Positions 1 to 64,000 of a stretch of DNA of 64,000 nucleotides are shown one piece after another. The stretch spans positions 1 through 64,000 of the forward strand of contig NZ_VSZS01000052.1 of NCBI RefSeq assembly GCF_008180155.1, given 5' to 3'. The DNA comes from Neoaquamicrobium microcysteis. GTDB taxonomy: Bacteria > Pseudomonadota > Alphaproteobacteria > Rhizobiales > Rhizobiaceae. The notes beneath the pieces were generated by a model. It was not told where the DNA came from, made no database searches, and worked only from the letters and a program-made list of their open reading frames with translations. The first letter of the stretch is position 1; every line of letters begins with the position of its first letter. The position numbers and the translations under genes are program-made.

Positions 1-44
1 AGCTTCGCGACGATCTCTTCGGGCTTGTGCTTCTTCTGGGGCAT
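1..44 (-). CDS. IS3-family transposase OrfA, N-terminal fragment
   Basis: Only 14 full codons are inside the window. They read [14 protein letters not shown], the typical N-terminus of IS3-family OrfA proteins, the helix-turn-helix component that is fused to OrfB by programmed frameshifting. The gene runs off the left edge, so integrity cannot be judged. No other part of the element is visible. Confidence 0.7.
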
Positions 45-105
45 TCCAACGTCCTCTCTATCGGCCAAATAGCCTACTTCAGGGAGGACCACTTTTCAGG
101 AGGCA
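1..105 (-). mobile_element. IS3-family insertion sequence, left-edge fragment
   Basis: The first 105 bases read on the minus strand as the beginning of an IS3-family element: a terminal sequence starting TG (TGCCTCCTGAAAAGTGG on the minus strand), a short leader, and the start codon of an OrfA-like transposase at position 44. The rest lies outside the window. The right boundary near 105 is inferred from the TG end and from where transglutaminase similarity begins on the plus strand. The element interrupts that transglutaminase gene. Confidence 0.7.
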
Positions 106-425
106 GGCCAAGTGGCTATCTGGGCGATGTCGGCGTTCCCTATTCGGGACCAGGAGATTTCTGCGCTTGGTTCGAGGCCTATCTCGGCGGGCGCTGGTAC
201 ACCTTTGACGCGCGCTACAACACGCCGAGGATCGGCCGCGTTCTGATGGTCCGCGGCCGCGACGCCGCCGATGGCGCCATGATCACATCCTTCGGTTCCT
301 ATGATCTGAAGGCATTCAGGGTCTGGACCGACGAGGTGCCCAGCACGCTGACCGATGGCGAGGTGACCTGCCTGCTGACGACGCGCCCGGAGACCGAGGC
401 ATTGACACTGGCGCCTACACCGTGA
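106..425 (+). pseudogene. Transglutaminase-like protein, 3' fragment cut by the IS element
   Basis: The reading frame contains [10 protein letters not shown] and a [15 protein letters not shown] stretch followed by a [16 protein letters not shown] block. These are the C-terminal half of the transglutaminase-like (COG1305) proteins common in rhizobia, including the Asp of the catalytic triad in the TFDAR segment. The N-terminal half with the catalytic Cys is missing because the IS3 element begins just upstream. It is best read as a disrupted gene. A separate intact family member lies at 6999-7856. Confidence 0.75.
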
Positions 426-577
426 GTGCGGGTCCCACTCTGGACTCTCAACATGCCGCTGGACACGTTGCCAATGCAATGCCCGCTGAAAGGCGGGTCG
501 CGTTAGGTCAAGCGCGAAACCACCCGCAGGTCACGGTAGGAGCGAGGTTGTGCTGCCGGGCCCCGACTAAACAATTC

Positions 578-841
578 CTACCGGAAATCAGCGGCGGTCA
601 GCGTATATGAGGGCTGCCGGCGATGGGAGTAAGCCTTACGTGCGACGTCGTGGATCGAACCGCGTGCTCCGTCGAAAGCCGTGAGGATATCCGCACGACA
701 CAGTTCCGTACCGCCCGGCCGAACCAATGCAGTCGCTTCGACAAAGAACGGCACCTCGAACATGCCGTCATGGCCGATAAAGCGGACGGCGTTTCGAACC
801 TCGTCAAAGCTGCGGCTCGGGTTGGGAAACTCCAAAGTCAC
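578..841 (-). CDS. DUF1488 family small protein
   Basis: This 87-residue protein opens MTLEFPNPSRSFDE, continues with a VRFIGHDGMFEVPFFVEA block, and ends SYTLTAADFR. That pattern matches DUF1488 proteins widespread in Hyphomicrobiales, whose function is unknown. Its ATG at 841 overlaps the stop of the upstream small gene (ATGA), so the two are probably translationally coupled. It is the last gene of a minus-strand series of six very small genes. Confidence 0.75.
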   Translation of the reverse strand: MTLEFPNPSRSFDEVRNAVRFIGHDGMFEVPFFVEATALVRPGGTELCRADILTAFDGARGSIHDVARKAYSHRRQPSYTLTAADFR

Positions 842-1167
842 TGTCGGCCAACCTTCGTCCTGTGTGGATCGCGACGCCCGCGCGCCGTTAGGCTGCCCCG
901 ATCCTTGATATATCCGCCATTCCGACGATTCATGGAAAGCATGCCGTCGGTTGCGACCGAGCGGCTGAGGCCGATCATTTCCATCCCTTCCCGGGCGGCT
1001 GGAACGCCGGTGAAGACATGGTAGATGGTCCAGGACCGGTCGGCTTCGATGCGGCGCCCATACTGTTCGTCGCCTGCTGTGCGGACAGAACCACTCTCTT
1101 CAATGTCCCAGACGCCGATCGCGCGGTCGTGCCGCTCCCGTTCGGTTTCAACTACGGAACGGGTCAT
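838..1167 (-). CDS. Conserved small hypothetical protein
   Basis: This 109-residue protein of unknown function has a central WTIYHVFTGVPA stretch followed by a GMEMIGLSRSVATDGMLSMN block, which I recall as conserved in rhizobial small proteins. The final 30 residues are Arg/Gly-rich and may reflect drift. It overlaps the following DUF1488 gene by four bases and the preceding gene's end by 20 bases, consistent with one transcript. An AAGG-type ribosome binding site precedes the ATG. Confidence 0.55.
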   Translation of the reverse strand: MTRSVVETERERHDRAIGVWDIEESGSVRTAGDEQYGRRIEADRSWTIYHVFTGVPAAREGMEMIGLSRSVATDGMLSMNRRNGGYIKDRGSLTARGRRDPHRTKVGRQ

Positions 1168-1402
1168 GATCGTGGCCTTTCTTGGTTACGTCGACATCAA
1201 TGATGCCGGAGAACAGCGCGTTGCCGGATAGGTCGGTGATCGCGATGGCGTCGGGCCGTTGAGGCATGTCGAGCTTCTGAGACAGCAGGTGCGCGATCTC
1301 AATGGCATTAGCGAGATCGACGGCTTCAACCGCCTCGCGGCCGACGACGGCATGGGCGTCGTCCATCTCCCGCGTGCGGTAAAACTGGATGACAACTTTC
1401 AT
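1148..1402 (-). CDS. Conserved small hypothetical protein
   Basis: The 84-residue protein begins MKVVIQFYRTREMDDAHAVV and contains a DAIAITDLSGNALFSGIIDV block. No function is known to me. The start at 1402 is preferred because conserved similarity begins at MKVV. An in-frame ATG at 1411 would add three residues. It sits third from the end of the minus-strand small-gene series. Confidence 0.55.
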   Translation of the reverse strand: MKVVIQFYRTREMDDAHAVVGREAVEAVDLANAIEIAHLLSQKLDMPQRPDAIAITDLSGNALFSGIIDVDVTKKGHDHDPFRS

Positions 1403-1438
1403 GGCACCCATTGCTCTTTCAGCCGCAGCAGCACTGCC

Positions 1439-1582
1439 TCAATGCTTGCCTTTGCCGTGTGATACGTTGGCATTTGCAGCGACCTTGATCTGGTTGCCGA
1501 AGGTGCTTTCAGGCTTCGGTGGTGCATTCTCCTGCTTCGGCTTTCTGATTTCGCGATTGCTTCGTTTCTGGCCTTTAGCCAT
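1439..1582 (-). CDS. Very small basic protein (47 aa)
   Basis: This 47-codon frame begins MAKGQKRSNREIRKPKQEN and ends in a Gly-Lys-His tail. It is lysine-rich, has no membrane segment, and fills the gap between the two neighbouring small genes exactly, in the same orientation. Similar short basic proteins occur in rhizobia, and a nucleic-acid-binding role is only a guess from charge. Its start overlaps the end of the 1575-1877 gene by eight bases. Confidence 0.55.
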   Translation of the reverse strand: MAKGQKRSNREIRKPKQENAPPKPESTFGNQIKVAANANVSHGKGKH

Positions 1583-1877
1583 GTCCGAACGTCCTTTTGA
1601 TGAGAGTTGCGCCACTGCTGGACTGCGACATGTCGACCAGCTCGAGGTTGTCCTGGGTCGTCACACGCTCATGACGTTCGTCGTCGTTGCGGATGCGATA
1701 TTGCAGCGAATCTCCCCGTGCCGGCAGCGTCCCGGTGATGCGGTAGATTTCCGCGGGCACAACTGGCCTCACGAAACCGCCCTTGAGCCGGACAGCCTGT
1801 CCGATCGCGAAGAGATGAGCAGGAACATCGGGCCTGGCGGGACGAATCGTGCGTAGGATTGGGTTGGTCGACATCAT
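1575..1877 (-). CDS. Conserved small hypothetical protein (100 aa)
   Basis: The 100-residue protein begins MMSTNPILRTIRPARPDVPA and contains a HLFAIGQAVRLKGGF block and a QYRIRNDDERHERV block, ending in TLIKRTFGHG. I recognise this as a conserved Hyphomicrobiales hypothetical protein without assigned function. The size and the block around residues 22-60 resemble small SH3-like beta folds, but that is speculation. Its ATG overlaps the stop of the upstream gene by four bases. Confidence 0.6.
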   Translation of the reverse strand: MMSTNPILRTIRPARPDVPAHLFAIGQAVRLKGGFVRPVVPAEIYRITGTLPARGDSLQYRIRNDDERHERVTTQDNLELVDMSQSSSGATLIKRTFGHG

Positions 1878-2137
1878 GATTGTTGTTGATCCTTTTCGAG
1901 AGCGGCGGCGAGATCAGCAGGATCGATCGGCGCCATCTGATATGTCTGGCCATCAATGCCGATGGCTGGCAGGTGGATGAAGGCGCCCACACGTCTCCAG
2001 GCAAGGCGGGAAGATACCTCGAGAAGCTCCTCATCCTGGTCCACGCGATAGTCGCCAGCAGGCTGCGCGAAGTCGAAGCCCGGCAGCATGAAGGGTGCGC
2101 AGAAGCGAACGATCGTCTGCGTGGTGCGCGTTGTCAT
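1874..2137 (-). CDS. Conserved small hypothetical protein, first of the small-gene series
   Basis: This 87-residue protein starts MTTRTTQTIVRFCAPFMLPG and contains GDYRVDQDEELLEVSSRLAW and a VGAFIHLPAIGIDG block. The start at 2137 is chosen because a GGAGG sequence lies about 11 bases upstream; the frame stays open further up. It is the first gene of the minus-strand series, so a promoter is expected between it and groES. Function is unknown. Confidence 0.6.
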   Translation of the reverse strand: MTTRTTQTIVRFCAPFMLPGFDFAQPAGDYRVDQDEELLEVSSRLAWRRVGAFIHLPAIGIDGQTYQMAPIDPADLAAALEKDQQQS

Positions 2138-2562
2138 GTTTCCATACCTCCACAGAAGCACGCGAGTGCGCCTCCTGCATCATTCCCATTCGAACCGGAA
2201 CGAACTTCCGTGCTGCCAGTACATCCGTGGTCAGCGGCGGATTCATTCCACGGTTCGAACGGAGCGATATGCGCGCCGGGTTGGCGCGTGATGCATTCGC
2301 TATCGAAAATCCGGTGGTAAATGGCGGGGTCTCTGACACCGCAAGAAGCCAAGTCGGCCAAATCAACGAAGTTTATATATGCGGCTTATCAGCCGCCTTG
2401 GCAAGGACCACGCCGAATATTAGTTTTTGAAACTGATTAATGGATCCTACTTAAAAATAAAACCCATCCTCAAAGCAGGAAATACGTATTGAAAACAACA
2501 AATATCGGGTCGATAGCGACGATTTAAATTTTCCTGCGAACGGGCTTTTGATAAAATTACAT
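2138..2562. other. Intergenic region between the small-gene series and groES
   Basis: About 425 bases separate the divergent small-gene series from the groES control region. The part from about 2420 to 2560 is clearly more AT-rich than its surroundings, as expected for promoter DNA. I see no convincing gene here on either strand. Confidence 0.5.
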
Positions 2563-2589
2563 TTAGCACTCCTGTCATTCGAGTGCCAA
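2563..2589 (+). promoter_or_regulatory. CIRCE operator (HrcA-binding) upstream of groES
   Basis: The sequence is TTAGCACTC, nine bases, then GAGTGCCAA, one mismatch from the CIRCE consensus TTAGCACTC-N9-GAGTGCTAA. It ends 55 bases before the groES start. CIRCE is the operator of the HrcA repressor, which links chaperonin expression to free GroEL. No hrcA gene is present in the window. Confidence 0.93.
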
Positions 2590-2644
2590 AGGCGCTATGT
2601 ATCTGGGGTGGCCTCCCTATGCGCCGGCCTCAGAAAGAATTCTC

Positions 2645-4631
<1,987 letters not shown>

Positions 4632-4703
4632 GTGGTGCCTCAACCTTTCGGCCATCGCGGTCGCCAAACAGACTTTCAACAACAATCAGCAAGGAGCACC
4701 TCC

Positions 4704-5096
4704 ATGGCCATGCAGAACAGCAGCAAGAAAACCATGTCCCAGCGCTGGGACGATTACCAGCCTACGAAGTCGGTGCTCGCATGGTCGTGCATCGGCGCGG
4801 TCGTCGCCACGATCGTCGTCGGATTCAGCTGGGGCGGCTGGGTTACCGGCGGCACCTCGCAAACGATGGCGAAAGCGGCTGGCGACACGGCACACGGAGA
4901 GCTGGCATCGGCCATATGCGTCGAAAGGTTCATAGCGGCCCCAGATTCGGCAGCGAAACTTGCCGAGTTCAAGGCGATACCTGACAGCTTCAGGAAGCGT
5001 CAGTTCGTTGAAGCCGGCGGCTGGGCGACGATGCCCGGCCAGACGTCTCCTGACCGACGCGTCGCGGAAGGGTGCGTCACGGCTCTTTCTGCCTAG
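4704..5096 (+). CDS. Small membrane-anchored hypothetical protein
   Basis: This 130-residue protein has a polar N-terminus (MAMQNSSKKTMSQRWDDYQP), one hydrophobic segment at about residues 24-45 ending in WGGWVTGG, and a soluble C-terminal part with two cysteines. It is likely anchored in the inner membrane with the C-terminus outside. An AAGGAG site sits seven bases before the ATG. It lies 72 bases after groEL in the same orientation and may be co-transcribed. I do not recognise a function. Confidence 0.65.
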   Translation: MAMQNSSKKTMSQRWDDYQPTKSVLAWSCIGAVVATIVVGFSWGGWVTGGTSQTMAKAAGDTAHGELASAICVERFIAAPDSAAKLAEFKAIPDSFRKRQFVEAGGWATMPGQTSPDRRVAEGCVTALSA

Positions 5097-5107
5097 CCAA
5101 TCCAACG

Positions 5108-5130
5108 AGGTCACCGCCTGGCAGTGACCT
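5108..5130 (+). terminator. Hairpin after the groESL-linked genes, possible terminator
   Basis: Seven-base perfect arms (AGGTCAC and GTGACCT) enclose a nine-base loop just after the stop codon of the membrane protein gene. There is no uridine tract, so intrinsic termination is uncertain. Confidence 0.3.
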
Positions 5131-5156
5131 TGTCGGTCCCATCACGGAGTAACACG

Positions 5157-5330
5157 ATGATCATATTCTCGAAGAAGACTTCGACGGCCGCGAACACAGA
5201 CAATGAAGTGGACATGCGGCACGAAGCGATGCCCACCGAGGATTCGCTGCAAGAGAATCGCTTCGAACAGATTCGCAGGAAAGCGGCCGAAGGTCATAGC
5301 AAGTCCGCCAAGGATTATCGGCGTGTTTAA
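5157..5330 (+). CDS. Small hypothetical protein (57 aa)
   Basis: This 57-residue hydrophilic protein begins MIIFSKKTSTAANTDNE and ends KSAKDYRRV. The start at 5157 has a GGAG sequence eight bases upstream. It is charged, without a signal peptide or membrane segment. No family was recognised. Support is the ribosome binding site and its place between two apparently real genes. Confidence 0.4.
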   Translation: MIIFSKKTSTAANTDNEVDMRHEAMPTEDSLQENRFEQIRRKAAEGHSKSAKDYRRV

Positions 5331-5382
5331 ATGCACACTCCTCCGGCGCGATGCGAAAGACGATCATTCCGCTTCGTCACGG

Positions 5383-6159
5383 ATGCGGGTGGCGAAAAAG
5401 ATGAAGGTCGCACTTCTCTTGGTGACCATCGCAGCCCCATACAGCGTCTCAGAGGCTGCCGCGCAGTGCAACATCTCGGATGCCAAGCTTGAAGAAGCTA
5501 TCCTAGTGAAGCCTGAGCTTCGCGACCGGGACAATCGGCAAATTGTCAGTGACCTCAGAACCCTGAGAGATGCAGCGCTGATCCTCTGGTCCTACGATCG
5601 CCAGGATGATTGCAACCGGATTCTCGCAAACATACGTGAACTCCTGGCTTCCCCTTCTATCGGGGAGTTGGGCAACAACGACGAGGACGAGGCCGACCAG
5701 CAGTTGGCTGCGGGCGAACCTGCACTTCACAGCGGCGGAAGGGCTATCGGCAATCGCCACAAAGCTGGCGCCAGTCCGCTCATTGACATTGACGAGCTCG
5801 GCCCGGGTCTACGGGTCGATGAGATACTTGGCGCAGAGGTACGGAGCTCCGACGACAAGATCATCGGCGAGGTGCGCAACGTGGTAATCGGAACGAGAGA
5901 TCGTCAGGACTATGTTATCGTTGCATCGGGAGGGTTCTTCATCCCCGGCAAGGAGAGCATCGTCGTCCCACTGCGCTTCCTGCAGATAAATCAGGAGCGT
6001 GAGAGCTTCTTCCTCCGCGTTTCCGAAGTAGAGATGAGGAAGGTTCCGCTGATGCCGGATCAAGACTATGAATGGCTTGCCGACCAGGCGTGGCGAATCC
6101 GAAACGATGCGATATTTGAATCAATGATGCCTACTCCCGATCGCTTCGGGCGGCAGTGA
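5383..6159 (+). CDS. Secreted PRC-barrel domain protein
   Basis: The 258-residue protein starts with a signal peptide (MRVAKKMKVALLLVTIAAP, then SEAAAQC around the probable cleavage site). A helical, Asp/Glu-rich middle region follows, then a PRC-barrel domain at about residues 140-220 containing ADVRSSDDK-like and GEVRNVVIG strands and IVVPLRFL. PRC-barrels are small beta barrels found in envelope proteins and in RNA-processing and photosynthetic proteins. A periplasmic location is inferred. The start could also be the ATG at 5401; neither has a strong ribosome binding site. Confidence 0.7.
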   Translation: MRVAKKMKVALLLVTIAAPYSVSEAAAQCNISDAKLEEAILVKPELRDRDNRQIVSDLRTLRDAALILWSYDRQDDCNRILANIRELLASPSIGELGNNDEDEADQQLAAGEPALHSGGRAIGNRHKAGASPLIDIDELGPGLRVDEILGAEVRSSDDKIIGEVRNVVIGTRDRQDYVIVASGGFFIPGKESIVVPLRFLQINQERESFFLRVSEVEMRKVPLMPDQDYEWLADQAWRIRNDAIFESMMPTPDRFGRQ

Positions 6160-6468
6160 AGGCATCGACAATAGAGCAGGCTACGTGATTGTGCGCGACA
6201 TCGAGCTGGGCAGAAATTGTGGCGAAGCAGCTTGGCACGGCCTGAACGTGTCCGCAGCCCGCGGGGGCGACATGCATGAACTGGCTCCGCTGAAAGGCTG
6301 CTGATCGAAAGGCCAGGCGATCGCCCGGTCCTGCTGGTTTCCCGGCACTCACGCAAGCAGGCGACGAGTCCACTCCATGGAGGTCTCGGATGCAAAAGGG
6401 GCACAGAGCTACCCATCGTTCTCGGTAGGCGAGCGCTCGCTCCCATGAACTCAAATCGGTAAGCGAAA
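6160..6468. other. Intergenic region, nothing recognised
   Basis: About 309 bases between the PRC-barrel gene and the next plus-strand gene. I found no convincing coding frame, RNA or strong repeat on either strand. Confidence 0.4.
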
Positions 6469-6867
6469 ATGACTGATGACCTGCGCCAAACAAAATCTGC
6501 TGTGCCGACAGGCAAGAACCGCCAGCCTCGCGCATCGAAGCCGCGGCCATCCGCGTTGGGCAGCCTTTCCTCCGAGGAGTTGCAGACGCTTCGGCTAGAT
6601 GACAACGCTCGCGTGGAGTTCGATGCCTGTGTCCAGCGTTTTATTCGCAGCACGATCGAACTCAGGGTGTTCGAAGGCGAGGATGCGGTGTCGATGGACG
6701 ATGCTCGCTACGAGCAGCTTTCGGCTGCCGAAGCAGAGCTTCGCAGCAGCGGGATGGCGGTCGTGCATTTCATGGCGCCCCGCATCCTGAAATTGCGAGA
6801 TGGCGCCGCAAAGCGGAAGTGGCGCACGCTTCTTGCCAAGTTCAGGCGGGACGAGAAGCTGGTCTGA
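6469..6867 (+). CDS. Hypothetical protein (132 aa)
   Basis: This 132-residue soluble protein has a basic, Pro/Ser-rich N-terminus (about residues 1-35) and then a helical, Glu/Arg-rich part (FDACVQRFIRSTIELRVFEG). It has no signal peptide or membrane segment. I do not recognise a family. The frame is open for its full length with alphaproteobacterial-type codon use. Confidence 0.45.
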   Translation: MTDDLRQTKSAVPTGKNRQPRASKPRPSALGSLSSEELQTLRLDDNARVEFDACVQRFIRSTIELRVFEGEDAVSMDDARYEQLSAAEAELRSSGMAVVHFMAPRILKLRDGAAKRKWRTLLAKFRRDEKLV

Positions 6868-6998
6868 AGCGGCTCGGCGTTAGCGCCGCGGCAACTGCGG
6901 ATTTGGCTTCCGCGCGCCTGTCGCGAGGTGCGGCGGAGAGTCTCCAGCGTTCAGAGGTGCAGGGAACGCTGACGCCACGCATGGCTGGCTTCGATCAC

Positions 6999-7856
6999 CT
7001 ATTCCTCCACCAGAATTTCCACGCTGACATCCATGCCGGAGAAATCGTCCGGAGCGCCCAGGTAGCCGCCAATCACAGGCATGATCTGGCGATTGCTGCG
7101 GGCGACGGCGACGGGGATCAGGTTGTCCCCGCCGACGCGCCGGTGGGTAGGGTCAAAAGCTATCCAGCCGGCACCAGGGAGATAAATCTCCGCCCAGGCA
7201 TGGGTCGAGCCTGGATCACCGGCAAGGGCTTGCGGATCGAATAGATAGCCGGAAACCGCACGGGCACCGAAGCCAAGACGGCGCACAGCATCAATGAACA
7301 GCGCGGCGATGTCGCGGCAGGAGCCGCTTCCCAGTGCCAGCGTCTCGCGAGGCGCCTGTGTCCCCTCCTCTTCGCGCACGCGATAGGAAATCGCTCCGAG
7401 CACTCCCGCGTTCAGGCCCTTGAGCAGTGAAAGCGTGTCGGTTTGCTCGCCTCGCACAAAGGCGCGCGCCCAGTTCTCTAGTTCGCCCTGCGGATCAGGA
7501 TAGTCGGGGATGCACAGCGCGCCCAGAGCAGCCGCGTCGTCAGGCGAATAGGTGAACGGGAAGGAATGCACCGCTGAATCGGTTCGGAAGACCGGCCAGG
7601 CTGCGGCTGACTGGTCTACGCGCAACTGGCTCGCAATGACGAGCTGATCCGTGGCCTCGGTGAATGCCGCCGTGGCGACCAGGTTGCCAAACACGTCTTG
7701 CGTCCAGTCCATCTGCGCAACTGGCGAGCAGTCGATCGAACTTGCCAGCACCGCCATGTCATGGCTGCTGCGCGGGCGCAGCGTCAGTCGGTGCGGCTGG
7801 AGGATTACCGGGCGCGCATAAAGGTATCTCGTCGTGTGATGGATGGACAGTTTCAT
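6999..7856 (-). CDS. Transglutaminase-like cysteine protease family protein
   Basis: This 285-residue COG1305 protein has an N-terminal beta domain beginning MKLSIHHTTRYLYARPV and a C-terminal transglutaminase core. The catalytic triad is visible: Cys180 in GSGSCRD, His219 in STHAWAE and Asp235 in FDPTHRR. Such bacterial proteins are thought to act as peptidases or amidases; the substrate is unknown. No signal peptide is seen, so it is probably cytoplasmic. It is the intact relative of the IS-disrupted fragment at 106-425. Confidence 0.85.
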   Translation of the reverse strand: MKLSIHHTTRYLYARPVILQPHRLTLRPRSSHDMAVLASSIDCSPVAQMDWTQDVFGNLVATAAFTEATDQLVIASQLRVDQSAAAWPVFRTDSAVHSFPFTYSPDDAAALGALCIPDYPDPQGELENWARAFVRGEQTDTLSLLKGLNAGVLGAISYRVREEEGTQAPRETLALGSGSCRDIAALFIDAVRRLGFGARAVSGYLFDPQALAGDPGSTHAWAEIYLPGAGWIAFDPTHRRVGGDNLIPVAVARSNRQIMPVIGGYLGAPDDFSGMDVSVEILVEE

Positions 7857-8009
7857 TCCTGACCTGAGCGCTTCCTTCGGCAGGCGGATGCTGCTGTGCT
7901 CTAATCATCGCCGCCCCCTTGAGTTGCACATGCTGGCGCTACACTGTGGCTGGATGAACGAATACCTAGTTTGGTCGCGCTCCATGCAGTTCTGCCGGAT
8001 CATCCGCAA

Positions 8010-8198
8010 CTATCGCATCAGGCCGGCAGCTCGAAGCGCATCCTCGATGGACTTCTGTGCACCAGAGGGTTCGGGTGCCGGTTTCTTGCCCGAGGAACAG
8101 CGGTGGGCTGCGGCGCGAGAGCTATACCAAGGTGGCCCACGCGTGGTGCGGGCGTGGAGTGCGGCGAGCCGCGCGATCATGTCGGAGATTTTCCGCAA
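8010..8198 (-). pseudogene. Possible polyhydroxybutyrate depolymerase remnant
   Basis: The short frame begins with TTG and RKISDMIARLAALHARTT, which resembles the start of rhizobial PHB-depolymerase-type esterases. It ends IEDALRAAGLMR, which resembles their C-terminus. The roughly 300-residue alpha/beta-hydrolase body is absent, as if removed by an internal deletion. An AAAGGA-like site precedes the start. The match is from memory of the family and is tentative; a chance small frame is the alternative. Confidence 0.35.
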
Positions 8199-8724
8199 TC
8201 GGAACTTCCTTTATCTGCGTCCGAACAGGACGTGAGCATGTGCAACGACTTGACCCTCATATGGTTGCTGCACTGCACAATTTCGAGCGCAAGTGCGGGA
8301 TGTGCTTGGCGTCCAACTCGATTGGACGAGTAGCGGTAGTCGAGTCAGGAGCACGCGGTAGCTCCCTCGCTTGGCGGCACAAAAGAAACAAATGACCTTC
8401 CGATAACGCGGACCGACTGCTCCAGCATGACACCGGCGTCGCATCAGCCACTGCTCAGAACTTTGCAGTGGAGCGGGCGTTACCGAACCGCTTGGTCACA
8501 ATGCGTTTATCGCCTCGGCCGCCGAAGCAGACGCGCGCCTTTATGTGAGGCTACTCTTGCGCCTTCGAACCGGCTTCGAGGAGATAGCAACGGCTGTGAT
8601 GAGACCCAGGCCGAACGTCGGCTTTCTGAGTCTCGCGGCAAAACTGGACAGTCCGGTGACGGCCTCAAAAGGCGTCGGCAGGAAATCATTCTTCAGCCTC
8701 ACTTTGCGGTGCTGAATACGACGG
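8199..8724. other. Non-coding or decayed stretch
   Basis: Several overlapping short frames occur, but none has a recognisable protein or a good ribosome binding site. The stretch lies between two apparent gene remnants, consistent with degraded DNA. Confidence 0.4.
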
Positions 8725-9300
8725 CTATCCGCCCCGCGCTCCAGCGATTAGGGCAACTGCATCTGCCGCCGACAGCCAATGAAAGCTACCCACTCTGAGC
8801 AGCCTGCGCTTCGCGAACCGAATCCGGTGAGAAGCCAGCAAGCGCGATACGCCGACGGCCTCAGCCTCAACGGCAGGGCGAGGTTGCGTGTCGACCAAGC
8901 TATCAACGAGACGTCGCAGTTCGGACGGCGTTCTGCGACCCGCGGTCGTTTCCTAATGTCCGATCCCTGCCCTTCTCAACACTTCATTCTTAAGGGCGTC
9001 GCGAGCGGCAGCAGACCCTTGGTGATGGCCGGCGCCCTGATATTCGACCCCATGACGCGGCCCGCAATGCTCGTCAACGAGCAGAAAATCCACGCGGTTT
9101 GAGTTTATGCTGACGTAGGCCTGCTTGTTTTTCTTCCTCAACACGTCACCAGCGATACCTGAGCCACGACCTGCTAAGACGAATTGACTGCAAGCACCAT
9201 AAAGTCCAGCTCGCGGAAGACCCTGGCCTCACCGCGATTCAGGAGCGGCTGGCTCGCGAAGCGGCGGCTGAAGTTCGAACGCCCTTGGTTGGCGCGAAGT
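8725..9300 (-). pseudogene. DUF2726-domain protein, pseudogene with two stops and a frameshift
   Basis: Minus-strand reading gives PLLNRGEARVFRELDFMVLA, then an in-frame TAG, then QVVAQVSL. A one-base deletion follows (CTGGTGACG where CTGGGTGACG would keep frame), and the next frame reads DVLRKKNKQAYVSINSNRVD, FLLVDEHCGPRHGVEYQGAG and HHQGSAAARDALKNEVLRRAG. A second TAG after GIGH precedes TPSELRRLVDSLV. These blocks match the DUF2726 nuclease-like domain in order, so three independent lesions have disabled the gene. The ends are approximate. Confidence 0.75.
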
Positions 9301-9494
9301 TCCACAGCCGCAAGAGGCGCCATTCACCTTTCCGATGATCGGCTACAGCAAGCTCGTTGGCGGACACGAGGCACGACGTGCGCTCCCTTTACCGTCGAGA
9401 TACGGCGCCGCCGACGGACAAGCCCCATGATCCGATCAAATTGATAAAATCGGCGATGCGGGGTTCCACCGCATCGCCGAAGCAGACTAGTTCT

Positions 9495-10490
9495 TCACTG
9501 ACCAGCAACTGCGGCCATAGCCGCTCGTGCCTGCTCGACTACATCCGCGCCGATCTTCTCGCTGTATTCCTCCACCACCGGTGCGACGCGGTCGATCATC
9601 GCGGCGAGGGCTTCGGGCGTGGGTTGGGTAATCTGGAAGCCCTTCGCCACGAGTTCCTGCTCCAGATCCTCCGCCGACTTGCGAGAAATTTCCCGCTGGA
9701 AGGTTGCAGACTCCTCAGCCGCTTCCATGACGAGCGCCTTGTCCTGATCCGAGAGGCTTCCAAACCACTTCTGGCTGGCAAGGAGGACAAACGGTGTATA
9801 GACATGACCCGTCTTGGCCAGATGGCTTTGCACCTCATAGAACCTTGCGGTGTAAATCAAAGCGTACGGGGTCTCTTGGGCATCGACGGCGCCATTTTCC
9901 AGTGCGCTGTACAGCTCAGGCCAGGGCAGCGGCGTCGGATTGGTTCCGAGAGCTGTCCATGTTGCAATGAACAACGGGTTGGGAATGACCCGGATATTGA
10001 TCCCTGCCATATCCTCGACCGTGTTGATGGGACGGATTTTGTTGGTCATGTGGCGGAAGCCGTTGTCCCACCACGCCAGTCCTACCATACCGGTCTTTTC
10101 GTTCAGCTGCGAAAACAGCTTCGCACCCACTTCGCCGTCCATCACGGCATCGACCGCCGCGAAGTCCTTGTAGAAAAACGGCAGGTCGTAGATCATGAAT
10201 TCGGGAACTACGCCGACCAGGTTGGGCGTCGGCCCGACCATGATATCGATGAAGCCGGCCTGAACCGAAGCCTGCATTTCCGGCTCACTGCCGAGCACCC
10301 CGTTGCCGAAGGTTTCGATGGTGATGCGACCGCCGGTCTTTTCTTCAACGAGCTCCGCGAAGTAGCGCGAAGCCTGCCCCACCGGGTGATCTTCCGTGGG
10401 TACGTAACCCAGGCGGGCACTCTGGGCCATGGCCGGAGCGGCAGCCAAAAGGCCTCCGACAATTGCCGCAGTGACAAGTAACAGTTTCAT
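9495..10490 (-). CDS. TRAP transporter periplasmic substrate-binding protein (DctP family)
   Basis: This 331-residue protein has a clear signal peptide (MKLLLVTAAIVGGLLAAAPA, then MAQ) and the DctP fold. It carries the signatures FAELVEEKTGGRITIETFGN near the N-terminus and GINIRVIPNP with ENGAVDAQETP in the second half. It captures an organic acid in the periplasm and delivers it to the DctQM permease. The start at 10490 has an AGGAG site. The permease genes lie separately at 14162-15981. The substrate cannot be read from sequence, but nearby dehydrogenases suggest a hydroxy- or keto-acid. Confidence 0.9.
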   Translation of the reverse strand: MKLLLVTAAIVGGLLAAAPAMAQSARLGYVPTEDHPVGQASRYFAELVEEKTGGRITIETFGNGVLGSEPEMQASVQAGFIDIMVGPTPNLVGVVPEFMIYDLPFFYKDFAAVDAVMDGEVGAKLFSQLNEKTGMVGLAWWDNGFRHMTNKIRPINTVEDMAGINIRVIPNPLFIATWTALGTNPTPLPWPELYSALENGAVDAQETPYALIYTARFYEVQSHLAKTGHVYTPFVLLASQKWFGSLSDQDKALVMEAAEESATFQREISRKSAEDLEQELVAKGFQITQPTPEALAAMIDRVAPVVEEYSEKIGADVVEQARAAMAAVAGQ

Positions 10491-10773
10491 TGAATTCTCC
10501 TCCCAAGGATGGTTCACGGAACCAGGATGTGCGGATTGTCCTCAAACGCGAACAAGTCCGGTATTCGGTGTATTGCGCCTCCAAAACTTTGAGTTGGCAG
10601 TAATTGACCACGATATGGGCATACTGTCCAATATATATGATGGTCAGACTACTCGCCGATTGTCAACGCACCTTCGATGCGCTCCAGCGCACGGCGACGC
10701 AGGGGCGGGCATCGGGCAAATGTCCTACCGCCGCACCGGCTGAGCGCGCGCGGCCATCCCTGTCGACCGGGCG
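10491..10773. other. Intergenic region upstream of the TRAP binding-protein gene
   Basis: This 283-base stretch between two minus-strand genes holds the promoter side of the TRAP binding-protein gene. An imperfect TGGGC-N5-GTCCA repeat lies at 10616-10630 and resembles the IclR-type sites elsewhere in the cluster. I see no gene here. Confidence 0.45.
10616..10630. promoter_or_regulatory. Candidate IclR-regulator operator, site 1
   Basis: The sequence TGGGCATACTGTCCA is an imperfect TGGAC-N5-GTCCA palindrome in the upstream region of the DctP gene, about 126 bases before its start. It resembles the perfect palindrome in front of the local IclR gene (16624-16638). Function is inferred from recurrence in the cluster. 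Confidence 0.4.
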
Positions 10774-11718
10774 CTAGGGCACGGGGGTAATCGCGGCTCC
10801 GCTTTGGAACCAAGCTATCAAGTTTCGCGCGAGGAGATCGGCCATCGCGGTGCGCGTCGCGACCGATGCGGATGCGATGTGCGGAAGGATCGTAAGATTC
10901 TCGAGCGCCAGCATGTCTCGCGAGACCACGGGTTCATTCGCGATGACGTCGAGACCGGCCGCCGCAATCGTCCCTGTGCGCAGGGCGCCGATCAATGCCT
11001 GTTCATCCACCACGGTTCCGCGGCCGACATTGATGAATACGCCTTCCGGGCCAAGAGCAGAAAGCACTTCGGCATTCACAGTCTTTGCAGTTGAATCGTG
11101 CCCGGGGACGATGGCGATGAGTACGTTGACGGCATGCGCAAGTTCGAGCAGCGAGGAAAAATAGTCGTAGGCTACCCCGTCAGCCGGGCGCCGGCTGTGG
11201 TAGGCGACCGGAATCCCGAATGCTTCGATTCGGCGGGCGACGCAACGTCCGATCCGGCCCATTCCGTAGATGCCAACCCTACGGTTTCGGAGCGTGAGCC
11301 GGCTGAGCGGGTACTCCGACGTCGTCCAGCGGCCTTCGCGGACAAACGCGTGCGCCTTTGGTATCTCTCGCACGACGCTGAGGAGGAGCCCCAATGTCAG
11401 ATCGGCGACCTCCTCGTTCAACACGTCAGGAGTATTGGTTACGATGATGTTCTTGCTACGTGCATGGATAGCGTCCACGCCATCGTAACCGACGCCATAG
11501 CTGGCAATGATCTCCAGGTTGGGAAGGGCGTCGATGAACCGACTGTCGATTCTGGTACGGCAGGCCACCCCACGAATTGAATCCCTTATTTCTTGGGATA
11601 GACGGGAGTGAATGTCGCAGTCAGGGGTCTCGACAAGGTTGAACTGAGCGCCCAGCATGTGCCGTGCATGGTCGTGCATCCAGCCCGGTACCAGCACGGT
11701 GACAGCGGGATTTGACAA
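10774..11718 (-). CDS. D-2-hydroxyacid dehydrogenase (NAD(P)-dependent)
   Basis: This 314-residue enzyme reversibly reduces 2-keto acids to D-2-hydroxy acids. The nucleotide-binding motif GMGRIG is at residues 152-157, and the catalytic triad is visible as Arg233 (NVGRGT), Glu262 (NEP) and His280 (PHIASAS). The pattern fits the glyoxylate/hydroxypyruvate reductase branch. A TTG start at 11718 is chosen because GGAGGAAA lies just upstream; the longer frame to 11805 adds a non-homologous extension. It is divergent from the alcohol dehydrogenase gene and shares a control region with it. Confidence 0.88.
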   Translation of the reverse strand: MSNPAVTVLVPGWMHDHARHMLGAQFNLVETPDCDIHSRLSQEIRDSIRGVACRTRIDSRFIDALPNLEIIASYGVGYDGVDAIHARSKNIIVTNTPDVLNEEVADLTLGLLLSVVREIPKAHAFVREGRWTTSEYPLSRLTLRNRRVGIYGMGRIGRCVARRIEAFGIPVAYHSRRPADGVAYDYFSSLLELAHAVNVLIAIVPGHDSTAKTVNAEVLSALGPEGVFINVGRGTVVDEQALIGALRTGTIAAAGLDVIANEPVVSRDMLALENLTILPHIASASVATRTAMADLLARNLIAWFQSGAAITPVP

Positions 11719-11799
11719 CGGCTTTCCTCCGCTCGGTCTGTCACAGAAGCTGCGAAGCTCCGCGAGCGGAGCAGTGCAACACCATCGCTGCCGACAATT

Positions 11800-11814
11800 G
11801 TCCATAATATAGGC
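11800..11814. promoter_or_regulatory. Candidate IclR-regulator operator, site 2
   Basis: The sequence GTCCATAATATAGGC matches the perfect palindrome at 11929-11943 at 12 of 15 positions. It lies 82 bases upstream of the TTG start of the D-2-hydroxyacid dehydrogenase. Confidence 0.4.
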
Positions 11815-11928
11815 ATTGTGCCCACAGTTATGCTAAGGCCATAATGCCGGTTGTCAATTGCCGTCGGACATGGCTGCGACACGTCACTCTTGACATTTGC
11901 AGAGGACCGATTAATTCTTGGGCAAGAT

Positions 11929-11943
11929 GTCCACAATATGGAC
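11929..11943. promoter_or_regulatory. Candidate IclR-regulator operator, site 3
   Basis: The sequence GTCCACAATATGGAC has perfect five-base arms around a five-base centre. It lies about 100 bases upstream of the alcohol dehydrogenase start and inside the divergent control region. The same half-sites occur upstream of the local IclR gene. Confidence 0.5.
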
Positions 11944-12045
11944 CAAGTGGCCAGGACGTGACGTTCGGCGCGGCTCTCCGAACCGCGTCGGCCTACCAGC
12001 GGGAGCGGCGGTGCATTTGGGGGTGGGCACATCGAGGAGAGCGGC

Positions 12046-13173
12046 GTGCATACTATAACTTACCTTACGAGTGTCAGTTTCGGCCTTGGGGCCTCCAATT
12101 CCCTCGCAGAAATACTGCGTGAAATTGGCGTGTCTCGCCCTCTCGTTATCAGCGATCACGGCATCAGATCCGCTGGCCTTCTTGATCGCCCGGGATTTGC
12201 GTTCCTGAAGTCGGTGCCGATCTTCCTGGATGTTCCTACCAACCCGACGGAAAGCGCGGTTGCCGCTGGTCTTGAACTGTACAGGCAAGGCGGTTGCGAT
12301 GGCGTCGTGGCGATCGGCGGTGGCTCGCCGATCGACCTTGCCAAGGGTGTTGCGCTGCTCGCCACGCACGATGGCGAACTTGAGCGTTACGCAGCAATCC
12401 TGGGGGGCTTGGCACGCATCACCAGCGCGGTGGCGCCGCTGGTAGCGGTTCCGACAACCGCGGGCACGGGATCCGAGGTCGGGCGCGCGGCGCTGATTAC
12501 GCTGGATGATGGGCGGAAGTTGGGGTTCATAAGCCCCCATCTGATCCCGCGCAGGGCGATCTGTGACCCGGAGTTGACGATGGGTCTCCCTCCGGCATTG
12601 ACGGCTTCGACAGGACTCGACGCGCTGTCCCATTGCATCGAGACGTACCTGTCTCCCCGCTACAATCCGCCTGCCGAGGCAATTGCCGTCGACGGCTTCA
12701 AACGCATCTGGAAGGCTTTGCCCGTCGCCTACGAGGATGGCTCGAACGCGCAGGCGCGGACCGAACTCATGATGGGTGCTCTTGAAGGGGGCATGACGTT
12801 CCAGAAAGGTCTTGGAGCCGTCCATGCGCTCAGCCACGCCCTGGGCGGTATGAAAGAGGCGCAGCTTCATCATGGGACGCTCAACGCCATCCTCCTGCCG
12901 ACAGTCGTCCGGTGGAACGTGACGGTCGAAGCCGTGGCCGAAAAGGTCCGTTACCTCGAGAGCATGGCAGGACTTGAAGAGACAACGCTCGCAGACGCGC
13001 TGGACGAGTTGAACCGCAGTCTGGGCATCACGCCGCGATTGTCCGAATTGGGTGTGCCACGGCATGTTATCGATTGGGTGTGTGAGCGGGCCCTCGCAGA
13101 TCACAGCCATCCCACCAATCCACGCCCGTTGACCAAGGAAGACTACGCCTCAATCCTTGAGTCCGTCTTCTAG
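12046..13173 (+). CDS. Iron-containing alcohol dehydrogenase
   Basis: This 375-residue group III (iron-dependent) alcohol dehydrogenase has the cofactor motif GGGSPIDLAK (residues 91-100), VPTTAGTGSE (135-144), and likely metal ligands Asp192, His196, His260 and His276. The family interconverts alcohols and aldehydes or ketones with NAD(P). The start is GTG with a GAGGAGA site upstream. The SDR gene follows after 39 bases in the same orientation. The substrate is unknown. Confidence 0.9.
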   Translation: MHTITYLTSVSFGLGASNSLAEILREIGVSRPLVISDHGIRSAGLLDRPGFAFLKSVPIFLDVPTNPTESAVAAGLELYRQGGCDGVVAIGGGSPIDLAKGVALLATHDGELERYAAILGGLARITSAVAPLVAVPTTAGTGSEVGRAALITLDDGRKLGFISPHLIPRRAICDPELTMGLPPALTASTGLDALSHCIETYLSPRYNPPAEAIAVDGFKRIWKALPVAYEDGSNAQARTELMMGALEGGMTFQKGLGAVHALSHALGGMKEAQLHHGTLNAILLPTVVRWNVTVEAVAEKVRYLESMAGLEETTLADALDELNRSLGITPRLSELGVPRHVIDWVCERALADHSHPTNPRPLTKEDYASILESVF

Positions 13174-13212
13174 GCAGGGGACGCCCTCAGAGAGTAAGCG
13201 GGAGACAAGTCG

Positions 13213-13959
13213 TTGAGACCGATTGTAATGGTGACGGGCGCAAGCCACGGCATCGGCGCCGCGACGGCTAGGCTGTTCGCTGCCGAAGGCTACGATGTCT
13301 GCATCAACTACCTCTCGGACAGCGACGCTGCGTCGCGAGTCGTCAACGACTGCGCGGCCGCAGGCGCCCGCGCCATTGCGGTGCAGGGAGATGTGGGCAA
13401 GAGCGAGGACATCCAGGCTCTGTTCAGCGCCTGCGACGACGAACTTGGGCGGGTGACCTGTCTTGTCAACAATGCAGGGATCATCGGGAAAGCTGGCAGG
13501 ATCGAGGAGTTGCAGCCTGCTGTGCTGGAAGCCACATTCAGGATCAACGTCTTCGGCGTTATCTATTGTATCCAGGAGGCCGCGAAACGCATGTCCACCC
13601 GTAGGGGTGGTCAGGGCGGGACGATCGTAAACATGTCGTCGCTGGCCGCTTTCCTCGGCAGCCCCAACGAGTATGTCCACTATGCCGCAAGCAAGGGGGC
13701 GGTGGAATCCATCACCTTCGGTGCAGGCAAGGAGTTGGCCCCAGAGGGTATCCGCGTGAACGCCATACGCGTCGGTACCACCAATACGCGGATACACACG
13801 CAAGGCGGAAACCCCGAGCGGCCGGCAAGGATTGCGGCGGCAACCCCTATGGGGCGGATTGCAGAGCCTGAAGACATAGCGCGCGCGGCCCTGATGCTTG
13901 CGTCTCCTGGCTCCGGGTTCATGACTGGCACGCTGATCACAGTGGCCGGAGGGCTTTGA
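13213..13959 (+). CDS. SDR family NAD(P)-dependent oxidoreductase
   Basis: This 248-residue short-chain dehydrogenase has the cofactor motif TGASHGIG (residues 8-15), NNAG (86-89), the catalytic Tyr157-x3-Lys161 (YAASK) with a preceding Ser, and a C-terminal GTLITVAGGL typical of 3-oxoacyl-ACP-reductase-like SDRs. The start is TTG with a GGGAGA site. It is probably co-transcribed with the upstream iron alcohol dehydrogenase and takes part in the same degradative pathway. The substrate is not predictable. Confidence 0.88.
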   Translation: MRPIVMVTGASHGIGAATARLFAAEGYDVCINYLSDSDAASRVVNDCAAAGARAIAVQGDVGKSEDIQALFSACDDELGRVTCLVNNAGIIGKAGRIEELQPAVLEATFRINVFGVIYCIQEAAKRMSTRRGGQGGTIVNMSSLAAFLGSPNEYVHYAASKGAVESITFGAGKELAPEGIRVNAIRVGTTNTRIHTQGGNPERPARIAAATPMGRIAEPEDIARAALMLASPGSGFMTGTLITVAGGL

Positions 13960-14161
13960 TATCTCGCGGCAGAATATTCCGAACAGGCTTGGCGGGTTAA
14001 CCTTGCCGCCTGCTGCGGCTTGTTGCGTCCCTCATTCGCAAGACTGACCTGCTTTCAATCAAGCGGCGGTCGCGGTTTTAGATCTTAGTGCCCAGACCAC
14101 AACGCGGTTTGGTTGGCGTCGCCGCACGGAGATCACCGCCCAGATAGAACCGGTTTGAGCG

Positions 14162-15439
14162 TCAATGGAACCACGACGCCGGTACGGTTACCAGTGCCGG
14201 GAACAGAACCAGCAGCACAATGAGCGTCAGCTGGGCCAAAAGGAAGGGCCAAACCCCCTTCAGAGCCGACCCCATCGAAACTCGGCTGATCCCGCACACC
14301 GTATTGAGGACGGTTCCTACGGGGGGCGTGATCATGCCGATGGCGGCGGTCATGATGAACATCACTCCGAAATAGACCGGGTCGATGCCGGCCGCGACGA
14401 CGAGCGGCATGAGGATCGGCACCAGGATTGTAATCGAGGGTGCGAAATCCAGCACCATGCCGATGATGAAGATCGCCAGCACGATCATGCCCATCAGAAG
14501 GATCGGCATGTTGATGAATGGAGAGAGAAGACTGATGAGCTGGCCGGGCAGATTGGTAATCGTCATCATGAATGCGGTGACCATGGAGGCTGCCACCAGC
14601 AGCATGATGACTGCTGTCATGCGACCGGCGTCGAGCAGCGCCTGGTAGAGCAACCGCGGCGTCAGCTCCCGATAGACGACCAGACCCACGAACAGGGCAT
14701 AGGCGGCGGCAACGACGCCGGCCTCGGTGGGCGTAAACAGGCCGAAGCGTAGTCCTGCCAGGATGATCACCGGCAGCATCAACGCCCAACCGGCCGTCAT
14801 GATGGCTTTGGGTATGTCCCTACGCGGCAGTTTTGGCTGGACCGCTGCCGTTTCCTTCTTGGCGACGAACCACCAAGCCACAACGAGGCTTAGCGCCATC
14901 ATGATGCCCGGCACGATTCCGGCCATGAAAAGGCCGACGATCGAGATGTTTGCGGTGACGCCCAGTATGATGAACCCAACAGAGGGTGGGATCACGGGAG
15001 CAATGATGCCTGTCGATGCGATCAGGCCCGTGGCTCGATCCATGTTGTAGCCCGCATTCCGCAGAAGCGGGATCAACATAACCGCCAGCGTCGCCGTATC
15101 CGCGATTGCCGATCCAGAAAGGCTTGCCATCACGAGGCCAGTGCCGATGACGACGTACCCGAGGCCCCCACGCAGGTGGCCGACGAGCGCCAGGGCCATC
15201 GTCACGATGCGGCGGGAGAGCCCACCTGCATTCATGAGTTCACCGGCAATGAGAAAGAACGGGATCGCCATCAGCGGATAGCTGTCCGCCCCGTTGACCA
15301 GACGTTGTGCCAGGATCTGGGCATCCAGATTGCCTATCAACAGCATTAGCGCGACTGCCGACAGCATCAGAGCGAAACTGATGGGGATCCCGATGCCAAT
15401 CGCGCCAAGGAGGGAGCCGAGGAACACCAAGCCGCTCAC
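14162..15439 (-). CDS. dctM: TRAP transporter large permease (DctM)
   Basis: This 425-residue DctM subunit has about 12 membrane segments and forms the sodium-coupled translocation channel with DctQ. Typical blocks are PFFLIAGELMNAGGLSRRIV, GSAIADTATLAVMLIP, PPSVGFIILG and ITPPVGTVLN. A GTG start at 15439 is chosen because it follows AGGAGAG and overlaps the DctQ stop by four bases (GTGA). The longer frame upstream is read-through into dctQ. Confidence 0.93.
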   Translation of the reverse strand: MSGLVFLGSLLGAIGIGIPISFALMLSAVALMLLIGNLDAQILAQRLVNGADSYPLMAIPFFLIAGELMNAGGLSRRIVTMALALVGHLRGGLGYVVIGTGLVMASLSGSAIADTATLAVMLIPLLRNAGYNMDRATGLIASTGIIAPVIPPSVGFIILGVTANISIVGLFMAGIVPGIMMALSLVVAWWFVAKKETAAVQPKLPRRDIPKAIMTAGWALMLPVIILAGLRFGLFTPTEAGVVAAAYALFVGLVVYRELTPRLLYQALLDAGRMTAVIMLLVAASMVTAFMMTITNLPGQLISLLSPFINMPILLMGMIVLAIFIIGMVLDFAPSITILVPILMPLVVAAGIDPVYFGVMFIMTAAIGMITPPVGTVLNTVCGISRVSMGSALKGVWPFLLAQLTLIVLLVLFPALVTVPASWFH

Positions 15440-15981
15440 TGAATTCTCTCCTGACTGGACGCGGGGCTCACGGTCAATGGAGGCTGATCGGACTTTGCTC
15501 CCGCCCACGTTCTGGGTAGGGTGCCCCGTAGCGAGCGCCACAGCTCAAGCAGAAGAATAAGAGCCATCATGATGGCAGCTACGAGCCCGGCAGCGTAGGT
15601 AAGGCCGACGGGGAGTCCCGTCAGTGGCGTGATATTGCCCCATTCGATGCGGGTGAGTGCCCAGCTACCCCGGCCCAGCAACCAGCAGCACCATAACATC
15701 AGGCTGTATGAAACAAGAAAGCACGCGAAGCGCGCCTTTTGAGGCAGCCGCGCAACCAACGCGTCGACGCTGAGATGCGCCCCCTTGGCCAAGCCAACCA
15801 CGGCTCCCAGGAATATGACCCAGACGAGGATCACACGGGAGACTTCTACGGCAAACGGGATGCCGGAGCTGAAACCGTAGCGCAGCACGACATTTGTAAA
15901 GATCAAGAGACTGATGACGGCCATGCCGACTACGACGAGGATGTCAAAGACCTTGAAAAGCCACCGCAACGGTTCGGGCAT
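15436..15981 (-). CDS. dctQ: TRAP transporter small permease (DctQ)
   Basis: This 181-residue protein has four hydrophobic segments and the DctQ signature (NVVLRYGFSSGIPFAVEVSR with a following VWVIFLGAVVGL and GAHLSVDAL). It pairs with the large permease encoded immediately downstream with a four-base overlap. A GGGAGC site precedes the ATG. The binding protein is encoded at 9495-10490, about 3.7 kb beyond the end of dctM. Confidence 0.92.
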   Translation of the reverse strand: MPEPLRWLFKVFDILVVVGMAVISLLIFTNVVLRYGFSSGIPFAVEVSRVILVWVIFLGAVVGLAKGAHLSVDALVARLPQKARFACFLVSYSLMLWCCWLLGRGSWALTRIEWGNITPLTGLPVGLTYAAGLVAAIMMALILLLELWRSLRGTLPRTWAGAKSDQPPLTVSPASSQERIQ

Positions 15982-16190
15982 ATTTGCTCCCAGAATGTTG
16001 TGCGCTAGCGCGACGCCCTCGCCGTCGCTTGCTGAGGCTGCGGGGAAGGCGAGCTAGCAGGCCGGTCGCGCAAGAAACGCCTGTCGCGTGATGAAGTGCC
16101 GTGCTGCTCATCCGGTCGAAGGGCGCGCAGAGGCAAAGGCAATGTTCCCTTCAGCCACCAAGAGTGGGCGTTTCAAGCCCCGCTTCAATG

Positions 16191-16481
16191 TCAGACGCCT
16201 TCCACGATGGTCAGATGCGCTTTGGCGTACTTGACGCGTGTCTCGACGGCCTTCTGATATTCTGGGGAGTTGTAGCAGGCGAGAGCCGTTTCGTAGTCTT
16301 TGAACTCGATCACAGCCACGCGGTTCGCGTCCGGCCCTTCCATGACCTGGTGTCTTCCGGCGCGTACGACAAAAGTGGCGCCGTACTTGTCGAAAGCGGC
16401 TTTGTTCAACGCAATATATTCTTTGTAGCCTTCATGGTCTGCAATATCGACCATTGCAACCAGGTAACCTTTTTTTGCCAT
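16191..16481 (-). CDS. DUF1330 family protein
   Basis: This 96-residue protein is a ferredoxin-like dimeric alpha/beta barrel of the DUF1330 type, with KGYLVAMVDIADHEGYKEYI at the N-terminus and RVAVIEFKDYETALACYNSP followed by EYQKAVETR. The precise role is unknown. Family members often sit beside catabolic dehydrogenases as here. A GGAGGAG site precedes the ATG. It lies 209 bases upstream of dctQ in the same orientation and may share its promoter. Confidence 0.85.
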   Translation of the reverse strand: MAKKGYLVAMVDIADHEGYKEYIALNKAAFDKYGATFVVRAGRHQVMEGPDANRVAVIEFKDYETALACYNSPEYQKAVETRVKYAKAHLTIVEGV

Positions 16482-16623
16482 GCTTCTCCTCCCACTGGCA
16501 ATTCCACACCCGCTCGTCGAACGTCGGACCGCCCGCTCCGTTCAATTTCGGTGCGAGCGCGCTTGCCGTTGATCCTCCCTGATCATACGACTAAAACCGA
16601 ACTCCGGAACGCTGACTACAATA

Positions 16624-16638
16624 TGGACAGTTTGTCCA
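16624..16638. promoter_or_regulatory. Candidate IclR-regulator operator, site 4
   Basis: The sequence TGGACAGTTTGTCCA is a palindrome with perfect five-base arms in the divergent region between the DUF1330 gene and the IclR gene, 53 bases before the regulator start. It is the best candidate for an autoregulatory site. Confidence 0.5.
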
Positions 16639-16690
16639 CAAACGTGTAGTGCCGCCGTGTCCGGTTGTCAAGCTTGCGAGGAGTTGTGCC

Positions 16691-17500
16691 ATGAGCCTGA
16701 GGAACCCACAGGACGAAGCAGATGTGAGGGCTGCCAATCCCGTGCAGGGAGCGGCTTCGTTCTCGAAGTTCATGACAGTGCTCCAGATCATCGCGGATTC
16801 CCCCGGGACGCTGGACATTGCCCAACTGACAAAGCGTGCGCGTTTCCCGCGAGGCACGGTGTATCGGCTCGTGTCGGCGCTCATTGCCGAGGGACTCATC
16901 ACGCAGTCCGGGGAGAGCGCAACATTTCGCCTCGGGCCGCGCCTTCTCCAACTCGCCGCCAAGACCTGGGAGGATTCCGACCTGCGCACGATCGCTAGGG
17001 GCTTCCTGGTATCGCTCCGCGACGCAACGGATGAGGCCGTGCACCTTGCGGTGCCCAGCAACAATCTGATGGTCTACATAGACAAATTGGTTGGCTCCAG
17101 CACGGTTCAGATGAAGACGAGCATTGGCGGCCAGGTTGAGCTTCACTCGACATCCGTCGGCAAGGCGTGGCTGTCTGGCCTGCCGGACGAGCGGTTGCTG
17201 GAAGTCATCAAGGGGCTTGAGTTAAGGCGCCACACCGCCAAGACGCTAACGACGCCCGAGGCGCTGCTCGACGAGCTGAAGAGGACGCGCGAGCAGGAGT
17301 TTGCATTTGATGACGAGGAGAACGAGCCGGATATTCGTTGTCTCGGCAGCCCGATCTTCAATCGTCTGCGCGAACCGGTTGGAGCGATAAGCGTCAGTAT
17401 GCCGGTATACCGCCACGACGCGCGACGCCATGAACTTTGCGCCCGGCTGGTACGTCAAACGGCAAAACAGATCACTGCAGAGTTATCGAGGATTCTGTAG
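16691..17500 (+). CDS. IclR family transcriptional regulator
   Basis: This 269-residue regulator has an N-terminal winged helix-turn-helix (about residues 25-85, including TLDIAQLTKRARFPRGTVYR) and a C-terminal effector domain with ELHSTSVGKAWLSGLP and GAISVSMPV. IclR proteins usually control nearby catabolic operons in response to an aromatic or organic-acid ligand. The start at 16691 has an AGGAG site; an upstream in-frame ATG at 16649 is less likely. It is divergent from the DUF1330/TRAP genes, with a TGGAC-N5-GTCCA palindrome between. Confidence 0.9.
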   Translation: MSLRNPQDEADVRAANPVQGAASFSKFMTVLQIIADSPGTLDIAQLTKRARFPRGTVYRLVSALIAEGLITQSGESATFRLGPRLLQLAAKTWEDSDLRTIARGFLVSLRDATDEAVHLAVPSNNLMVYIDKLVGSSTVQMKTSIGGQVELHSTSVGKAWLSGLPDERLLEVIKGLELRRHTAKTLTTPEALLDELKRTREQEFAFDDEENEPDIRCLGSPIFNRLREPVGAISVSMPVYRHDARRHELCARLVRQTAKQITAELSRIL

Positions 17501-17847
17501 CGTCTTCGTTCGGCAAGGACGTCGAAAGACCGTCGCGCTCTTGCCCGATGATCGCGGGGCGCGCGCTGCAGACTGGCATACTTGAAGTCAGATGCTGACG
17601 GCAGCCTACCGTTGGTGGAAACCGAAACCGGACTGTCCGCCGCCCCAAAATCCGACGCGACTCGATTTCCGCTCGGTTGGTAGTGCGGCTGTCTACGGAC
17701 CTCGGCATTGAGGTGGAGAACGGACTGGCAGGTCTTGAGCGGCTATGCGGAGAAAGCTGCCAATTGCCAATGATGTCCAACCGCGACACACGCATGTCTT
17801 TCGGTTGATACCTGCGACGCTCCAACCAATGAGCCTAAGGCATCAGG
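17501..17847. other. Intergenic region, nothing recognised
   Basis: About 347 bases between the IclR gene and a degraded gene fragment. No convincing frame, RNA or repeat was seen. Confidence 0.4.
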
Positions 17848-18093
17848 TTAAAACACCTTGCCGCGTGCGGTGACCGGCCAAAGCGTCTCGACCTTGCCGT
17901 CGCGAATGCCGACATACCAGTCGTAGAGATTGCAGGTCGGGTCACAGTGACCGGGGATCAATTGCAGACGCTGATTAATCGCAAGACGGCCCTGTGGGTC
18001 GTCGAGCTGGCAGTGCTCGTCAGAGGATAAGCGTTTGCCAGTGAACAGAGCAGTAGCGGCAGTCATGTCGGTGCAGCCAAACAGGCCAACCAT
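17848..18093 (-). pseudogene. D-threonine aldolase / D-serine deaminase-like fragment
   Basis: The fragment ends with QRLQLIPGHCDPTCNLYDWY, then VGIRDGKVETLWPVTARGKV. This is the C-terminal domain of metal-dependent, PLP-dependent D-threonine aldolase/alanine racemase-like enzymes. The His and Cys of GHCDPT are the metal ligands. The PLP-binding barrel that should precede it is missing, so only the last 60-80 residues survive. It is a remnant; nearby D-amino-acid genes (21-32 kb) make its family noteworthy. Confidence 0.65.
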
Positions 18094-18227
18094 CTGGCAG
18101 AGGGCGGTACCGTGCTTGGGGAATTCCGTGGTGGCGAGTTTCTCTTCGCGGAGGGAGGACCCGGGCCAAGTGATGCGTCCGAAGGTTTCGGAGAGGCCGG
18201 CTCGATATGATACACGATCTTATATCT

Positions 18228-18250
18228 GAATAGGATAACGATCACTATTC
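18228..18250. repeat. Inverted repeat upstream of hipB
   Basis: Perfect six-base arms GAATAG and CTATTC flank an 11-base centre about 90 bases before the hipB start, in AT-rich DNA. A second pair, GATACAT (18290-18296) and ATGTATC (18332-18338), ends directly at the hipB ATG. HipB-type antitoxins repress their own promoters through such repeats, so these are candidate operators. Confidence 0.35.
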
Positions 18251-18338
18251 TAAATCGCAAGCGATTGACGTCCGCGGGCTCAAGAGGTAGATACATAATA
18301 CTGATCCAAATCGCTCATCTGATCCAGGATGATGTATC

Positions 18339-18929
18339 ATGGCTTACCAAAGCGAGAGCCTGATCTCTCAAGCACGCGAGATTCGCGAGGCCTCCGCCGT
18401 TAGTCAGCGCGCGCTTAGCGAGCGGGCTGGGCTTACACAGAGCCATATCTCTCAAATCGAAAGCGGCAAGATGGAGCCTGGCCTATCGAGCTTCATCGAC
18501 ATGACCCGCGCGCTCGATCTCGAGCTCATGCTCGTGCCCAAGAAACTCGTGCCCGCGGTATTGGGCCTGGTTAAGGCCCAGGCAACACCCGACATGCATA
18601 TCCACGCCGGTCAGCCCAACGACAAGCGCTTTGCCCGTGCAGAGCGCCTGGTAAAGAAAATGAAGCAGCTCTATGGGAGCTCGGCCGACCTCGATCGCAT
18701 CGAAGAGACGCTTCGATTTCTGCGCCGGGTCAATCTCAGCGATCAGGAGATGCAGCTGGTTCGCGAGCTCATCGCGCGCCTCGAGCGTTATAAGGCGAGC
18801 GCGCAGGCAGCACCCATCTTCCGTGACATTGCGCAGAACCTGCAGCGCCTACGCAACTCGACCGCCCATGCTGCTCCGTCCGAGCCCCGGCCCGCCTATT
18901 CGCTGGACGATGGAGACGTCAATGCCTGA
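18339..18929 (+). CDS. hipB: HipB-like XRE-family antitoxin/regulator
   Basis: This 196-residue protein has an XRE helix-turn-helix at about residues 15-65 (SQRALSERAGLTQSHISQIE) followed by a long helical extension rich in Arg and Glu. Its position immediately before hipA, with an eight-base overlap, identifies it as the HipB partner that binds DNA and neutralises the kinase. It is roughly twice the length of E. coli HipB, and the extra C-terminal 100 residues are of unknown role. Confidence 0.8.
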   Translation: MAYQSESLISQAREIREASAVSQRALSERAGLTQSHISQIESGKMEPGLSSFIDMTRALDLELMLVPKKLVPAVLGLVKAQATPDMHIHAGQPNDKRFARAERLVKKMKQLYGSSADLDRIEETLRFLRRVNLSDQEMQLVRELIARLERYKASAQAAPIFRDIAQNLQRLRNSTAHAAPSEPRPAYSLDDGDVNA

Positions 18930-20154
18930 CGTCTCGGTTCTCGACGTGCGGCTCTACGACGAGCCGATCGGCACCCTGACCCATTTGCAGGGCGATCGGA
19001 CGATCTTTGCCTTCAACGAAGACTATGTCGAGAATCCGGACCGACCGACACTCAGCCTGTCGTTCAAGGACGATCTGGGTGGCCTCATCACCAAGATCCG
19101 CCCGACGCAGCGGGTTGTTCCGCCATTCTTTTCGAACCTTTTACCGGAGGGGGGCCTCCGCCGCTATCTCGCCGAGCGGGCCGGGGTAAACCAGCAGCGC
19201 GAATTCTCCCTGCTTTGGGTGCTGGGTCTCGACCTGCCCGGAGCCCTGTCGATTCATCCAGCGGCAGCCGGCGCTCTTCTGCCTGATGCCGGCGAGGAAC
19301 TGCCGGAATACGCCAAACCCAATGCGCTGCGTTTTTCGCTCGCTGGCGTACAGTTGAAATTTTCCGCGTTCGAGAATGCGGGGAAGGGCGGGGGCCTGAC
19401 CATCCCCGCCGAGGGTGTCGGCGGCTCGTGGATCGTGAAGCTCCCGTCCCAGCAGTTCACGGGCGTTCCGGAGAATGAGTTCTCGATGATGACGATTGCC
19501 GGGATGATCGGCATGGATGTGCCGGTCATCGCCCTTATCGATCTCGATACGATTGCCGGCATTCCTGAAGGCATTGGCGAGCTGAAGGGAAGGGCGCTTG
19601 CCGTCAGCCGCTTCGACCGAACCACCGACGGTCCTGTCCACACAGAGGATTTCGCGCAGGTATTTGGAGTGTTTCCCGACGACAAATACAAGCGCGCGAG
19701 CTACGCGAACATCGCGCGCGTTATCGGTACTGAAGCTGGAGATGCCGGCGCGGCCGAGTTCATTCGCCGGCTCGTGTTCAGCGCGCTGATCGGCAATGGT
19801 GACATGCATCTCAAGAATTGGTCGCTGATCTATCCCGACCGGCGCGCTCCTTTGCTATCGCCTGCCTACGACCTGGTGTCGACCATCCCCTACATCGAAG
19901 GCGAGGACACGGCCGCGCTCAATTTCTCTCGAACCAAGAAGATGGCCGAGTTCGATGCCGATGAGCTTCGCCATCTGGCGGCAAAGGCGCTTCTGCCCGA
20001 AAAACTCGTCATCGACACCGCCGCCGAAACCGTCCAGCGATTTCGACAGGCGTGGGCGGCCGAGAAGAAGAACCTGCCCCTCGCAGCCAACGTGGTGCAG
20101 GCCATCGACGCCCACGCCCCAACCGTGCCGCTCTACGAAGACCTCGCGCAATAG
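18922..20154 (+). CDS. hipA: HipA-type serine/threonine kinase toxin
   Basis: This 410-residue protein has the N-terminal HipA domain (residues 1-110, with FAFNEDY and LPEGGLRRYL) and the C-terminal kinase domain with SLAGVQLKFS, the substrate-positioning SWIVKLPS, catalytic NGDMHLKNWSL and metal-binding LSPAYDLVST. HipA kinases phosphorylate aminoacyl-tRNA synthetases and slow growth; the target here is unknown. The start at 18922 overlaps hipB by eight bases, so translation is coupled. Confidence 0.88.
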   Translation: MPDVSVLDVRLYDEPIGTLTHLQGDRTIFAFNEDYVENPDRPTLSLSFKDDLGGLITKIRPTQRVVPPFFSNLLPEGGLRRYLAERAGVNQQREFSLLWVLGLDLPGALSIHPAAAGALLPDAGEELPEYAKPNALRFSLAGVQLKFSAFENAGKGGGLTIPAEGVGGSWIVKLPSQQFTGVPENEFSMMTIAGMIGMDVPVIALIDLDTIAGIPEGIGELKGRALAVSRFDRTTDGPVHTEDFAQVFGVFPDDKYKRASYANIARVIGTEAGDAGAAEFIRRLVFSALIGNGDMHLKNWSLIYPDRRAPLLSPAYDLVSTIPYIEGEDTAALNFSRTKKMAEFDADELRHLAAKALLPEKLVIDTAAETVQRFRQAWAAEKKNLPLAANVVQAIDAHAPTVPLYEDLAQ

Positions 20155-20941
20155 AGCATGTTACCACCGGAGCCGGTCGTCGAGTTGATAGGTCACGCGT
20201 CGATCAGGCGCATTGATCGCTTTTGAAGAAGGCAGCTTTCCAAAATCGAAAGAAGCCAGCCCCTTTGAAACTCTAAATCCAATTTCGCACCATGTCCCCG
20301 GCGCGGAGACAAGGAAACGGATAGTGGAACCCTGCGACCAGCATCCGCTCGCTGGCCGCTCGGTTGACGATGAGTCGACGAGAAGCTGCAGCTGTCTCCC
20401 GGTCCCGATCGCGACCCGGTCGCCATGGCTGGCTAATGTTGGCGGCAGGATGGAAGGCGAGATCTGCGGCAAGAAGGAGTTGGTCGCCGCCGGAGGGGAC
20501 AAGGAAGGTTGCCATGCCGGCGAGTGTCCGGCAGCAGAGATCGTTGTCAGGCCCGGCAGAATTTCGTCACCCGCCGCGTACATCACGACGTCGTTTGTGA
20601 CAGGCTCCAGGCTCTGCGTGATATTGGCCGCAAACCGTCATCTGAAGTCCTCCGGCACCGGCATGTAGGAGAGGTCTGGCTCGCGGTTGATTTCCTCGAG
20701 TTCAAGTTGGTGTCGACCATCAAGGCTGGTCTCCAGATTGCTCAGCTTCCATGCGCGCCGGGAGCTTCTCACCAGCAGCAAGGTCGCAGGACGCCGCCAA
20801 GCAGTCTCCCTTCTTAACACTCAAGTCGAATATCCGATCCAAGAGCGAGTGCCGGCAACAGACGGAACATGTTTCCAGACGTTCCACGGATTCTTCCGTT
20901 GACATCCATCCCCAATAAAATAACGTAGACACTGAAAAGTA
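20155..20941. other. Long intergenic region, nothing recognised
   Basis: About 790 bases between hipA and the control region of the M81 peptidase gene. Short frames exist on both strands, including a minus-strand frame near 20725-20905 beginning MSTEESVERLETCSVCCRHS, but none matches a family I know or carries a good ribosome binding site. It may hold decayed genes. Confidence 0.4.
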
Positions 20942-20967
20942 TGCATGTCCACTATAAAGTACATGCA
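20942..20967. promoter_or_regulatory. Inverted repeat upstream of the peptide/D-amino-acid operon
   Basis: Perfect seven-base arms TGCATGT and ACATGCA are separated by 12 bases, ending 40 bases before the start of the M81 peptidase gene. The position suits an operator, possibly for the IclR regulator at 28970-29770. That link is inference; I did not find the same repeat upstream of the regulator. Confidence 0.45.
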
Positions 20968-21007
20968 GCGTGCACAAGCCGTAGAACAATAATGGGGACG
21001 GTTGGCT

Positions 21008-22462
21008 ATGCGTGTGTTCACCGCAGTTCTTGCGACGGAAACCAATACCTTTTCGCCGATCCCGACAGGGCTCGGCGCTTTCAAGTCGCAGGGCGAATAC
21101 TACCCTGCCGGCCAGCATCCTGATCGGATGACCCTGTTCGGCGCGCCGCTGTGGGTGGCGCGCGAGAGGGCGCGCGACAAGGGATGGAGCGTGGTGGAGG
21201 GCATGGTGGCCTTCGCCCAGCCGGGCGGCAAGACCACGCGCATCGCCTACGATGCGCTGCGGAGCGAACTGCTGGACGACCTGCGGGCAGCCGGGAAGGT
21301 CGACATGGTGCTGCTCGGCCTGCATGGCGCGATGATCGCCGACGGGTGCGACGACTGCGAGGGAGACATCCTGCGCGCCGTGCGCGAGATCGTCGGCCCC
21401 GACGTGGTCATCGGCGCGGAACTCGATCCGCACTGCCATCTGACACAGGTGATGATGGACAATGCGGACGTGATGGTCGCGTTCAAGGAATACCCGCACA
21501 CCGATCTCTACGAACGCGGCGTCGAACTCGTCGACCTCTGCATGGCAGCGGTGGAAAAGCGCATCCGCCCCGTCGCCGCGCTCGCAGATACCGGTATGGC
21601 GACGCTGATTTTCACCACGAGCGAGCCGGGCATTTCGCTGGTCGAGCGGATGAAGGAGATGGAGCGTCTCGACGGGGTGCTCTCGGTTTCCATCGTTCAG
21701 GGATTTCCCTGGGCCGACGTGCCCGACATGGGCACGCGGGTGCTCGTCTATACCAATGGAGATCAGGCACTCGCCGACAGGCTGGCGCGCGAATTCGCCA
21801 CCGACCTTTATGCCATGCGTGAAGATATCGACGTGCCCAAGCCGGGTATCGACGAAGTGCTGGACGTTGCGCTGGCGGAGCCGACCGGTCCGGTCGTCAT
21901 CGCCGATGGCGCGGACAATGCCGGCGGTGGCGCGGCGAGCGACTCGACCTTCATGCTGCGCCGGATGCTGGAGCGCGGCATCGACAGCGCCGCGCTTGGC
22001 CCGATCTGGGACCCGGTGTCCGTACAGCTCGTATTCGATGCGGGCGAGGGCGCCGTCATGCCGCTGCGGATCGGCGGAAAGGTGGGGCCGTCGTCGGGCG
22101 ACCCGCTTGATGTCGAATGCACGGTCAAGGCATTGCGGCGCGACATGAAGATGGGCGGGCTCGGCGGCATCACGGTGTCGCTCGGCGACTGCGCGCTGAT
22201 CGAGGTCGCGGGGATCGACGTGGTGCTGACTACGATCCGCTTCCAGGCAATGGACACCGACCTGTTCACCCAGCTCGGATGTGACCTCGCAACGCGCCGC
22301 ATCGTCGTCGTCAAGTCGACGCAGCACTTCTACGCTTCCTATTCGAAGGTGGCGAAGAAGGTGCTCTATGCCGCCGCGCGCGGGACCGTCACGCCCGACC
22401 TTTCGAGCCTGCCTTACACCCGCATCGCGTCGCCGAAATGGCCGATCTCGGCAGGTCGCTGA
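21008..22462 (+). CDS. M81 family metallopeptidase (MlrC/microcystinase C type)
   Basis: This 484-residue protein belongs to the M81 family, which includes microcystinase C. It begins MRVFTAVLATETNTFSPI, has the DUF1485 domain at residues 1-285, and shows probable zinc ligands Asp140 and His142 (ELDPHCH) and His164 (EYPHTD). The C-terminal MlrC domain contains DGADNAGGGAASDS. Family members hydrolyse peptides with unusual or D residues. It is the first gene of an apparent operon with the ABC importer; the start at 21008 is preferred over the TTG two codons upstream. Confidence 0.85.
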   Translation: MRVFTAVLATETNTFSPIPTGLGAFKSQGEYYPAGQHPDRMTLFGAPLWVARERARDKGWSVVEGMVAFAQPGGKTTRIAYDALRSELLDDLRAAGKVDMVLLGLHGAMIADGCDDCEGDILRAVREIVGPDVVIGAELDPHCHLTQVMMDNADVMVAFKEYPHTDLYERGVELVDLCMAAVEKRIRPVAALADTGMATLIFTTSEPGISLVERMKEMERLDGVLSVSIVQGFPWADVPDMGTRVLVYTNGDQALADRLAREFATDLYAMREDIDVPKPGIDEVLDVALAEPTGPVVIADGADNAGGGAASDSTFMLRRMLERGIDSAALGPIWDPVSVQLVFDAGEGAVMPLRIGGKVGPSSGDPLDVECTVKALRRDMKMGGLGGITVSLGDCALIEVAGIDVVLTTIRFQAMDTDLFTQLGCDLATRRIVVVKSTQHFYASYSKVAKKVLYAAARGTVTPDLSSLPYTRIASPKWPISAGR

Positions 22463-22529
22463 GCCGGTTTCGTCGCTTCGTTCGTCACATCCCGCCGCGT
22501 CGTCGGCGTCATCAAGGAGGGAACTGTCA

Positions 22530-24155
22530 ATGTTGTCTTTCAATCGTTCGCGCATACCGGGCTTCCCGAACGCCCGTGCCGCCGCACGGGGTGCGGGACG
22601 CGTTCTTGCTGCGGGCGTGTTCGCCCTTGCTGCCACCACGGCCCACGCGCAGGAAAAGACTGTGACCGCTGTGATGCACTCGGGCCTGCGCATGCTCGAC
22701 CCGATCGTCAGCACGGCTCACATCACCCGCAATCATGGCTATATGGTCTATGATGTGCTCGTGGCGATGGATGCCGAGGGCGCTGTACAGCCGCAGATGG
22801 CCAGCTGGCAGGTGTCTGATGACAGGCTCATCTATACGTTTACCTTGCGTGATGGGCTCTCCTTCCATGACGGCGCGGATGTGACGGCCGCCGATGTCGT
22901 CGCCTCGCTCCAGCGCTGGGGCGCGCGCGACGGTGCGGCGGCGTTCCTGATGGAAGCGACCGGCAGCATCGAGGCGGTCGACGCCAAGACCGTCGTCTGG
23001 ACGCTCACCGAACCTTTCCCGCTGCTGCTGGACGTGCTCGCGAAGCAGTCATCTGTGCCCGCCTTCATCATGCCGGAGCGCGTAGCCGCAACATCTCCGG
23101 ACGAAACGATCACCGAATATGTCGGCTCAGGTCCGTTCGTCTTCGTCGAGGGAGAATTCCAGCCCGGCGTCAAGATCGTCTACGAACGCTTCGACGACTA
23201 CGCCCCGCGTGAGGAGCCCGCGTCGGGACTTGCCGGCGGCAAGGTCGTCAATGTCGACCGCGTGGAATGGGTGACGATGCCCGACAGCCAGACCGCGATG
23301 AGCGCCCTGATGAATGGGGAGATCGACCTGATCGAGAACTCGCAGATCGACCTTCTGCCGATCCTCGAGACCAGCCCGGACGTCACCGTCGAGATTCGCG
23401 ACCCGCTCGGCTATCAGGGCTTTGCCCGGATGAACTTCAAGCATCCGCCCTTCGATGACGTGCGTATGCGCAAGGCCGCCATGATGGCGCTCGGCCAGGA
23501 GCAGGCCATGGCCACGATGATCGGCAATCCAGATTATTACTGGCTGTGCGGCGCGATCTTCGGCTGCGGCACCCCGCTGGGCGACGAGGCCGGTGCCGAA
23601 AGCCTGAAGGCGGGCGGCGACAAGGCCGCAGCAAGGAAGATGCTCGAGGAAGCCGGTTACGACAATACGCCGGTCGTCATCATGCAGGCGACAGACATCG
23701 GCGCCATGGGCACCATCCCGGTCGTGATCGCGTCGGACCTTCGCGAAGCCGGCTTCAACGTCGATCTCCAGTCAATGGACTGGCAAACGCTGGTGTCGCG
23801 CCGCGCCAGCATGAATCCGCCGTCGGAAGGTGGCTGGAACATCTTCACCAGCTTTGCCAGCGGCGTCGAGGCGAATACGCCTCTCGTGCATCCGATCCTG
23901 CCGTCGACCGGCGACACCGGCTGGTTCGGCTGGGCGACAGATCCGGAGCTTGAAGAGATGCGCGCTGCCTATCTAAAAGCCGAGGGCCTTGAAGAGCAGA
24001 AGCAAATTGCGCACGACATCCAGGCGCGGGTGCTCGACAACGTGATCTTCGTTCCGCTCGGCAACTACGCTTTCGTGCAGGCGCGCAGCAACAAGCTGAC
24101 GGACATGCTGCCGACAGCGGTTCCGGTGTTCTGGAACGTGAACATCGCCGACTGA
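22530..24155 (+). CDS. Peptide ABC transporter substrate-binding protein (family 5)
   Basis: This 541-residue protein has a long signal peptide (cleavage expected after ATTAHAQ, about residue 38) and the SBP_bac_5 fold with QPQMASWQVSDDRLIYTFTL, RDGLSFHDGADVTAADVVAS and FARMNFKHPPFDDVRMRKA. It binds oligopeptides or related compounds in the periplasm. AAGGAGGG precedes the start. It follows the peptidase gene by 67 bases and precedes the permease genes. Confidence 0.93.
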   Translation: MLSFNRSRIPGFPNARAAARGAGRVLAAGVFALAATTAHAQEKTVTAVMHSGLRMLDPIVSTAHITRNHGYMVYDVLVAMDAEGAVQPQMASWQVSDDRLIYTFTLRDGLSFHDGADVTAADVVASLQRWGARDGAAAFLMEATGSIEAVDAKTVVWTLTEPFPLLLDVLAKQSSVPAFIMPERVAATSPDETITEYVGSGPFVFVEGEFQPGVKIVYERFDDYAPREEPASGLAGGKVVNVDRVEWVTMPDSQTAMSALMNGEIDLIENSQIDLLPILETSPDVTVEIRDPLGYQGFARMNFKHPPFDDVRMRKAAMMALGQEQAMATMIGNPDYYWLCGAIFGCGTPLGDEAGAESLKAGGDKAAARKMLEEAGYDNTPVVIMQATDIGAMGTIPVVIASDLREAGFNVDLQSMDWQTLVSRRASMNPPSEGGWNIFTSFASGVEANTPLVHPILPSTGDTGWFGWATDPELEEMRAAYLKAEGLEEQKQIAHDIQARVLDNVIFVPLGNYAFVQARSNKLTDMLPTAVPVFWNVNIAD

Positions 24156-24220
24156 CGCCGTCCGGCCCGGTCTACGACACGGCAGGCCGGGCCGCACCAT
24201 CCCTCAGGAGACAGGGCGAC

Positions 24221-25162
24221 ATGCTGGGTTACATCGTCAAGCGCATCCTGGCCGTCATTCCGGTCATGGCGATCGTCGCCCTGATCGTCTTCCTGATCCT
24301 GCGGCTGACGCCCGGCGATCCGGCCGCCATCATTGCCGGCGACACGGCGACGCCGGACCAGATCGCCAGCCTGCGCGAGAGCATGGGTCTCAACGAGCCG
24401 ATCTACGTCCAGTTCTTCCAGTGGATAGGGCAGTTGCTGCACGGCGACCTGGGCACCTCGCTCCTGTCCGGCACCTCGGTCAACGCGCTTATCGCCGACC
24501 GCATCTGGCCGACGCTCAACATCGCGCTCCTCAGCATCGTCATGTCGGTCGCGATCGCCGTGCCGCTCGGCACGCTTGCGGCATGGCGGCACGGCAGGTT
24601 CGGCGACCATGTCGTGATGGCGATCTCCGTCGCCGGCTTTTCTGTTCCCGCCTTCGTCGTCGGCTATGTGCTGATCAAGGTCTTCGCGGCCGATCTTCGC
24701 TGGCTGCCCGTCCAGGGCTACCGCGCACCGTCGCAGGGCATGGGCGAATTCCTGCGCCATGCGATCCTTCCGGCGATGACCCTGACCGCCGCCTATGTCG
24801 CGCTCACCGCCCGGATGACGCGGGCAAGCCTGCTCAACGTGCTGGGCGAGGACTACATCCGCACCGCCCATGCCAAGGGCGTCAAGGACGTCACGGTGCT
24901 GCTGCGCCATGGCCTGCGAAACGCCGCGGTGCCGATCCTGACCGTGGTGGGCACAGGCTTCGCGATGTTGTTGTCGGGCGTGGTCGTGGTCGAGAGCGTT
25001 TTCAACATCCCCGGCATCGGACGCCTTACCATCGACGCCGTGATGGCGCGCGACTACCCCGTCATCCAGGGCATGATCCTTCTCACCAGCGGCATCTATG
25101 TGCTGGTCAACCTGCTGATCGACATCGCCTACACCGTTTTCGACCCGAGGATCCGCTACTGA
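24221..25162 (+). CDS. Peptide ABC transporter permease (DppB/OppB family)
   Basis: This 313-residue inner-membrane permease begins MLGYIVKRILAVIPVMAIVA, has the family motif LRLTPGDPA near residue 27, six membrane segments, and the EAA-type loop DYIRTAHAKGVKDVTVLLRH that contacts the ATPase. A CAGGAGA site precedes the ATG. Its stop overlaps the start of the next permease by one base (TGATG). Confidence 0.94.
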   Translation: MLGYIVKRILAVIPVMAIVALIVFLILRLTPGDPAAIIAGDTATPDQIASLRESMGLNEPIYVQFFQWIGQLLHGDLGTSLLSGTSVNALIADRIWPTLNIALLSIVMSVAIAVPLGTLAAWRHGRFGDHVVMAISVAGFSVPAFVVGYVLIKVFAADLRWLPVQGYRAPSQGMGEFLRHAILPAMTLTAAYVALTARMTRASLLNVLGEDYIRTAHAKGVKDVTVLLRHGLRNAAVPILTVVGTGFAMLLSGVVVVESVFNIPGIGRLTIDAVMARDYPVIQGMILLTSGIYVLVNLLIDIAYTVFDPRIRY

Positions 25163-26046
25163 TGGCCGATGTCTCCCGTGCGACGACCCCCGGTGGTGGG
25201 ATCGCCCGCCTTCTCGGCCTTCCGCCCGGCACGCGCATCGGCGTGGTGCCCTGGATCGCGCTGGCGATGCTGCTTTTCATCGTGCTGGTCACCGTGTTTG
25301 CGCCGCTGTTTTCGCCGCACGATCCGATTGCGCTGTCGCCGCTCAACCGGCTGAAGCCGTCGAGCGCCGAGTTCCCGCTGGGGACCGACGCCTATGGCCG
25401 CGATGTGCTGTCGCGCGTGCTGTACGGCGGGCAGGTGTCGCTGCTGATCGGCGTGGCCACGGCGGCTATCGCGGTGGTCGCGGGGCTGGCGATCGGGCTG
25501 GTCGCCGGTTTCTTCCGGCTCGCCGATGCCCTTATCATGCGGGTCATGGATGCGTTCATGGCGATCCCGCCCGTGCTTCTGGCGGTCGCGCTGGTCGCCA
25601 TCCACGGGGCGAGCGTCTCGTCCGTGATCCTCGCCATCACCTTTTCCGAAATCCCGCGCGTGGTGCGGCTGGTGCGCTCCATCGTCCTGTCCGCGCGCGA
25701 AGAGCCCTATGTCGAGGCCGCGATCTCGCTCGGCACGCGGATGCCCGTGATCCTGTGGCGGCACCTGATGCCGAACACGCTCGCACCGCTGATTGTGCAG
25801 GCCACCTACATCTGCGCCTCGGCGATCCTCATCGAGGCGATCCTGTCGTTTCTCGGTCTCGGCATTGGCACCGAAACGCCGAGCTGGGGCAACATCATGG
25901 CCGACGGCCGCACCTACTTCATGCTGAAGCCGTCGCTGATCTTCTGGCCGGGCCTAGTCCTGTCGCTGTGCGTGCTGTCGATCAACATCCTCGGCGACAC
26001 CGCGCGCGACATGCTCGATCCGCGTATGCGCAAGCGGGAGGCGTGA
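25162..26046 (+). CDS. Peptide ABC transporter permease (DppC/OppC family)
   Basis: This 294-residue second permease has the OppC N-terminal segment (around residues 28-50, followed by FSPHDPIALSPLNRLKP), the LGTDAYGRDVLSRVLYGG motif, and the EAA loop PYVEAAISLGTRMPVILWRH. It forms a heterodimer with the DppB-like protein. Its start at 25162 overlaps the upstream stop by one base. Confidence 0.94.
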   Translation: MADVSRATTPGGGIARLLGLPPGTRIGVVPWIALAMLLFIVLVTVFAPLFSPHDPIALSPLNRLKPSSAEFPLGTDAYGRDVLSRVLYGGQVSLLIGVATAAIAVVAGLAIGLVAGFFRLADALIMRVMDAFMAIPPVLLAVALVAIHGASVSSVILAITFSEIPRVVRLVRSIVLSAREEPYVEAAISLGTRMPVILWRHLMPNTLAPLIVQATYICASAILIEAILSFLGLGIGTETPSWGNIMADGRTYFMLKPSLIFWPGLVLSLCVLSINILGDTARDMLDPRMRKREA

Positions 26047-26048
26047 TC

Positions 26049-27728
26049 ATGGCGACGCGGTTCAAGACGCAGGACTTCGACCCTGCTGACGAGGTGATCG
26101 CCATCGATCGGCTCTGCGTCGAGCTCGGCACCGCTGAGGGCGGACGCCGTGTGCTCGACGAGGTCAGCCTGACGATCCGGCTCGGCGAGACCGCCTGTCT
26201 GGTCGGCGAAAGCGGGTCGGGCAAGTCGCTGACGTCGCTTGCTGTCATGGGACTTCTCCCCGCAAACGCGATCCGGGTCACGTCCGGCTCGATCCGGCTC
26301 GGCGACACCGACCTTCTCACCCGCAGCGCGCGTGAAATCCGCGCCATGCGCGGCAGCCGCATGTCGATGATCTTCCAGGAGCCGATGACCGCGCTCAACC
26401 CCGTGATGCGCGTCGGCCACCAAATCGCGGAGGTGCTGGAGGCGCACGGCATTGGCTCGACCTCAGAAAGGCGTCGCCGGGTACTCGACATCATGGCGCA
26501 GGTGCACCTCCCCGATGTCGAGCGTGTCTACCGTTCCTATCCGCACCAGCTTTCGGGCGGCCAGCGTCAACGCATCATGATCGCAATGGCGCTCATTCTT
26601 GAGCCGGCTCTCCTTATCGCCGACGAGCCGACGACCGCTCTGGACGTCACCACCCAGCAGCAAATCCTGGGGCTGATCTCTGAGCTTCAGCGCGTCCATG
26701 GGACAGCGGTGCTGTTCATCACCCACGACATGGGGGTGGTATCGGAGATCGCAGACACTGTGCACGTCATGCGGCAGGGGCGCATCGTCGAAAGCGCGCC
26801 AGCGGAGCGGCTTTTCCGCACGCCGCAGCACGACTACACCAAAGCCCTCCTCGACGCTGTCCCGAGCCTGCATCCTCGACAGCCGCGACCGCAAGAGACG
26901 CGGCCGCCGGTGCTCGACGTTGAATCTTTGGGCAAGACCTACGAAAGCGGCGGCTTTCTCAAGAAGCATGTGGCCAAACGCGCCGCGGAGGACGTCACGT
27001 TCCAGCTTCGTCCCGGCCGTACGCTCGGCATCGTCGGCGAAAGCGGCTCCGGCAAGTCGACGGTGGCGCGGTGCGTCATGCGGCTGATCGATCCGACCGA
27101 CGGCACGATCCGCCTCGGGGATGCCGACATCACGCGCCTTTCTCCCGGCCAGTTGCGCAGCCGGCGCGCGAAGATCCAGATCGTTTTCCAGGATCCCTAT
27201 CGCTCGCTCAATCCGCGCCGCAAGATCGTCAGCAGCCTGATCGAGGGACCGATAAATTTCGGCCTGCCGCGTAACCAGGCAATCGAACGTGCCAGAACGC
27301 TGCTCGAAACGGTGGGCTTGCCGGCCGATGCGCTCGACTGTTACCCGCACCAGTTCTCCGGTGGCCAGCGGCAGCGCATCGCCATCGCCCGCGCCGTCGC
27401 GATGGAGCCGGATGTGATCGTCGCCGACGAGGCCGTGTCGGCGTTGGACGTATCGGTGCAGGACCAGGTGCTGCACCTGCTGGAAGATCTGCAGCGCGAT
27501 CTTGGAATAGCCATCCTGTTCATCACGCACGATTTGAGGGTCGCGGCGCAGATATGCGACGACGTCATCGTGATGCAGCACGGCAAGGTGGTCGAGCACG
27601 GCACGGCCGGCGACGTGCTGGTGTCGCCACGCCACGCCTATACGCGGGCGCTCATCGAGGCGGCACCGGGGCGCGGCTGGGACTTTGCCGCCGGCCGCGA
27701 GATCGCGCGCGAAGAGACGAACGCCTGA
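26049..27728 (+). CDS. Dipeptide ABC transporter ATP-binding protein (fused DppD-DppF)
   Basis: This 559-residue protein carries two complete ABC ATPase domains, so it replaces separate DppD and DppF. The first half has Walker A GESGSGKS at about residue 55, signature LSGGQRQRI and Walker B LLIADEPTT. The second half has Walker A GESGSGKST, signature FSGGQRQRIA and Walker B VIVADEAVS. The start at 26049 follows the permease stop by two bases. It completes the importer. Confidence 0.94.
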   Translation: MATRFKTQDFDPADEVIAIDRLCVELGTAEGGRRVLDEVSLTIRLGETACLVGESGSGKSLTSLAVMGLLPANAIRVTSGSIRLGDTDLLTRSAREIRAMRGSRMSMIFQEPMTALNPVMRVGHQIAEVLEAHGIGSTSERRRRVLDIMAQVHLPDVERVYRSYPHQLSGGQRQRIMIAMALILEPALLIADEPTTALDVTTQQQILGLISELQRVHGTAVLFITHDMGVVSEIADTVHVMRQGRIVESAPAERLFRTPQHDYTKALLDAVPSLHPRQPRPQETRPPVLDVESLGKTYESGGFLKKHVAKRAAEDVTFQLRPGRTLGIVGESGSGKSTVARCVMRLIDPTDGTIRLGDADITRLSPGQLRSRRAKIQIVFQDPYRSLNPRRKIVSSLIEGPINFGLPRNQAIERARTLLETVGLPADALDCYPHQFSGGQRQRIAIARAVAMEPDVIVADEAVSALDVSVQDQVLHLLEDLQRDLGIAILFITHDLRVAAQICDDVIVMQHGKVVEHGTAGDVLVSPRHAYTRALIEAAPGRGWDFAAGREIAREETNA

Positions 27729-27745
27729 ATCGGGGAATATCATCC

Positions 27746-28966
27746 ATGACAGACTGCATCGTTCTCGGGGCCGGCATGGTTGGTGTCGGTACCGCGCTCG
27801 CGCTCCAGCGGATGGGCGTCGACGTAACGCTCGTCGACCGGCGCGCACCCGGCGAGGAAACCAGCTACGGCAATGCCGGCGTCATTCAGGTCGAGGCGGT
27901 CGAGCCCTATGCGTTTCCGCGCGGCTTCGGCGACATCGTCTCCGCCGCCATCGGCCTCAACCCGAGCGTGCGCTGGCAGGCGGGTTCGCTGCATCGCTGG
28001 GCGTTGCCTCTGATGCGTTACTTCGTCAACTCTTCCGCCAGCAATCATCGCCGGATTTCTGCTGTCTACAGCCAGATGATCCGCCGCGCAGGCGACGATC
28101 ATGCGCCTTTGATCGACGCTGCAGGCGCGGGCAACCTGATCCGCAGCGACGGGTTCAGGCAGGTTCATCGCAGCGCCCGTACCTTTGATGGGGCTGCCCG
28201 TGACGCGGAGCGGTTGGGCCGCGAATACGGCGTCGGCTCCAAAGTGGAGACAGCGGCTGAACTGGCCACCAAAGAGGCAGGTTTGAAGACCACGCTTGCC
28301 GGTGCGGTGCTGTGGACGGAACCGTTGAGCTGTGCCGATCCCGGCGAACTGGTCGCGGCCTATGCCCGCCTTTTCGCACAGCGTGGGGGCACGCTGGCGG
28401 TCGCGGATGCGACGACCCTGCGTCCAGCCGGATCGGGCTGGCAGATCCTTGGACCCGATGGCGCCATCATGGCCGAGAACGCGGTCGTCGCTCTCGGCCC
28501 CTGGAGTGGCAACCTGCTGCGACAACTGGGCTACCGGGTTCCGATGTTCTTCAAGCGGGGTTATCACCAGCACTTCACGGGCGCCGGCCCGGCGTTGCCG
28601 CTGATGGATGCCGACCGTGGCGTCGTGATCTCGCCGATGAACCGCGGCGTGCGCGTTCTCACCGGCGCTGAAATCGCCTGGCTGGAGTCGCCGTCGACGC
28701 CCTATCAGATACGTGCGGCCACGCGCGCCGCCGATGAGCTTTTCGATCTTGGCGATCCTGTCGAGGACACCGCATGGTTCGGCAACCGGCCCTGTATGCC
28801 GGGGATGCTGCCGGTCGTCGGCCGCGCGCCGCGCCACAAAGGGCTTTGGCTCAATTTCGGCCATGGCCATCAGGGGTTCACCCTGGGGCCGACCACTGGC
28901 CGGATGCTGGCCGGTGAAATGGCGGGTAACGAAAAGCTGCCCGACGAGTTGGCGCTGGCGGCCTGA
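27746..28966 (+). CDS. FAD-dependent oxidoreductase, D-amino-acid dehydrogenase-like (DadA)
   Basis: This 406-residue DAO-family flavoprotein has the dinucleotide-binding GAGMVGVG (residues 8-15) and SYGNAGVI near residue 40, as in DadA. Its C-terminal WFGNRPCMPGMLPVVGRAPR and NFGHGHQGFTLGPTTGRMLA are typical of D-amino-acid dehydrogenases. The expected reaction is oxidative deamination of D-amino acids to keto acids and ammonia, feeding electrons to the respiratory chain. It is the last gene of the importer operon and stops four bases from the convergent IclR gene. Confidence 0.88.
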   Translation: MTDCIVLGAGMVGVGTALALQRMGVDVTLVDRRAPGEETSYGNAGVIQVEAVEPYAFPRGFGDIVSAAIGLNPSVRWQAGSLHRWALPLMRYFVNSSASNHRRISAVYSQMIRRAGDDHAPLIDAAGAGNLIRSDGFRQVHRSARTFDGAARDAERLGREYGVGSKVETAAELATKEAGLKTTLAGAVLWTEPLSCADPGELVAAYARLFAQRGGTLAVADATTLRPAGSGWQILGPDGAIMAENAVVALGPWSGNLLRQLGYRVPMFFKRGYHQHFTGAGPALPLMDADRGVVISPMNRGVRVLTGAEIAWLESPSTPYQIRAATRAADELFDLGDPVEDTAWFGNRPCMPGMLPVVGRAPRHKGLWLNFGHGHQGFTLGPTTGRMLAGEMAGNEKLPDELALAA

Positions 28967-28969
28967 CGC

Positions 28970-29770
28970 CTACGCGTCCCGGTCGCGGAAGAGATGGCTG
29001 TGAGCGCGGTCGCCCATGGGCCAGACAGCGGCGCGCAGGTAGCCCGACAGCTCTTCGGCCCCGCGCCGAAGAATATCGATCAGCTCGTCCTCGCGCGCGT
29101 CGAGGTCTGCCTGCGGCAGGATGATGCTCAAGGTCGCCACGCACTGGCCGTTGCGGTTCGATATCGGTGTTCCAGCGGTGCCCACATAGCGCTCGATCAG
29201 GCCGCGCGCGATAAAGTAGCCATCGCGCGCGGCTTGATCGATCTCGTCACAGAACTGGTCGAACGGCATAAGCTCTCCGGACCCGAGCCGAAAATCCTCT
29301 TCGGGGATGTTGCGGCGGATGAGGTCGTGCGGGACGTCGACGAGTTGCAGCCGTGCCGAGCCGGTGATGGGGAATGGATAGCGCGAGCCTTCGACCGTGC
29401 GCAGATAGTTGCGGCTGCGCCCAGTGGCGGTGATGAGCACGAGCTGCTGCCAGTTGTCCGCGACGTTGATTTCGGTGACGACGCCGGTCTCGACCGCCAC
29501 GCGCTGCACGACCTCCCGCGCTACCTGCTCGAAGCGCGCGCTACGCGAATAGGCCAGCCCCAGCAGGCCCGCGCGGTGCCCGAGGCTGATGCCGCCATCG
29601 TCGTCCAGCGTCAGCCAGCCGCGCACAACGAGCTGGTCGACAAGCGAGTAAATGGTCGAACGCGGGCAGTCCAGCGCTTTTGCGAGAGCGTTGCGGCTGA
29701 CGGGCCTCTGCTCGTTTTCCAGATGCTCCAGAATGTCGAGAATTCTGTCGGTGCCCTTGGCTCGCTGCAC
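28970..29770 (-). CDS. IclR family transcriptional regulator
   Basis: This 266-residue regulator has a winged helix-turn-helix (residues 5-65, with VSRNALAKALDCPRSTIYSL) and an IclR effector domain with RYVGTAGTPISNRNGQCVAT. A GTG start at 29770 follows GGGGAGA. It lies between the convergent importer operon and the CobW/deacylase genes in its own direction, and most likely controls the D-amino-acid module. Confidence 0.88.
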   Translation of the reverse strand: MQRAKGTDRILDILEHLENEQRPVSRNALAKALDCPRSTIYSLVDQLVVRGWLTLDDDGGISLGHRAGLLGLAYSRSARFEQVAREVVQRVAVETGVVTEINVADNWQQLVLITATGRSRNYLRTVEGSRYPFPITGSARLQLVDVPHDLIRRNIPEEDFRLGSGELMPFDQFCDEIDQAARDGYFIARGLIERYVGTAGTPISNRNGQCVATLSIILPQADLDAREDELIDILRRGAEELSGYLRAAVWPMGDRAHSHLFRDRDA

Positions 29771-29796
29771 AAGTGTTCTCCCCGTTTTCCAGAGAC

Positions 29797-30768
29797 CTAA
29801 GCCGATGGATGCGATCGCGCAAGCGACGCCGTGGCCGTGTGGCCCGCCTCTGCCGCCGCATCGAGCCTTTCGGCGAGTTTAGTCGTGTCCAGACGCGCCG
29901 CTTCGCCGATCAACACCAGCCGGCAGCCGGGCTCATGTCGTCCAGCCATCGGCTCCAGCGTCACCCTTTGGCCGACGAGTTGCAGCAAATGCGCGCGGTC
30001 CGGCCGTTCCGCCAGATGCAGGATACCTTTCGCCCGCACCACGGACGCGGCGAACTCCGCAATCACACCCTGGAGCGCGGAAAGGACAATCGCGCCGTCG
30101 CTTCGCCATTCGAGCTTGGTGAAGCGGTCCTGCCTGTGCGGCGCAACGGTTTCGGTAGCCGTGAAGCGGCCGGGCGGCGCGGGCGCATCGAGCAGAAGAT
30201 CGATGGGAAGGCGCTCGCTGTCTGCATCGATGACGGGCGGCTTGCCATTCGGCGAAAGGGCGGAGGTGAGCTGCGCCACGGCGGCGGCCTCCAGCCCGGA
30301 TGTCTTGGACAAGACGACGAAGCTCGCGCCGGCAAGCTGGGCGCGCCAGAGCGTGTCGGCGCGCCGCTCCGAGGTTTGGGTGACGTCCTCGGCATCGACG
30401 ACGCACACAACGGCATCGAGCCGCGCGGTCTTCCACAGCACAGGATCGGCGAGGGCGTGCGCTATACCGGAAGGATCGGCTATGCCGCTCGCCTCGATGA
30501 CGATGTGGTCGGGCGGCGGGGTCCGCGCCAGCAGCAGTTTCAGGGTGCGCAGCAGGTCGCCCTGAAGCGTGCAGCACACGCAGCCATTGGCAAGGCCGAT
30601 CACACTGTCGGTGGAGGTGCGGATCAGCTCCTCATCGATATTGATCGCGCCGAAGTCGTTGACGATGGCGGCGATGTGGCGCCCGTCCGCGTCGGCAAGC
30701 AAGGCGTTGATGAGCGTGGTCTTGCCAGCGCCGAGATACCCCGTGACGACAACGACCGGTGTGCTCAT
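29797..30768 (-). CDS. CobW/COG0523 family GTP-binding protein (putative metallochaperone)
   Basis: This 323-residue G3E GTPase has the Walker A GYLGAGKTT (residues 10-18), the metal-binding CVCC motif (Cys63, Cys65, Cys66), and the CobW C-terminal domain with VVRAKGILHLAERPD. COG0523 proteins deliver zinc, cobalt or other metals to client enzymes. Its start overlaps the stop of the upstream deacylase gene by four bases (ATGA), so a role in metallating that hydrolase, or the M81 peptidase, is a reasonable inference. It is not beside cobalamin genes. Confidence 0.88.
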   Translation of the reverse strand: MSTPVVVVTGYLGAGKTTLINALLADADGRHIAAIVNDFGAINIDEELIRTSTDSVIGLANGCVCCTLQGDLLRTLKLLLARTPPPDHIVIEASGIADPSGIAHALADPVLWKTARLDAVVCVVDAEDVTQTSERRADTLWRAQLAGASFVVLSKTSGLEAAAVAQLTSALSPNGKPPVIDADSERLPIDLLLDAPAPPGRFTATETVAPHRQDRFTKLEWRSDGAIVLSALQGVIAEFAASVVRAKGILHLAERPDRAHLLQLVGQRVTLEPMAGRHEPGCRLVLIGEAARLDTTKLAERLDAAAEAGHTATASLARSHPSA

Positions 30769-32264
30769 CGCGGCGTGCTCCGGATGGGACGGCCGGGACG
30801 CGCGTCACGCACGAGTTGGCCGTTGGCTACCACAGCCTCACCGTTGACCAGCACATGGACCATGCCGTCAGCGGCGAGGTGCATGTCCTCGAACGTTGAC
30901 CTGTCCTGCACGGTTTCAAGGTCGAAAACCACGATGTCGGCGTCGCATCCGGGCTGAAGCCGGCCCTTGCGGCGGAACACGTCGCTGCAGCGCTCGACGA
31001 TCTGCGCGGGGATGAGCGCGCATTTGGCGATGGCTTCAACCAGTGGCACCGCCTCGCGTTCGCGCACCCATTGGGCGAGGAAGCGGGTGTAGGTGCCGGC
31101 CGAGCGCGGATGGGACGTCTTGTCGGCCGGGAGCGGCCATTCCTCGCCGGTGTACAGCGTGCCGTCGGGGTTGCTCCACGGCACCGCGTCGGACGCGATT
31201 GCGCCGCCCGGATACATCACCGAGACGTCGAGCAGCCGCTGGTCGTGGGGGTTGTCGGTGTCGAGATAGTGCCATAGCACCAGTGCTTCCGGCGTTTGCG
31301 CGCGGGCGGCGACGAGCTCGTCCCGGTCCCCGAACCGCTTACCGGTCGAAACCACCTGGATCGCGCCGTAGCCCGTTCCGGTTCGTTCGGCAAAATCGGA
31401 GTCAATGAAGAAGCGGGCGCTCATCACGGTCGATCCCGTGCCGTAGGGATAGGCCTCGGTGGTGATTAGAAGACCCTGTGCCTGTGCTTTGGCGATCAGC
31501 CTCGCGGCGTCCTCGACGTCCCGCAGGCTGGTGCTGTTGAGGTGGCAGATGTGCATGTGCGCGCCGGTCGCGCCGGCCAGGCCGATCAGTTGCACATAGG
31601 CCTCGACCGAGCTTCTGGGATCGATGTTGGACATATAGGGAATGTGGGTATAGGTCGGCCGGTCGAATTCTGCAGCCAGTTCGCAGATTCGCGTCATTTC
31701 CTTGACGCCAGCGCCGGCGGCATAGCCGTGAGGTATGCCGATGCCGAGTGCGCCCTCTTCGAGAGCCTGACGCGTCAGCCGGACAATCTCATCGGTCTGC
31801 GGCGCAGTCGCGGCGTCCACCGACCAGCGCATGTCGTCGGAGCCGGCACCCATCATCTCGATGGGCGCAAGACCGCCATCGAGCTCCATGCCGATCATCA
31901 CCGCCTTGCGCGCGAAGATCCATGCAGCGGCGGTCCCGTAGTTGAGCACCCGGCCCCCGGCCTGCTGCTGTTGATACCAGCGCGCGACGGGAAGCGAACC
32001 TACTTCCAGCTCCAGCGCGGTGGTGACGCCGTCGAAGACCTGCATCCGGTCGGCGGGAATGGATTGCCCGTGGGCATGGAGGTCGATGAAGCCCGGTGAG
32101 ACAACGAGCCCGGTCGCGTCGATCTCGTTCTTTCCGGCACCAAGCGATGGACCGACAGCAACGATCTGGTCGCCGGATACGGCTACATCGGCAATTGCAT
32201 CATGACCGGTTTCCGGATCGACGACCCTGCCGTTGCGAATGACGAGATCGAAGCTTTTGGCCAT
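30765..32264 (-). CDS. N-acyl-D-amino-acid deacylase / D-aminoacylase family amidohydrolase
   Basis: This 499-residue amidohydrolase-superfamily enzyme has the metal-binding DLHAHGQ motif (His63, His65), THIPYMSN, ICHLNST and an active-site Asp in ASDAVPWS. The C-terminal beta sandwich has GRLQPGCDADIVVFDLETV. Family members hydrolyse N-acyl-D-amino acids or related amides. The start at 32264 has AAGGGAC eight bases upstream; a longer frame exists but lacks family similarity. It couples translationally to the CobW-family gene. Confidence 0.88.
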   Translation of the reverse strand: MAKSFDLVIRNGRVVDPETGHDAIADVAVSGDQIVAVGPSLGAGKNEIDATGLVVSPGFIDLHAHGQSIPADRMQVFDGVTTALELEVGSLPVARWYQQQQAGGRVLNYGTAAAWIFARKAVMIGMELDGGLAPIEMMGAGSDDMRWSVDAATAPQTDEIVRLTRQALEEGALGIGIPHGYAAGAGVKEMTRICELAAEFDRPTYTHIPYMSNIDPRSSVEAYVQLIGLAGATGAHMHICHLNSTSLRDVEDAARLIAKAQAQGLLITTEAYPYGTGSTVMSARFFIDSDFAERTGTGYGAIQVVSTGKRFGDRDELVAARAQTPEALVLWHYLDTDNPHDQRLLDVSVMYPGGAIASDAVPWSNPDGTLYTGEEWPLPADKTSHPRSAGTYTRFLAQWVREREAVPLVEAIAKCALIPAQIVERCSDVFRRKGRLQPGCDADIVVFDLETVQDRSTFEDMHLAADGMVHVLVNGEAVVANGQLVRDARPGRPIRSTPR

Positions 32265-32770
32265 ATTAATGTCCCTTATTAAAGGCATTGCTCGTTGTGG
32301 TGTCACTGCGGGCACCATGACAGAATGGCGCGTCTTCTGTCCATCTGCTTTTCGGGTTTGGCCCTTACCCCTAGGTAGTGTTCCGCGCGATCTGATCGGC
32401 CATCTAGGAGCCGCAAAGTCTATCGGCTCAGGGCCTCGCAGCCCGAACCCCGAGCCTGCCACACCTGTGTGAGGACCGGAGAACTCCTGTTTGAGTTCGG
32501 GGCCCGCACATACCGCGACCTGCCATATTCGACGCGCCTCAGGACGCCCGGTTGCTGCCAAAGGAGAAAATGCTGGCTGGCGATATCCAATCCAAGTGCC
32601 GCGCGGCAAGGAGGGGAGATAGGATACAGAATTGAAGCTCCCGTGGATGGCCGCTTTTCGAGATACTGGGCACCTCACCCATTGTCGGGTGGAAGGTCAG
32701 CGGTGCCGCCGTCGCCTGTTGCAGCCATGCGGATCGAACTGCACTTCGGATTGCGGTTGATCGCGCTAAG
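32265..32770. other. Intergenic region, nothing recognised
   Basis: About 506 bases between the deacylase start and the end of soxR. It must hold the promoter of the minus-strand deacylase-CobW-IclR genes. I saw no gene, RNA or strong repeat. Confidence 0.4.
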
Positions 32771-33235
32771 TCACTCCCTGCGCAGACCACCCATCGTTTG
32801 CTTCCCCAGCCAATATCGCGGCCCCGGCCCCAATCGTCCCGCTCGGTCATCCGGATTTGACAGGGCGCATTGATCCAAGGATAAACAGCCGCAACTGATG
32901 CAGTCAGCGAGACCGGCCTTTAGCCTTTCAAGCTCGGCGATCCGCTCATCGATCCGGCTCACCCAAGACACCGAAAGCTTGGACCAGTCCTCCCCTTTCG
33001 GTACGCGCCCAGTTGACAATCTGGCAAGCTCGCGTCCGATCTCCTTAAGGGTGAGGCCCACTCGCTGGGCGAAAACGATGAAGGCGACGCGGCGCAGCGT
33101 GGAGCGGGGAAAGCGACGTTGACCGCTCGAGCTCCGTTCAGCAGCAATCAGGCCAAGACCCTCATAATAGCGCAAAGCGGACGCCTCTACGCCGCTGCGC
33201 CTTACCATCTGCTGCATCGTGAGTGTCGGTTCCAT
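32771..33235 (-). CDS. soxR: Redox-sensitive transcriptional activator SoxR
   Basis: This 154-residue MerR-family protein has the DNA-binding domain with VEASALRYYEGLGLIAAERS. It also has the SoxR iron-sulfur signature CISCGCLSLDQC (Cys-x2-Cys-x-Cys-x5-Cys), followed by ALSNPDDRAGRLGPGPRYWL. The [2Fe-2S] cluster senses redox-cycling compounds and superoxide. The ATG at 33235 is chosen over a TTG two codons upstream. It is divergent from a RidA-family gene, with a SoxR box between. Confidence 0.93.
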   Translation of the reverse strand: MEPTLTMQQMVRRSGVEASALRYYEGLGLIAAERSSSGQRRFPRSTLRRVAFIVFAQRVGLTLKEIGRELARLSTGRVPKGEDWSKLSVSWVSRIDERIAELERLKAGLADCISCGCLSLDQCALSNPDDRAGRLGPGPRYWLGKQTMGGLRRE

Positions 33236-33264
33236 GCCCAAACAATACCTGCGGCAGGAATTGA

Positions 33265-33282
33265 CCTCAAGTTAACTTCAAC
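33265..33282 (+). promoter_or_regulatory. SoxR box
   Basis: The sequence CCTCAAGTTAACTTCAAC matches the 18-base SoxR operator (CCTCAAGTTAACTTGAGG) at 15 of 18 positions. A -35-like TTGACC (33261-33266) overlaps its left end and an AT-rich candidate -10 lies near 33285, oriented toward the RidA-family gene. This fits the over-long spacer promoters that SoxR activates. Confidence 0.85.
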
Positions 33283-33320
33283 TTTTACAACCGCGTTCTT
33301 TCAACAAAAGGAATTGGACG

Positions 33321-33713
33321 ATGCAGCTTCGCAAACTCAACCCGTGGACCTATCCCGAAGGCATGGATCAAGGGCTCATGATATCCGACTTCAATCGGCT
33401 GGTATTCGTATCGGGGCAATGCGCGGTTGGCGAGGACGGCGGCTCTCTTCACGCCGGCGACATGGCAGCCCAAGTTCATGCGGCCCTCAACAATGTGGAG
33501 ATCGTCTTAGGTGAAGCGGGCCTGTCCCTGAGCAACATCGTACGCATGAATACCTATGTCACGGACATGGAGGCGTTTCTCGAGCATGCCGCCCAACCCA
33601 TGTCGGAGCGATTGGCGCGACATGGGGTGCGGCCGCCGGGCGTTTTGGTGGGTATCGTGGAACTTGGCCGGAAGGACCTGCTCGTAGAAATCGAGATTTT
33701 CGCCGCAGCCTAG
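33321..33713 (+). CDS. RidA family (YjgF/YER057c/UK114) protein
   Basis: This 130-residue protein is a RidA-superfamily trimer subunit, with LVFVSGQCAVGEDG, QVHAALNNVEIVLGEAGLSL and NIVRMNTYVTDMEAF. The C-terminal part reads RPPGVLVGIVELGRKDLLVE, where the Arg that RidA uses for imine binding appears as a Gly-rich variant, so it may be a non-canonical subfamily. RidA proteins hydrolyse reactive enamines/imines. AAAGGAATT precedes the start. The SoxR box upstream indicates redox-stress control. Confidence 0.85.
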   Translation: MQLRKLNPWTYPEGMDQGLMISDFNRLVFVSGQCAVGEDGGSLHAGDMAAQVHAALNNVEIVLGEAGLSLSNIVRMNTYVTDMEAFLEHAAQPMSERLARHGVRPPGVLVGIVELGRKDLLVEIEIFAAA

Positions 33714-34059
33714 GTCGTCATGGCAACGACCGTTCTTGCGTCGCTGGACCGGTTGTGAGCCGCGCTTCGCTCTGGACTGTTTTGGCGGCTTCGTTGGCCA
33801 ATGATAATATGAGTGGGTGCGGTTCCGCAGCGATTCACGAGGTTCGAGACATTTCTGACTGCTCGAACCTGCTTCAACCTCGCCCAGAACCAAGGCCACT
33901 CAATCCCCCTATATTGATGGAATATCGTGGACACCTGGACGCAGATTGAGACTGATTGGCTGGTAGTTGGGCGTTCTGCCAAAGTCCCTTGGGATTTCGC
34001 TCCGGGGAGGCGATCACTTTACCGCATTGCACAAAACGTGGAGTGGGGCATGATGTGGC
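33714..34059. other. Intergenic region upstream of nasT, nothing recognised
   Basis: About 346 bases that should contain the nasTS promoter. I saw no clear -24/-12 or other consensus and no gene. Confidence 0.4.
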
Positions 34060-34662
34060 ATGCGCGGTGCTCCATTAAAAATACTGGTCATTGATGAGAA
34101 CCGGCCTCGCGCCACAATTATAGACGCTGGTCTCCGAGAAGCCGGCCACGAGGCCGTGACAATCATCCATGATGTGACCGGCATCGCTGCAAGGATCGAG
34201 GAATTGCAGCCGGACGTTATCGTCATCGACCTGGAAAACCCGAACCGCGATATGCTTGAGAATATGTTCCAACTATCCCGCGCAGTGAAACGGCCGATCG
34301 CCATGTTCGTCGACCGCTCCGACATGGCGTCGATCGAGGCGGCCATCGATGCCGGAGTGTCGGCCTATGTGGTCGACGGTTTGAAAAAGGAGCGTGTCAA
34401 GCCGATCCTCGATATGGCGATCATCCGCTTCAATGCCTTCTCGCGGATGGCGCGCGAGCTGGAGGAAGCGCGTAGCGAACTGGAAAGCCGAAAGGTCGTC
34501 GAGCGCGCCAAGGGCATTCTCATGAAGTCGCGGGGACTTTCCGAGGCCGACGCGTATGGGCTTTTGCGCAAGACAGCGATGAACGAAAACCGAAAGATCA
34601 GTGAGATCGCCCAGAGCCTCGTTACGGCGGCCGGTTTGCTGGGTCCTGGAGGCGACGCATGA
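34060..34662 (+). CDS. nasT: Nitrate-responsive antiterminator NasT (ANTAR)
   Basis: This 200-residue protein has a receiver-like domain (LKILVIDENRPRATIIDAGL, phosphoacceptor-position Asp in VIVIDLENPN) and a C-terminal ANTAR domain (about residues 140-190, ESRKVVERAKGILMKSRGLS). ANTAR binds paired hexaloop RNA hairpins and prevents terminator formation. NasS sequesters NasT until nitrate is present. The gene overlaps nasS by four bases. The likely target leader is at 36073-36192. Confidence 0.92.
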   Translation: MRGAPLKILVIDENRPRATIIDAGLREAGHEAVTIIHDVTGIAARIEELQPDVIVIDLENPNRDMLENMFQLSRAVKRPIAMFVDRSDMASIEAAIDAGVSAYVVDGLKKERVKPILDMAIIRFNAFSRMARELEEARSELESRKVVERAKGILMKSRGLSEADAYGLLRKTAMNENRKISEIAQSLVTAAGLLGPGGDA

Positions 34663-35885
34663 GCGGCAAACACCAGATCGCCGCCGGGTTTCTGCCCTTG
34701 CTCGATAGCGCGTTGCTGGCCGCCGCCCACGAACAGGGCTTTGCAGAGGCCGAAGGCATTGAGCTCCGGCTGGTCCGGGAAAACTCGTGGGCCAGCATCC
34801 GGGACCGGCTCGCAGTCGGTCATTTCGATGCCGCTCACATGCTGGCGCCGATGCCGATTGCCTGCAATCTGGGCCTGACGCCCCTGGCGACGGAAATGAT
34901 CGCACCGATGGCGCTTGGTCTCGGGGGCAATGCCGTGACCGTGTCGGTCGCTCTTTGGAGCGCCATGCGGGACAACGGCGCGCTTGATGACCTGGACCCC
35001 CTGCGAAACGGTAAGGCGCTGGGGTCAGTGATCTCGGCACGGAAGAGAGGCGGTGGCCGGCTCTTGCGTTTTGGTGTGGTGCACCCGCACTCGGGCCATA
35101 ACTACGAACTGCGATATTGGCTGGCGGCCTGTGGGGTCGACCCGGAGCGGGAGATCGAAATAGTCATCCTGCCGCCACCCTTGATGCCCGACGCCTTGAT
35201 TGCAGGCCGCATCGATGGATATTGCGTCGGCGAGCCATGGAACACTGCGGCGGTGTCAAAGGGCGCCGGACGCATCGTCACCGTGAAAGCTGCGATCTGG
35301 CGGTCGAGCCCGGAGAAGGTGCTTGGGGTCGCCAAGGCCTGGGCTGACCGAAATCCAGAAGCTTTGACCGCGCTGCTTCGGGCGCTCTATCGCGCTGCGG
35401 AATGGTGCGGATCGTCTGAAAACCTCGGCGATCTGGCCCGTATCCTCGCCAGCACCCATTATATCGACTGCCCGCAGGAGTGGTTGATGCCAGCGCTCAT
35501 TGGCGCAGTCGAGGTGGGACCAAGTCAAGTCGTCGCGGTGCCCGACTTTTTTGTTCCGCACGCCAAGGCGGCGACCTTCCCGTGGACAAGTCATGCGCTC
35601 TGGTTCTACAGCCAGATGGTGCGGTGGGAACAGGTCGATGCCAACATCGCCAACGAAGGGATTGCGCGGAACACCTACCGACCTGATCTCTATCGCGCCG
35701 CATTGCGTGATGTCGATGTGGCGTTGCCTGGCGCCAACGCCAAGGTAGAGGGCGCGCTGAACGAGCCGACGCCGGTTGGTTCTTCAGGCCCCAGCCTCAC
35801 GCTCGGTCCCGACGGATTCTTCGACGGGGCGGTCTTCGATCCTGACCAGGTTAGCGCATATCTGAGCGGTCAACGAAAACGCTAG
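34659..35885 (+). CDS. nasS: Nitrate sensor NasS (NrtA/CmpA-like, cytoplasmic)
   Basis: This 408-residue protein resembles nitrate/bicarbonate ABC binding proteins of the NrtA/CmpA family, with IAAGFLPLLDSALLAAA, HSGHNYELRYWLAACGV, YCVGEPWNTAAV and the family FVPHAKAATFPWTSHALWF. It has no signal peptide, as expected for cytoplasmic NasS, which binds nitrate and releases NasT. Its ATG overlaps nasT (ATGA). Confidence 0.92.
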   Translation: MSGKHQIAAGFLPLLDSALLAAAHEQGFAEAEGIELRLVRENSWASIRDRLAVGHFDAAHMLAPMPIACNLGLTPLATEMIAPMALGLGGNAVTVSVALWSAMRDNGALDDLDPLRNGKALGSVISARKRGGGRLLRFGVVHPHSGHNYELRYWLAACGVDPEREIEIVILPPPLMPDALIAGRIDGYCVGEPWNTAAVSKGAGRIVTVKAAIWRSSPEKVLGVAKAWADRNPEALTALLRALYRAAEWCGSSENLGDLARILASTHYIDCPQEWLMPALIGAVEVGPSQVVAVPDFFVPHAKAATFPWTSHALWFYSQMVRWEQVDANIANEGIARNTYRPDLYRAALRDVDVALPGANAKVEGALNEPTPVGSSGPSLTLGPDGFFDGAVFDPDQVSAYLSGQRKR

Positions 35886-36046
35886 CTCCCATCGCCGGGA
35901 GAACTGTGGGTGAGGTGTTTGCGATGCACAATATTTGCTCACGTAACGCCAAAGATTGCCGGATTATTCGACAGTCCCTGAGCCCGGCGACGAGTTGGCC
36001 AGCCGGTAGTCGTTGCAACTCAACGGAAAATCCCTCGACCTCTGAC

Positions 36047-36062
36047 TGGCACGCTTCCTGCT
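36047..36062 (+). promoter_or_regulatory. Sigma54 (-24/-12) promoter of the nas operon
   Basis: The sequence TGGCACGCTTCCTGCT has GG (36048-36049) and GC (36060-36061) exactly 10 bases apart, matching the TGGCACG-N4-TTGC consensus. Transcription would start near 36073, three bases before the first leader hairpin. This fits nitrogen-controlled (NtrC/RpoN) expression. Confidence 0.8.
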
Positions 36063-36072
36063 TCCCTGTCCG

Positions 36073-36118
36073 TGAGGCCCATCGTCGGGCCACATGATTA
36101 GCGTCCAAAGAAGGGCGC
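36073..36118 (+). promoter_or_regulatory. ANTAR-target (NasT) leader RNA: two hexaloop hairpins
   Basis: The first hairpin has stem GGCCC (36076-36080) and GGGCC (36087-36091) around loop ATCGTC. The second has stem GCGTCC (36101-36106) and GGGCGC (36113-36118) with one G-U pair around loop AAAGAA. Both six-base loops have A at position 1 and G at position 4, the defining feature of ANTAR RNA targets. They lie at the very start of the predicted transcript and just before a terminator, so NasT binding would allow read-through into the nitrate genes. Confidence 0.85.
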
Positions 36119-36125
36119 ACTAGGC

Positions 36126-36192
36126 AAAGCCGCCGATCAGATTCAGCCCGCCCGAGATATCGGGCGTCGCGAGTCTGGCCGGCGGCTTTTTT
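36126..36192 (+). terminator. Intrinsic terminator in the nas leader
   Basis: An outer stem pairs AAAGCCGCCG (36126-36135) with CGGCGGCTTT (36180-36189). It encloses an inner hairpin CGCCCGAGATATCGGGCG and is followed by six T residues (36187-36192). It ends 48 bases before the transporter start, so unless antitermination occurs the nas transcript should stop here. Confidence 0.88.
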
Positions 36193-36239
36193 GTTTTCAG
36201 CCACAGCGGTGTCCCTGAAGCCGCAGATGGAGCAGCAGC

Positions 36240-37541
36240 ATGATCGAGCCGGTCGAAAGCCACTCTTTGCAACAGCGAGGCGCCAGCAGGGCACTGTCGC
36301 TTTCCACCATCGCCTTCACGGTGTGTTTTGCGGTCTGGACGATCTTTTCGATCATCGGCGTGGGAATCAAAGCCGAGCTCGGCCTTTCGGAAACGGAATT
36401 CGGCCTCTTGGTCGGCATGCCGATCCTCACTGGCTCGCTGGTGCGCATGTTGCTCGGCATTTGGACAGACCGCCTGGGCGGTCGCCTGGTTTATACGGCG
36501 ACGATGCTCGCGGCGGCGGTCGCTACCTTCCTGCTCGCCTTTGCCACGACCTACGCGCAGATGCTGATCGCGGCGCTCGGGGTGGGACTTGCCGGCGGGT
36601 CGTTTGCCGTCGGTGTCGCCTATGTCTCGCGCTTCTATCCGCCTGCAAAGCAAGGCACGGCTCTTGGCATTTTCGGTGTCGGCAACGTCGGCGCCGCTGT
36701 GACGAAATTCGTCGCTCCCTTCGTCTTGCTGGCGTGGGGCTGGCAGAGCGTGGCCCTCATTTGGGCTGCCTCGCTGGTGTTCATGGCGGCGGTCTTCTGG
36801 CTGGCGACGGATGATGATCCGGTGATTAAGCAGCGTCGCATGACAGCCGCCGGCCAGCCCCGCAGCTTCCTGGCAGAGTTCGAACCTCTGAAGGATATCC
36901 GTGTCTGGCGCTTCTCGCTTTACTATTTCTTCGTGTTCGGGGGCTTCGTCGCCCTGGCCCTGTGGCTTCCACGCTATCTGATCGGCGTATATGGGTTCGA
37001 ACTAGCCACCGCCGGCATGATTGGCGCGGCCTACTCAATTCCGGCTTCGATCTTCCGTGCTTACGGCGGTGTCCTGTCCGACCGTATCGGTGCGCGCGCC
37101 GTGCTCTACTGGACTTTCGCCGTGTCCGTGGTCTGCTGCGCCGTCCTCGCATTGCCTGCTACCGACTATACGGTTCGCGGCATCAACGGACCGATCGCAT
37201 TCCAGTTCGAGATCGGATGGCTGACATTCATCATTGTAACCTTCGTGCTCGGCTTCTTCATGGCGATTGGCAAGGCGGCCGTCTACAAGCACATCCCAGT
37301 CTACTACCCCCATAATGTTGGTGCAGTGGGGGGCCTCGTCGGCATGATCGGCGGGCTCGGCGGCTTCGTATTACCCATCGCTTTCGGCGCGCTCAATGAC
37401 CTGAGCGGCATCTGGTCGAGCTGTTTCATGCTGCTCTTCGTCGTCGTGGCAGCCTGTCTCGTCTGGATGCATGTGGCAATCCAGCGAATGGCCCAGGCGC
37501 AATCGCTGGCCGAACAGGCTCTGACCTCACCGGCTGAATAG
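36240..37541 (+). CDS. Nitrate/nitrite MFS transporter (NarK/NasA type)
   Basis: This 433-residue, 12-segment major facilitator has the nitrate signatures GLLVGMPILTGSLVRMLLGI (first half) and NVGAVGGLVGMIGGLGGFVL (second half). It imports nitrate, and possibly exports nitrite, for assimilation. GGAGCAGCAGC precedes the ATG. It is the first gene of the operon downstream of the NasT-controlled leader. Confidence 0.92.
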   Translation: MIEPVESHSLQQRGASRALSLSTIAFTVCFAVWTIFSIIGVGIKAELGLSETEFGLLVGMPILTGSLVRMLLGIWTDRLGGRLVYTATMLAAAVATFLLAFATTYAQMLIAALGVGLAGGSFAVGVAYVSRFYPPAKQGTALGIFGVGNVGAAVTKFVAPFVLLAWGWQSVALIWAASLVFMAAVFWLATDDDPVIKQRRMTAAGQPRSFLAEFEPLKDIRVWRFSLYYFFVFGGFVALALWLPRYLIGVYGFELATAGMIGAAYSIPASIFRAYGGVLSDRIGARAVLYWTFAVSVVCCAVLALPATDYTVRGINGPIAFQFEIGWLTFIIVTFVLGFFMAIGKAAVYKHIPVYYPHNVGAVGGLVGMIGGLGGFVLPIAFGALNDLSGIWSSCFMLLFVVVAACLVWMHVAIQRMAQAQSLAEQALTSPAE

Positions 37542-37553
37542 GGACAACGATCA

Positions 37554-40004
37554 ATGACCGAGAAACTTGTCATAGTCGGCAACGGGATGGCGCCTGGCCG
37601 GATGCTGGAGCATCTGCTTGAGGCCGCCCCGAATCGCTTCCAGATTACCATCTTCAACGCCGAACCGCGCGTGAACTACGACCGCATCATGCTCTCTCCC
37701 GTTCTGTCGGGCGAAAAGCAGTATGAGGAAATCGTCATCCACGGCGATGGCTGGTACATCAAGCATGGCATCACGCTCTACAAGGGCCACAAAGTCGTCG
37801 CCATAGACCGTGACGCGAAGACCATCACCTCAAACCAGGGCGTAACCGAAACGTACGACAAGCTGGTCATCGCCACCGGCTCCGTGCCGTTTGTCATTCC
37901 GGTTCCCGGCAAGGACCTCCCAGGGGTGCTCTCCTATCGCGACCTGGATGATGTAAGCGCAATGCTTGTGGCAGCGCAATCGCGCGAAACGGCCGTTGTC
38001 ATCGGTGGCGGGTTGCTCGGCCTTGAGGCGGCGGCCGGTCTCGCCGAACGCGGGATGGACGTGACTGTGCTTCACGTCATGCCCACACTGATGGAACGGC
38101 AGCTCGACCCTGCCGCCGGCTATTTGCTGCAACAGGCCGTCGAGGAGCGCGGCATCAAGGTCCGCACCAAGGCCAACACCAAAGCAATTCTTGGAAACGG
38201 AAAGGTTGAGGGCGTCGAGCTCGAAACCGGTGAAATCATTCCAGCGACCTTGGTGGTGATGGCGGTCGGCATCCGGCCCAACGTCGTCCTTGCCACAGAG
38301 GCCGGATTGGAGGTGAAGCGTGGCATCGTCACCGACAACCGGATGGTAACGTCCGATCCCGACATTCTTTCCGTCGGCGAATGCACCGAGATCGACGGAC
38401 GCGTCTACGGGCTCGTCGCGCCGCTTTACGAGATGGCCAAGGTGGCGGCGGCGCAGCTCGCAGGCACCGAAGCCAAACGCTTTGTCCACGCCGACACGCC
38501 GACCAAGTTGAAGGTCACCGGCATCGATCTCTATTCGATCGGCGATTTTGCAGACGGTGAGGATCGTGAGGAGATCATCCTGCGCGACGCATCTGCTGGC
38601 ATCTACAAGCGTGTGATCCTGCAGGACAACAAGATCATCGGAACAGTGCTGTTCGGTGAGACCGCGGACGGCCCGTGGTTCAATGAGCTCAAGAAGAAGG
38701 CTGTCGACATCTCAGGCATACGCGACACGCTGATTTTCGGGCAGGCGTTCCAGGGGGGCGTGTCCACGGACCCTTTGGCGGCCATTGCGGCCCTGGCGGA
38801 TGATGCGGAAGTCTGCGGCTGCAACGGCGTTTGCAAGAGCACGATCACGTCAGTTATCGCGGAAAAGGGACTGACGTCGCTGGAAGACGTGCGGGCGCAC
38901 ACGAAGGCCTCCGCCTCGTGCGGTACGTGCACCGGGCTGGTCGAAAAGATCATGACCCTGACTCTGGGAGACGGGTACAATCCAGCGGTCGTTCAACCAA
39001 TGTGTGGCTGCACCGATCTTGGCCACGACGACGTTCGCCGGCTGATAAAGGCGAAGAGCCTGAAGACCATCCCGCAGGTCATGCAGGAGCTGGAGTGGAA
39101 GACTTCGTGCGGCTGTGCCAAATGTCGGCCCGCCCTCAACTACTACCTCGTGGCCGACTGGCCGGCCGAGTACGCAGATGACTACCAGTCGCGTTTCATA
39201 AACGAGCGCGTCCACGCCAACATTCAAAAGGATGGCACTTACTCGGTCGTTCCGCGCATGTGGGGAGGCGTGACCTCGGCAGGCGAGCTGCGTGCAATCG
39301 CAGACGTGGTCGACAAGTTTGCCATTCCGGCGGTGAAGGTCACCGGTGGTCAACGCATCGATATGCTGGGCGTCCGCAAGGAGGACCTCCCTGCAGTCTG
39401 GGCCGATCTCGGCAAGGCCGGCTTCGTGTCGGGCCATGCCTATGCCAAGGGCCTGCGTACCGTAAAAACCTGCGTCGGCACCGATTGGTGCCGTTTCGGC
39501 ACCCAGGATTCGACCGGGCTCGGCGTTCGCATCGAGAAATTCATGTGGGGCTCCTGGACGCCGGCCAAGGTCAAGATGGCCGTCTCCGGCTGCCCGCGCA
39601 ACTGCGCGGAAGCGACATGCAAGGATGTCGGCGTGATCTGTGTGGATTCGGGGTACGAGATCCACTTTGCAGGCGCAGCCGGCCTCGACATTAAGGGTAC
39701 CGAAGTTCTCGGACAGGTCAGGACCGAAGAAGAGGCACTGGAGGTGATCGTTGCACTCACCCAAATGTACCGAGAGCAGGGCCGCTATCTGGAGCGCATC
39801 TACAAATGGGCCAGACGTATCGGGCGTGACGAGATCCAGCGCCAGATCATCGACGACCCGCAGAAGCGCAAAGCGTATTTCGACCGCTTCGTCTTTAGCC
39901 AGAAATTTGCACAGGTTGACCCGTGGTCGCAACGCGTTTCCGGCAAGGACAAACACGAATTCAGCCCCATAGCGCCTATCAGTTTCAACGAGGCTGCAGA
40001 GTGA
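37554..40004 (+). CDS. nirB: Assimilatory nitrite reductase [NAD(P)H], large subunit NirB
   Basis: This 816-residue enzyme reduces nitrite to ammonium with NAD(P)H. It has an N-terminal FAD/NAD(P) domain (ATGSVPFVIPVPG, GGGLLGLEAAAGLAERG), two BFD-like [2Fe-2S] segments (CGCNGVCKSTI...CGTCTG and CGCTDLGHDD...CGCAKC), and a C-terminal siroheme/[4Fe-4S] domain with the cysteines of TCVGTDWCRFG and SGCPRNCAEATCKD. Its stop overlaps the nirD start by one base. Confidence 0.95.
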   Translation: MTEKLVIVGNGMAPGRMLEHLLEAAPNRFQITIFNAEPRVNYDRIMLSPVLSGEKQYEEIVIHGDGWYIKHGITLYKGHKVVAIDRDAKTITSNQGVTETYDKLVIATGSVPFVIPVPGKDLPGVLSYRDLDDVSAMLVAAQSRETAVVIGGGLLGLEAAAGLAERGMDVTVLHVMPTLMERQLDPAAGYLLQQAVEERGIKVRTKANTKAILGNGKVEGVELETGEIIPATLVVMAVGIRPNVVLATEAGLEVKRGIVTDNRMVTSDPDILSVGECTEIDGRVYGLVAPLYEMAKVAAAQLAGTEAKRFVHADTPTKLKVTGIDLYSIGDFADGEDREEIILRDASAGIYKRVILQDNKIIGTVLFGETADGPWFNELKKKAVDISGIRDTLIFGQAFQGGVSTDPLAAIAALADDAEVCGCNGVCKSTITSVIAEKGLTSLEDVRAHTKASASCGTCTGLVEKIMTLTLGDGYNPAVVQPMCGCTDLGHDDVRRLIKAKSLKTIPQVMQELEWKTSCGCAKCRPALNYYLVADWPAEYADDYQSRFINERVHANIQKDGTYSVVPRMWGGVTSAGELRAIADVVDKFAIPAVKVTGGQRIDMLGVRKEDLPAVWADLGKAGFVSGHAYAKGLRTVKTCVGTDWCRFGTQDSTGLGVRIEKFMWGSWTPAKVKMAVSGCPRNCAEATCKDVGVICVDSGYEIHFAGAAGLDIKGTEVLGQVRTEEEALEVIVALTQMYREQGRYLERIYKWARRIGRDEIQRQIIDDPQKRKAYFDRFVFSQKFAQVDPWSQRVSGKDKHEFSPIAPISFNEAAE

Positions 40005-40333
40005 TGAACTGGTTCGATATCGGCGAAATCAACGATATTCCACTGCGCGGTGCGCGTTGCCTGAAGACGCGTCAAGGCAAGATCGCGGTCTTTCGCACGC
40101 ATGAAGACCGCATCTATGCCATCGAGGACCACTGTCCGCACAAGGGTGGCCCACTCAGCCAAGGGATCGTTCACGGGGCAGCCGTAACATGCCCGTTGCA
40201 CAATTGGGTGATCTCGCTGGAGACCGGAAAGGCGCTCGGCCCGGACGACGGAGCCGTGAGGACGATCCCTGTGCGCGTCGAGGAGGGGCGGATCCTTGTT
40301 GGCCTCGGGGAACTGCTGGCGGCTGCGGAATAG
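40004..40333 (+). CDS. nirD: Nitrite reductase small subunit NirD
   Basis: This 109-residue Rieske-type protein begins MNWFDIGEINDIPLRGARCL and has the cluster motifs CPHKGG and CPLHNWVI. It partners NirB in ammonium formation. The start at 40004 overlaps nirB by one base (TGATG). The nitrate reductase gene follows after three bases. Confidence 0.94.
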   Translation: MNWFDIGEINDIPLRGARCLKTRQGKIAVFRTHEDRIYAIEDHCPHKGGPLSQGIVHGAAVTCPLHNWVISLETGKALGPDDGAVRTIPVRVEEGRILVGLGELLAAAE

Positions 40334-40336
40334 ATC

Positions 40337-43012
40337 ATGCAGACACGCCAATCTGATGAGGTAGAGACAACCTGCCCCTATTGCGGGGTCGGGTGCGGGG
40401 TGCTGGCCAAAGTCGCTGCCGATGGAGCAATTTGTGTCCGCGGCGACCCCGAACACCCGGCGAATTTCGGTAAACTGTGCTCAAAAGGGTTGGCGCTGAG
40501 CGAGACGATGGCGCGCGATGGGCGCGTCCTGCATCCTGAGATCGCGGGAGAACGGGTCGAATGGAACACCGCGCTTGATCTGGTTGCACGCAATTTTGCC
40601 GACACCATCGCCCAGCACGGGCCGGATGCGGTGGCATTCTACATCTCGGGCCAGCTGCTAACAGAAGACTACTATGTCGCCAACAAGCTGATGAAGGGCT
40701 TCATCGGTTCAGGCAACATCGATACAAATTCGCGGCTGTGCATGGCTTCGTCGGTCGCAGGTCATCGCAGGGCATTTGGCGAAGACATCGTACCGGGCCT
40801 CTACGACGATTTCGACGAAGCCGACTTGATCGTCCTCACGGGTTCGAACGCTGCATGGTGTCATCCGATCCTTTACCAGCGCATGCTGACGGCCCGCCGG
40901 GTCCGCGGAACAAAGATCATCGTCATCGACCCCCGCCGGACGGCCACCGCCGACGAAAGTGACCTGCACCTGCCGCTCGACCCAGGTACCGATGTGCTAT
41001 TGTTCAACGGTCTGCTGGCACATCTGGCGCGTGTCGGCGCGATGAACGAAAGTTATGTCGCCAAGCATACGTCGGGCTTTGAGGCCGCGATTTCGCTCGC
41101 ACTTGCCGATGCCCCCTCCAGCGAAGCCGTCGCACTGGGTTGCGGCCTGCCGGTGGCCGACGTGCGCCTGTTTTACGATCTCTTTGCCGCGACCGAGCGC
41201 GCCGTGACGGTCTACAGCCAGGGCGTCAACCAGTCGGCCCACGGTACCGACAAGGTCAATGCAATCATCAATTGCCATCTGGCGACAGGGAGTATCGGCA
41301 AACCGGGAGCCGGGCCGTTTTCGGTCACGGGTCAGCCCAACGCGATGGGCGGCCGCGAGGTGGGCGGACTGGCAAACCAGCTGGCCGCTCACATGGGTTT
41401 TGAAAACGGGGAAGACGTGGACCGCGTGGCACGCTTCTGGCGTGCCCGGAATATGGCGCGCACGAGTGGGCTGAAAGCGGTCGACATGTTTCGCGCTGTC
41501 GGTGACGGCCGCGTCAGGGCGATCTGGATCATGGGTACCAATCCGGCGGTGTCGATGCCGGATTCGAGCCGCGTGCGTGCTGCCCTGAAGCGTTGCGATT
41601 TCGTGGTTGTGTCGGATGTCGTGCGAACCGACACGACGCGCTTTGCCGACGTCTTGCTGCCTGCGGCCGCGTGGGGCGAAAAGGACGGAACGGTCACGAA
41701 CTCCGAGCGTCGCCTTTCCCGCCAGAGACCGTTCGTGCCCACGCCAGCTGAGGTCAGGGCCGACTGGCGCATCATCTGCGATGTGGCTTCACGCATGGGT
41801 TTTGCCGATGCGTTCGAATATGCGGATCCTGCAGCCATCTTCCGCGAGCACGCGTCGCTGTCGGCCTTCGAGAACAATGGCGCACGGTTGTTCAACCTCG
41901 GCGCTCTCGCTGCCATTTCCAACGGTGATTATGAGACCTTCGGCCCCCGTCATTGGCCGCAACCGAACGAACGCCCCGACGACGCACGCCTCCTGGCGGG
42001 TGGACGCTTTCAGACGCCGGACGGTCGCGCCCGTTTCATCCCGGTCAGGCAGGAGGGCGTGGCCCAGCCAGCAAATTCCGCCTTCCCGCTCGCGCTCAAC
42101 ACCGGTCGCCTGCGCGATCAGTGGCATACAATGACGCGTACCGGACTGGTGCCGCGCTTGATGGCGAACGCGCCTTCACCCGTGGTGGAGCTTCATTCCC
42201 GCGATGCCGCCGAAAATGAGATGGACGAGGGCGACCTCGCTTATCTGGCCACACCCTATGGATTTGCCCGCGCCAAGGTGCGCATCAACGATGGACAAAA
42301 ACCGGGCCAGGTCTTCCTGCCGATCCACTGGAGCGGCCAGTATGCCGTCAACGCCGGTACCGGGCCACTGGCGTCGCCTGTCACAGACCCGTTCTCCGGC
42401 CAACCGGAATTGAAGCATGTGCCTTTGCGCCTCCGGCGCGAAGTGAAGGCGTGGGAGGGCGTGCTGATCAGCCGCCGGGATCTCCGGCCGACCGGCTTCG
42501 TTCATTGGAGCCGGCACAAGGTCGAGGGCGGCTGGGTCTACGAACTGTGTGGAACGGAACGGCCCGACCAAGGCGTACTTCTTGCGAAAGGGCTGCTCGA
42601 TCCAGCCGGGCGCGCGCAAAGGGTCGAATATGACGACCGCCGTGGGCAAGCTTATCGCGCGGCAGTCACAGACCAGAACGGTGCCCTGATGGAGGCACTG
42701 TTCGTCGCGCGTTCGCAGCAGTTGCCACCTTACTCATGGTTGCTTGCGCTCTTGGCTGCCCGCGCGCCGCTTTCGCTTCAGGAACGCATGGCGGTGCTCT
42801 CCGGACAGTCCCCGAAGCCGGCGCTGCAGGCAGGCCGCATCGTGTGCGCCTGTTTCAATGTCGGCGAAAACCAGCTCGCCGAAGCAGTTATGGCCGGTTC
42901 GACCACCCTCGACCAGATCGGCAAGCTCTTGCAGGCTGGCACCAACTGCGGCTCCTGTCGCTCCGAAATCAGGAAGCTTCTCCATGAAAATAGTCTCCAG
43001 GCAGCCGAGTGA
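40337..43012 (+). CDS. nasA: Assimilatory nitrate reductase, catalytic subunit
   Basis: This 891-residue molybdopterin enzyme reduces nitrate to nitrite in the cytoplasm. The N-terminal [4Fe-4S] ligands are Cys13, Cys16, Cys20 and Cys48 (CPYCGVGC and GKLCSKG). The molybdopterin domains contain SRLCMASSVAGHRRAFGED and GREVGGLANQLAAHMGF, and the C-terminus carries a BFD-like [2Fe-2S] domain (CACFNVGENQ...NCGSCRSEI) for electron entry. Naming varies (nasA, nasC or narB). The downstream cysG overlaps it by 29 bases. Confidence 0.94.
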   Translation: MQTRQSDEVETTCPYCGVGCGVLAKVAADGAICVRGDPEHPANFGKLCSKGLALSETMARDGRVLHPEIAGERVEWNTALDLVARNFADTIAQHGPDAVAFYISGQLLTEDYYVANKLMKGFIGSGNIDTNSRLCMASSVAGHRRAFGEDIVPGLYDDFDEADLIVLTGSNAAWCHPILYQRMLTARRVRGTKIIVIDPRRTATADESDLHLPLDPGTDVLLFNGLLAHLARVGAMNESYVAKHTSGFEAAISLALADAPSSEAVALGCGLPVADVRLFYDLFAATERAVTVYSQGVNQSAHGTDKVNAIINCHLATGSIGKPGAGPFSVTGQPNAMGGREVGGLANQLAAHMGFENGEDVDRVARFWRARNMARTSGLKAVDMFRAVGDGRVRAIWIMGTNPAVSMPDSSRVRAALKRCDFVVVSDVVRTDTTRFADVLLPAAAWGEKDGTVTNSERRLSRQRPFVPTPAEVRADWRIICDVASRMGFADAFEYADPAAIFREHASLSAFENNGARLFNLGALAAISNGDYETFGPRHWPQPNERPDDARLLAGGRFQTPDGRARFIPVRQEGVAQPANSAFPLALNTGRLRDQWHTMTRTGLVPRLMANAPSPVVELHSRDAAENEMDEGDLAYLATPYGFARAKVRINDGQKPGQVFLPIHWSGQYAVNAGTGPLASPVTDPFSGQPELKHVPLRLRREVKAWEGVLISRRDLRPTGFVHWSRHKVEGGWVYELCGTERPDQGVLLAKGLLDPAGRAQRVEYDDRRGQAYRAAVTDQNGALMEALFVARSQQLPPYSWLLALLAARAPLSLQERMAVLSGQSPKPALQAGRIVCACFNVGENQLAEAVMAGSTTLDQIGKLLQAGTNCGSCRSEIRKLLHENSLQAAE

Positions 43013-44480
43013 AACCGGCCCGGCACGTATCGGCGCACTCAGCGTGCTGCCGGTCTTCTTCGATCTTTCGGTCAAGCGGGTTGTCGTCGCAGGCGGCAGC
43101 GAGGCGGCGGCATGGAAGGCCGAGCTGTTGGCGGCCGCCGGTGCCTGCGTCGACCTCTATGCAACCGAGTTGTCCGATGAGATGAGCCGGCTGCTCGCCC
43201 ACGGTACCGCAATCACGCATCATTCGCGCGGCTGGGACCATAGCTGCCTGCCGGGGGCCGCCATCGCGCTGGCTGACGCGAAGGACGACGATGAAGCCGC
43301 TGCTTTCGAAGGCGCGGCACGTGCGGCCGGCGTGCCGTGCAACGTCATAGACCGACCCGCCTATTGCCATTTTCAGTTCGGCTCGATCGTGAACCGATCG
43401 CCGGTCGTCATCGGTGTCTCGACGTCGGGCGCAGCGCCGATACTGGGACAGGCAGTGCGGCGGCGCATCGAAACCTTGCTGCCGCCTTCTCTTGCGGCCT
43501 GGGCCGACTTTGCCCGGCGAGTGCGCGAACATGTGGTCCGTCGGCTGAGTCCCGGTGCTCAGCGTCGCCGCTTCTGGGAAGGCTTCGTGGACCGGGCCTT
43601 CGGACCGGCCCCGGGCAGCCAGGAGGCGGCGGCGGTCATAGCCTCCATCGAGGCTCGATCTCAGTCCGGTGCCAGGGGGAAAGTCACGTTTGTGGGTGCC
43701 GGGCCGGGGGATGCTGAACTGCTAACCATCAAGGCCGTCCGTGCCCTGCAATCCGCAGATGTCATCCTGTTCGACGACCTTGTGTCAGACGAGGTGCTGG
43801 AACTCGCCAGGCGCGAGGCCAAACGCATCCTGGTAGGTAAGCGCGCCGGGCGAGCGAACTGCAAGCAGCACGAGATCAACGAGATGATGGTGTCTCTCGC
43901 GCGTGCCGGTCGCAACGTCGTTCGCCTCAAGTCCGGCGATCCGATGATCTTTGGTCGGGCGGGCGAGGAGATCGAGGAACTGGATAGGGCCGGCCTTGCA
44001 TATGACGTCGTTCCAGGCATCACGGCGGGCATCGCTTTGTCCGCGGCCCTGGGGGTATCTTTGACCCATCGAGACCACGCGAAATCCGTACGCTTCGTTA
44101 CCGGGCACTCTCGCCATGGTGGGCTACCGGAAGACATTGACTGGATCAGCATCGCCGATACCTCGGCCACGACCATCTTCTACATGGGTGGTCGCACCGC
44201 GTGCGAAATCTCCTCAAGGCTTAGGTCGCTCGGCATGCTCGCGCAAACCCCGGTCGTTATCGCGGCCAACATTGGACGCGCGACGCAGTCGGTGACCCAC
44301 ACAACACTTGGTGGACTACCCGACGCTGCTGCGGAGCTTCGTTACGGCCAGGCGGTTCTGATTGGCATCGGCAGTGTGTTCCGGCAAGCTGCCGAGGCAG
44401 GCGGTACGAAAAACAAGAAATTCGCGCCGCGGTGCGACGCCGAAATTCCAGCTCAAGAACGCCTTCGCCTGTTCGCATAG
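42984..44480 (+). CDS. cysG: Siroheme synthase CysG
   Basis: This 498-residue fused enzyme makes siroheme for NirB. The N-terminal half is precorrin-2 dehydrogenase/ferrochelatase (VVAGGSEAAAWKAELLAAAG, Asp/His pocket near FDLSVKR), and the C-terminal half is uroporphyrinogen-III C-methyltransferase (FVGAGPGDAELLTIKAVRAL, FGRAGEEIEEL, VPGITAG). The start at 42984 lies inside the end of the nitrate reductase gene with AGGAAG upstream, so it is translated with the operon. Confidence 0.94.
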   Translation: MKIVSRQPSETGPARIGALSVLPVFFDLSVKRVVVAGGSEAAAWKAELLAAAGACVDLYATELSDEMSRLLAHGTAITHHSRGWDHSCLPGAAIALADAKDDDEAAAFEGAARAAGVPCNVIDRPAYCHFQFGSIVNRSPVVIGVSTSGAAPILGQAVRRRIETLLPPSLAAWADFARRVREHVVRRLSPGAQRRRFWEGFVDRAFGPAPGSQEAAAVIASIEARSQSGARGKVTFVGAGPGDAELLTIKAVRALQSADVILFDDLVSDEVLELARREAKRILVGKRAGRANCKQHEINEMMVSLARAGRNVVRLKSGDPMIFGRAGEEIEELDRAGLAYDVVPGITAGIALSAALGVSLTHRDHAKSVRFVTGHSRHGGLPEDIDWISIADTSATTIFYMGGRTACEISSRLRSLGMLAQTPVVIAANIGRATQSVTHTTLGGLPDAAAELRYGQAVLIGIGSVFRQAAEAGGTKNKKFAPRCDAEIPAQERLRLFA

Positions 44481-44650
44481 CTGGCCTGCGGTGCTGAGGG
44501 CGAACCTGACCCCCTTTCGTTGTGACGCCGGGCGCAAGTCGACCGAAGGTGGTTGCGACCTTGTGCCATCCTGCAATGGCTGATCTGATACCCAACTCAA
44601 GTCGGAGGAAACGATCTCACGCAAACTGACCGAAAAAGGAAAAGCGCCTG

Positions 44651-45772
44651 ATGCTCCATGTCGATATCCCGACCCGCTCCCAGATCATTGCCCTGAACAA
44701 GGTCCGCGCGCCAGCCTGCGTCTCGATCTATCTCAAGACCACGCCTTTGACCCAGCACTCGGACGCTTCCCGCATCGAGCTTGGGAATCTCGCCCGGCAG
44801 GCAAGGGAGCAGCTTGAAGCCGCCGGGCTCGACAAACGCCAACTGGCAGCGCTCGTGGAGCAGATCGAAGAGCTGCGCGAGGATGATGATTTCTGGACCC
44901 TGCAAGCCAACAGCCTTGCGATCCTTGCAACCCCAACCAGCCTGCAGACCTTCCGACTTGCCAACGATCTGACTGAGACTGTGCAAGTTTCCGACAGGTT
45001 TCATCTCAAGCCGCTTTTGAGAGCCATTACGTTCCCGCATTCCGCTTTTGTCCTAGCGCTCTCGGAAAACGCGGTACGGCTCGTCGAAATCCACGCAGAC
45101 CTGCCCGCCCAGACCGTCAAGGTCAGCGGCTTGCCCAAAGATGCCGCAAGTGCGGTTGGCAAATCGACCTTGAACGATCGATCGGCCAGCGGAAGAATGC
45201 ACGGCTCGGAAGGGCAGAACGTTCGCTTCCAGCAATATGCCCGCAAGGTGGATGCCGCTCTGCGTCCGGTTCTGGCGGGTCTAGACACGCCCTTGATCCT
45301 CGCCGCAACCGGACGCCTTGCATCAGTTTACCGCTCAGCGAACACATATCCGAACCTGCTTGCAGGCGGCATTGACGACAGCCCCGACCGCATCAGTGAT
45401 GCCGACCTTGCCGCCGCGTCCCGGCCCTTGCTGGATCAGGCCTATGCAGCAGAGCTGGAAAAGGCGAGAAGTCTGTTTGAGGTCAGGTCAGGTGAGGGAC
45501 GGGCGACAACGGATCTTTCGCACGCGGCGCGTGCCGCCACCTTCGGCGCCATCGACACGCTTCTGGTCAATATCGATACCGTAGTCCATGGGTCGATCGA
45601 CGAGACCACCGGCGCCTTGAGGCTTGCCGATGCGGCTGATGCGACCAGCTATGGGGTCGTCGACGAAATTGCAGGTCGGGCCATCGCCAATGGCGCGAAG
45701 GTACTGGGCGTGCGCGCCTCCGACCTGCCTGATGGAGGCGAGCTGGCAGCGATCCTTCGCTTCACCGCATAA
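44651..45772 (+). CDS. baeRF11-type (bacterial archaeo-eukaryotic release factor family) protein
   Basis: This 373-residue protein begins MLHVDIPTRSQIIALNKVRA, then CVSIYLKTTPLT, with RFHLKPLLRAITFPHSAFVL and a C-terminal TSYGVVDEIAGRAIANGAKV. It resembles the baeRF11 group of bacterial proteins related to archaeal/eukaryotic release factor 1 domains, proposed to act in ribosome rescue or stress responses. No catalytic residues can be named. It is followed by a universal stress protein and an anion permease in the same orientation. Confidence 0.75.
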   Translation: MLHVDIPTRSQIIALNKVRAPACVSIYLKTTPLTQHSDASRIELGNLARQAREQLEAAGLDKRQLAALVEQIEELREDDDFWTLQANSLAILATPTSLQTFRLANDLTETVQVSDRFHLKPLLRAITFPHSAFVLALSENAVRLVEIHADLPAQTVKVSGLPKDAASAVGKSTLNDRSASGRMHGSEGQNVRFQQYARKVDAALRPVLAGLDTPLILAATGRLASVYRSANTYPNLLAGGIDDSPDRISDADLAAASRPLLDQAYAAELEKARSLFEVRSGEGRATTDLSHAARAATFGAIDTLLVNIDTVVHGSIDETTGALRLADAADATSYGVVDEIAGRAIANGAKVLGVRASDLPDGGELAAILRFTA

Positions 45773-45806
45773 GCAACCGCAATTCGAGCCGCGGAGAACA
45801 CCACCC

Positions 45807-46226
45807 ATGGACGAGAAGGGCAGGTTGGTATGTTGCGTCAACGGGAGCAGTCACTCCGCGCGCGCTGTCGAATTGTCCTGCCTTCTTGCTCCCGTTTTAG
45901 GCTTGGAGCTGACTTTTGCCCTGGTCAACCAAACGAGGCCAGCGAGCGGTCATTCCGACATCCGTTCCTGGAGCGATGAGGAGGCTAGGCATATCCTGGA
46001 TACGTGCCTGACATATGCCCGCGCGAAGGGCCTCCGGAAGGCATATGCGAAAAAGATCGAGGCGGCGGGCATTTCCACCGCCATCCTAGAGTACGCGCAT
46101 GAGCAAAAGGTGCTGCACATCGTCGTCGGCACCGGAAATCCACCCTTCATTGGCCGCCTGCTGATGGGATCGGTATCCGAGGCGATCGTTGCACGCGCTC
46201 CCTGCTCCGTTACCATCGCACGATAG
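45807..46226 (+). CDS. Universal stress protein (UspA family)
   Basis: This 139-residue protein has the UspA fold: an N-terminal strand RLVCCVNGSSHSARAVEL and the ATP-binding signature VVGTGNPPFIGRLLMGSVSE (Gly-x2-Gly-x9-Gly-Ser type) near the C-terminus. It probably binds nucleotide and acts in stress tolerance. The start at 45807 follows a GCGGAG-type site. It sits between the baeRF11-type gene and the permease. Confidence 0.82.
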   Translation: MDEKGRLVCCVNGSSHSARAVELSCLLAPVLGLELTFALVNQTRPASGHSDIRSWSDEEARHILDTCLTYARAKGLRKAYAKKIEAAGISTAILEYAHEQKVLHIVVGTGNPPFIGRLLMGSVSEAIVARAPCSVTIAR

Positions 46227-46338
46227 GGCGAACGCCCTTTTGCGGTGGGGCTCCTCCGTCACTGTCATCGTGCTCTGGGAACTCGCGCCCAGATCGGACC
46301 GCCTTGGGATTTTGAGACGGTTGCGATAGGCCTTGTTC

Positions 46339-48162
46339 ATGTCTGACCTTGCGATTGTTCTTCTTCTGCTCGTCTCCGCCATTGTTATGTTTGCTCTCGG
46401 GCGTCCACGGATGGACGCCGTTGCGCTTGTCATGATTGTCGCCCTGCCGCTCACAGGTGTGATCGATGTCGGGGATGCGCTGGCTGGTTTCGCCGACCCT
46501 AACATTGTTCTGATCGGTGCCTTATTCGTGGTGGGAGAGGCACTCGTACGAACTGGGATCGCGCAGCGCCTGGGTGACTGGCTGGTGCGCAAGGCGGGAC
46601 GAAGCGAGGCTCGCCTGATCGTGCTTCTGATGGTCGTGGTCGCCGGCATCGGTTCGTTCATGAGCTCGACGGGCGTGGTGGCGATCTTCATTCCGATCGT
46701 GTTGCGGATCGCGCGCAATGCATCCATTCCCGCAGGTCGTCTGATGATGCCCTTGTCGGTGGCCGCGCTGCTGAGCGGCATGATGACACTCGTCGCCACC
46801 GCTCCGAACCTCGTGGTCCACGGCGAACTCATGCGCAACGGCTTGGAAGGATTCGGCTTCTTCGCCTTTACGCCGTTCGGCCTGCCGCTGCTGGCACTTG
46901 CGATCCTTTACATGCTGGTAGCGAAGAAGTTCCTGGGACGGTCCGCAGCGCCATCCGATGTGCTGGAGCGCCCCACGCTCGGTCATTTCGTAACCGCTTA
47001 TGGGTTGGACGGGAGGGAACACAGGTTCTCCGTACGTCCAGGTTCGCCGCTCGTCGGCAATAGCCTGAGCGCGTTCGACCTGCGCGGCAGTGTAGGCATC
47101 AATATCATAGCGATCGAACGCGCCACCCGCTTCGGGAGACAACTCTTGCGGCCAAGAGCTGAGAGCCGGATCGAAGCTGGTGACGTGATGCTGATCGATG
47201 CAAAGTCACCAGAGCTGGATATGGACGAGGTGGCTGCACGGTACGGCCTCGACCGGCTTGCGCTCGGAAATATCTATTTCGGCGACCGCTCCCAGGAGAT
47301 TGGGCTTGCGGAACTGCTCGTGTCGCCGGACTCGCGCCTCGTTGGAAAGACAGTTGTCGACGCACGCCTGCGCAGCGCCACTGATCTTGTCGCAATCGGC
47401 ATTCGGCGTGGACGCGAAGCCATCGGTGGGCCGTTGACCGAGGTTGTCTTTCACGCCGGGGACCCGATACTGGTGATCGGTCCCTGGCGGGCAATCACGC
47501 GTGTGCCGCAGGGGCCAGAGAGACTGATCCTGCTCAACACGCCCGTGGAAATCGAGGATGTGGCGCCGGCCTCGCACCGCGCACCCCATGCGGCTCTCAT
47601 TTTGCTCGTGACCGTTGCCCTGATGGCTTCCGGGGTGGTTCCAAACGTCATCGCCGCCTTGCTTGGATGCCTTATGTTCGGCTTTTTTGGCTGCATCGAC
47701 ATGAATGCAGCCTATCGCTCGATCCACTGGCAGACGCTCATCTTGATCGTCGGGATGCTTCCTTTCTCGATTGCGCTCCAGCGGACGGGCGGCATCGATA
47801 TTGTTGCCGATTGGCTGCTGGCCATACTGGGGGGCTCCTCACCACGCGTGGTGCTGGCTACCCTGTTTGCCCTGACGGCGGTGCTTGGCCTGTTCATATC
47901 GAACACCGCTACAGCAGTGTTGATGGCGCCAGTCGCACTAGCACTCGCCGGTGCGCTCAATGTCTCGCCTTACCCGCTCGCCATGACGGTTGCGCTTGCT
48001 GCGTCCGCAGCCTTTATGACGCCGGTGTCCTCGCCCGTGAATACGTTGGTGGTGGGCCCCGGCAACTACCGCTTCTTTGATTTCGTCATGATCGGCGTTC
48101 CCTTTACGCTGGTCGCCCTGGCCGTCACGATCCTGCTCGTGCCTGTCCTGCTGCCATTCTAA
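46339..48162 (+). CDS. SLC13 family permease with RCK_C domains
   Basis: This 607-residue inner-membrane protein has N- and C-terminal blocks of membrane segments of the divalent anion/sodium symporter type (SSTGVVAIFIPIVLRIAR and SNTATAVLMAPVALALAGAL). Between them, at about residues 210-410, are two soluble TrkA_C/RCK_C domains (SVRPGSPLVGNSLSAFDLRG and SPDSRLVGKTVVDARLRS). Such proteins are often annotated as sulfate or dicarboxylate permeases; the substrate is not certain. The ATG at 46339 is chosen over a TTG two codons upstream. Confidence 0.87.
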   Translation: MSDLAIVLLLLVSAIVMFALGRPRMDAVALVMIVALPLTGVIDVGDALAGFADPNIVLIGALFVVGEALVRTGIAQRLGDWLVRKAGRSEARLIVLLMVVVAGIGSFMSSTGVVAIFIPIVLRIARNASIPAGRLMMPLSVAALLSGMMTLVATAPNLVVHGELMRNGLEGFGFFAFTPFGLPLLALAILYMLVAKKFLGRSAAPSDVLERPTLGHFVTAYGLDGREHRFSVRPGSPLVGNSLSAFDLRGSVGINIIAIERATRFGRQLLRPRAESRIEAGDVMLIDAKSPELDMDEVAARYGLDRLALGNIYFGDRSQEIGLAELLVSPDSRLVGKTVVDARLRSATDLVAIGIRRGREAIGGPLTEVVFHAGDPILVIGPWRAITRVPQGPERLILLNTPVEIEDVAPASHRAPHAALILLVTVALMASGVVPNVIAALLGCLMFGFFGCIDMNAAYRSIHWQTLILIVGMLPFSIALQRTGGIDIVADWLLAILGGSSPRVVLATLFALTAVLGLFISNTATAVLMAPVALALAGALNVSPYPLAMTVALAASAAFMTPVSSPVNTLVVGPGNYRFFDFVMIGVPFTLVALAVTILLVPVLLPF

Positions 48163-48403
48163 ATCAAGCGATTTGTAGAAGACATTGAGGAGGGCATGTT
48201 CCGTCCGCCGGGCATCGGAACATTGTCGCGAAGTCGGCTGCGCTGTACCGGCGCGCGGCCGGCCAACCAATCGAGGGCGGCAAGCGCCGTCGTCAGTTTG
48301 CGCAACTGAACAGTACGCCGGCCCGTGTTGTCGTCGCGAGCCGGAGCGGGAAAGCTTTTTGACCGGTTTGCGTGCGTTTGGCTAAGCAGCGGGAGTGAGC
48401 GGC

Positions 48404-48766
48404 TTAATCGCTGTTGTTCACCACGCTGGCAAGCAGGCGGAGTTTCTCCGAAAGCAGGCTTTCGGAGATTGGCTTGGGGACGACGCCCACCGCTACATCA
48501 CGATATTCCTCGGCTACTTGGCTCTGCCCGGTCACGAAAATGGACGGGACACCTCGTTCTTTGAGCCAGACCACCGCCTGCGGTCCCGTGTGTCCGTCGG
48601 CGAGATCGATATCGACGAGTGCACAATCCATCACCAGCGTATCAAACCGTTCGCGCAGCTCCTCAAAGCTGCTTGCTGTTCCGGCAAATACGTGGCCCCC
48701 ATCCTCGACTAACTGTTCAACATGCATCGCGATCAGAGGGTTGTCCTCAAGATAGAAAATGCGCAT
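48404..48766 (-). CDS. Single-domain response regulator
   Basis: This 120-residue protein is a lone receiver domain: MRIFYLEDNPLIAMHVEQLV, phosphoacceptor Asp in ALVDIDLADG, Thr in IFVTGQ and Lys in VVPKPIS. It has no output domain and likely relays phosphate. It is encoded 34 bases after the HWE kinase gene in the same orientation and is the probable partner of that kinase. Confidence 0.88.
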   Translation of the reverse strand: MRIFYLEDNPLIAMHVEQLVEDGGHVFAGTASSFEELRERFDTLVMDCALVDIDLADGHTGPQAVVWLKERGVPSIFVTGQSQVAEEYRDVAVGVVPKPISESLLSEKLRLLASVVNNSD

Positions 48767-48800
48767 CGGCTGCCCCCGGGCCTGAGTGGAAGAGTTTCCC

Positions 48801-49865
48801 TCAACTCCCGTGACTGTCAGAGGTTGCCGATAATGGGGAAAACAGTCCCCGTGCCTCGCATCGCAGGCCATCCCTCTCGAAAGAGATTTGAGGCGGTCGA
48901 CCAAACATACTCGTAAGCGCGGATCTCACATAGCGTGTTCCGTAGCCGATCCGCATTGGCTCCTCCACCGTCGGGCCCCCATATTCCTTCCAACGAATCC
49001 CAAGCTCCGGCGCCTGGGTTTTTGATACCTCCCACGTAAAGCGGACGCGACCCTCAGGCCGAGACATGGCACCGTACTTGATTGCATTGGTCGTCAGTTC
49101 GTGAAGGCAAAGCGCCATGGTGGTGCCGGCTTCACGATGCAGTGTTACCGGTGGACCCTGCGCGACTATCCTCTCGTCGTCGCCGACCATGTAGGGTTCG
49201 AAAGTCAGTGCTGCTATTTCAGCTATCGATACGGCGTCGTCTTCCGCATGAAAAACTGCGGAGTGAACCTTATCCAACGCTCCGAGCCGACCACGGAAAT
49301 CTCTCGCCAGCACTTCAACTGACGTAGCGCCGCGCCGCGTCATCTCGAAGATCGATGTGACACTGGCGAGAATGTTCTTCACGCGATGATTGAGTTCGCG
49401 GCGTAGCTCGATCTCGCGTGCGATGTGGTCACGCACTTCGCGCTGACGCAGTCTGACGAGCAAGGCGGATTGGACGCCGCTCACAAGCTCAACCGCGGTC
49501 ACAGGACGCTGGTAGAAGAGTAGCCTTGCCCGGGGCCAGACACGGCTCAGTTCGGCGCGCACCTGATCGGGACGTGACGCGCGGTCTAGAAGGACCACAA
49601 CGGGCATCTCGGCCCACGAAGGCTGGCGGTTCAAATGGTCTGCGACGGCTTCAATTGCTGCTGGCGTCAACGCCTCGTGAGTTCCAATCAGCACCCCTGG
49701 CGATGCCGCAAGCAATTCGGCGAGATTGTTGCCAGCAAGCCCGATTTCCACGTTGACCTGATGATCGCCAAGAAGCCGGGCAAGGTAATCGGCGTCTTTG
49801 CGATATGGCGCCAGGATCAGCACATGATCTAACGCCGAAGGGCTATTTTCGTCTGCGGGACTCAC
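48801..49865 (-). CDS. HWE-family histidine kinase with N-terminal receiver-like domain
   Basis: This 354-residue kinase has an N-terminal degenerate receiver-like region (residues 12-125, HVLILAPYRKDADYLARLLG to LFYQRPVTAVELVSGV), a phosphoacceptor His in RELNHRVKNI, and the HWE ATPase core with LHELTTNAIKYGAMS and RWKEYGGP. No membrane segment is seen, so it is cytoplasmic. The start is GTG and overlaps the KaiC-like gene by four bases (GTGA). Confidence 0.88.
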   Translation of the reverse strand: MSPADENSPSALDHVLILAPYRKDADYLARLLGDHQVNVEIGLAGNNLAELLAASPGVLIGTHEALTPAAIEAVADHLNRQPSWAEMPVVVLLDRASRPDQVRAELSRVWPRARLLFYQRPVTAVELVSGVQSALLVRLRQREVRDHIAREIELRRELNHRVKNILASVTSIFEMTRRGATSVEVLARDFRGRLGALDKVHSAVFHAEDDAVSIAEIAALTFEPYMVGDDERIVAQGPPVTLHREAGTTMALCLHELTTNAIKYGAMSRPEGRVRFTWEVSKTQAPELGIRWKEYGGPTVEEPMRIGYGTRYVRSALTSMFGRPPQISFERDGLRCEARGLFSPLSATSDSHGS

Positions 49866-51298
49866 GCTTCCGGCAGGGGGTTATAAGGCACGACGGTAAT
49901 GCCCGAGCTCTGGATGAACAGTTCGTGGACATCGAGATCATGGGGGCCGTGCCGCTTCTTGACGACCGTAATGTTGCGGCGAAGCCGGCCATCATGCTCG
50001 GTCAACCTGAGAAGTAGAACAGTGTCACCAAGGAAGCTGACGTCAACATCTATCCCAACGTTTTGCCCCAAAAGTCCATGTTGGGCAACAATCAACATCG
50101 TAAGAACTCCGGCGCGCGCAAGATACTTAAGAAGTGACTGGATGTCGCGAACAGCCTTGTCTCGATGGGGCAGGGAATTGAGATAGCCCGTGAAGCTGTC
50201 AATCACCACAACTCGTGTGTTGTCTTCGGTGACGATAGTCTGGACGATCTGCGCGAACTCCCCAGGCGAAATTTCATTAGGATTGAAATCCCGGATGATG
50301 AGTTGGCCGGAGTCGTAAAACGGGCGCAGGTTCATGCCCAGCCCCTCGGACCGCCTGAAAAAGGTCTCCAGCCTCTCCTCGAACAAGAATAACGCCACGC
50401 ATTCTCCACGTTCGAGCGCCGCAGTAGAGTAGAGTGACGCCATGGTCGATTTGCCGGTTCCGGACTGACCGATAACGAGCGTGATTGTCCCTGATTCCTG
50501 ACCGCCGCCGAACATCTCGTCGAGTGTATCGACGCCGGACTTGATCAATTCCGGCCTGTTATCTTCTGAAGCCGAGCCGGCTACGATGCGCGGGAATACG
50601 ACGACACCTTCCCCTTCACGTATCGCCATGTCATGATAACCATCCGCGATAGGCACCCCACGCATTTTGGAAACCTCGATGCGCCGACGCACGGCGCCAT
50701 AGTCCTCAAGCGACTTGTCGAACCGGATCACTCCATGGGCGATACCCTCAACCTCCTCGCCGTTGTTTCCTTCGCGGTCCTGCGTATCCAGCAAAAGAGC
50801 GACAACGTTGCGCTTGGCCAAAAACGCCTTGAATCCGATCAGTTCGCGACGAAAGCGCGGGGTGTCACCGGTTATTAGCCGGATCTCCAGAAGAGAGTCG
50901 TAGACCAGGCGGCTGGGTTTATGTTCATCGATAGCGCGCTCGATCGCTTGGCGGGTCTCGTCGAGACGCAACTCAGCCGTCTGGAAAATCGTCTGGTCCG
51001 CACCGCCGCTCACGGCGTCGGAGGCCGACAGTTCCTCAACCCGGATCCCTTCCATTGTCCATCCGTGCGATATGGCAATCGATTCAAGTTCTGCCGCGGT
51101 CTGGGACAGACTTACGTAGATGCAACGCTCACCCGCCTCGACGCCGGCACGCAGAAACTGCAGTGCCGCAGTCGTCTTGCCCGCGCCGGGAGCTCCCTGC
51201 AGCATGTATAGATTGGAGGGCGGCAGACCGCCACGGAGGATGTCGTCCAGTCCAGTGATCCCCGTTGAGATCGGCTTAGAAGTCTTACGCTTGGCCAT
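49862..51298 (-). CDS. KaiC-like dual ATPase
   Basis: This 478-residue protein has two KaiC/RecA-like ATPase domains. Domain 1 has Walker A GAPGAGKTT (about residue 35), and domain 2 has GQSGTGKST (about residue 265), each preceded by the family IxTGITGLDDILRGG-type motif. No KaiA or KaiB genes are nearby. It overlaps the HWE kinase start, so it likely regulates or is read out by that kinase rather than running a clock. The start at 51298 has GGGAG upstream. Confidence 0.88.
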   Translation of the reverse strand: MAKRKTSKPISTGITGLDDILRGGLPPSNLYMLQGAPGAGKTTAALQFLRAGVEAGERCIYVSLSQTAAELESIAISHGWTMEGIRVEELSASDAVSGGADQTIFQTAELRLDETRQAIERAIDEHKPSRLVYDSLLEIRLITGDTPRFRRELIGFKAFLAKRNVVALLLDTQDREGNNGEEVEGIAHGVIRFDKSLEDYGAVRRRIEVSKMRGVPIADGYHDMAIREGEGVVVFPRIVAGSASEDNRPELIKSGVDTLDEMFGGGQESGTITLVIGQSGTGKSTMASLYSTAALERGECVALFLFEERLETFFRRSEGLGMNLRPFYDSGQLIIRDFNPNEISPGEFAQIVQTIVTEDNTRVVVIDSFTGYLNSLPHRDKAVRDIQSLLKYLARAGVLTMLIVAQHGLLGQNVGIDVDVSFLGDTVLLLRLTEHDGRLRRNITVVKKRHGPHDLDVHELFIQSSGITVVPYNPLPEA

Positions 51299-51449
51299 TT
51301 TGGCTCCCGTGCGATGTCCCACCTCTGCGCTAGCACGTTTCACACGGTTCTGGCAGCCAATTCGGCGAGATGAGCTGCGGCCAAGGAAACGGCACAGCGC
51401 CAGATTCTGAGGTTGACGTGGTGTGCAATCACAGGGGATCGGCTACCAG

Positions 51450-51600
51450 CCAAAAAAGGCCAGGCACAGATGCGCCTGGTCAGAGTTTGAAGGCAAAGCC
51501 TTCGTGAGGGGAACAGGCGCTGAATGGGAGAACAACGCACTGCACGCCGCCATATGGTGCAGGGTGACGCAGCGGCAATGGGAGGAACAAGAAACAATCG
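51450..51600 (-). ncRNA. Candidate small RNA with anti-Shine-Dalgarno motifs
   Basis: Read on the minus strand, the region has CU-rich TCCTCCC (51580-51586), a hairpin with CTGCAC/GTGCAG arms (51540-51562), further CU-rich TTCTCCCA (about 51523-51530) and TTCCCCT (51507-51513), a hairpin GAAGGC-AAA-GCCTTC on the plus-strand view (51489-51503), and a terminator CCAGGC-N8-GCCTGG followed by six T residues (51452-51479). No minus-strand gene lies upstream to need this terminator, which suggests an independent small RNA. The 5' end is not defined. Confidence 0.45.
51452..51479 (-). terminator. Intrinsic terminator on the minus strand
   Basis: Perfect six-base arms CCAGGC (51460-51465) and GCCTGG (51474-51479) enclose an eight-base loop and, read on the minus strand, are followed by CC and then six T residues (51452-51457). 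It points toward kaiC-like DNA and would end a transcript coming from about 51600. Confidence 0.65.
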
Positions 51601-51794
51601 GCTCGTCGATTTGTGCCATCGCGGCGTTCAGCCCAGGGGGTGCCCCCATGCCGCGGTCGGGCTTGGTCAACGCGCGTTCTCCCCCTCGACGGATCCGAAG
51701 TCTCGGCGGAAACACCGCCATCCAATGGAAAAGCGTGGGTGATTGCCCCTTCTTCGCCACCGAACTTGAAGTTCCAAGTTCTTGGGCTCAAAAG

Positions 51795-53417
51795 ATGATG
51801 TCGGACTTCGCACTTGCGCCTTCAGTCCGATTGTCACCGCCGCGAGGCATCCAGGACGAAAGGGCAGCGGTGTCTATCTGGTCTGGTTTACGGCTGCGAA
51901 TGAGAGGGAGCCTGTCGGCAGCATTCGCTGCGCTTTGGCTTGCGCTCATCACGCTTTTGGCGCTGGTCGTCGTGGCGGCCCTCCTTGTTATCCAGAACTA
52001 CAGGGGGGTTGTCGAAGCGGGCGAGGCCCGCGCTATGTCGGCAGCCCAGGTTGTGGCCGCGCATATCGAATGGATGATGGAAGCCAGCGACCAAGCTTTG
52101 CAACGCATTGAGGAAGCAGTTGGTGCGGGTCCGGTGGTGCAGTCTGCCGGGGCCATAGCAGACATTCGCCAAGCTGTCGGAAACCTCCCGGCTGGTTTTC
52201 AGTATTCGGTTTACGACGAAACGGGAAGATTGCGGTTTTCCAGCATACCCGAGGCAGTGGGGGTCGAGGTTTCGGACCGCGAGTATTTCAAGAGGCTGGC
52301 AAACGGCGAGACATTGGTCATTTCCCCTCAACTCGAGGAGCGGCTCAGCGGCGAGCAAGTCTTCGTCGTGGCACGACGGATCGCCAGAGGTGACACGTTT
52401 CTAGGTGCCGCCAGCATCGCCATCCCGACCAAAGCCATGGACGAATTTTGGGCCCTTCTGGAATTGGGTCCTTTGTCCACCGTCTCGATAGTCCGCAATG
52501 ACGGGTGGGTGGTGGCGCGCCACCCTCAACTCGAACACACCATGGATCTGAGCCAGAGTCAGCTGTTCCAAGTTCATCTGGGCGATGCGACAAGCGGTGT
52601 CTACTCCAGTTCCGCGTCACCAGCGGACGGTATTTCGCGCATCGTCGGCTTCCGTGTGGTCCAGTCGTGGCCTCTTGTCGCGACCGCAGGCGTAGAGCGC
52701 GGAGAGGCGTTGGCAGCCTTCTGGACGAGCCTGCGGGCAGGGCTGACCATCGGAGTTCCGTTGATCGGTCTTCTCCTGGCTGGAGCAATCTGGATCTTCA
52801 GCCTGCTTCGGGCCGATTCGGAACGACGTCTGGCTCTTGAGCAGGCCCTCAACCGTAACAGTTTTCTACTCAGGGAAATCCATCACAGAGTGAAGAACAA
52901 CCTGCAGGCCGTAGCCGCTCTTGTGAGCATGCAGCCCCTTTCCAAGGAGAGTAAGGAGGATATGGCCAGGCGTATCTCGGCAATGGTGGCTGTCCATGAG
53001 CAGATTTATGAGGCCGATCAATTTGATCGGCTGAATATGGCGCCTTACGCGGAGCGCCTGGTCAGCGATGTCGCGGCAGGCTTCGACGACACTGTCGCAA
53101 TCAAGGTCCAAGCCGAAGCGCTGCTCGTTGAACCGGACCAGGCACTTTCTCTAGGGCTGATACTCAACGAGGCGATTACCAACGCCTTCAAATATGCCTT
53201 CGCGCATAGACAAGATGGCAAATTGAGCGTCATGCTGAAGAAGGAGGGTTCGGTTGGGCAGTTGATCGTCGCGGACAACGGTCCGGGCTTTGATGCCAAT
53301 GCCCGCAAGGGGATGGGAAGCAGGCTGATCCGAGGCCTTGCAAGTCAGCTCGACGGGGACGTGCGTGTGGAAGCCGACAGCGGTACCAAGATTACCGTCA
53401 CGTTTCCCCTCTCCTGA
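51795..53417 (+). CDS. Membrane sensor histidine kinase (Cache/PDC sensor, HisKA_2 family)
   Basis: This about 540-residue kinase has a membrane segment after a short N-terminus (around residues 42-62), a periplasmic PDC/Cache-type sensor domain (about 75-275, with YFKRLANGETLVISPQLEER and ARRIARGDTFLGAASIAI), a second membrane segment, and a HisKA_2/HATPase core. The phosphoacceptor His is in REIHHRVKNNLQAVAALVSM, and the N box is NEAITNAFKYAF. The start is uncertain: ATG at 51795 or GTG at 51870. Confidence 0.83.
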   Translation: MMSDFALAPSVRLSPPRGIQDERAAVSIWSGLRLRMRGSLSAAFAALWLALITLLALVVVAALLVIQNYRGVVEAGEARAMSAAQVVAAHIEWMMEASDQALQRIEEAVGAGPVVQSAGAIADIRQAVGNLPAGFQYSVYDETGRLRFSSIPEAVGVEVSDREYFKRLANGETLVISPQLEERLSGEQVFVVARRIARGDTFLGAASIAIPTKAMDEFWALLELGPLSTVSIVRNDGWVVARHPQLEHTMDLSQSQLFQVHLGDATSGVYSSSASPADGISRIVGFRVVQSWPLVATAGVERGEALAAFWTSLRAGLTIGVPLIGLLLAGAIWIFSLLRADSERRLALEQALNRNSFLLREIHHRVKNNLQAVAALVSMQPLSKESKEDMARRISAMVAVHEQIYEADQFDRLNMAPYAERLVSDVAAGFDDTVAIKVQAEALLVEPDQALSLGLILNEAITNAFKYAFAHRQDGKLSVMLKKEGSVGQLIVADNGPGFDANARKGMGSRLIRGLASQLDGDVRVEADSGTKITVTFPLS

Positions 53418-53478
53418 CGCCAAGAGCACTCACCTCGACGCCTAGGCACAGCGGGCGACTACCAGAGCGACCTGCCGC

Positions 53479-55710
53479 CTAGGTTGGCATTCCTCCAACT
53501 TTTGCCGACGTTGGGGTCCGGTCAGCGCCAAAAAAACGTTCCTCTAGCGCAGCCGCTTCGCAAGGCTTGCCCAGCAGGAAACCCTGCAGTTCATCGCATC
53601 CTATCTTCCCGAGTATGCGGCTTTGCTCCTCGGTCTCGACACCTTCGGCGGTTGTCTTGAGCCCCGTTGCTTTCGCCAGGTGGATGATGGCTCGAACGAT
53701 CGCTTCATCGCCGTTGTCGGTTCCAAAACCATGAATGAAGCTGCGATCGATCTTGATCCGGTCGACATCGAGTTGCTGAAGCCGACCCAGGGAAGAAAAG
53801 CCGGTGCCAAAGTCATCGAGAGCGAAATGGACGCCCATCTCTCGCAATGCAGCAATGTTCGCCTGACAGTGTCCGTCCGTATCCGACATTGCTGTCTCGG
53901 TTACCTCCAGCTCAAGTCGGCCAGGGCTGAACCCCGTGGACATCAGGATGTTGGCCACACGCATCGCGTAAGCGGGACTTTTCAATTCGGCTGCCGACAC
54001 GTTCACCGCAAGCGTGCGTATCGGCCACTCCTTGGCGGTAGAGCAGGCTTGGCGAAGCACGAACTCCCCCAGAGCCTCTATCAGACCCGACTCTTCGGCC
54101 AAGGGAATAAAGGCATCCGGCCCTACGCGTCCCCGGGTAGGATGGTTCCAGCGCAACAGGGATTCAACCCCGACCAGAGTCCGACCCTTCGCTTCGAACA
54201 ATGGCTGGTAGTGGACTTCGAACTGGCCCGGCTGGTCCAGCGCGCTGCGAAGGTCACGTTCCAATGCACGGCGTTCGACGATTAGCGCCTCCATGTCGTC
54301 TTTAAAGATGGCATACCCGCTGCGCCCATTGGCCTTCGCCGCGTAAAGCGCGATATCGGCCTTGCGGGACAGATCATTGGCGCTGACCCCATCGCGAGGA
54401 CATAGTGCCACGCCGATGCTGACACCGACAAAGACTTGCGTGCCAGCCAATTCGAAGGGATGGCGGGCGCTTTCTACAACTCTGAGGCAGAGCTGATCGA
54501 TTTCCTGTTGGTCTTCGAGCCCCTCCACGACAATAACGAACTCATCACCGCCAAGTCTGGCCACCATGTCTGTCGGTCGAGCGCAGGCCAACAGTCGCTC
54601 CGAAAACTCGCGCAGCAAAGTATCCCCTGCCGCGTGGCCCAGCGTGTCGTTGACTTCCTTGAACCGATCAAGATCCAGATAGAGCAGGGCAAGTGTACTC
54701 CCTCCAGCGGAGACCGTTTCCAGGGCTTGCGCCATGCGGTGCTCGAACTGTCGCCGGTTCGGTAGCCCCGTCAGCACGTCATGTGAGGCAAGGTGCTGAA
54801 TTTCTGCCTGCGTGCGCGTCAGTGCCAGCGACCGGCGTCGCAAAACAAGGATCAGGCCTGCCAACGCGGTCATGCCTGCGAGAAACAAGCTTATCAGGAC
54901 AGGCCAAACATGAGCATAGACAATCGAGCCGGGCCGGAACGGCGTCCACACAAAGTACCCCAAGACCGTCCGCCCAGCGGTGCGAAGGGGGCTTGAGACT
55001 TCGTCGGGCCCCGTCTCGGCAGACCAATCAAAGCGTAGACCGTCCAGCAGATAGTTGTGCTGCAATTCCTCAACGAGGCTGTCATCGAGATAGCGCATCG
55101 CCAGATGAAGGTGCTCTTGACCTGGAACCTGCTCGATATCGCCGCTGTCTGACACGATCGGCTTGACGCTGAGAATTGCAGGCCTGCCATTTATCTCCAC
55201 AAGGTCGGAAGCCCCAATTGTCATAACCCTGTCTGACACGCCGGTCTCATCGCCAGCGCGCAGTCGGCTTCTGAGACCGGCGGCAAGAGGAGCGGCCTGC
55301 TCCCAGATATCTGCCAGCCGTTGGGGAGAGGCGACCGTTCCACCAACGGACGCGTATATGGGGCTGTCGTCCCCGCCGATGATATAGGCCGCGTCATGCC
55401 CAAAATAGCTGTTCATCCAGCTTCCAAGATTGACGTCCACCCAATCCAAATCTCGTGCACTTACACCGTTTACAGCGTCATCCCAGACCGTCACGCTTTC
55501 CTGCTGGAGAGCGACATTTGCCTGTAGCTGCGAGACCACCAGCGCGGCCAGTGCCTCTTGACGCTGGATAGTCAGGCGATCCGCTTCGGCGGTCGACCAG
55601 TAAAGAAGCCCTCCGGCGAACGCGTTAAGGAGAACAGCCAGAACGAAAAAGGGGATGACGGTCCGCAAGATGAACCGCCGGGGATCGGGATGGTCGAGGC
55701 TCGGAAACAT
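53479..55710 (-). CDS. CHASE4-GGDEF-EAL protein (cyclic-di-GMP turnover)
   Basis: This 743-residue membrane protein has an N-terminal membrane segment (about residues 14-36), a periplasmic CHASE4-type sensor (ESVTVWDDAVNGVSARDLDW), and a second membrane segment near residue 275. A GGDEF domain with RLGGDEFVIV and an EAL domain follow. The EAL motif reads ESL (VESLLRW), but the metal-binding Glu and the ALDDFGTGFSS and AEGVET blocks are kept, so phosphodiesterase activity is possible. Confidence 0.9.
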   Translation of the reverse strand: MFPSLDHPDPRRFILRTVIPFFVLAVLLNAFAGGLLYWSTAEADRLTIQRQEALAALVVSQLQANVALQQESVTVWDDAVNGVSARDLDWVDVNLGSWMNSYFGHDAAYIIGGDDSPIYASVGGTVASPQRLADIWEQAAPLAAGLRSRLRAGDETGVSDRVMTIGASDLVEINGRPAILSVKPIVSDSGDIEQVPGQEHLHLAMRYLDDSLVEELQHNYLLDGLRFDWSAETGPDEVSSPLRTAGRTVLGYFVWTPFRPGSIVYAHVWPVLISLFLAGMTALAGLILVLRRRSLALTRTQAEIQHLASHDVLTGLPNRRQFEHRMAQALETVSAGGSTLALLYLDLDRFKEVNDTLGHAAGDTLLREFSERLLACARPTDMVARLGGDEFVIVVEGLEDQQEIDQLCLRVVESARHPFELAGTQVFVGVSIGVALCPRDGVSANDLSRKADIALYAAKANGRSGYAIFKDDMEALIVERRALERDLRSALDQPGQFEVHYQPLFEAKGRTLVGVESLLRWNHPTRGRVGPDAFIPLAEESGLIEALGEFVLRQACSTAKEWPIRTLAVNVSAAELKSPAYAMRVANILMSTGFSPGRLELEVTETAMSDTDGHCQANIAALREMGVHFALDDFGTGFSSLGRLQQLDVDRIKIDRSFIHGFGTDNGDEAIVRAIIHLAKATGLKTTAEGVETEEQSRILGKIGCDELQGFLLGKPCEAAALEERFFGADRTPTSAKVGGMPT

Positions 55711-56102
55711 GGGCAGGCACTAAACGCGATGGAACACGCCCGCACACTGTCACACAGAACCTAAATTATCCCTTGTGCGCAACGATCGCATTTCCTTCAA
55801 TGCAGTAACTTGCGCAGAAATCGCGATTTGATGGACAGCGCCACCCGTATGAGCGGGGACGAAACCGCCAATGTTCACCCGGCGGTCGTCCCCCAACTTT
55901 CTTTGGTTTCCTCTTCCGACAACCCAAGACCGCAATCGACCCAGGGCAGCCTTCCCTCCACACCGTAGTGGGAGCGAGGCACGAGGTCCTCGCCCTAAGA
56001 TTCAAAGACAATTGTACCTGGGCGAACCCTTACTTGCGACAGCATACCCCACCCCACCTAAACGTCGAGGTGACGAGCCCGATTGACTCACTTTGTGAAA
56101 GA
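55711..56102. other. Intergenic region between GGDEF-EAL gene and imuA
   Basis: About 390 bases without a convincing gene. The end nearest imuA is more AT-rich and leads into the LexA box. A minus-strand frame near 55750-55935 ending in a KEMRSLRTRDN-type stretch was seen but not recognised. Confidence 0.4.
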
Positions 56103-56117
56103 GAACAAATAACGAAC
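56103..56117. promoter_or_regulatory. LexA (SOS) box of the imuA-imuB-dnaE2 operon
   Basis: The sequence GAAC, seven bases, GAAC matches the alphaproteobacterial LexA box (GAAC-N7-GAAC). It lies 50 bases before the imuA start. This predicts induction by DNA damage. Confidence 0.85.
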
Positions 56118-56166
56118 ATATCGGTGCACCAAGCGTTACGAAGCCTTTCAGGAGACCTGGACTTTC

Positions 56167-56928
56167 ATGGCCGATCGCCCGGCAAACCCAGTCATTGCCC
56201 AGCTTCAGGAGCGCATCGCGCACCTCGGCGGCGGGACTGGCCGCCTGCGTCAGGTCCTGCCCTTCGGTCTGGCCGAAATCGACAGGCGGCTTCCAGGAGG
56301 CGGGCTGGGCGTTGGATGCCTGCATGAGATCGCCGGGGGCGGCAATGGCGCCGTAGATGGTGCGGCCGCAGCGATGTTTGCCGCAGGGATCGCGGCGCGG
56401 ACCAAGGGCAAGGTGCTCTGGATCGTCACGCGCCCTGACCTGTTTGCGCCGGCGATCGCCCAGGCGGGCCTTCAGCCCGACCGGGTCATCCATGTTGAGG
56501 CCGGAGATGAAAAGGCGCTGCTTGCGTGTTTCGAGGAAGGACTTCGCCACGGCGGCCTGGGAGCAGCCGTCGCCGAAACCGCTCATCTTTCGATGACTGC
56601 ATCGCGCCGGCTGCAATTGGCGGCGGAAGGGTCGAACACGATCGGCTTGGCAGTTCGTCGTTGGCGGCGACAGACCGAAGCGGGAGATTTCGGGCAACCA
56701 ACTGCCAGCGTCTCTCGCTGGCGGGTCTCGGTGTTGCCTTCAGTGGGCTTGCCCGTCGCCGGCATCGGCCGCGCCCGCTGGCTGGTCGAGCTGATCCGAT
56801 GCAGGGCCGGCGAAAGTGCAGATTTTGAAGTGGAGGCTTGCGATGCCCAGGGTCGTATCGCTTTTCCTTCCAAGGTGGCCGACAGACCGCCTCAGAAGGA
56901 AGTCGGGAGACGCATCGCCTCCGCATGA
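56167..56928 (+). CDS. imuA: SOS mutagenesis accessory protein ImuA
   Basis: This 253-residue RecA/SulA-like protein has LPFGLAEIDRRLPGGGLGVG near the N-terminus, a degenerate nucleotide-binding region, and a central VLWIVTRPDLFAPAIAQAGL. It forms the mutasome with ImuB and DnaE2 during translesion synthesis. The C-terminus overlaps imuB by 86 bases. Expression is expected from the LexA-controlled promoter. Confidence 0.9.
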   Translation: MADRPANPVIAQLQERIAHLGGGTGRLRQVLPFGLAEIDRRLPGGGLGVGCLHEIAGGGNGAVDGAAAAMFAAGIAARTKGKVLWIVTRPDLFAPAIAQAGLQPDRVIHVEAGDEKALLACFEEGLRHGGLGAAVAETAHLSMTASRRLQLAAEGSNTIGLAVRRWRRQTEAGDFGQPTASVSRWRVSVLPSVGLPVAGIGRARWLVELIRCRAGESADFEVEACDAQGRIAFPSKVADRPPQKEVGRRIASA

Positions 56929-58366
56929 GGCGCCACTTGTCCTGATCGGCCGCACAGGCCGCCGCAGAACCATTGCCGCCCTCGATACCAATGCCCAGGC
57001 GCTTGGTCTCACGAGAGGCATGGCCGTAGCCAAGGCGCAGGCACTCGTCCCCGGTCTCGTCGTGATGGACGCCGATCCTCCCGCCGATCGGCAAGGGCTC
57101 GAAAGGCTGGCCTTGTGGGCGCTGCAGCGCATCTCGCCTGTGGTGGCGGCCGATCCGCCTGATGGCCTCGTGATCGACACGACCGGAACCGATCACCTCC
57201 ATGGCGGCGAGGAAATGATGCTCACGGCGATCGTGCAGCGCCTTGCCGCTTCCGGCGTTGAAGCAAGGGCGGCGGTCGCCGATACCTGGGGTGCTGCCCA
57301 TGCCGCGGCACGTTTTGTGCGCCGGCAGACGACTGTCGTTCCGGCAGGACGGGGAACGGCCATGCTGCGACCCATGCCGCTAGCGGCCCTGCGCTTGGAC
57401 GGCGAGATTGTGACCGGCCTTCGCAGCCTCGGCTTCGAGACGGTCGGGGATCTGATGGATCAGCCGCGCGCACCCCTCGTCTTGCGGTTCGGCCCCGAGA
57501 TCGGCAGGCGGCTCGAGCAGGCCGTGGGGCTGGTCGCCGAACCCGTCGAACCAATCCGGTCGCCCGAACTTGTCGAAGTCAGGCGTGTCTTTGGCGAACC
57601 GATCGGCGCAGCCGAGACTATTGCTCGCTACACGGGCAAGCTGGTCGATGCACTTTGCCTCCAGCTTGAAAAGCGTGGCCTCGGGGCGCGCCGGCTCGAT
57701 TTGCTGCTCCATCGGGTCGACGACACCTTGCAGTTCATCCGAGTGGGGATGGCTCAGCCGGTGCGCGATCCCAAACGCCTCACCCGCCTGCTACGCGACA
57801 AGATCGAGACAATTGACCCCGGTTTCGGCATCGAGATCATGGTGCTGGTGGCGATCGAAACCGAGGCGCTACACGACAACCAGGCGATCTCCTCGCTGGT
57901 CGCGCCGCCAGAACCGGATGTTTCGGACTTGGTCGACGTGCTCGCCAATCGTGTCGGCGGCAATCGGCTCTACCGGTTCACGCCGGTCCAGAGCGATGTG
58001 CCCGAGCGATCGGTGGCGCGCGTGCCGGCGCTGGCGCCGGAAACCGGCGCGACATGGGAAGGCGACTGGCCACGCCCGCCGCGGCTTCTGCCCCGGCCCG
58101 AGCCCGTCGAGACCATGGCGCTGCTTCCCGATCATCCACCGGTCTGGTTCACCTGGCGGGGTGTGCGTCGGCGCGTCAAGCGAGCCGACGGCCCCGAGCG
58201 CATCCGCGGCGAATGGTGGAAGCGCGACGCGGAGATGACCACGGTCAGGGATTATTTCCGGGTCGAGGACGAGACCGGAGAGCGCTACTGGTTGTTTCGC
58301 TCCGGAGACGGTGAGCGCGAAGACAGCGGTTCACACCGCTGGTTCCTGCACGGGATCTTCGCATGA
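56843..58366 (+). CDS. imuB: Y-family polymerase-like protein ImuB
   Basis: This 507-residue protein belongs to the DinB/Y family branch ImuB, which lacks the catalytic acidic residues and acts as a scaffold linking DnaE2 to the sliding clamp. It begins [20 protein letters not shown] and keeps [16 protein letters not shown] and [21 protein letters not shown] site precedes the ATG at 56843. Its stop overlaps dnaE2 by four bases. Confidence 0.92.
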
Positions 58367-61300
58367 GTGGGCCGCGCTATGCCGAATTGCAGGTAACCAG
58401 CCACTTCTCGTTCCTGCGCGGGGCGAGCAGTTGCGAGGAGTTGTTTGCCGAAGCCGCCCGGGTCGGTGTCGATGCGCTTGGCATTGTCGACCGCAACTCA
58501 CTGGCGGGAATCGTCCGTGCGCTCGAGGCGGCCAGGACCACCGGAATCCGCCTCGTGGTCGGCTGCCGTCTCGATCTTACCGATGGCATGTCAGTCCTTG
58601 TTTATCCAACCGATCGGCCCGCCTATGCGCGGCTTTGCCGTCTACTTTCGCTGGGCAAGAAGCGTGCTGGCAAGGGCAAATGCCTTCTCGAATGGGCCGA
58701 TCTCGTCGCCTATGGCGAGGGCATGATCGCCGTGCTCGTTCCGGATGCGGCCGACGAGATTTGCGCGCTGCATCTGCGGCGCCTGCGCGAGGCATTCGAC
58801 AACCGCGCCTATCTGGCCCTGACGCTACGCCGGCGGCCCAATGACCAGATGCGTCTCTGGGAATTGTCCAACCTGGCGATGCAGGCGCGCGTGCCGACCG
58901 TCGTCACCAATGACGTGCTGTTTCATGAGGCGGGTCGTCAGGTGATGCAGGATCTGGTGACGGCCATCCGGCACAACGTCACCATCGATGAGCTGGGGCA
59001 TCGCCGCGAGCGCTTTGCCGACCGCTATCTGAAATCGGCCCAGGAAATGCACCGGCTCTTCGGCCGCTATCCCGAGGCTCTGGCTCGCACCGTCGAAATC
59101 ATGGAGCGCTGTCGGTTCTCGCTCGACCAGCTCGCCTATCAATACCCGCAAGAAAAGCTCCACCCCGAACTGACGCCCCAGCAGGCGCTCGAAAAGCTCA
59201 CCTGGGAGGGCGCGGCAGAGCGGTACCCCGAAGGCTTGCCGGACAAGGTCCGCGCCAATCTCAATCACGAATTGCGCCTGATCGAGAAGCTCGAATACGC
59301 ACCATACTTTTTGACTGTGAACGCCATCGTCCACTTCGCGCGCTCGAAAGGCATTCAGTGCCAGGGCAGGGGATCTGCAGCCAATTCGGCCGTCTGCTTC
59401 GTGCTAGGCGTCACCTCGGTCGATCCCGATCGTAACGATCTGCTCTTTGAACGCTTCGTCTCAGAAGAACGGCGTGAGCCGCCCGACATCGATGTCGATT
59501 TCGAGCATGAGCGGCGCGAAGAGGTCATCCAGTGGGTCTATAAGACCTATGGTCGCGAGCGCGCCGCGCTCTGCTCGACCGTCATCCGCTATCGCGCCAA
59601 GGGCGCGCTACGCGATGTCGGAAAGGCGCTTGGCCTGCCCGAGGATCTTACCAAGTCGCTTTCATCGCAGGTATGGGGCTGGTCGGAAGGTGTCGAGCAG
59701 AAACACGCCGAAGGCCTCAACTTAAATACGGGCGACCGCCGCCTGCGGCTGGCGCTAGAGCTCGCCCACCAGCTTGTCGGCACGCCGCGCCATCTCTCCC
59801 AGCACCCCGGCGGGTTCGTTCTGACCCGCGACCGGCTCGACGAGCTCGTCCCGATCGAGCCGGCCGCCATGGAGGACCGGCAGGTCATCGAGTGGGACAA
59901 GGACGACATTGATGTGCTCAAATTCATGAAGGTCGACGTCCTGGCGCTCGGCATGCTGTCGTGCATGCGCCGCGCCTTCGATCTTCTCGCCGAGCACAAG
60001 GACATAGGGCTTGATCTCGCCACCATCCCGGCTGAGGATCCGCGCACCTATGCGATGATCCGCAAGGCCGATACCCTCGGCACCTTCCAGATCGAGAGCC
60101 GTGCCCAGATGGCCATGCTGCCTCGCATCAAGCCGCGGACCTTCTACGATCTGGTCATCGAGGTGGCGATCGTGCGTCCCGGCCCCATCCAGGGCGACAT
60201 GGTGCATCCCTATCTGCGCCGGCGCGAGGGCAAGGAGGAGGTGACCTATCCCAAGCCCGAACTCGAGGCCGTGCTCGGCAAGACGCTGGGCGTGCCGCTC
60301 TTCCAGGAGCAGGCCATGCGGGTTGCCATCGAATGCGCGGGCTTTACCGCCGGCGAGGCCGATCAGCTGCGCCGTGCCATGGCGACGTTCAAGCATACAG
60401 GCGGCGTCTCCAAGTTCGGCGAGAAGCTGATCGCCGGCATGGTCGCCAATGGCTACGACCGCGAATTCGCGGAGCGAACCTTCAAGCAGCTCGAAGGGTT
60501 CGGCTCCTATGGCTTTCCCGAAAGCCATGCGGCGAGCTTCGCCCTCATCGCCTATGCCTCCTCCTGGATGAAATGCTGGCACCCCGAGGTCTTCTGCTGC
60601 GCGCTCCTCAACGCCCAGCCCATGGGCTTTTATGCCCCGGCCCAGATCGTGCGCGATGCACGCGAGCACGGCGTCGAAATCCGGCCCGTTTGCGTCAATT
60701 CATCCCGCTGGGACTGTACGCTCGAGGCGATCGGCGAGGATGGCGATTTCGCCGTCCGGCTGGGTCTGCGCATGGTCAAGGGGCTGGGCAATGCGGAAGC
60801 CGCGCGCCTCGTCTCCTGCCGGGAAAACCGGCCATTCGTATCAGTGGATGACCTGTGGCGCCGGGCAGGTATTCCGGCGGCCGCCCTGGTGAAACTTGCC
60901 GAGGCTGATGCTTTTCGGCCCAACCTGCAGCTGGTCCGGCGCGAAGCGCTCTGGGCCATCAAGGCGCTGCGTGATGAGCCCCTCCCGCTCTTTGCCGCCG
61001 CGGCCCGGCGCAAGGCGGAGGTTGTACCTGAACAGACCGAGCCGGGCGTCGCGCTGCGTCCGATGGCGGCCGGCAGTGAGGTGGTTGAGGATTACAGCCA
61101 TACCGGGCTGACGCTTCGGCAGCACCCGGTCTCGTTCCTGCGCGCTGACCTTACCCGCCAACGCGTGATGACCTGCGCCGACGCCGTCGCCTCACGCGAC
61201 CGGCGCTGGGTCCATGTCGCCGGCCTAGTTCTGGTGCGCCAGCGACCAGGCAGTGCCAAGGGTGTCATGTTCATCACGCTCGAGGACGAAACCGCGGTCG

Positions 61301-61620
61301 CCAACCTCGTGGTGTGGACCAAGGTCTTCGAGAAATTCCGCCGTGTCGTACTGGGATGCGGCATGATCGGGGCGAAGGGCAGGGTGCAGCGCGAGGGCGA
61401 GGTGGTGCATATCGTCGCCCATGAGCTGATCGACATGTCCGCGGAACTGGCCAGTATCGGGTCGCGGGATACTGATTTCCGATTGCCGCATGGGCGCGGT
61501 GATGAGTTCCATCACGGCTCTCCGGCGCCCGATCCGCGCGGATTGCCCCAGGCGAGGAATATGGTCGATCCCTATAGGCATATCGATGAAATCAGGGTGA
61601 AGACGCGGGATTTTCGATGA
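58363..61620 (+). CDS. dnaE2: Error-prone DNA polymerase III alpha subunit DnaE2
   Basis: This 1085-residue polymerase has a PHP domain ([20 protein letters not shown]), the C-family palm with [20 protein letters not shown], and [19 protein letters not shown]. The C-terminal region has an OB fold near residue 945 ([20 protein letters not shown]). Length and context identify DnaE2 rather than replicative DnaE. It is the last gene of the imuA-imuB-dnaE2 cassette, with an ATGA overlap. Confidence 0.94.
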
Positions 61621-61632
61621 CCGGAGTGTCGG

Positions 61633-61836
61633 TCAAGTCTCGAACCCGAGCCGATCACGAATAACACCCGGCAGCTTCGATGCAATTTCGGACATTATGT
61701 GCGCTTTGTCTTCGCGCATGAAGCGGTCGATAGGGGGCTGAAGGAAGCGCCATGCATCAAGCCGAGATTTAACCTCAACACTGCCAATAGGATCGGATAA
61801 CCAGATATCGCGGCATCGACATACTGTCGTTGGCAT
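61633..61836 (-). CDS. Small hypothetical protein (67 aa)
   Basis: This 67-residue frame, PTTVCRCRDIWLSDPIGSVE to SEIASKLPGVIRDRLGFET, has a plausible helical C-terminus but no recognisable family and no clear ribosome binding site. It sits between dnaE2 and the bicarbonate genes. It may be a fragment of a longer gene or a chance frame. Confidence 0.3.
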   Translation of the reverse strand: MPTTVCRCRDIWLSDPIGSVEVKSRLDAWRFLQPPIDRFMREDKAHIMSEIASKLPGVIRDRLGFET

Positions 61837-61902
61837 CGCTAGAGAATCTAAATGAATGAAGCCAACTCTCTGTACTGTCTGTTGACACCTTAACTCATGT
61901 TT

Positions 61903-62220
61903 CTATGCGAACTTCTCAGGCCGCAGCACATTGATGGTGCTGAGCATGACGATTAGCCCGTAACTGTCGAGAAGGGGCCTGATATCCTCGATGAAGGCAT
62001 CGGCCTTGCCGGGCTCCGCCACGACGAGCACGGTGACCTTGTGTTGCGCACTCGTGATGAGATCATCGTCCCAGGTTCCCGCCTCGCCCTCGCCGGATAA
62101 GGTCGGCATGACAGTGTGGCCCCGGATCGCGTGTTTGCCCAAGAGAGTAACGATCTGCGGCACAAGCGGCGCATCGACCAGAATTTCAACTCGCGTCCGC
62201 TCGGTTCCGGGAAGGGTCAT
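61903..62220 (-). CDS. sbtB: PII-like signalling protein (SbtB type)
   Basis: This 105-residue protein has the PII/SbtB-like fold with a T-loop region near HTVMPTLSGEGEAGTWDDD and a C-terminal IVMLSTINVLRP. SbtB binds adenine nucleotides and controls the SbtA bicarbonate transporter. Its ATG overlaps the sbtA stop by four bases, supporting a functional pair. Confidence 0.82.
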   Translation of the reverse strand: MTLPGTERTRVEILVDAPLVPQIVTLLGKHAIRGHTVMPTLSGEGEAGTWDDDLITSAQHKVTVLVVAEPGKADAFIEDIRPLLDSYGLIVMLSTINVLRPEKFA

Positions 62221-63167
62221 TGCACCACCTGCTGCGCTATCCAGATGTAGATCGGAATGCCGACCAAGATGTTGAAGGGAAACGTCACCGCCAGGGACAT
62301 GCCGAGGTACAACCCCGGATCGGCTTGGGGAAGCGCAAGGCGCATGGCGGCGGGCACCGCAATATAGCTCGCGCTCCCTGCCAGGATGCCAAGGGCTGCC
62401 GCTGTGCCGACATCAAGACCGATTGCAGCACCAAGCAAAACGCCCAACATACCGTTGGTCAGCGCAATCGCGATCGCCAAGGCGATGAGCCGAGGCGTCA
62501 GGCTTTTGCCCTCGCGCAGCCTCTTGGCCGCGATCAATCCCATATCGAGCAGGAACAGGCAAAGCACACCACGGAACGCCCCTTCAAAGACCGGCGCGAT
62601 GGGGGAGAACCCGTCTTTGCCCACAATCAGGCCGACCGAAAAGCTACCCACGAGCAGCATGACCGACGCATTGGTCAGTGTCTCGTGGAGCAGATCGCCC
62701 ATCGGACGCGGCTCAGCACCACCGTAACGTTGCGCAAGCAACAGGCCGCTGACGATTGCAGGCGTTTCCATCAATGCCAGCACGGCAACCGTATAACCCG
62801 CTGCGGGGATTTGCTGCCGAGTCAGGATTTCGAGACCGGTCACGAAGGTAACGACCGAAACCGAGCCATAATGGGCGGACACGGCCGCTGCATTGACGCT
62901 GCTGAGCTTGCCGACGCGGCGCAGGACGACAAAAACCGGCAAGGGCAACATGAAGCTGAGGGCTATGCCAGCTGCCGCCGCAACTAGCAGCTCGAGGGTA
63001 AAGCCAGCCTCGGCGACCTCCACGCCGCCTTTCAGCCCTATCGCTACCATCAGGTAGAGCGATATGCCCTTGCCGACGGCCTCCGGGATAGAGAGGTCGG
63101 ACCGAACGAGAGCGGCGAGAGCACCCAGCACAAAGAAAAGCACAACAGGCGACAGGAGTGTTTCCAA
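62217..63167 (-). CDS. sbtA: Sodium-dependent bicarbonate permease SbtA
   Basis: This 316-residue membrane protein belongs to the DUF897/SbtA family, with about 10 membrane segments and the typical VAIGLKGGVEVAEAG, SAHYGSVSVVTFVTGLEILT and LAGSASYIAVPAAMRLALP. It imports bicarbonate with sodium. The start is TTG at 63167; no ATG fits the family N-terminus. It overlaps the sbtB-like gene by four bases. Confidence 0.88.
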   Translation of the reverse strand: METLLSPVVLFFVLGALAALVRSDLSIPEAVGKGISLYLMVAIGLKGGVEVAEAGFTLELLVAAAAGIALSFMLPLPVFVVLRRVGKLSSVNAAAVSAHYGSVSVVTFVTGLEILTRQQIPAAGYTVAVLALMETPAIVSGLLLAQRYGGAEPRPMGDLLHETLTNASVMLLVGSFSVGLIVGKDGFSPIAPVFEGAFRGVLCLFLLDMGLIAAKRLREGKSLTPRLIALAIAIALTNGMLGVLLGAAIGLDVGTAAALGILAGSASYIAVPAAMRLALPQADPGLYLGMSLAVTFPFNILVGIPIYIWIAQQVVQ

Positions 63168-63606
63168 GGCTCAAACCGATTCAGATGATAACGCCAGCTT
63201 AGCAATAGCGAGGTTCGCGTTGGCTGGGCAAGTATGGAGGCCGTGGCGTTGACGGTGCCAAGATAGGCGTACCCACCCCTTTGTGGAGTTGATGTCGTGC
63301 GGCAATCGCGTCACTTATGTGGGTGTGGGGTAAAAAGGGTTGCATATTTCGCAGTCGGCACAGCTCGTGGGACTGGAACTGATCTGCGAGCTCATTCAGG
63401 ACGATGAGTATTGAAGATAAGTTGCGCTGCGCATTAGCCAAGGATGCATCCGCTGCATTGAAAGCAATGACAGTTAAGTTGACTTGCAGTCCCCAAACCA
63501 GTCAGTCTGCAATCCGCCCCTTTGAGGACGTGCTGCCCAAGGGAAGGATAGGGGAGAGGGGCGCGTGCGGTTCGCCGGGAAGGCAAGCCATGATAGTGAA
63601 TCCGTG
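63168..63606. other. Intergenic region, nothing recognised
   Basis: About 440 bases upstream of sbtA containing short, unsupported frames on both strands. It should contain the sbtAB promoter. I found no recognisable gene. Confidence 0.4.
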
Positions 63607-63630
63607 ACCGCTGGTCAGCAGACCAGCGGT
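63607..63630. repeat. Perfect 10-bp inverted repeat (hairpin)
   Basis: ACCGCTGGTC and GACCAGCGGT are separated by four bases (AGCA). There is no T tract on either side, so it is not a standard terminator. It could be the end of a mobile element or a Rho-independent-like stem of another kind. Confidence 0.6.
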
Positions 63631-64000
63631 GTGGTTGCTACCGGGCGCTTCTCAGAGACTTGGCCGCGACATCAGGTCGATCGTCACCAGCCAGTGATCT
63701 GAAACGCCGCTGCCACTCTCCGGGTCGAAACGTCGGGGCGACACGAACCCTTGAGCGTTGGTCTCGATCTGTTGGGGGGCCGACGAAGGTTCGCAAGGAC
63801 CCGAGATTGGCGAACCAGCCAGAGGTCGATGATGTCGCGCCCGTGACGCAAAGGTTTGGCGTCGCCCTTCGGGCCGGGCTGTTGGCGGAGCCGAAGACCC
63901 GAAGTCCGGGTCTTCTCCCATTCGGGCTGCCATGCCTGACGCGGCTGGCGGAATCGAAGAGGGGACACGGAATTGCTCGCGGTGATCAGCCAATGGTTTG
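63631..64000 (-). pseudogene. Possible degraded gene at the right edge (nuclease-like C-terminus)
   Basis: Minus-strand reading ends with TNAQGFVSPRRFDPESGSGV then SDHWLVTIDLMSRPSL, which resembles the C-terminus of endonuclease/exonuclease/phosphatase-type proteins (SDHW motif). Just upstream a different frame reads QPEWEKTRTSGLRLRQQPGP and HGRDIIDLWLVRQ, as if a frameshift separates two parts of one gene. The gene continues past 64000. The family assignment is tentative. Confidence 0.35.

Follow-up and report, generated by a model that had tools for sequence, protein, structure and literature searches.

The window, i.e. the whole analyzed stretch of 64,000 nucleotides from contig NZ_VSZS01000052.1 of Neoaquamicrobium microcysteis, contains a nas gene cluster on the forward strand, in which nasT and nasS are followed by a leader region and by an operon with transporter, nitrite reductase, molybdopterin oxidoreductase and siroheme synthase genes (Table 1). 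The original prediction, which was made from the sequence, had placed nasT-nasS directly upstream of the leader and nitrate genes downstream, and this arrangement was confirmed by domain and family matches. The nasT product accounts for the one ANTAR match in the whole genome. Its best matches among solved structures were 1s8n and 6wsh, described as Rv1626 and EutV, respectively (PMC8934654), and NasS matched structures of nitrate and bicarbonate transporters. For the product of 40337-43012, the formate dehydrogenase model scored best, while this model and the NasA and NasC models all remained below their cut-offs; by context, the protein is considered to be the assimilatory nitrate reductase. 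The start of nasS overlaps the stop of nasT by 4 nt (ATGA, 34659-34662) and nirB and nirD overlap in TGATG at 40002-40006, which suggests coupled translation of both gene pairs.

Table 1. Genes and predicted regulatory features of the nas locus in the window.
Feature	Position	Strand	Evidence or remark
nasT, receiver and ANTAR domain, 200 aa	34060-34662	+	Pfam PF03861 (E 1.9e-21), PF00072
nasS, NrtA/CmpA-like ligand-binding protein, 408 aa	34659-35885	+	PF13379 (E 5.9e-73)
NtrC-like site TGCACAATATTTGCTCA	35925-35941	+	2 mismatches to TGCAC-N7-GTGCA; 122 nt before the -24 element
-24/-12 (sigma54) promoter TGGCACGCTTCCTGC	36047-36061	+	One mismatch to TGGCAC-N5-TTGC
Predicted transcription start	36073	+	12 nt past the -12 C (36061)
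P0, 5'-terminal hairpin GGCCC[ATCGTC]GGGCC (hairpin 1 of the original prediction)	36076-36091	+	ANTAR-type hexaloop in the window's clade
P1, putative recruitment hairpin of the ANTAR motif, GCGTCC[AAAGAA]GGGCGC (hairpin 2 of the original prediction)	36101-36118	+	
P2, putative antitermination hairpin GGC[AAAGCC]GCC	36123-36134	+	A1/G4 hexaloop; loop and 3' arm double as the terminator's 5' arm
Intrinsic terminator stem, AAAGCCGCCG / CGGCGGCTTT and inner stem	36126-36189	+	Folding, covariation
T6 tract	36187-36192	+	Read in the sequence
NarK-family nitrate/nitrite MFS transporter, first gene of the controlled operon	36240-37541	+	TIGR00886 (E 9.1e-64, below the curated cut-off), PF07690
nirB-type nitrite reductase large subunit	37554-40004	+	TIGR02374, above cut-off
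nirD-type small subunit	40004-40333	+	TIGR02378, above cut-off (queried from 40010); start read from the sequence
Molybdopterin oxidoreductase with C-terminal BFD domain	40337-43012	+	PF00384, PF01568, PF04324
ORF holding siroheme synthase (CysG), true start inside the ORF	42744-44480	+	NF007922 over residues 102-546, above cut-off

Between nasTS and the nas operon, the leader is composed of a sigma54 box, the hairpins P0, P1 and P2, the terminator and the T6 tract, in this order. P0 begins three bases after the predicted start; the P0-P1 linker is 9 nt and the P1-P2 linker 4 nt in length. The hexaloops ATCGTC (P0) and AAAGAA (P1), each with an A at position 1 and a G at position 4 (A1/G4), and the terminator with its T6 tract had been named in the original prediction and were found at 36076-36091, 36101-36118 and 36126-36192. 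A third A1/G4 hexaloop, P2, had been overlooked, so that three ANTAR-type hexaloops (P0, P1 and P2) occur in tandem. Folding of 36073-36200 resulted in -68.1 kcal/mol (z = -7.0), a value equalled by none of 200 dinucleotide shuffles. On the minus strand, a mechanically called ORF of 147 aa extends across the leader in antisense (35851-36294) and shows no sign of being a gene.

For the -24/-12 pattern, five matches with at most one mismatch were found in the window compared to 5.6 expected, which is the chance level for the pattern alone. The support for the promoter therefore comes from its conservation in relatives. In a survey of 131 distinct leaders, the pattern was searched with at most one mismatch within 110 nt upstream of P1, using 50 dinucleotide shuffles for comparison. 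A sigma54 box was present in 96 of the 131 leaders, whereas the shuffles yielded a mean of 0.46 and a maximum of 4. With the box in place at 36047-36061, a count of 12 nt leading to 36073 and this conservation, the promoter proposed for a start at about 36073 could be retained. The earlier view that the promoter and hairpin predictions support each other also held, since 87 of the 96 boxes lie 47-54 nt before P1.

The position of the box bears on a simpler explanation, in which the hairpin and the T6 tract would form a plain 3' terminator of nasTS and the promoter of the nas operon would lie further downstream. The distances are compatible with it, as the distance from the end of nasS to the terminator is about 240 nt and 47 nt separate the T6 tract from the transporter gene. 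This explanation is hardly tenable, since the sigma54 box precedes the terminator and its conservation goes along with that of P1 and P2, and the covariation of P1/P2 described below would have no reason in a plain terminator.

The NtrC-like site of the window is degenerate in its right half. For its analysis in relatives, the 91 of 100 sigma54 leaders with enough upstream sequence were used and 150 nt upstream of the box were scanned. TGCAC-N7-GTGCA with at most two mismatches could be identified in 76 of the 91 leaders versus 5 of 91 in one mononucleotide shuffle each, and the distance to the start of the -24 element is 120-127 nt in 56 of the 76. The genome contains one sigma54 gene (rpoN) and one ntrC above the curated cut-off. 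A putative input of nitrogen limitation is thus supported by position and conservation, not by the single sequence. The claim of two inputs, nitrogen limitation and nitrate, is in agreement with the conserved promoter, the NtrC-like site, rpoN, ntrC and the single ANTAR protein. A sigma54 promoter of nasT itself was rejected, as the sole match with at most three mismatches and intact GG/GC (34056, two mismatches) overlies the nasT start codon; the NtrC matches before nasT all had three mismatches.

For the analysis of P1, P2 and the terminator, 80 named loci encoding a NasS relative and the window were scanned for hexaloops, and leaders were picked by A1/G4 and C:G-closed loops. The alignment comprised 46 leaders out of 81 NasS-adjacent regions, window included. 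The first pick left 34 of the 81 regions without a leader, L042, L070 and L077 being among those recovered later. Loci with a terminator-overlapping hexaloop and no P1 nearby, such as L079, L081-L084, L087, L089, L093 and L103, were left out, and locus L065 was dropped for lack of a T run.

The five counted pairs of P1 are formed in 46 of 46 aligned leaders (100% of cells paired), and two of these pairs have changed on both sides. The 3-bp core of P2 is paired in 46 of 46 leaders, the outer core pair being GC in 43, AU in 2 and GU in 1; a possible fourth pair is not kept (unpaired in 34/46). The closing C:G and G4 of P1 and P2 and the A1 of P1 are invariant in these 46 leaders, a set picked for A1/G4 and C:G. 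For P1 and P2 combined, the covariation score, the cells paired and the cells changed on both sides exceeded all 500 shuffles, and the score was also higher than in every slid version. Two measures were weaker, with the pairs changed on both sides being matched by 24 and the further pair types by 46 of 500 shuffles. The combination of P1 and the terminator stem likewise exceeded all 500 shuffles in score, cells paired and cells changed on both sides, the weaker measures being reached by 173/500 (pairs changed on both sides) and 43/500 (further pair types). The comparison of relatives for compensatory stem changes, suggested as a check of the original prediction, hence revealed covariation in P1, P2 and the terminator across the 46 leaders.

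Alignment columns 39-42 pair in P2 and also in the terminator. The terminator uses the loop and the 3' arm of P2 as its 5' arm, so that P2 and the terminator are mutually exclusive by sequence. The 5' arm of P2 (36123-36125) lies outside the terminator stem (36126-36189), yet it is conserved, with few compensating changes; because the terminator stem does not use it, its conservation speaks for P2 itself. In stepwise folding, in which no polymerase footprint was modelled, P1 and P2 were present at each length tried from 36134 to 36180, and P0 at all of these lengths except 36160. At 36185, again with no polymerase footprint modelled, P2 was replaced by the terminator. The terminator fold (-68.1 kcal/mol) is 15 kcal/mol more stable than the fold with P2 forced (-53.1 kcal/mol). 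The P2 stem has only 3 bp in the window and 3-4 bp among the scanned NasS loci.

A linker of 3-5 nt between P1 and P2 was found in 102 of 131 leaders of the window's lineage. Linker length was treated as variable in a published motif search, where it is given as 5-12 nt for the eut leaders of Enterococcus faecalis, and a linker of 3 nt is described as too short for EutV (PMC3369931). The 4-nt linker of the window is probably normal for NasT, as judged from the lineage.

The spread of the leader was analyzed with a covariance model (R1) built from P1 and the terminator. The window leader is part of the training set, and the training leaders were chosen for A1/G4, so that A1/G4 counts in R1 matches lean that way. 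The window leader scored 78.7 bits and the next match in the same genome 29.8 bits. At E<=10, this genome yielded 13 matches, one of them being the leader and one the terminator of the leader on the opposite strand. The P1 hexaloop is absent from the five best other matches (L116-L120), which were the ones inspected; six further matches score 16.1 bits or less. One of the five, L118 (25.4 bits), contains a P2-like GGC[AAAGCT]GCC without the P1 hexaloop. Other NasT targets in the window's genome were rejected on the grounds that these five best matches besides the leader lack the P1 hexaloop.

In the same family, 119 of 297 genomes have an R1 match at E<=0.01; in the order, the number is 103 of 397 at E<=1e-4, some genomes being shared with the family set. 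The 89 family-scan matches with the highest scores apart from the window (at least 47 bits) were examined, 81 of which had not been part of the training alignment, and P2 was defined there as the GC-N6-GC hairpin best matching the terminator. P1 has A1/G4 in 89/89 and C:G closure in 88/89 of these best matches, whereas P2 has A1/G4 in 87/89 and an arm that fits the terminator arm in 89/89. In the order-wide set of 80 loci, which includes weak matches and omits L227/L228 as duplicates, A1/G4 was found at P1 in 67 and at P2 in 72 loci; many of the exceptions have a G at position 1. The predicted P1-P2 motif is widespread in the order. No Rfam 15 family was found for 36099-36198 at the gathering cut-off or at E<=1, with a chance snoRNA match as the only hit, and R1 could seed an Rfam family for this leader.

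Several relatives possess two such leaders, sometimes few kb apart (L054, L070, L075; also genomes G599, G655, G621, G644, G040, G112, G251 and G527). The NasT regulon may be larger in these relatives than in the window's genome. In Zavarzinia aquatilis (L066), four A1/G4 hexaloops are located downstream of nasS behind one sigma54 box, possibly representing two attenuator-type pairs in tandem.

A further motif, CTCCTCCC, was observed before P1 in 15 of the 80 order-wide loci (L229, L233, L234, L235, L238, L242, L247, L248, L251, L252, L254, L255, L265, L267 and L268) and also in L074 (1 of 131 leaders). The 15 loci belong to genomes of one family (code f6), which groups with Devosia loci in the NasS tree. 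The motif is anti-Shine-Dalgarno-like, as known from alphaproteobacterial 'cuckoo' sRNAs. Once terminated, the leader may have an additional function as a small RNA. In 14 of 131 leaders, CCTCC is also present in the terminator region; the window does not belong to these.

The original prediction had described the leader as a NasT antitermination leader with P0 and P1 as the paired hexaloops of the motif. The attenuator could be upheld; the named pair could not, as neither hairpin overlaps the terminator. If P0 and P1 were nevertheless the working NasT target, the terminator would have to be blocked sterically, without P2. The 9-nt P0-P1 linker falls within the range of 5-12 nt given for the E. 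faecalis eut leaders (PMC3369931) and the P0 stem comprises more base pairs than that of P2, both of which would suit such a mechanism. It is very unlikely all the same: the 5' arm of P2 is conserved outside the terminator stem, the P2 loop is A1/G4 in 87 of the 89 best family-scan matches, an A1/G4 P0 is missing from most leaders, and a terminator-competing hairpin is required by the model as published for EutV (PMC3369931). P0 and P1 were therefore rejected as the core NasT target. The conserved pair is P1 and P2, and P0 is lineage-specific as an ANTAR loop.

P0 was surveyed in the 96 of 100 sigma54 leaders with a distance of 15-40 nt between the predicted start and P1. A hairpin starting no more than 6 nt from the predicted start was found in 92 of the 96 leaders, with loops of 3-7 nt. 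The loop is a tetraloop in 50 of the 92 (UUCG in 9, GAAA in 5) and an A1/G4 hexaloop in only 9 of the 96. In a larger set of 131 distinct start-to-P1 segments, which differs from the 131 leaders of the promoter survey, 110 contained such a hairpin. The segments yielded 29 distinct P0 hexaloops; A1 and G4 occur together in 13 of these, compared to 2.0 expected (nominal P 2e-8, without correction for ancestry).

The distribution of the P0 loops was mapped on a quickly built NasS tree with 72 rows, all with a readable sigma54 leader, taken from 155 loci with NasS (159 tried). The P1 loop of the rows was required to have a G at position 4, and the row pairs L012/L031, L006/L030 and L044/L126 are identical or from the same genome. 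A P0 hexaloop with a purine at position 1 and a G at position 4 (purine-1/G4) is found in 18 of the 72 rows and requires at least 4 changes, whereas the strict A1/G4 form (13/72) requires 9. The ends of the P0 loop of L034 could pair (G-C); this loop is included among the hexaloops solely because the rule applied favours purine-1/G4.

In the window's clade of 15 rows (SH-aLRT 98, no bootstrap), P0 is readable as a purine-1/G4 hexaloop in 14. The exception is L145, the sister of the window, with a P0 loop of 5 nt. Position 4 is a G in 14/14 loops with no change and position 1 is an A in 9 and a G in 5, while at least 4, 4, 7 and 6 changes are required at positions 2, 3, 5 and 6, respectively. 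In 7 of the 14 loops the ends could pair, resulting in a tetraloop; the window's ATCGTC cannot close in this way. In the 18 purine-1/G4 leaders, P0 and P1 are separated by 8-11 nt.

These observations have to be weighed against two other explanations for P0. It could be a DNA palindrome bound by a repressor or an activator instead of an RNA hairpin, as it is located right at the predicted start, a position at which operators occur. This is highly improbable and was rejected: the spacer between the arms varies between 3 and 7 nt and the arm sequences vary as well, unlike in a dimer operator. P0 could also be a mere 5'-end hairpin, involved for example in protection of the RNA end or in folding and with no role for NasT, the leader being an ordinary two-hairpin NasT leader. 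A hairpin of this kind in 92 of 96 sigma54 leaders, 50 of them with tetraloops and only 9 with the A1/G4 hexaloop, would agree with it. It would also fit the pentaloop of the window's sister, the 9 changes for 13 rows with the strict loop, and the 7 of 14 clade loops that could close to tetraloops. Against it stand the 14 of 15 clade members readable as purine-1/G4 hexaloops with an unchanged position 4, the excess of A1 and G4 (13 of 29 hexaloops versus 2.0 expected, not ancestry-corrected), and the linker of 8-11 nt in the 18 purine-1/G4 leaders, which is within the 5-12 nt of the E. faecalis eut leaders. The chance of this explanation is considered to be somewhat below even. On the sequence evidence, P0 looks like a genuine ANTAR-type loop in the window's lineage, but it is an extra element and not the conserved partner.

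Taken as a whole, the leader is most likely a transcription attenuator under the control of NasT, located behind an NtrC/sigma54 promoter and present in a version with three hairpins (probability of about 0.9). In Paracoccus denitrificans, the NasS-NasT complex was described to be opened by nitrate and NasT to bind the nasA leader (PMC3795266). The ANTAR (EutV) dimer was proposed to bind no more than a single hexaloop at once, starting with that of the recruitment hairpin and moving on to that of the antitermination hairpin (PMC8934654), and the targets of EutV, AmiR and NasR are described as a first hairpin and a second one at the base of the terminator, which competes with the terminator (PMC3369931).

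Accommodated to the window, nitrogen limitation would lead to phosphorylated NtrC, which would activate the sigma54 RNA polymerase from about 120 nt upstream of the promoter, and transcription would start near 36073. Without nitrate, NasS would hold NasT, P0 and P1 would fold in the nascent RNA, followed by the strong terminator, and transcription would end at the T6 tract. With nitrate, NasS would release NasT, and a NasT dimer would dock on the emerging P0 and/or P1. The dimer would then shift to P2 and keep it folded, so that AAAGCCGCCG would be unable to pair with CGGCGGCTTT and the polymerase would read into the transporter-nirBD-nitrate reductase-cysG operon. For the window, the binding of NasT, the response to nitrate, the position of the start and the role of P0 in recruitment are inferred.

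For P0, a tentative proposal with close to an even chance is that it acts as a second recruitment hairpin, which, as the earliest structure to emerge from the polymerase, would catch NasT before P1 and P2 exist and feed it to the weak 3-bp P2. Lineages would then exchange the ANTAR loop (purine-1/G4) of P0 for a plain tetraloop or the reverse, which would alter the nitrate threshold or gain of the attenuator.

The attenuator mechanism and the two-tier control are already known. The eut leaders of E. faecalis bound by EutV are described with two tandem hairpins with 6-nt A1/G4 loops, as in the window (PMC3369931, PMC8934654); in both cases the second hairpin is located in the 5' base of the terminator and terminator and antiterminator are exclusive (PMC3369931). 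The differences are that EutV is described to be activated by EutW phosphorylation, whereas NasT would be held by NasS and freed by nitrate, and that the window has a P1-P2 linker of 4 nt instead of 5-12 nt, the extra upstream hexaloop P0 and a sigma54 promoter. The nasA leader of P. denitrificans is closest in gene arrangement, with nasTS upstream and hairpins before the nas operon (PMC5424462, PMC3795266). It shares the NasS-NasT complex that opens on nitrate and NtrC (NtrBC) as the upper control tier. Two hairpins, HI and HII, were tested there and an NtrC site located before nasT was mutated; mutation of HI resulted in the loss of most expression and a chromosomal HI mutant showed no growth on nitrate (PMC5424462). 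In the window, by contrast, the NtrC-like site and the sigma54 box are located directly before the leader.

The nasF leader of Klebsiella oxytoca is likewise described as a nitrate-responsive ANTAR antitermination system of an assimilatory nas operon with a two-hairpin motif (PMC7496416). There, the one-component NasR senses nitrate itself, and NasS-NasT are given as absent from the cluster (PMC5424462). In the alphaproteobacterium Bradyrhizobium diazoefficiens, NasT-recognised leader hairpins before nitrogen-oxide genes were also reported; NasT affects several loci in this species (PMC6759348), in contrast to one convincing leader found by R1 in the window's genome. More than two candidate ANTAR hairpins per RNA, as in the window, are described for EutX/Rli55, which has an additional single hexaloop (PMC8934654), and for PPE1-5', a ligand of PdtaR with three hairpins (PMC8131098). 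According to these sources both RNAs work in trans and sequester the protein, whereas the extra loop of the window is part of the attenuator itself and located at its 5' end. A full-text search of one open library found no ANTAR attenuator with three tandem hexaloops in cis.

In the window, the predicted control of initiation (NtrC/sigma54) and of elongation (NasT) is arranged on one short stretch, at a spacing similar to that in relatives. The leaders with the extra hexaloop and their relatives with a tetraloop represent a natural set of constructs for testing the proposed hop of the ANTAR protein from one hairpin to the next. The same set could show the effect of one more docking site on sensitivity.
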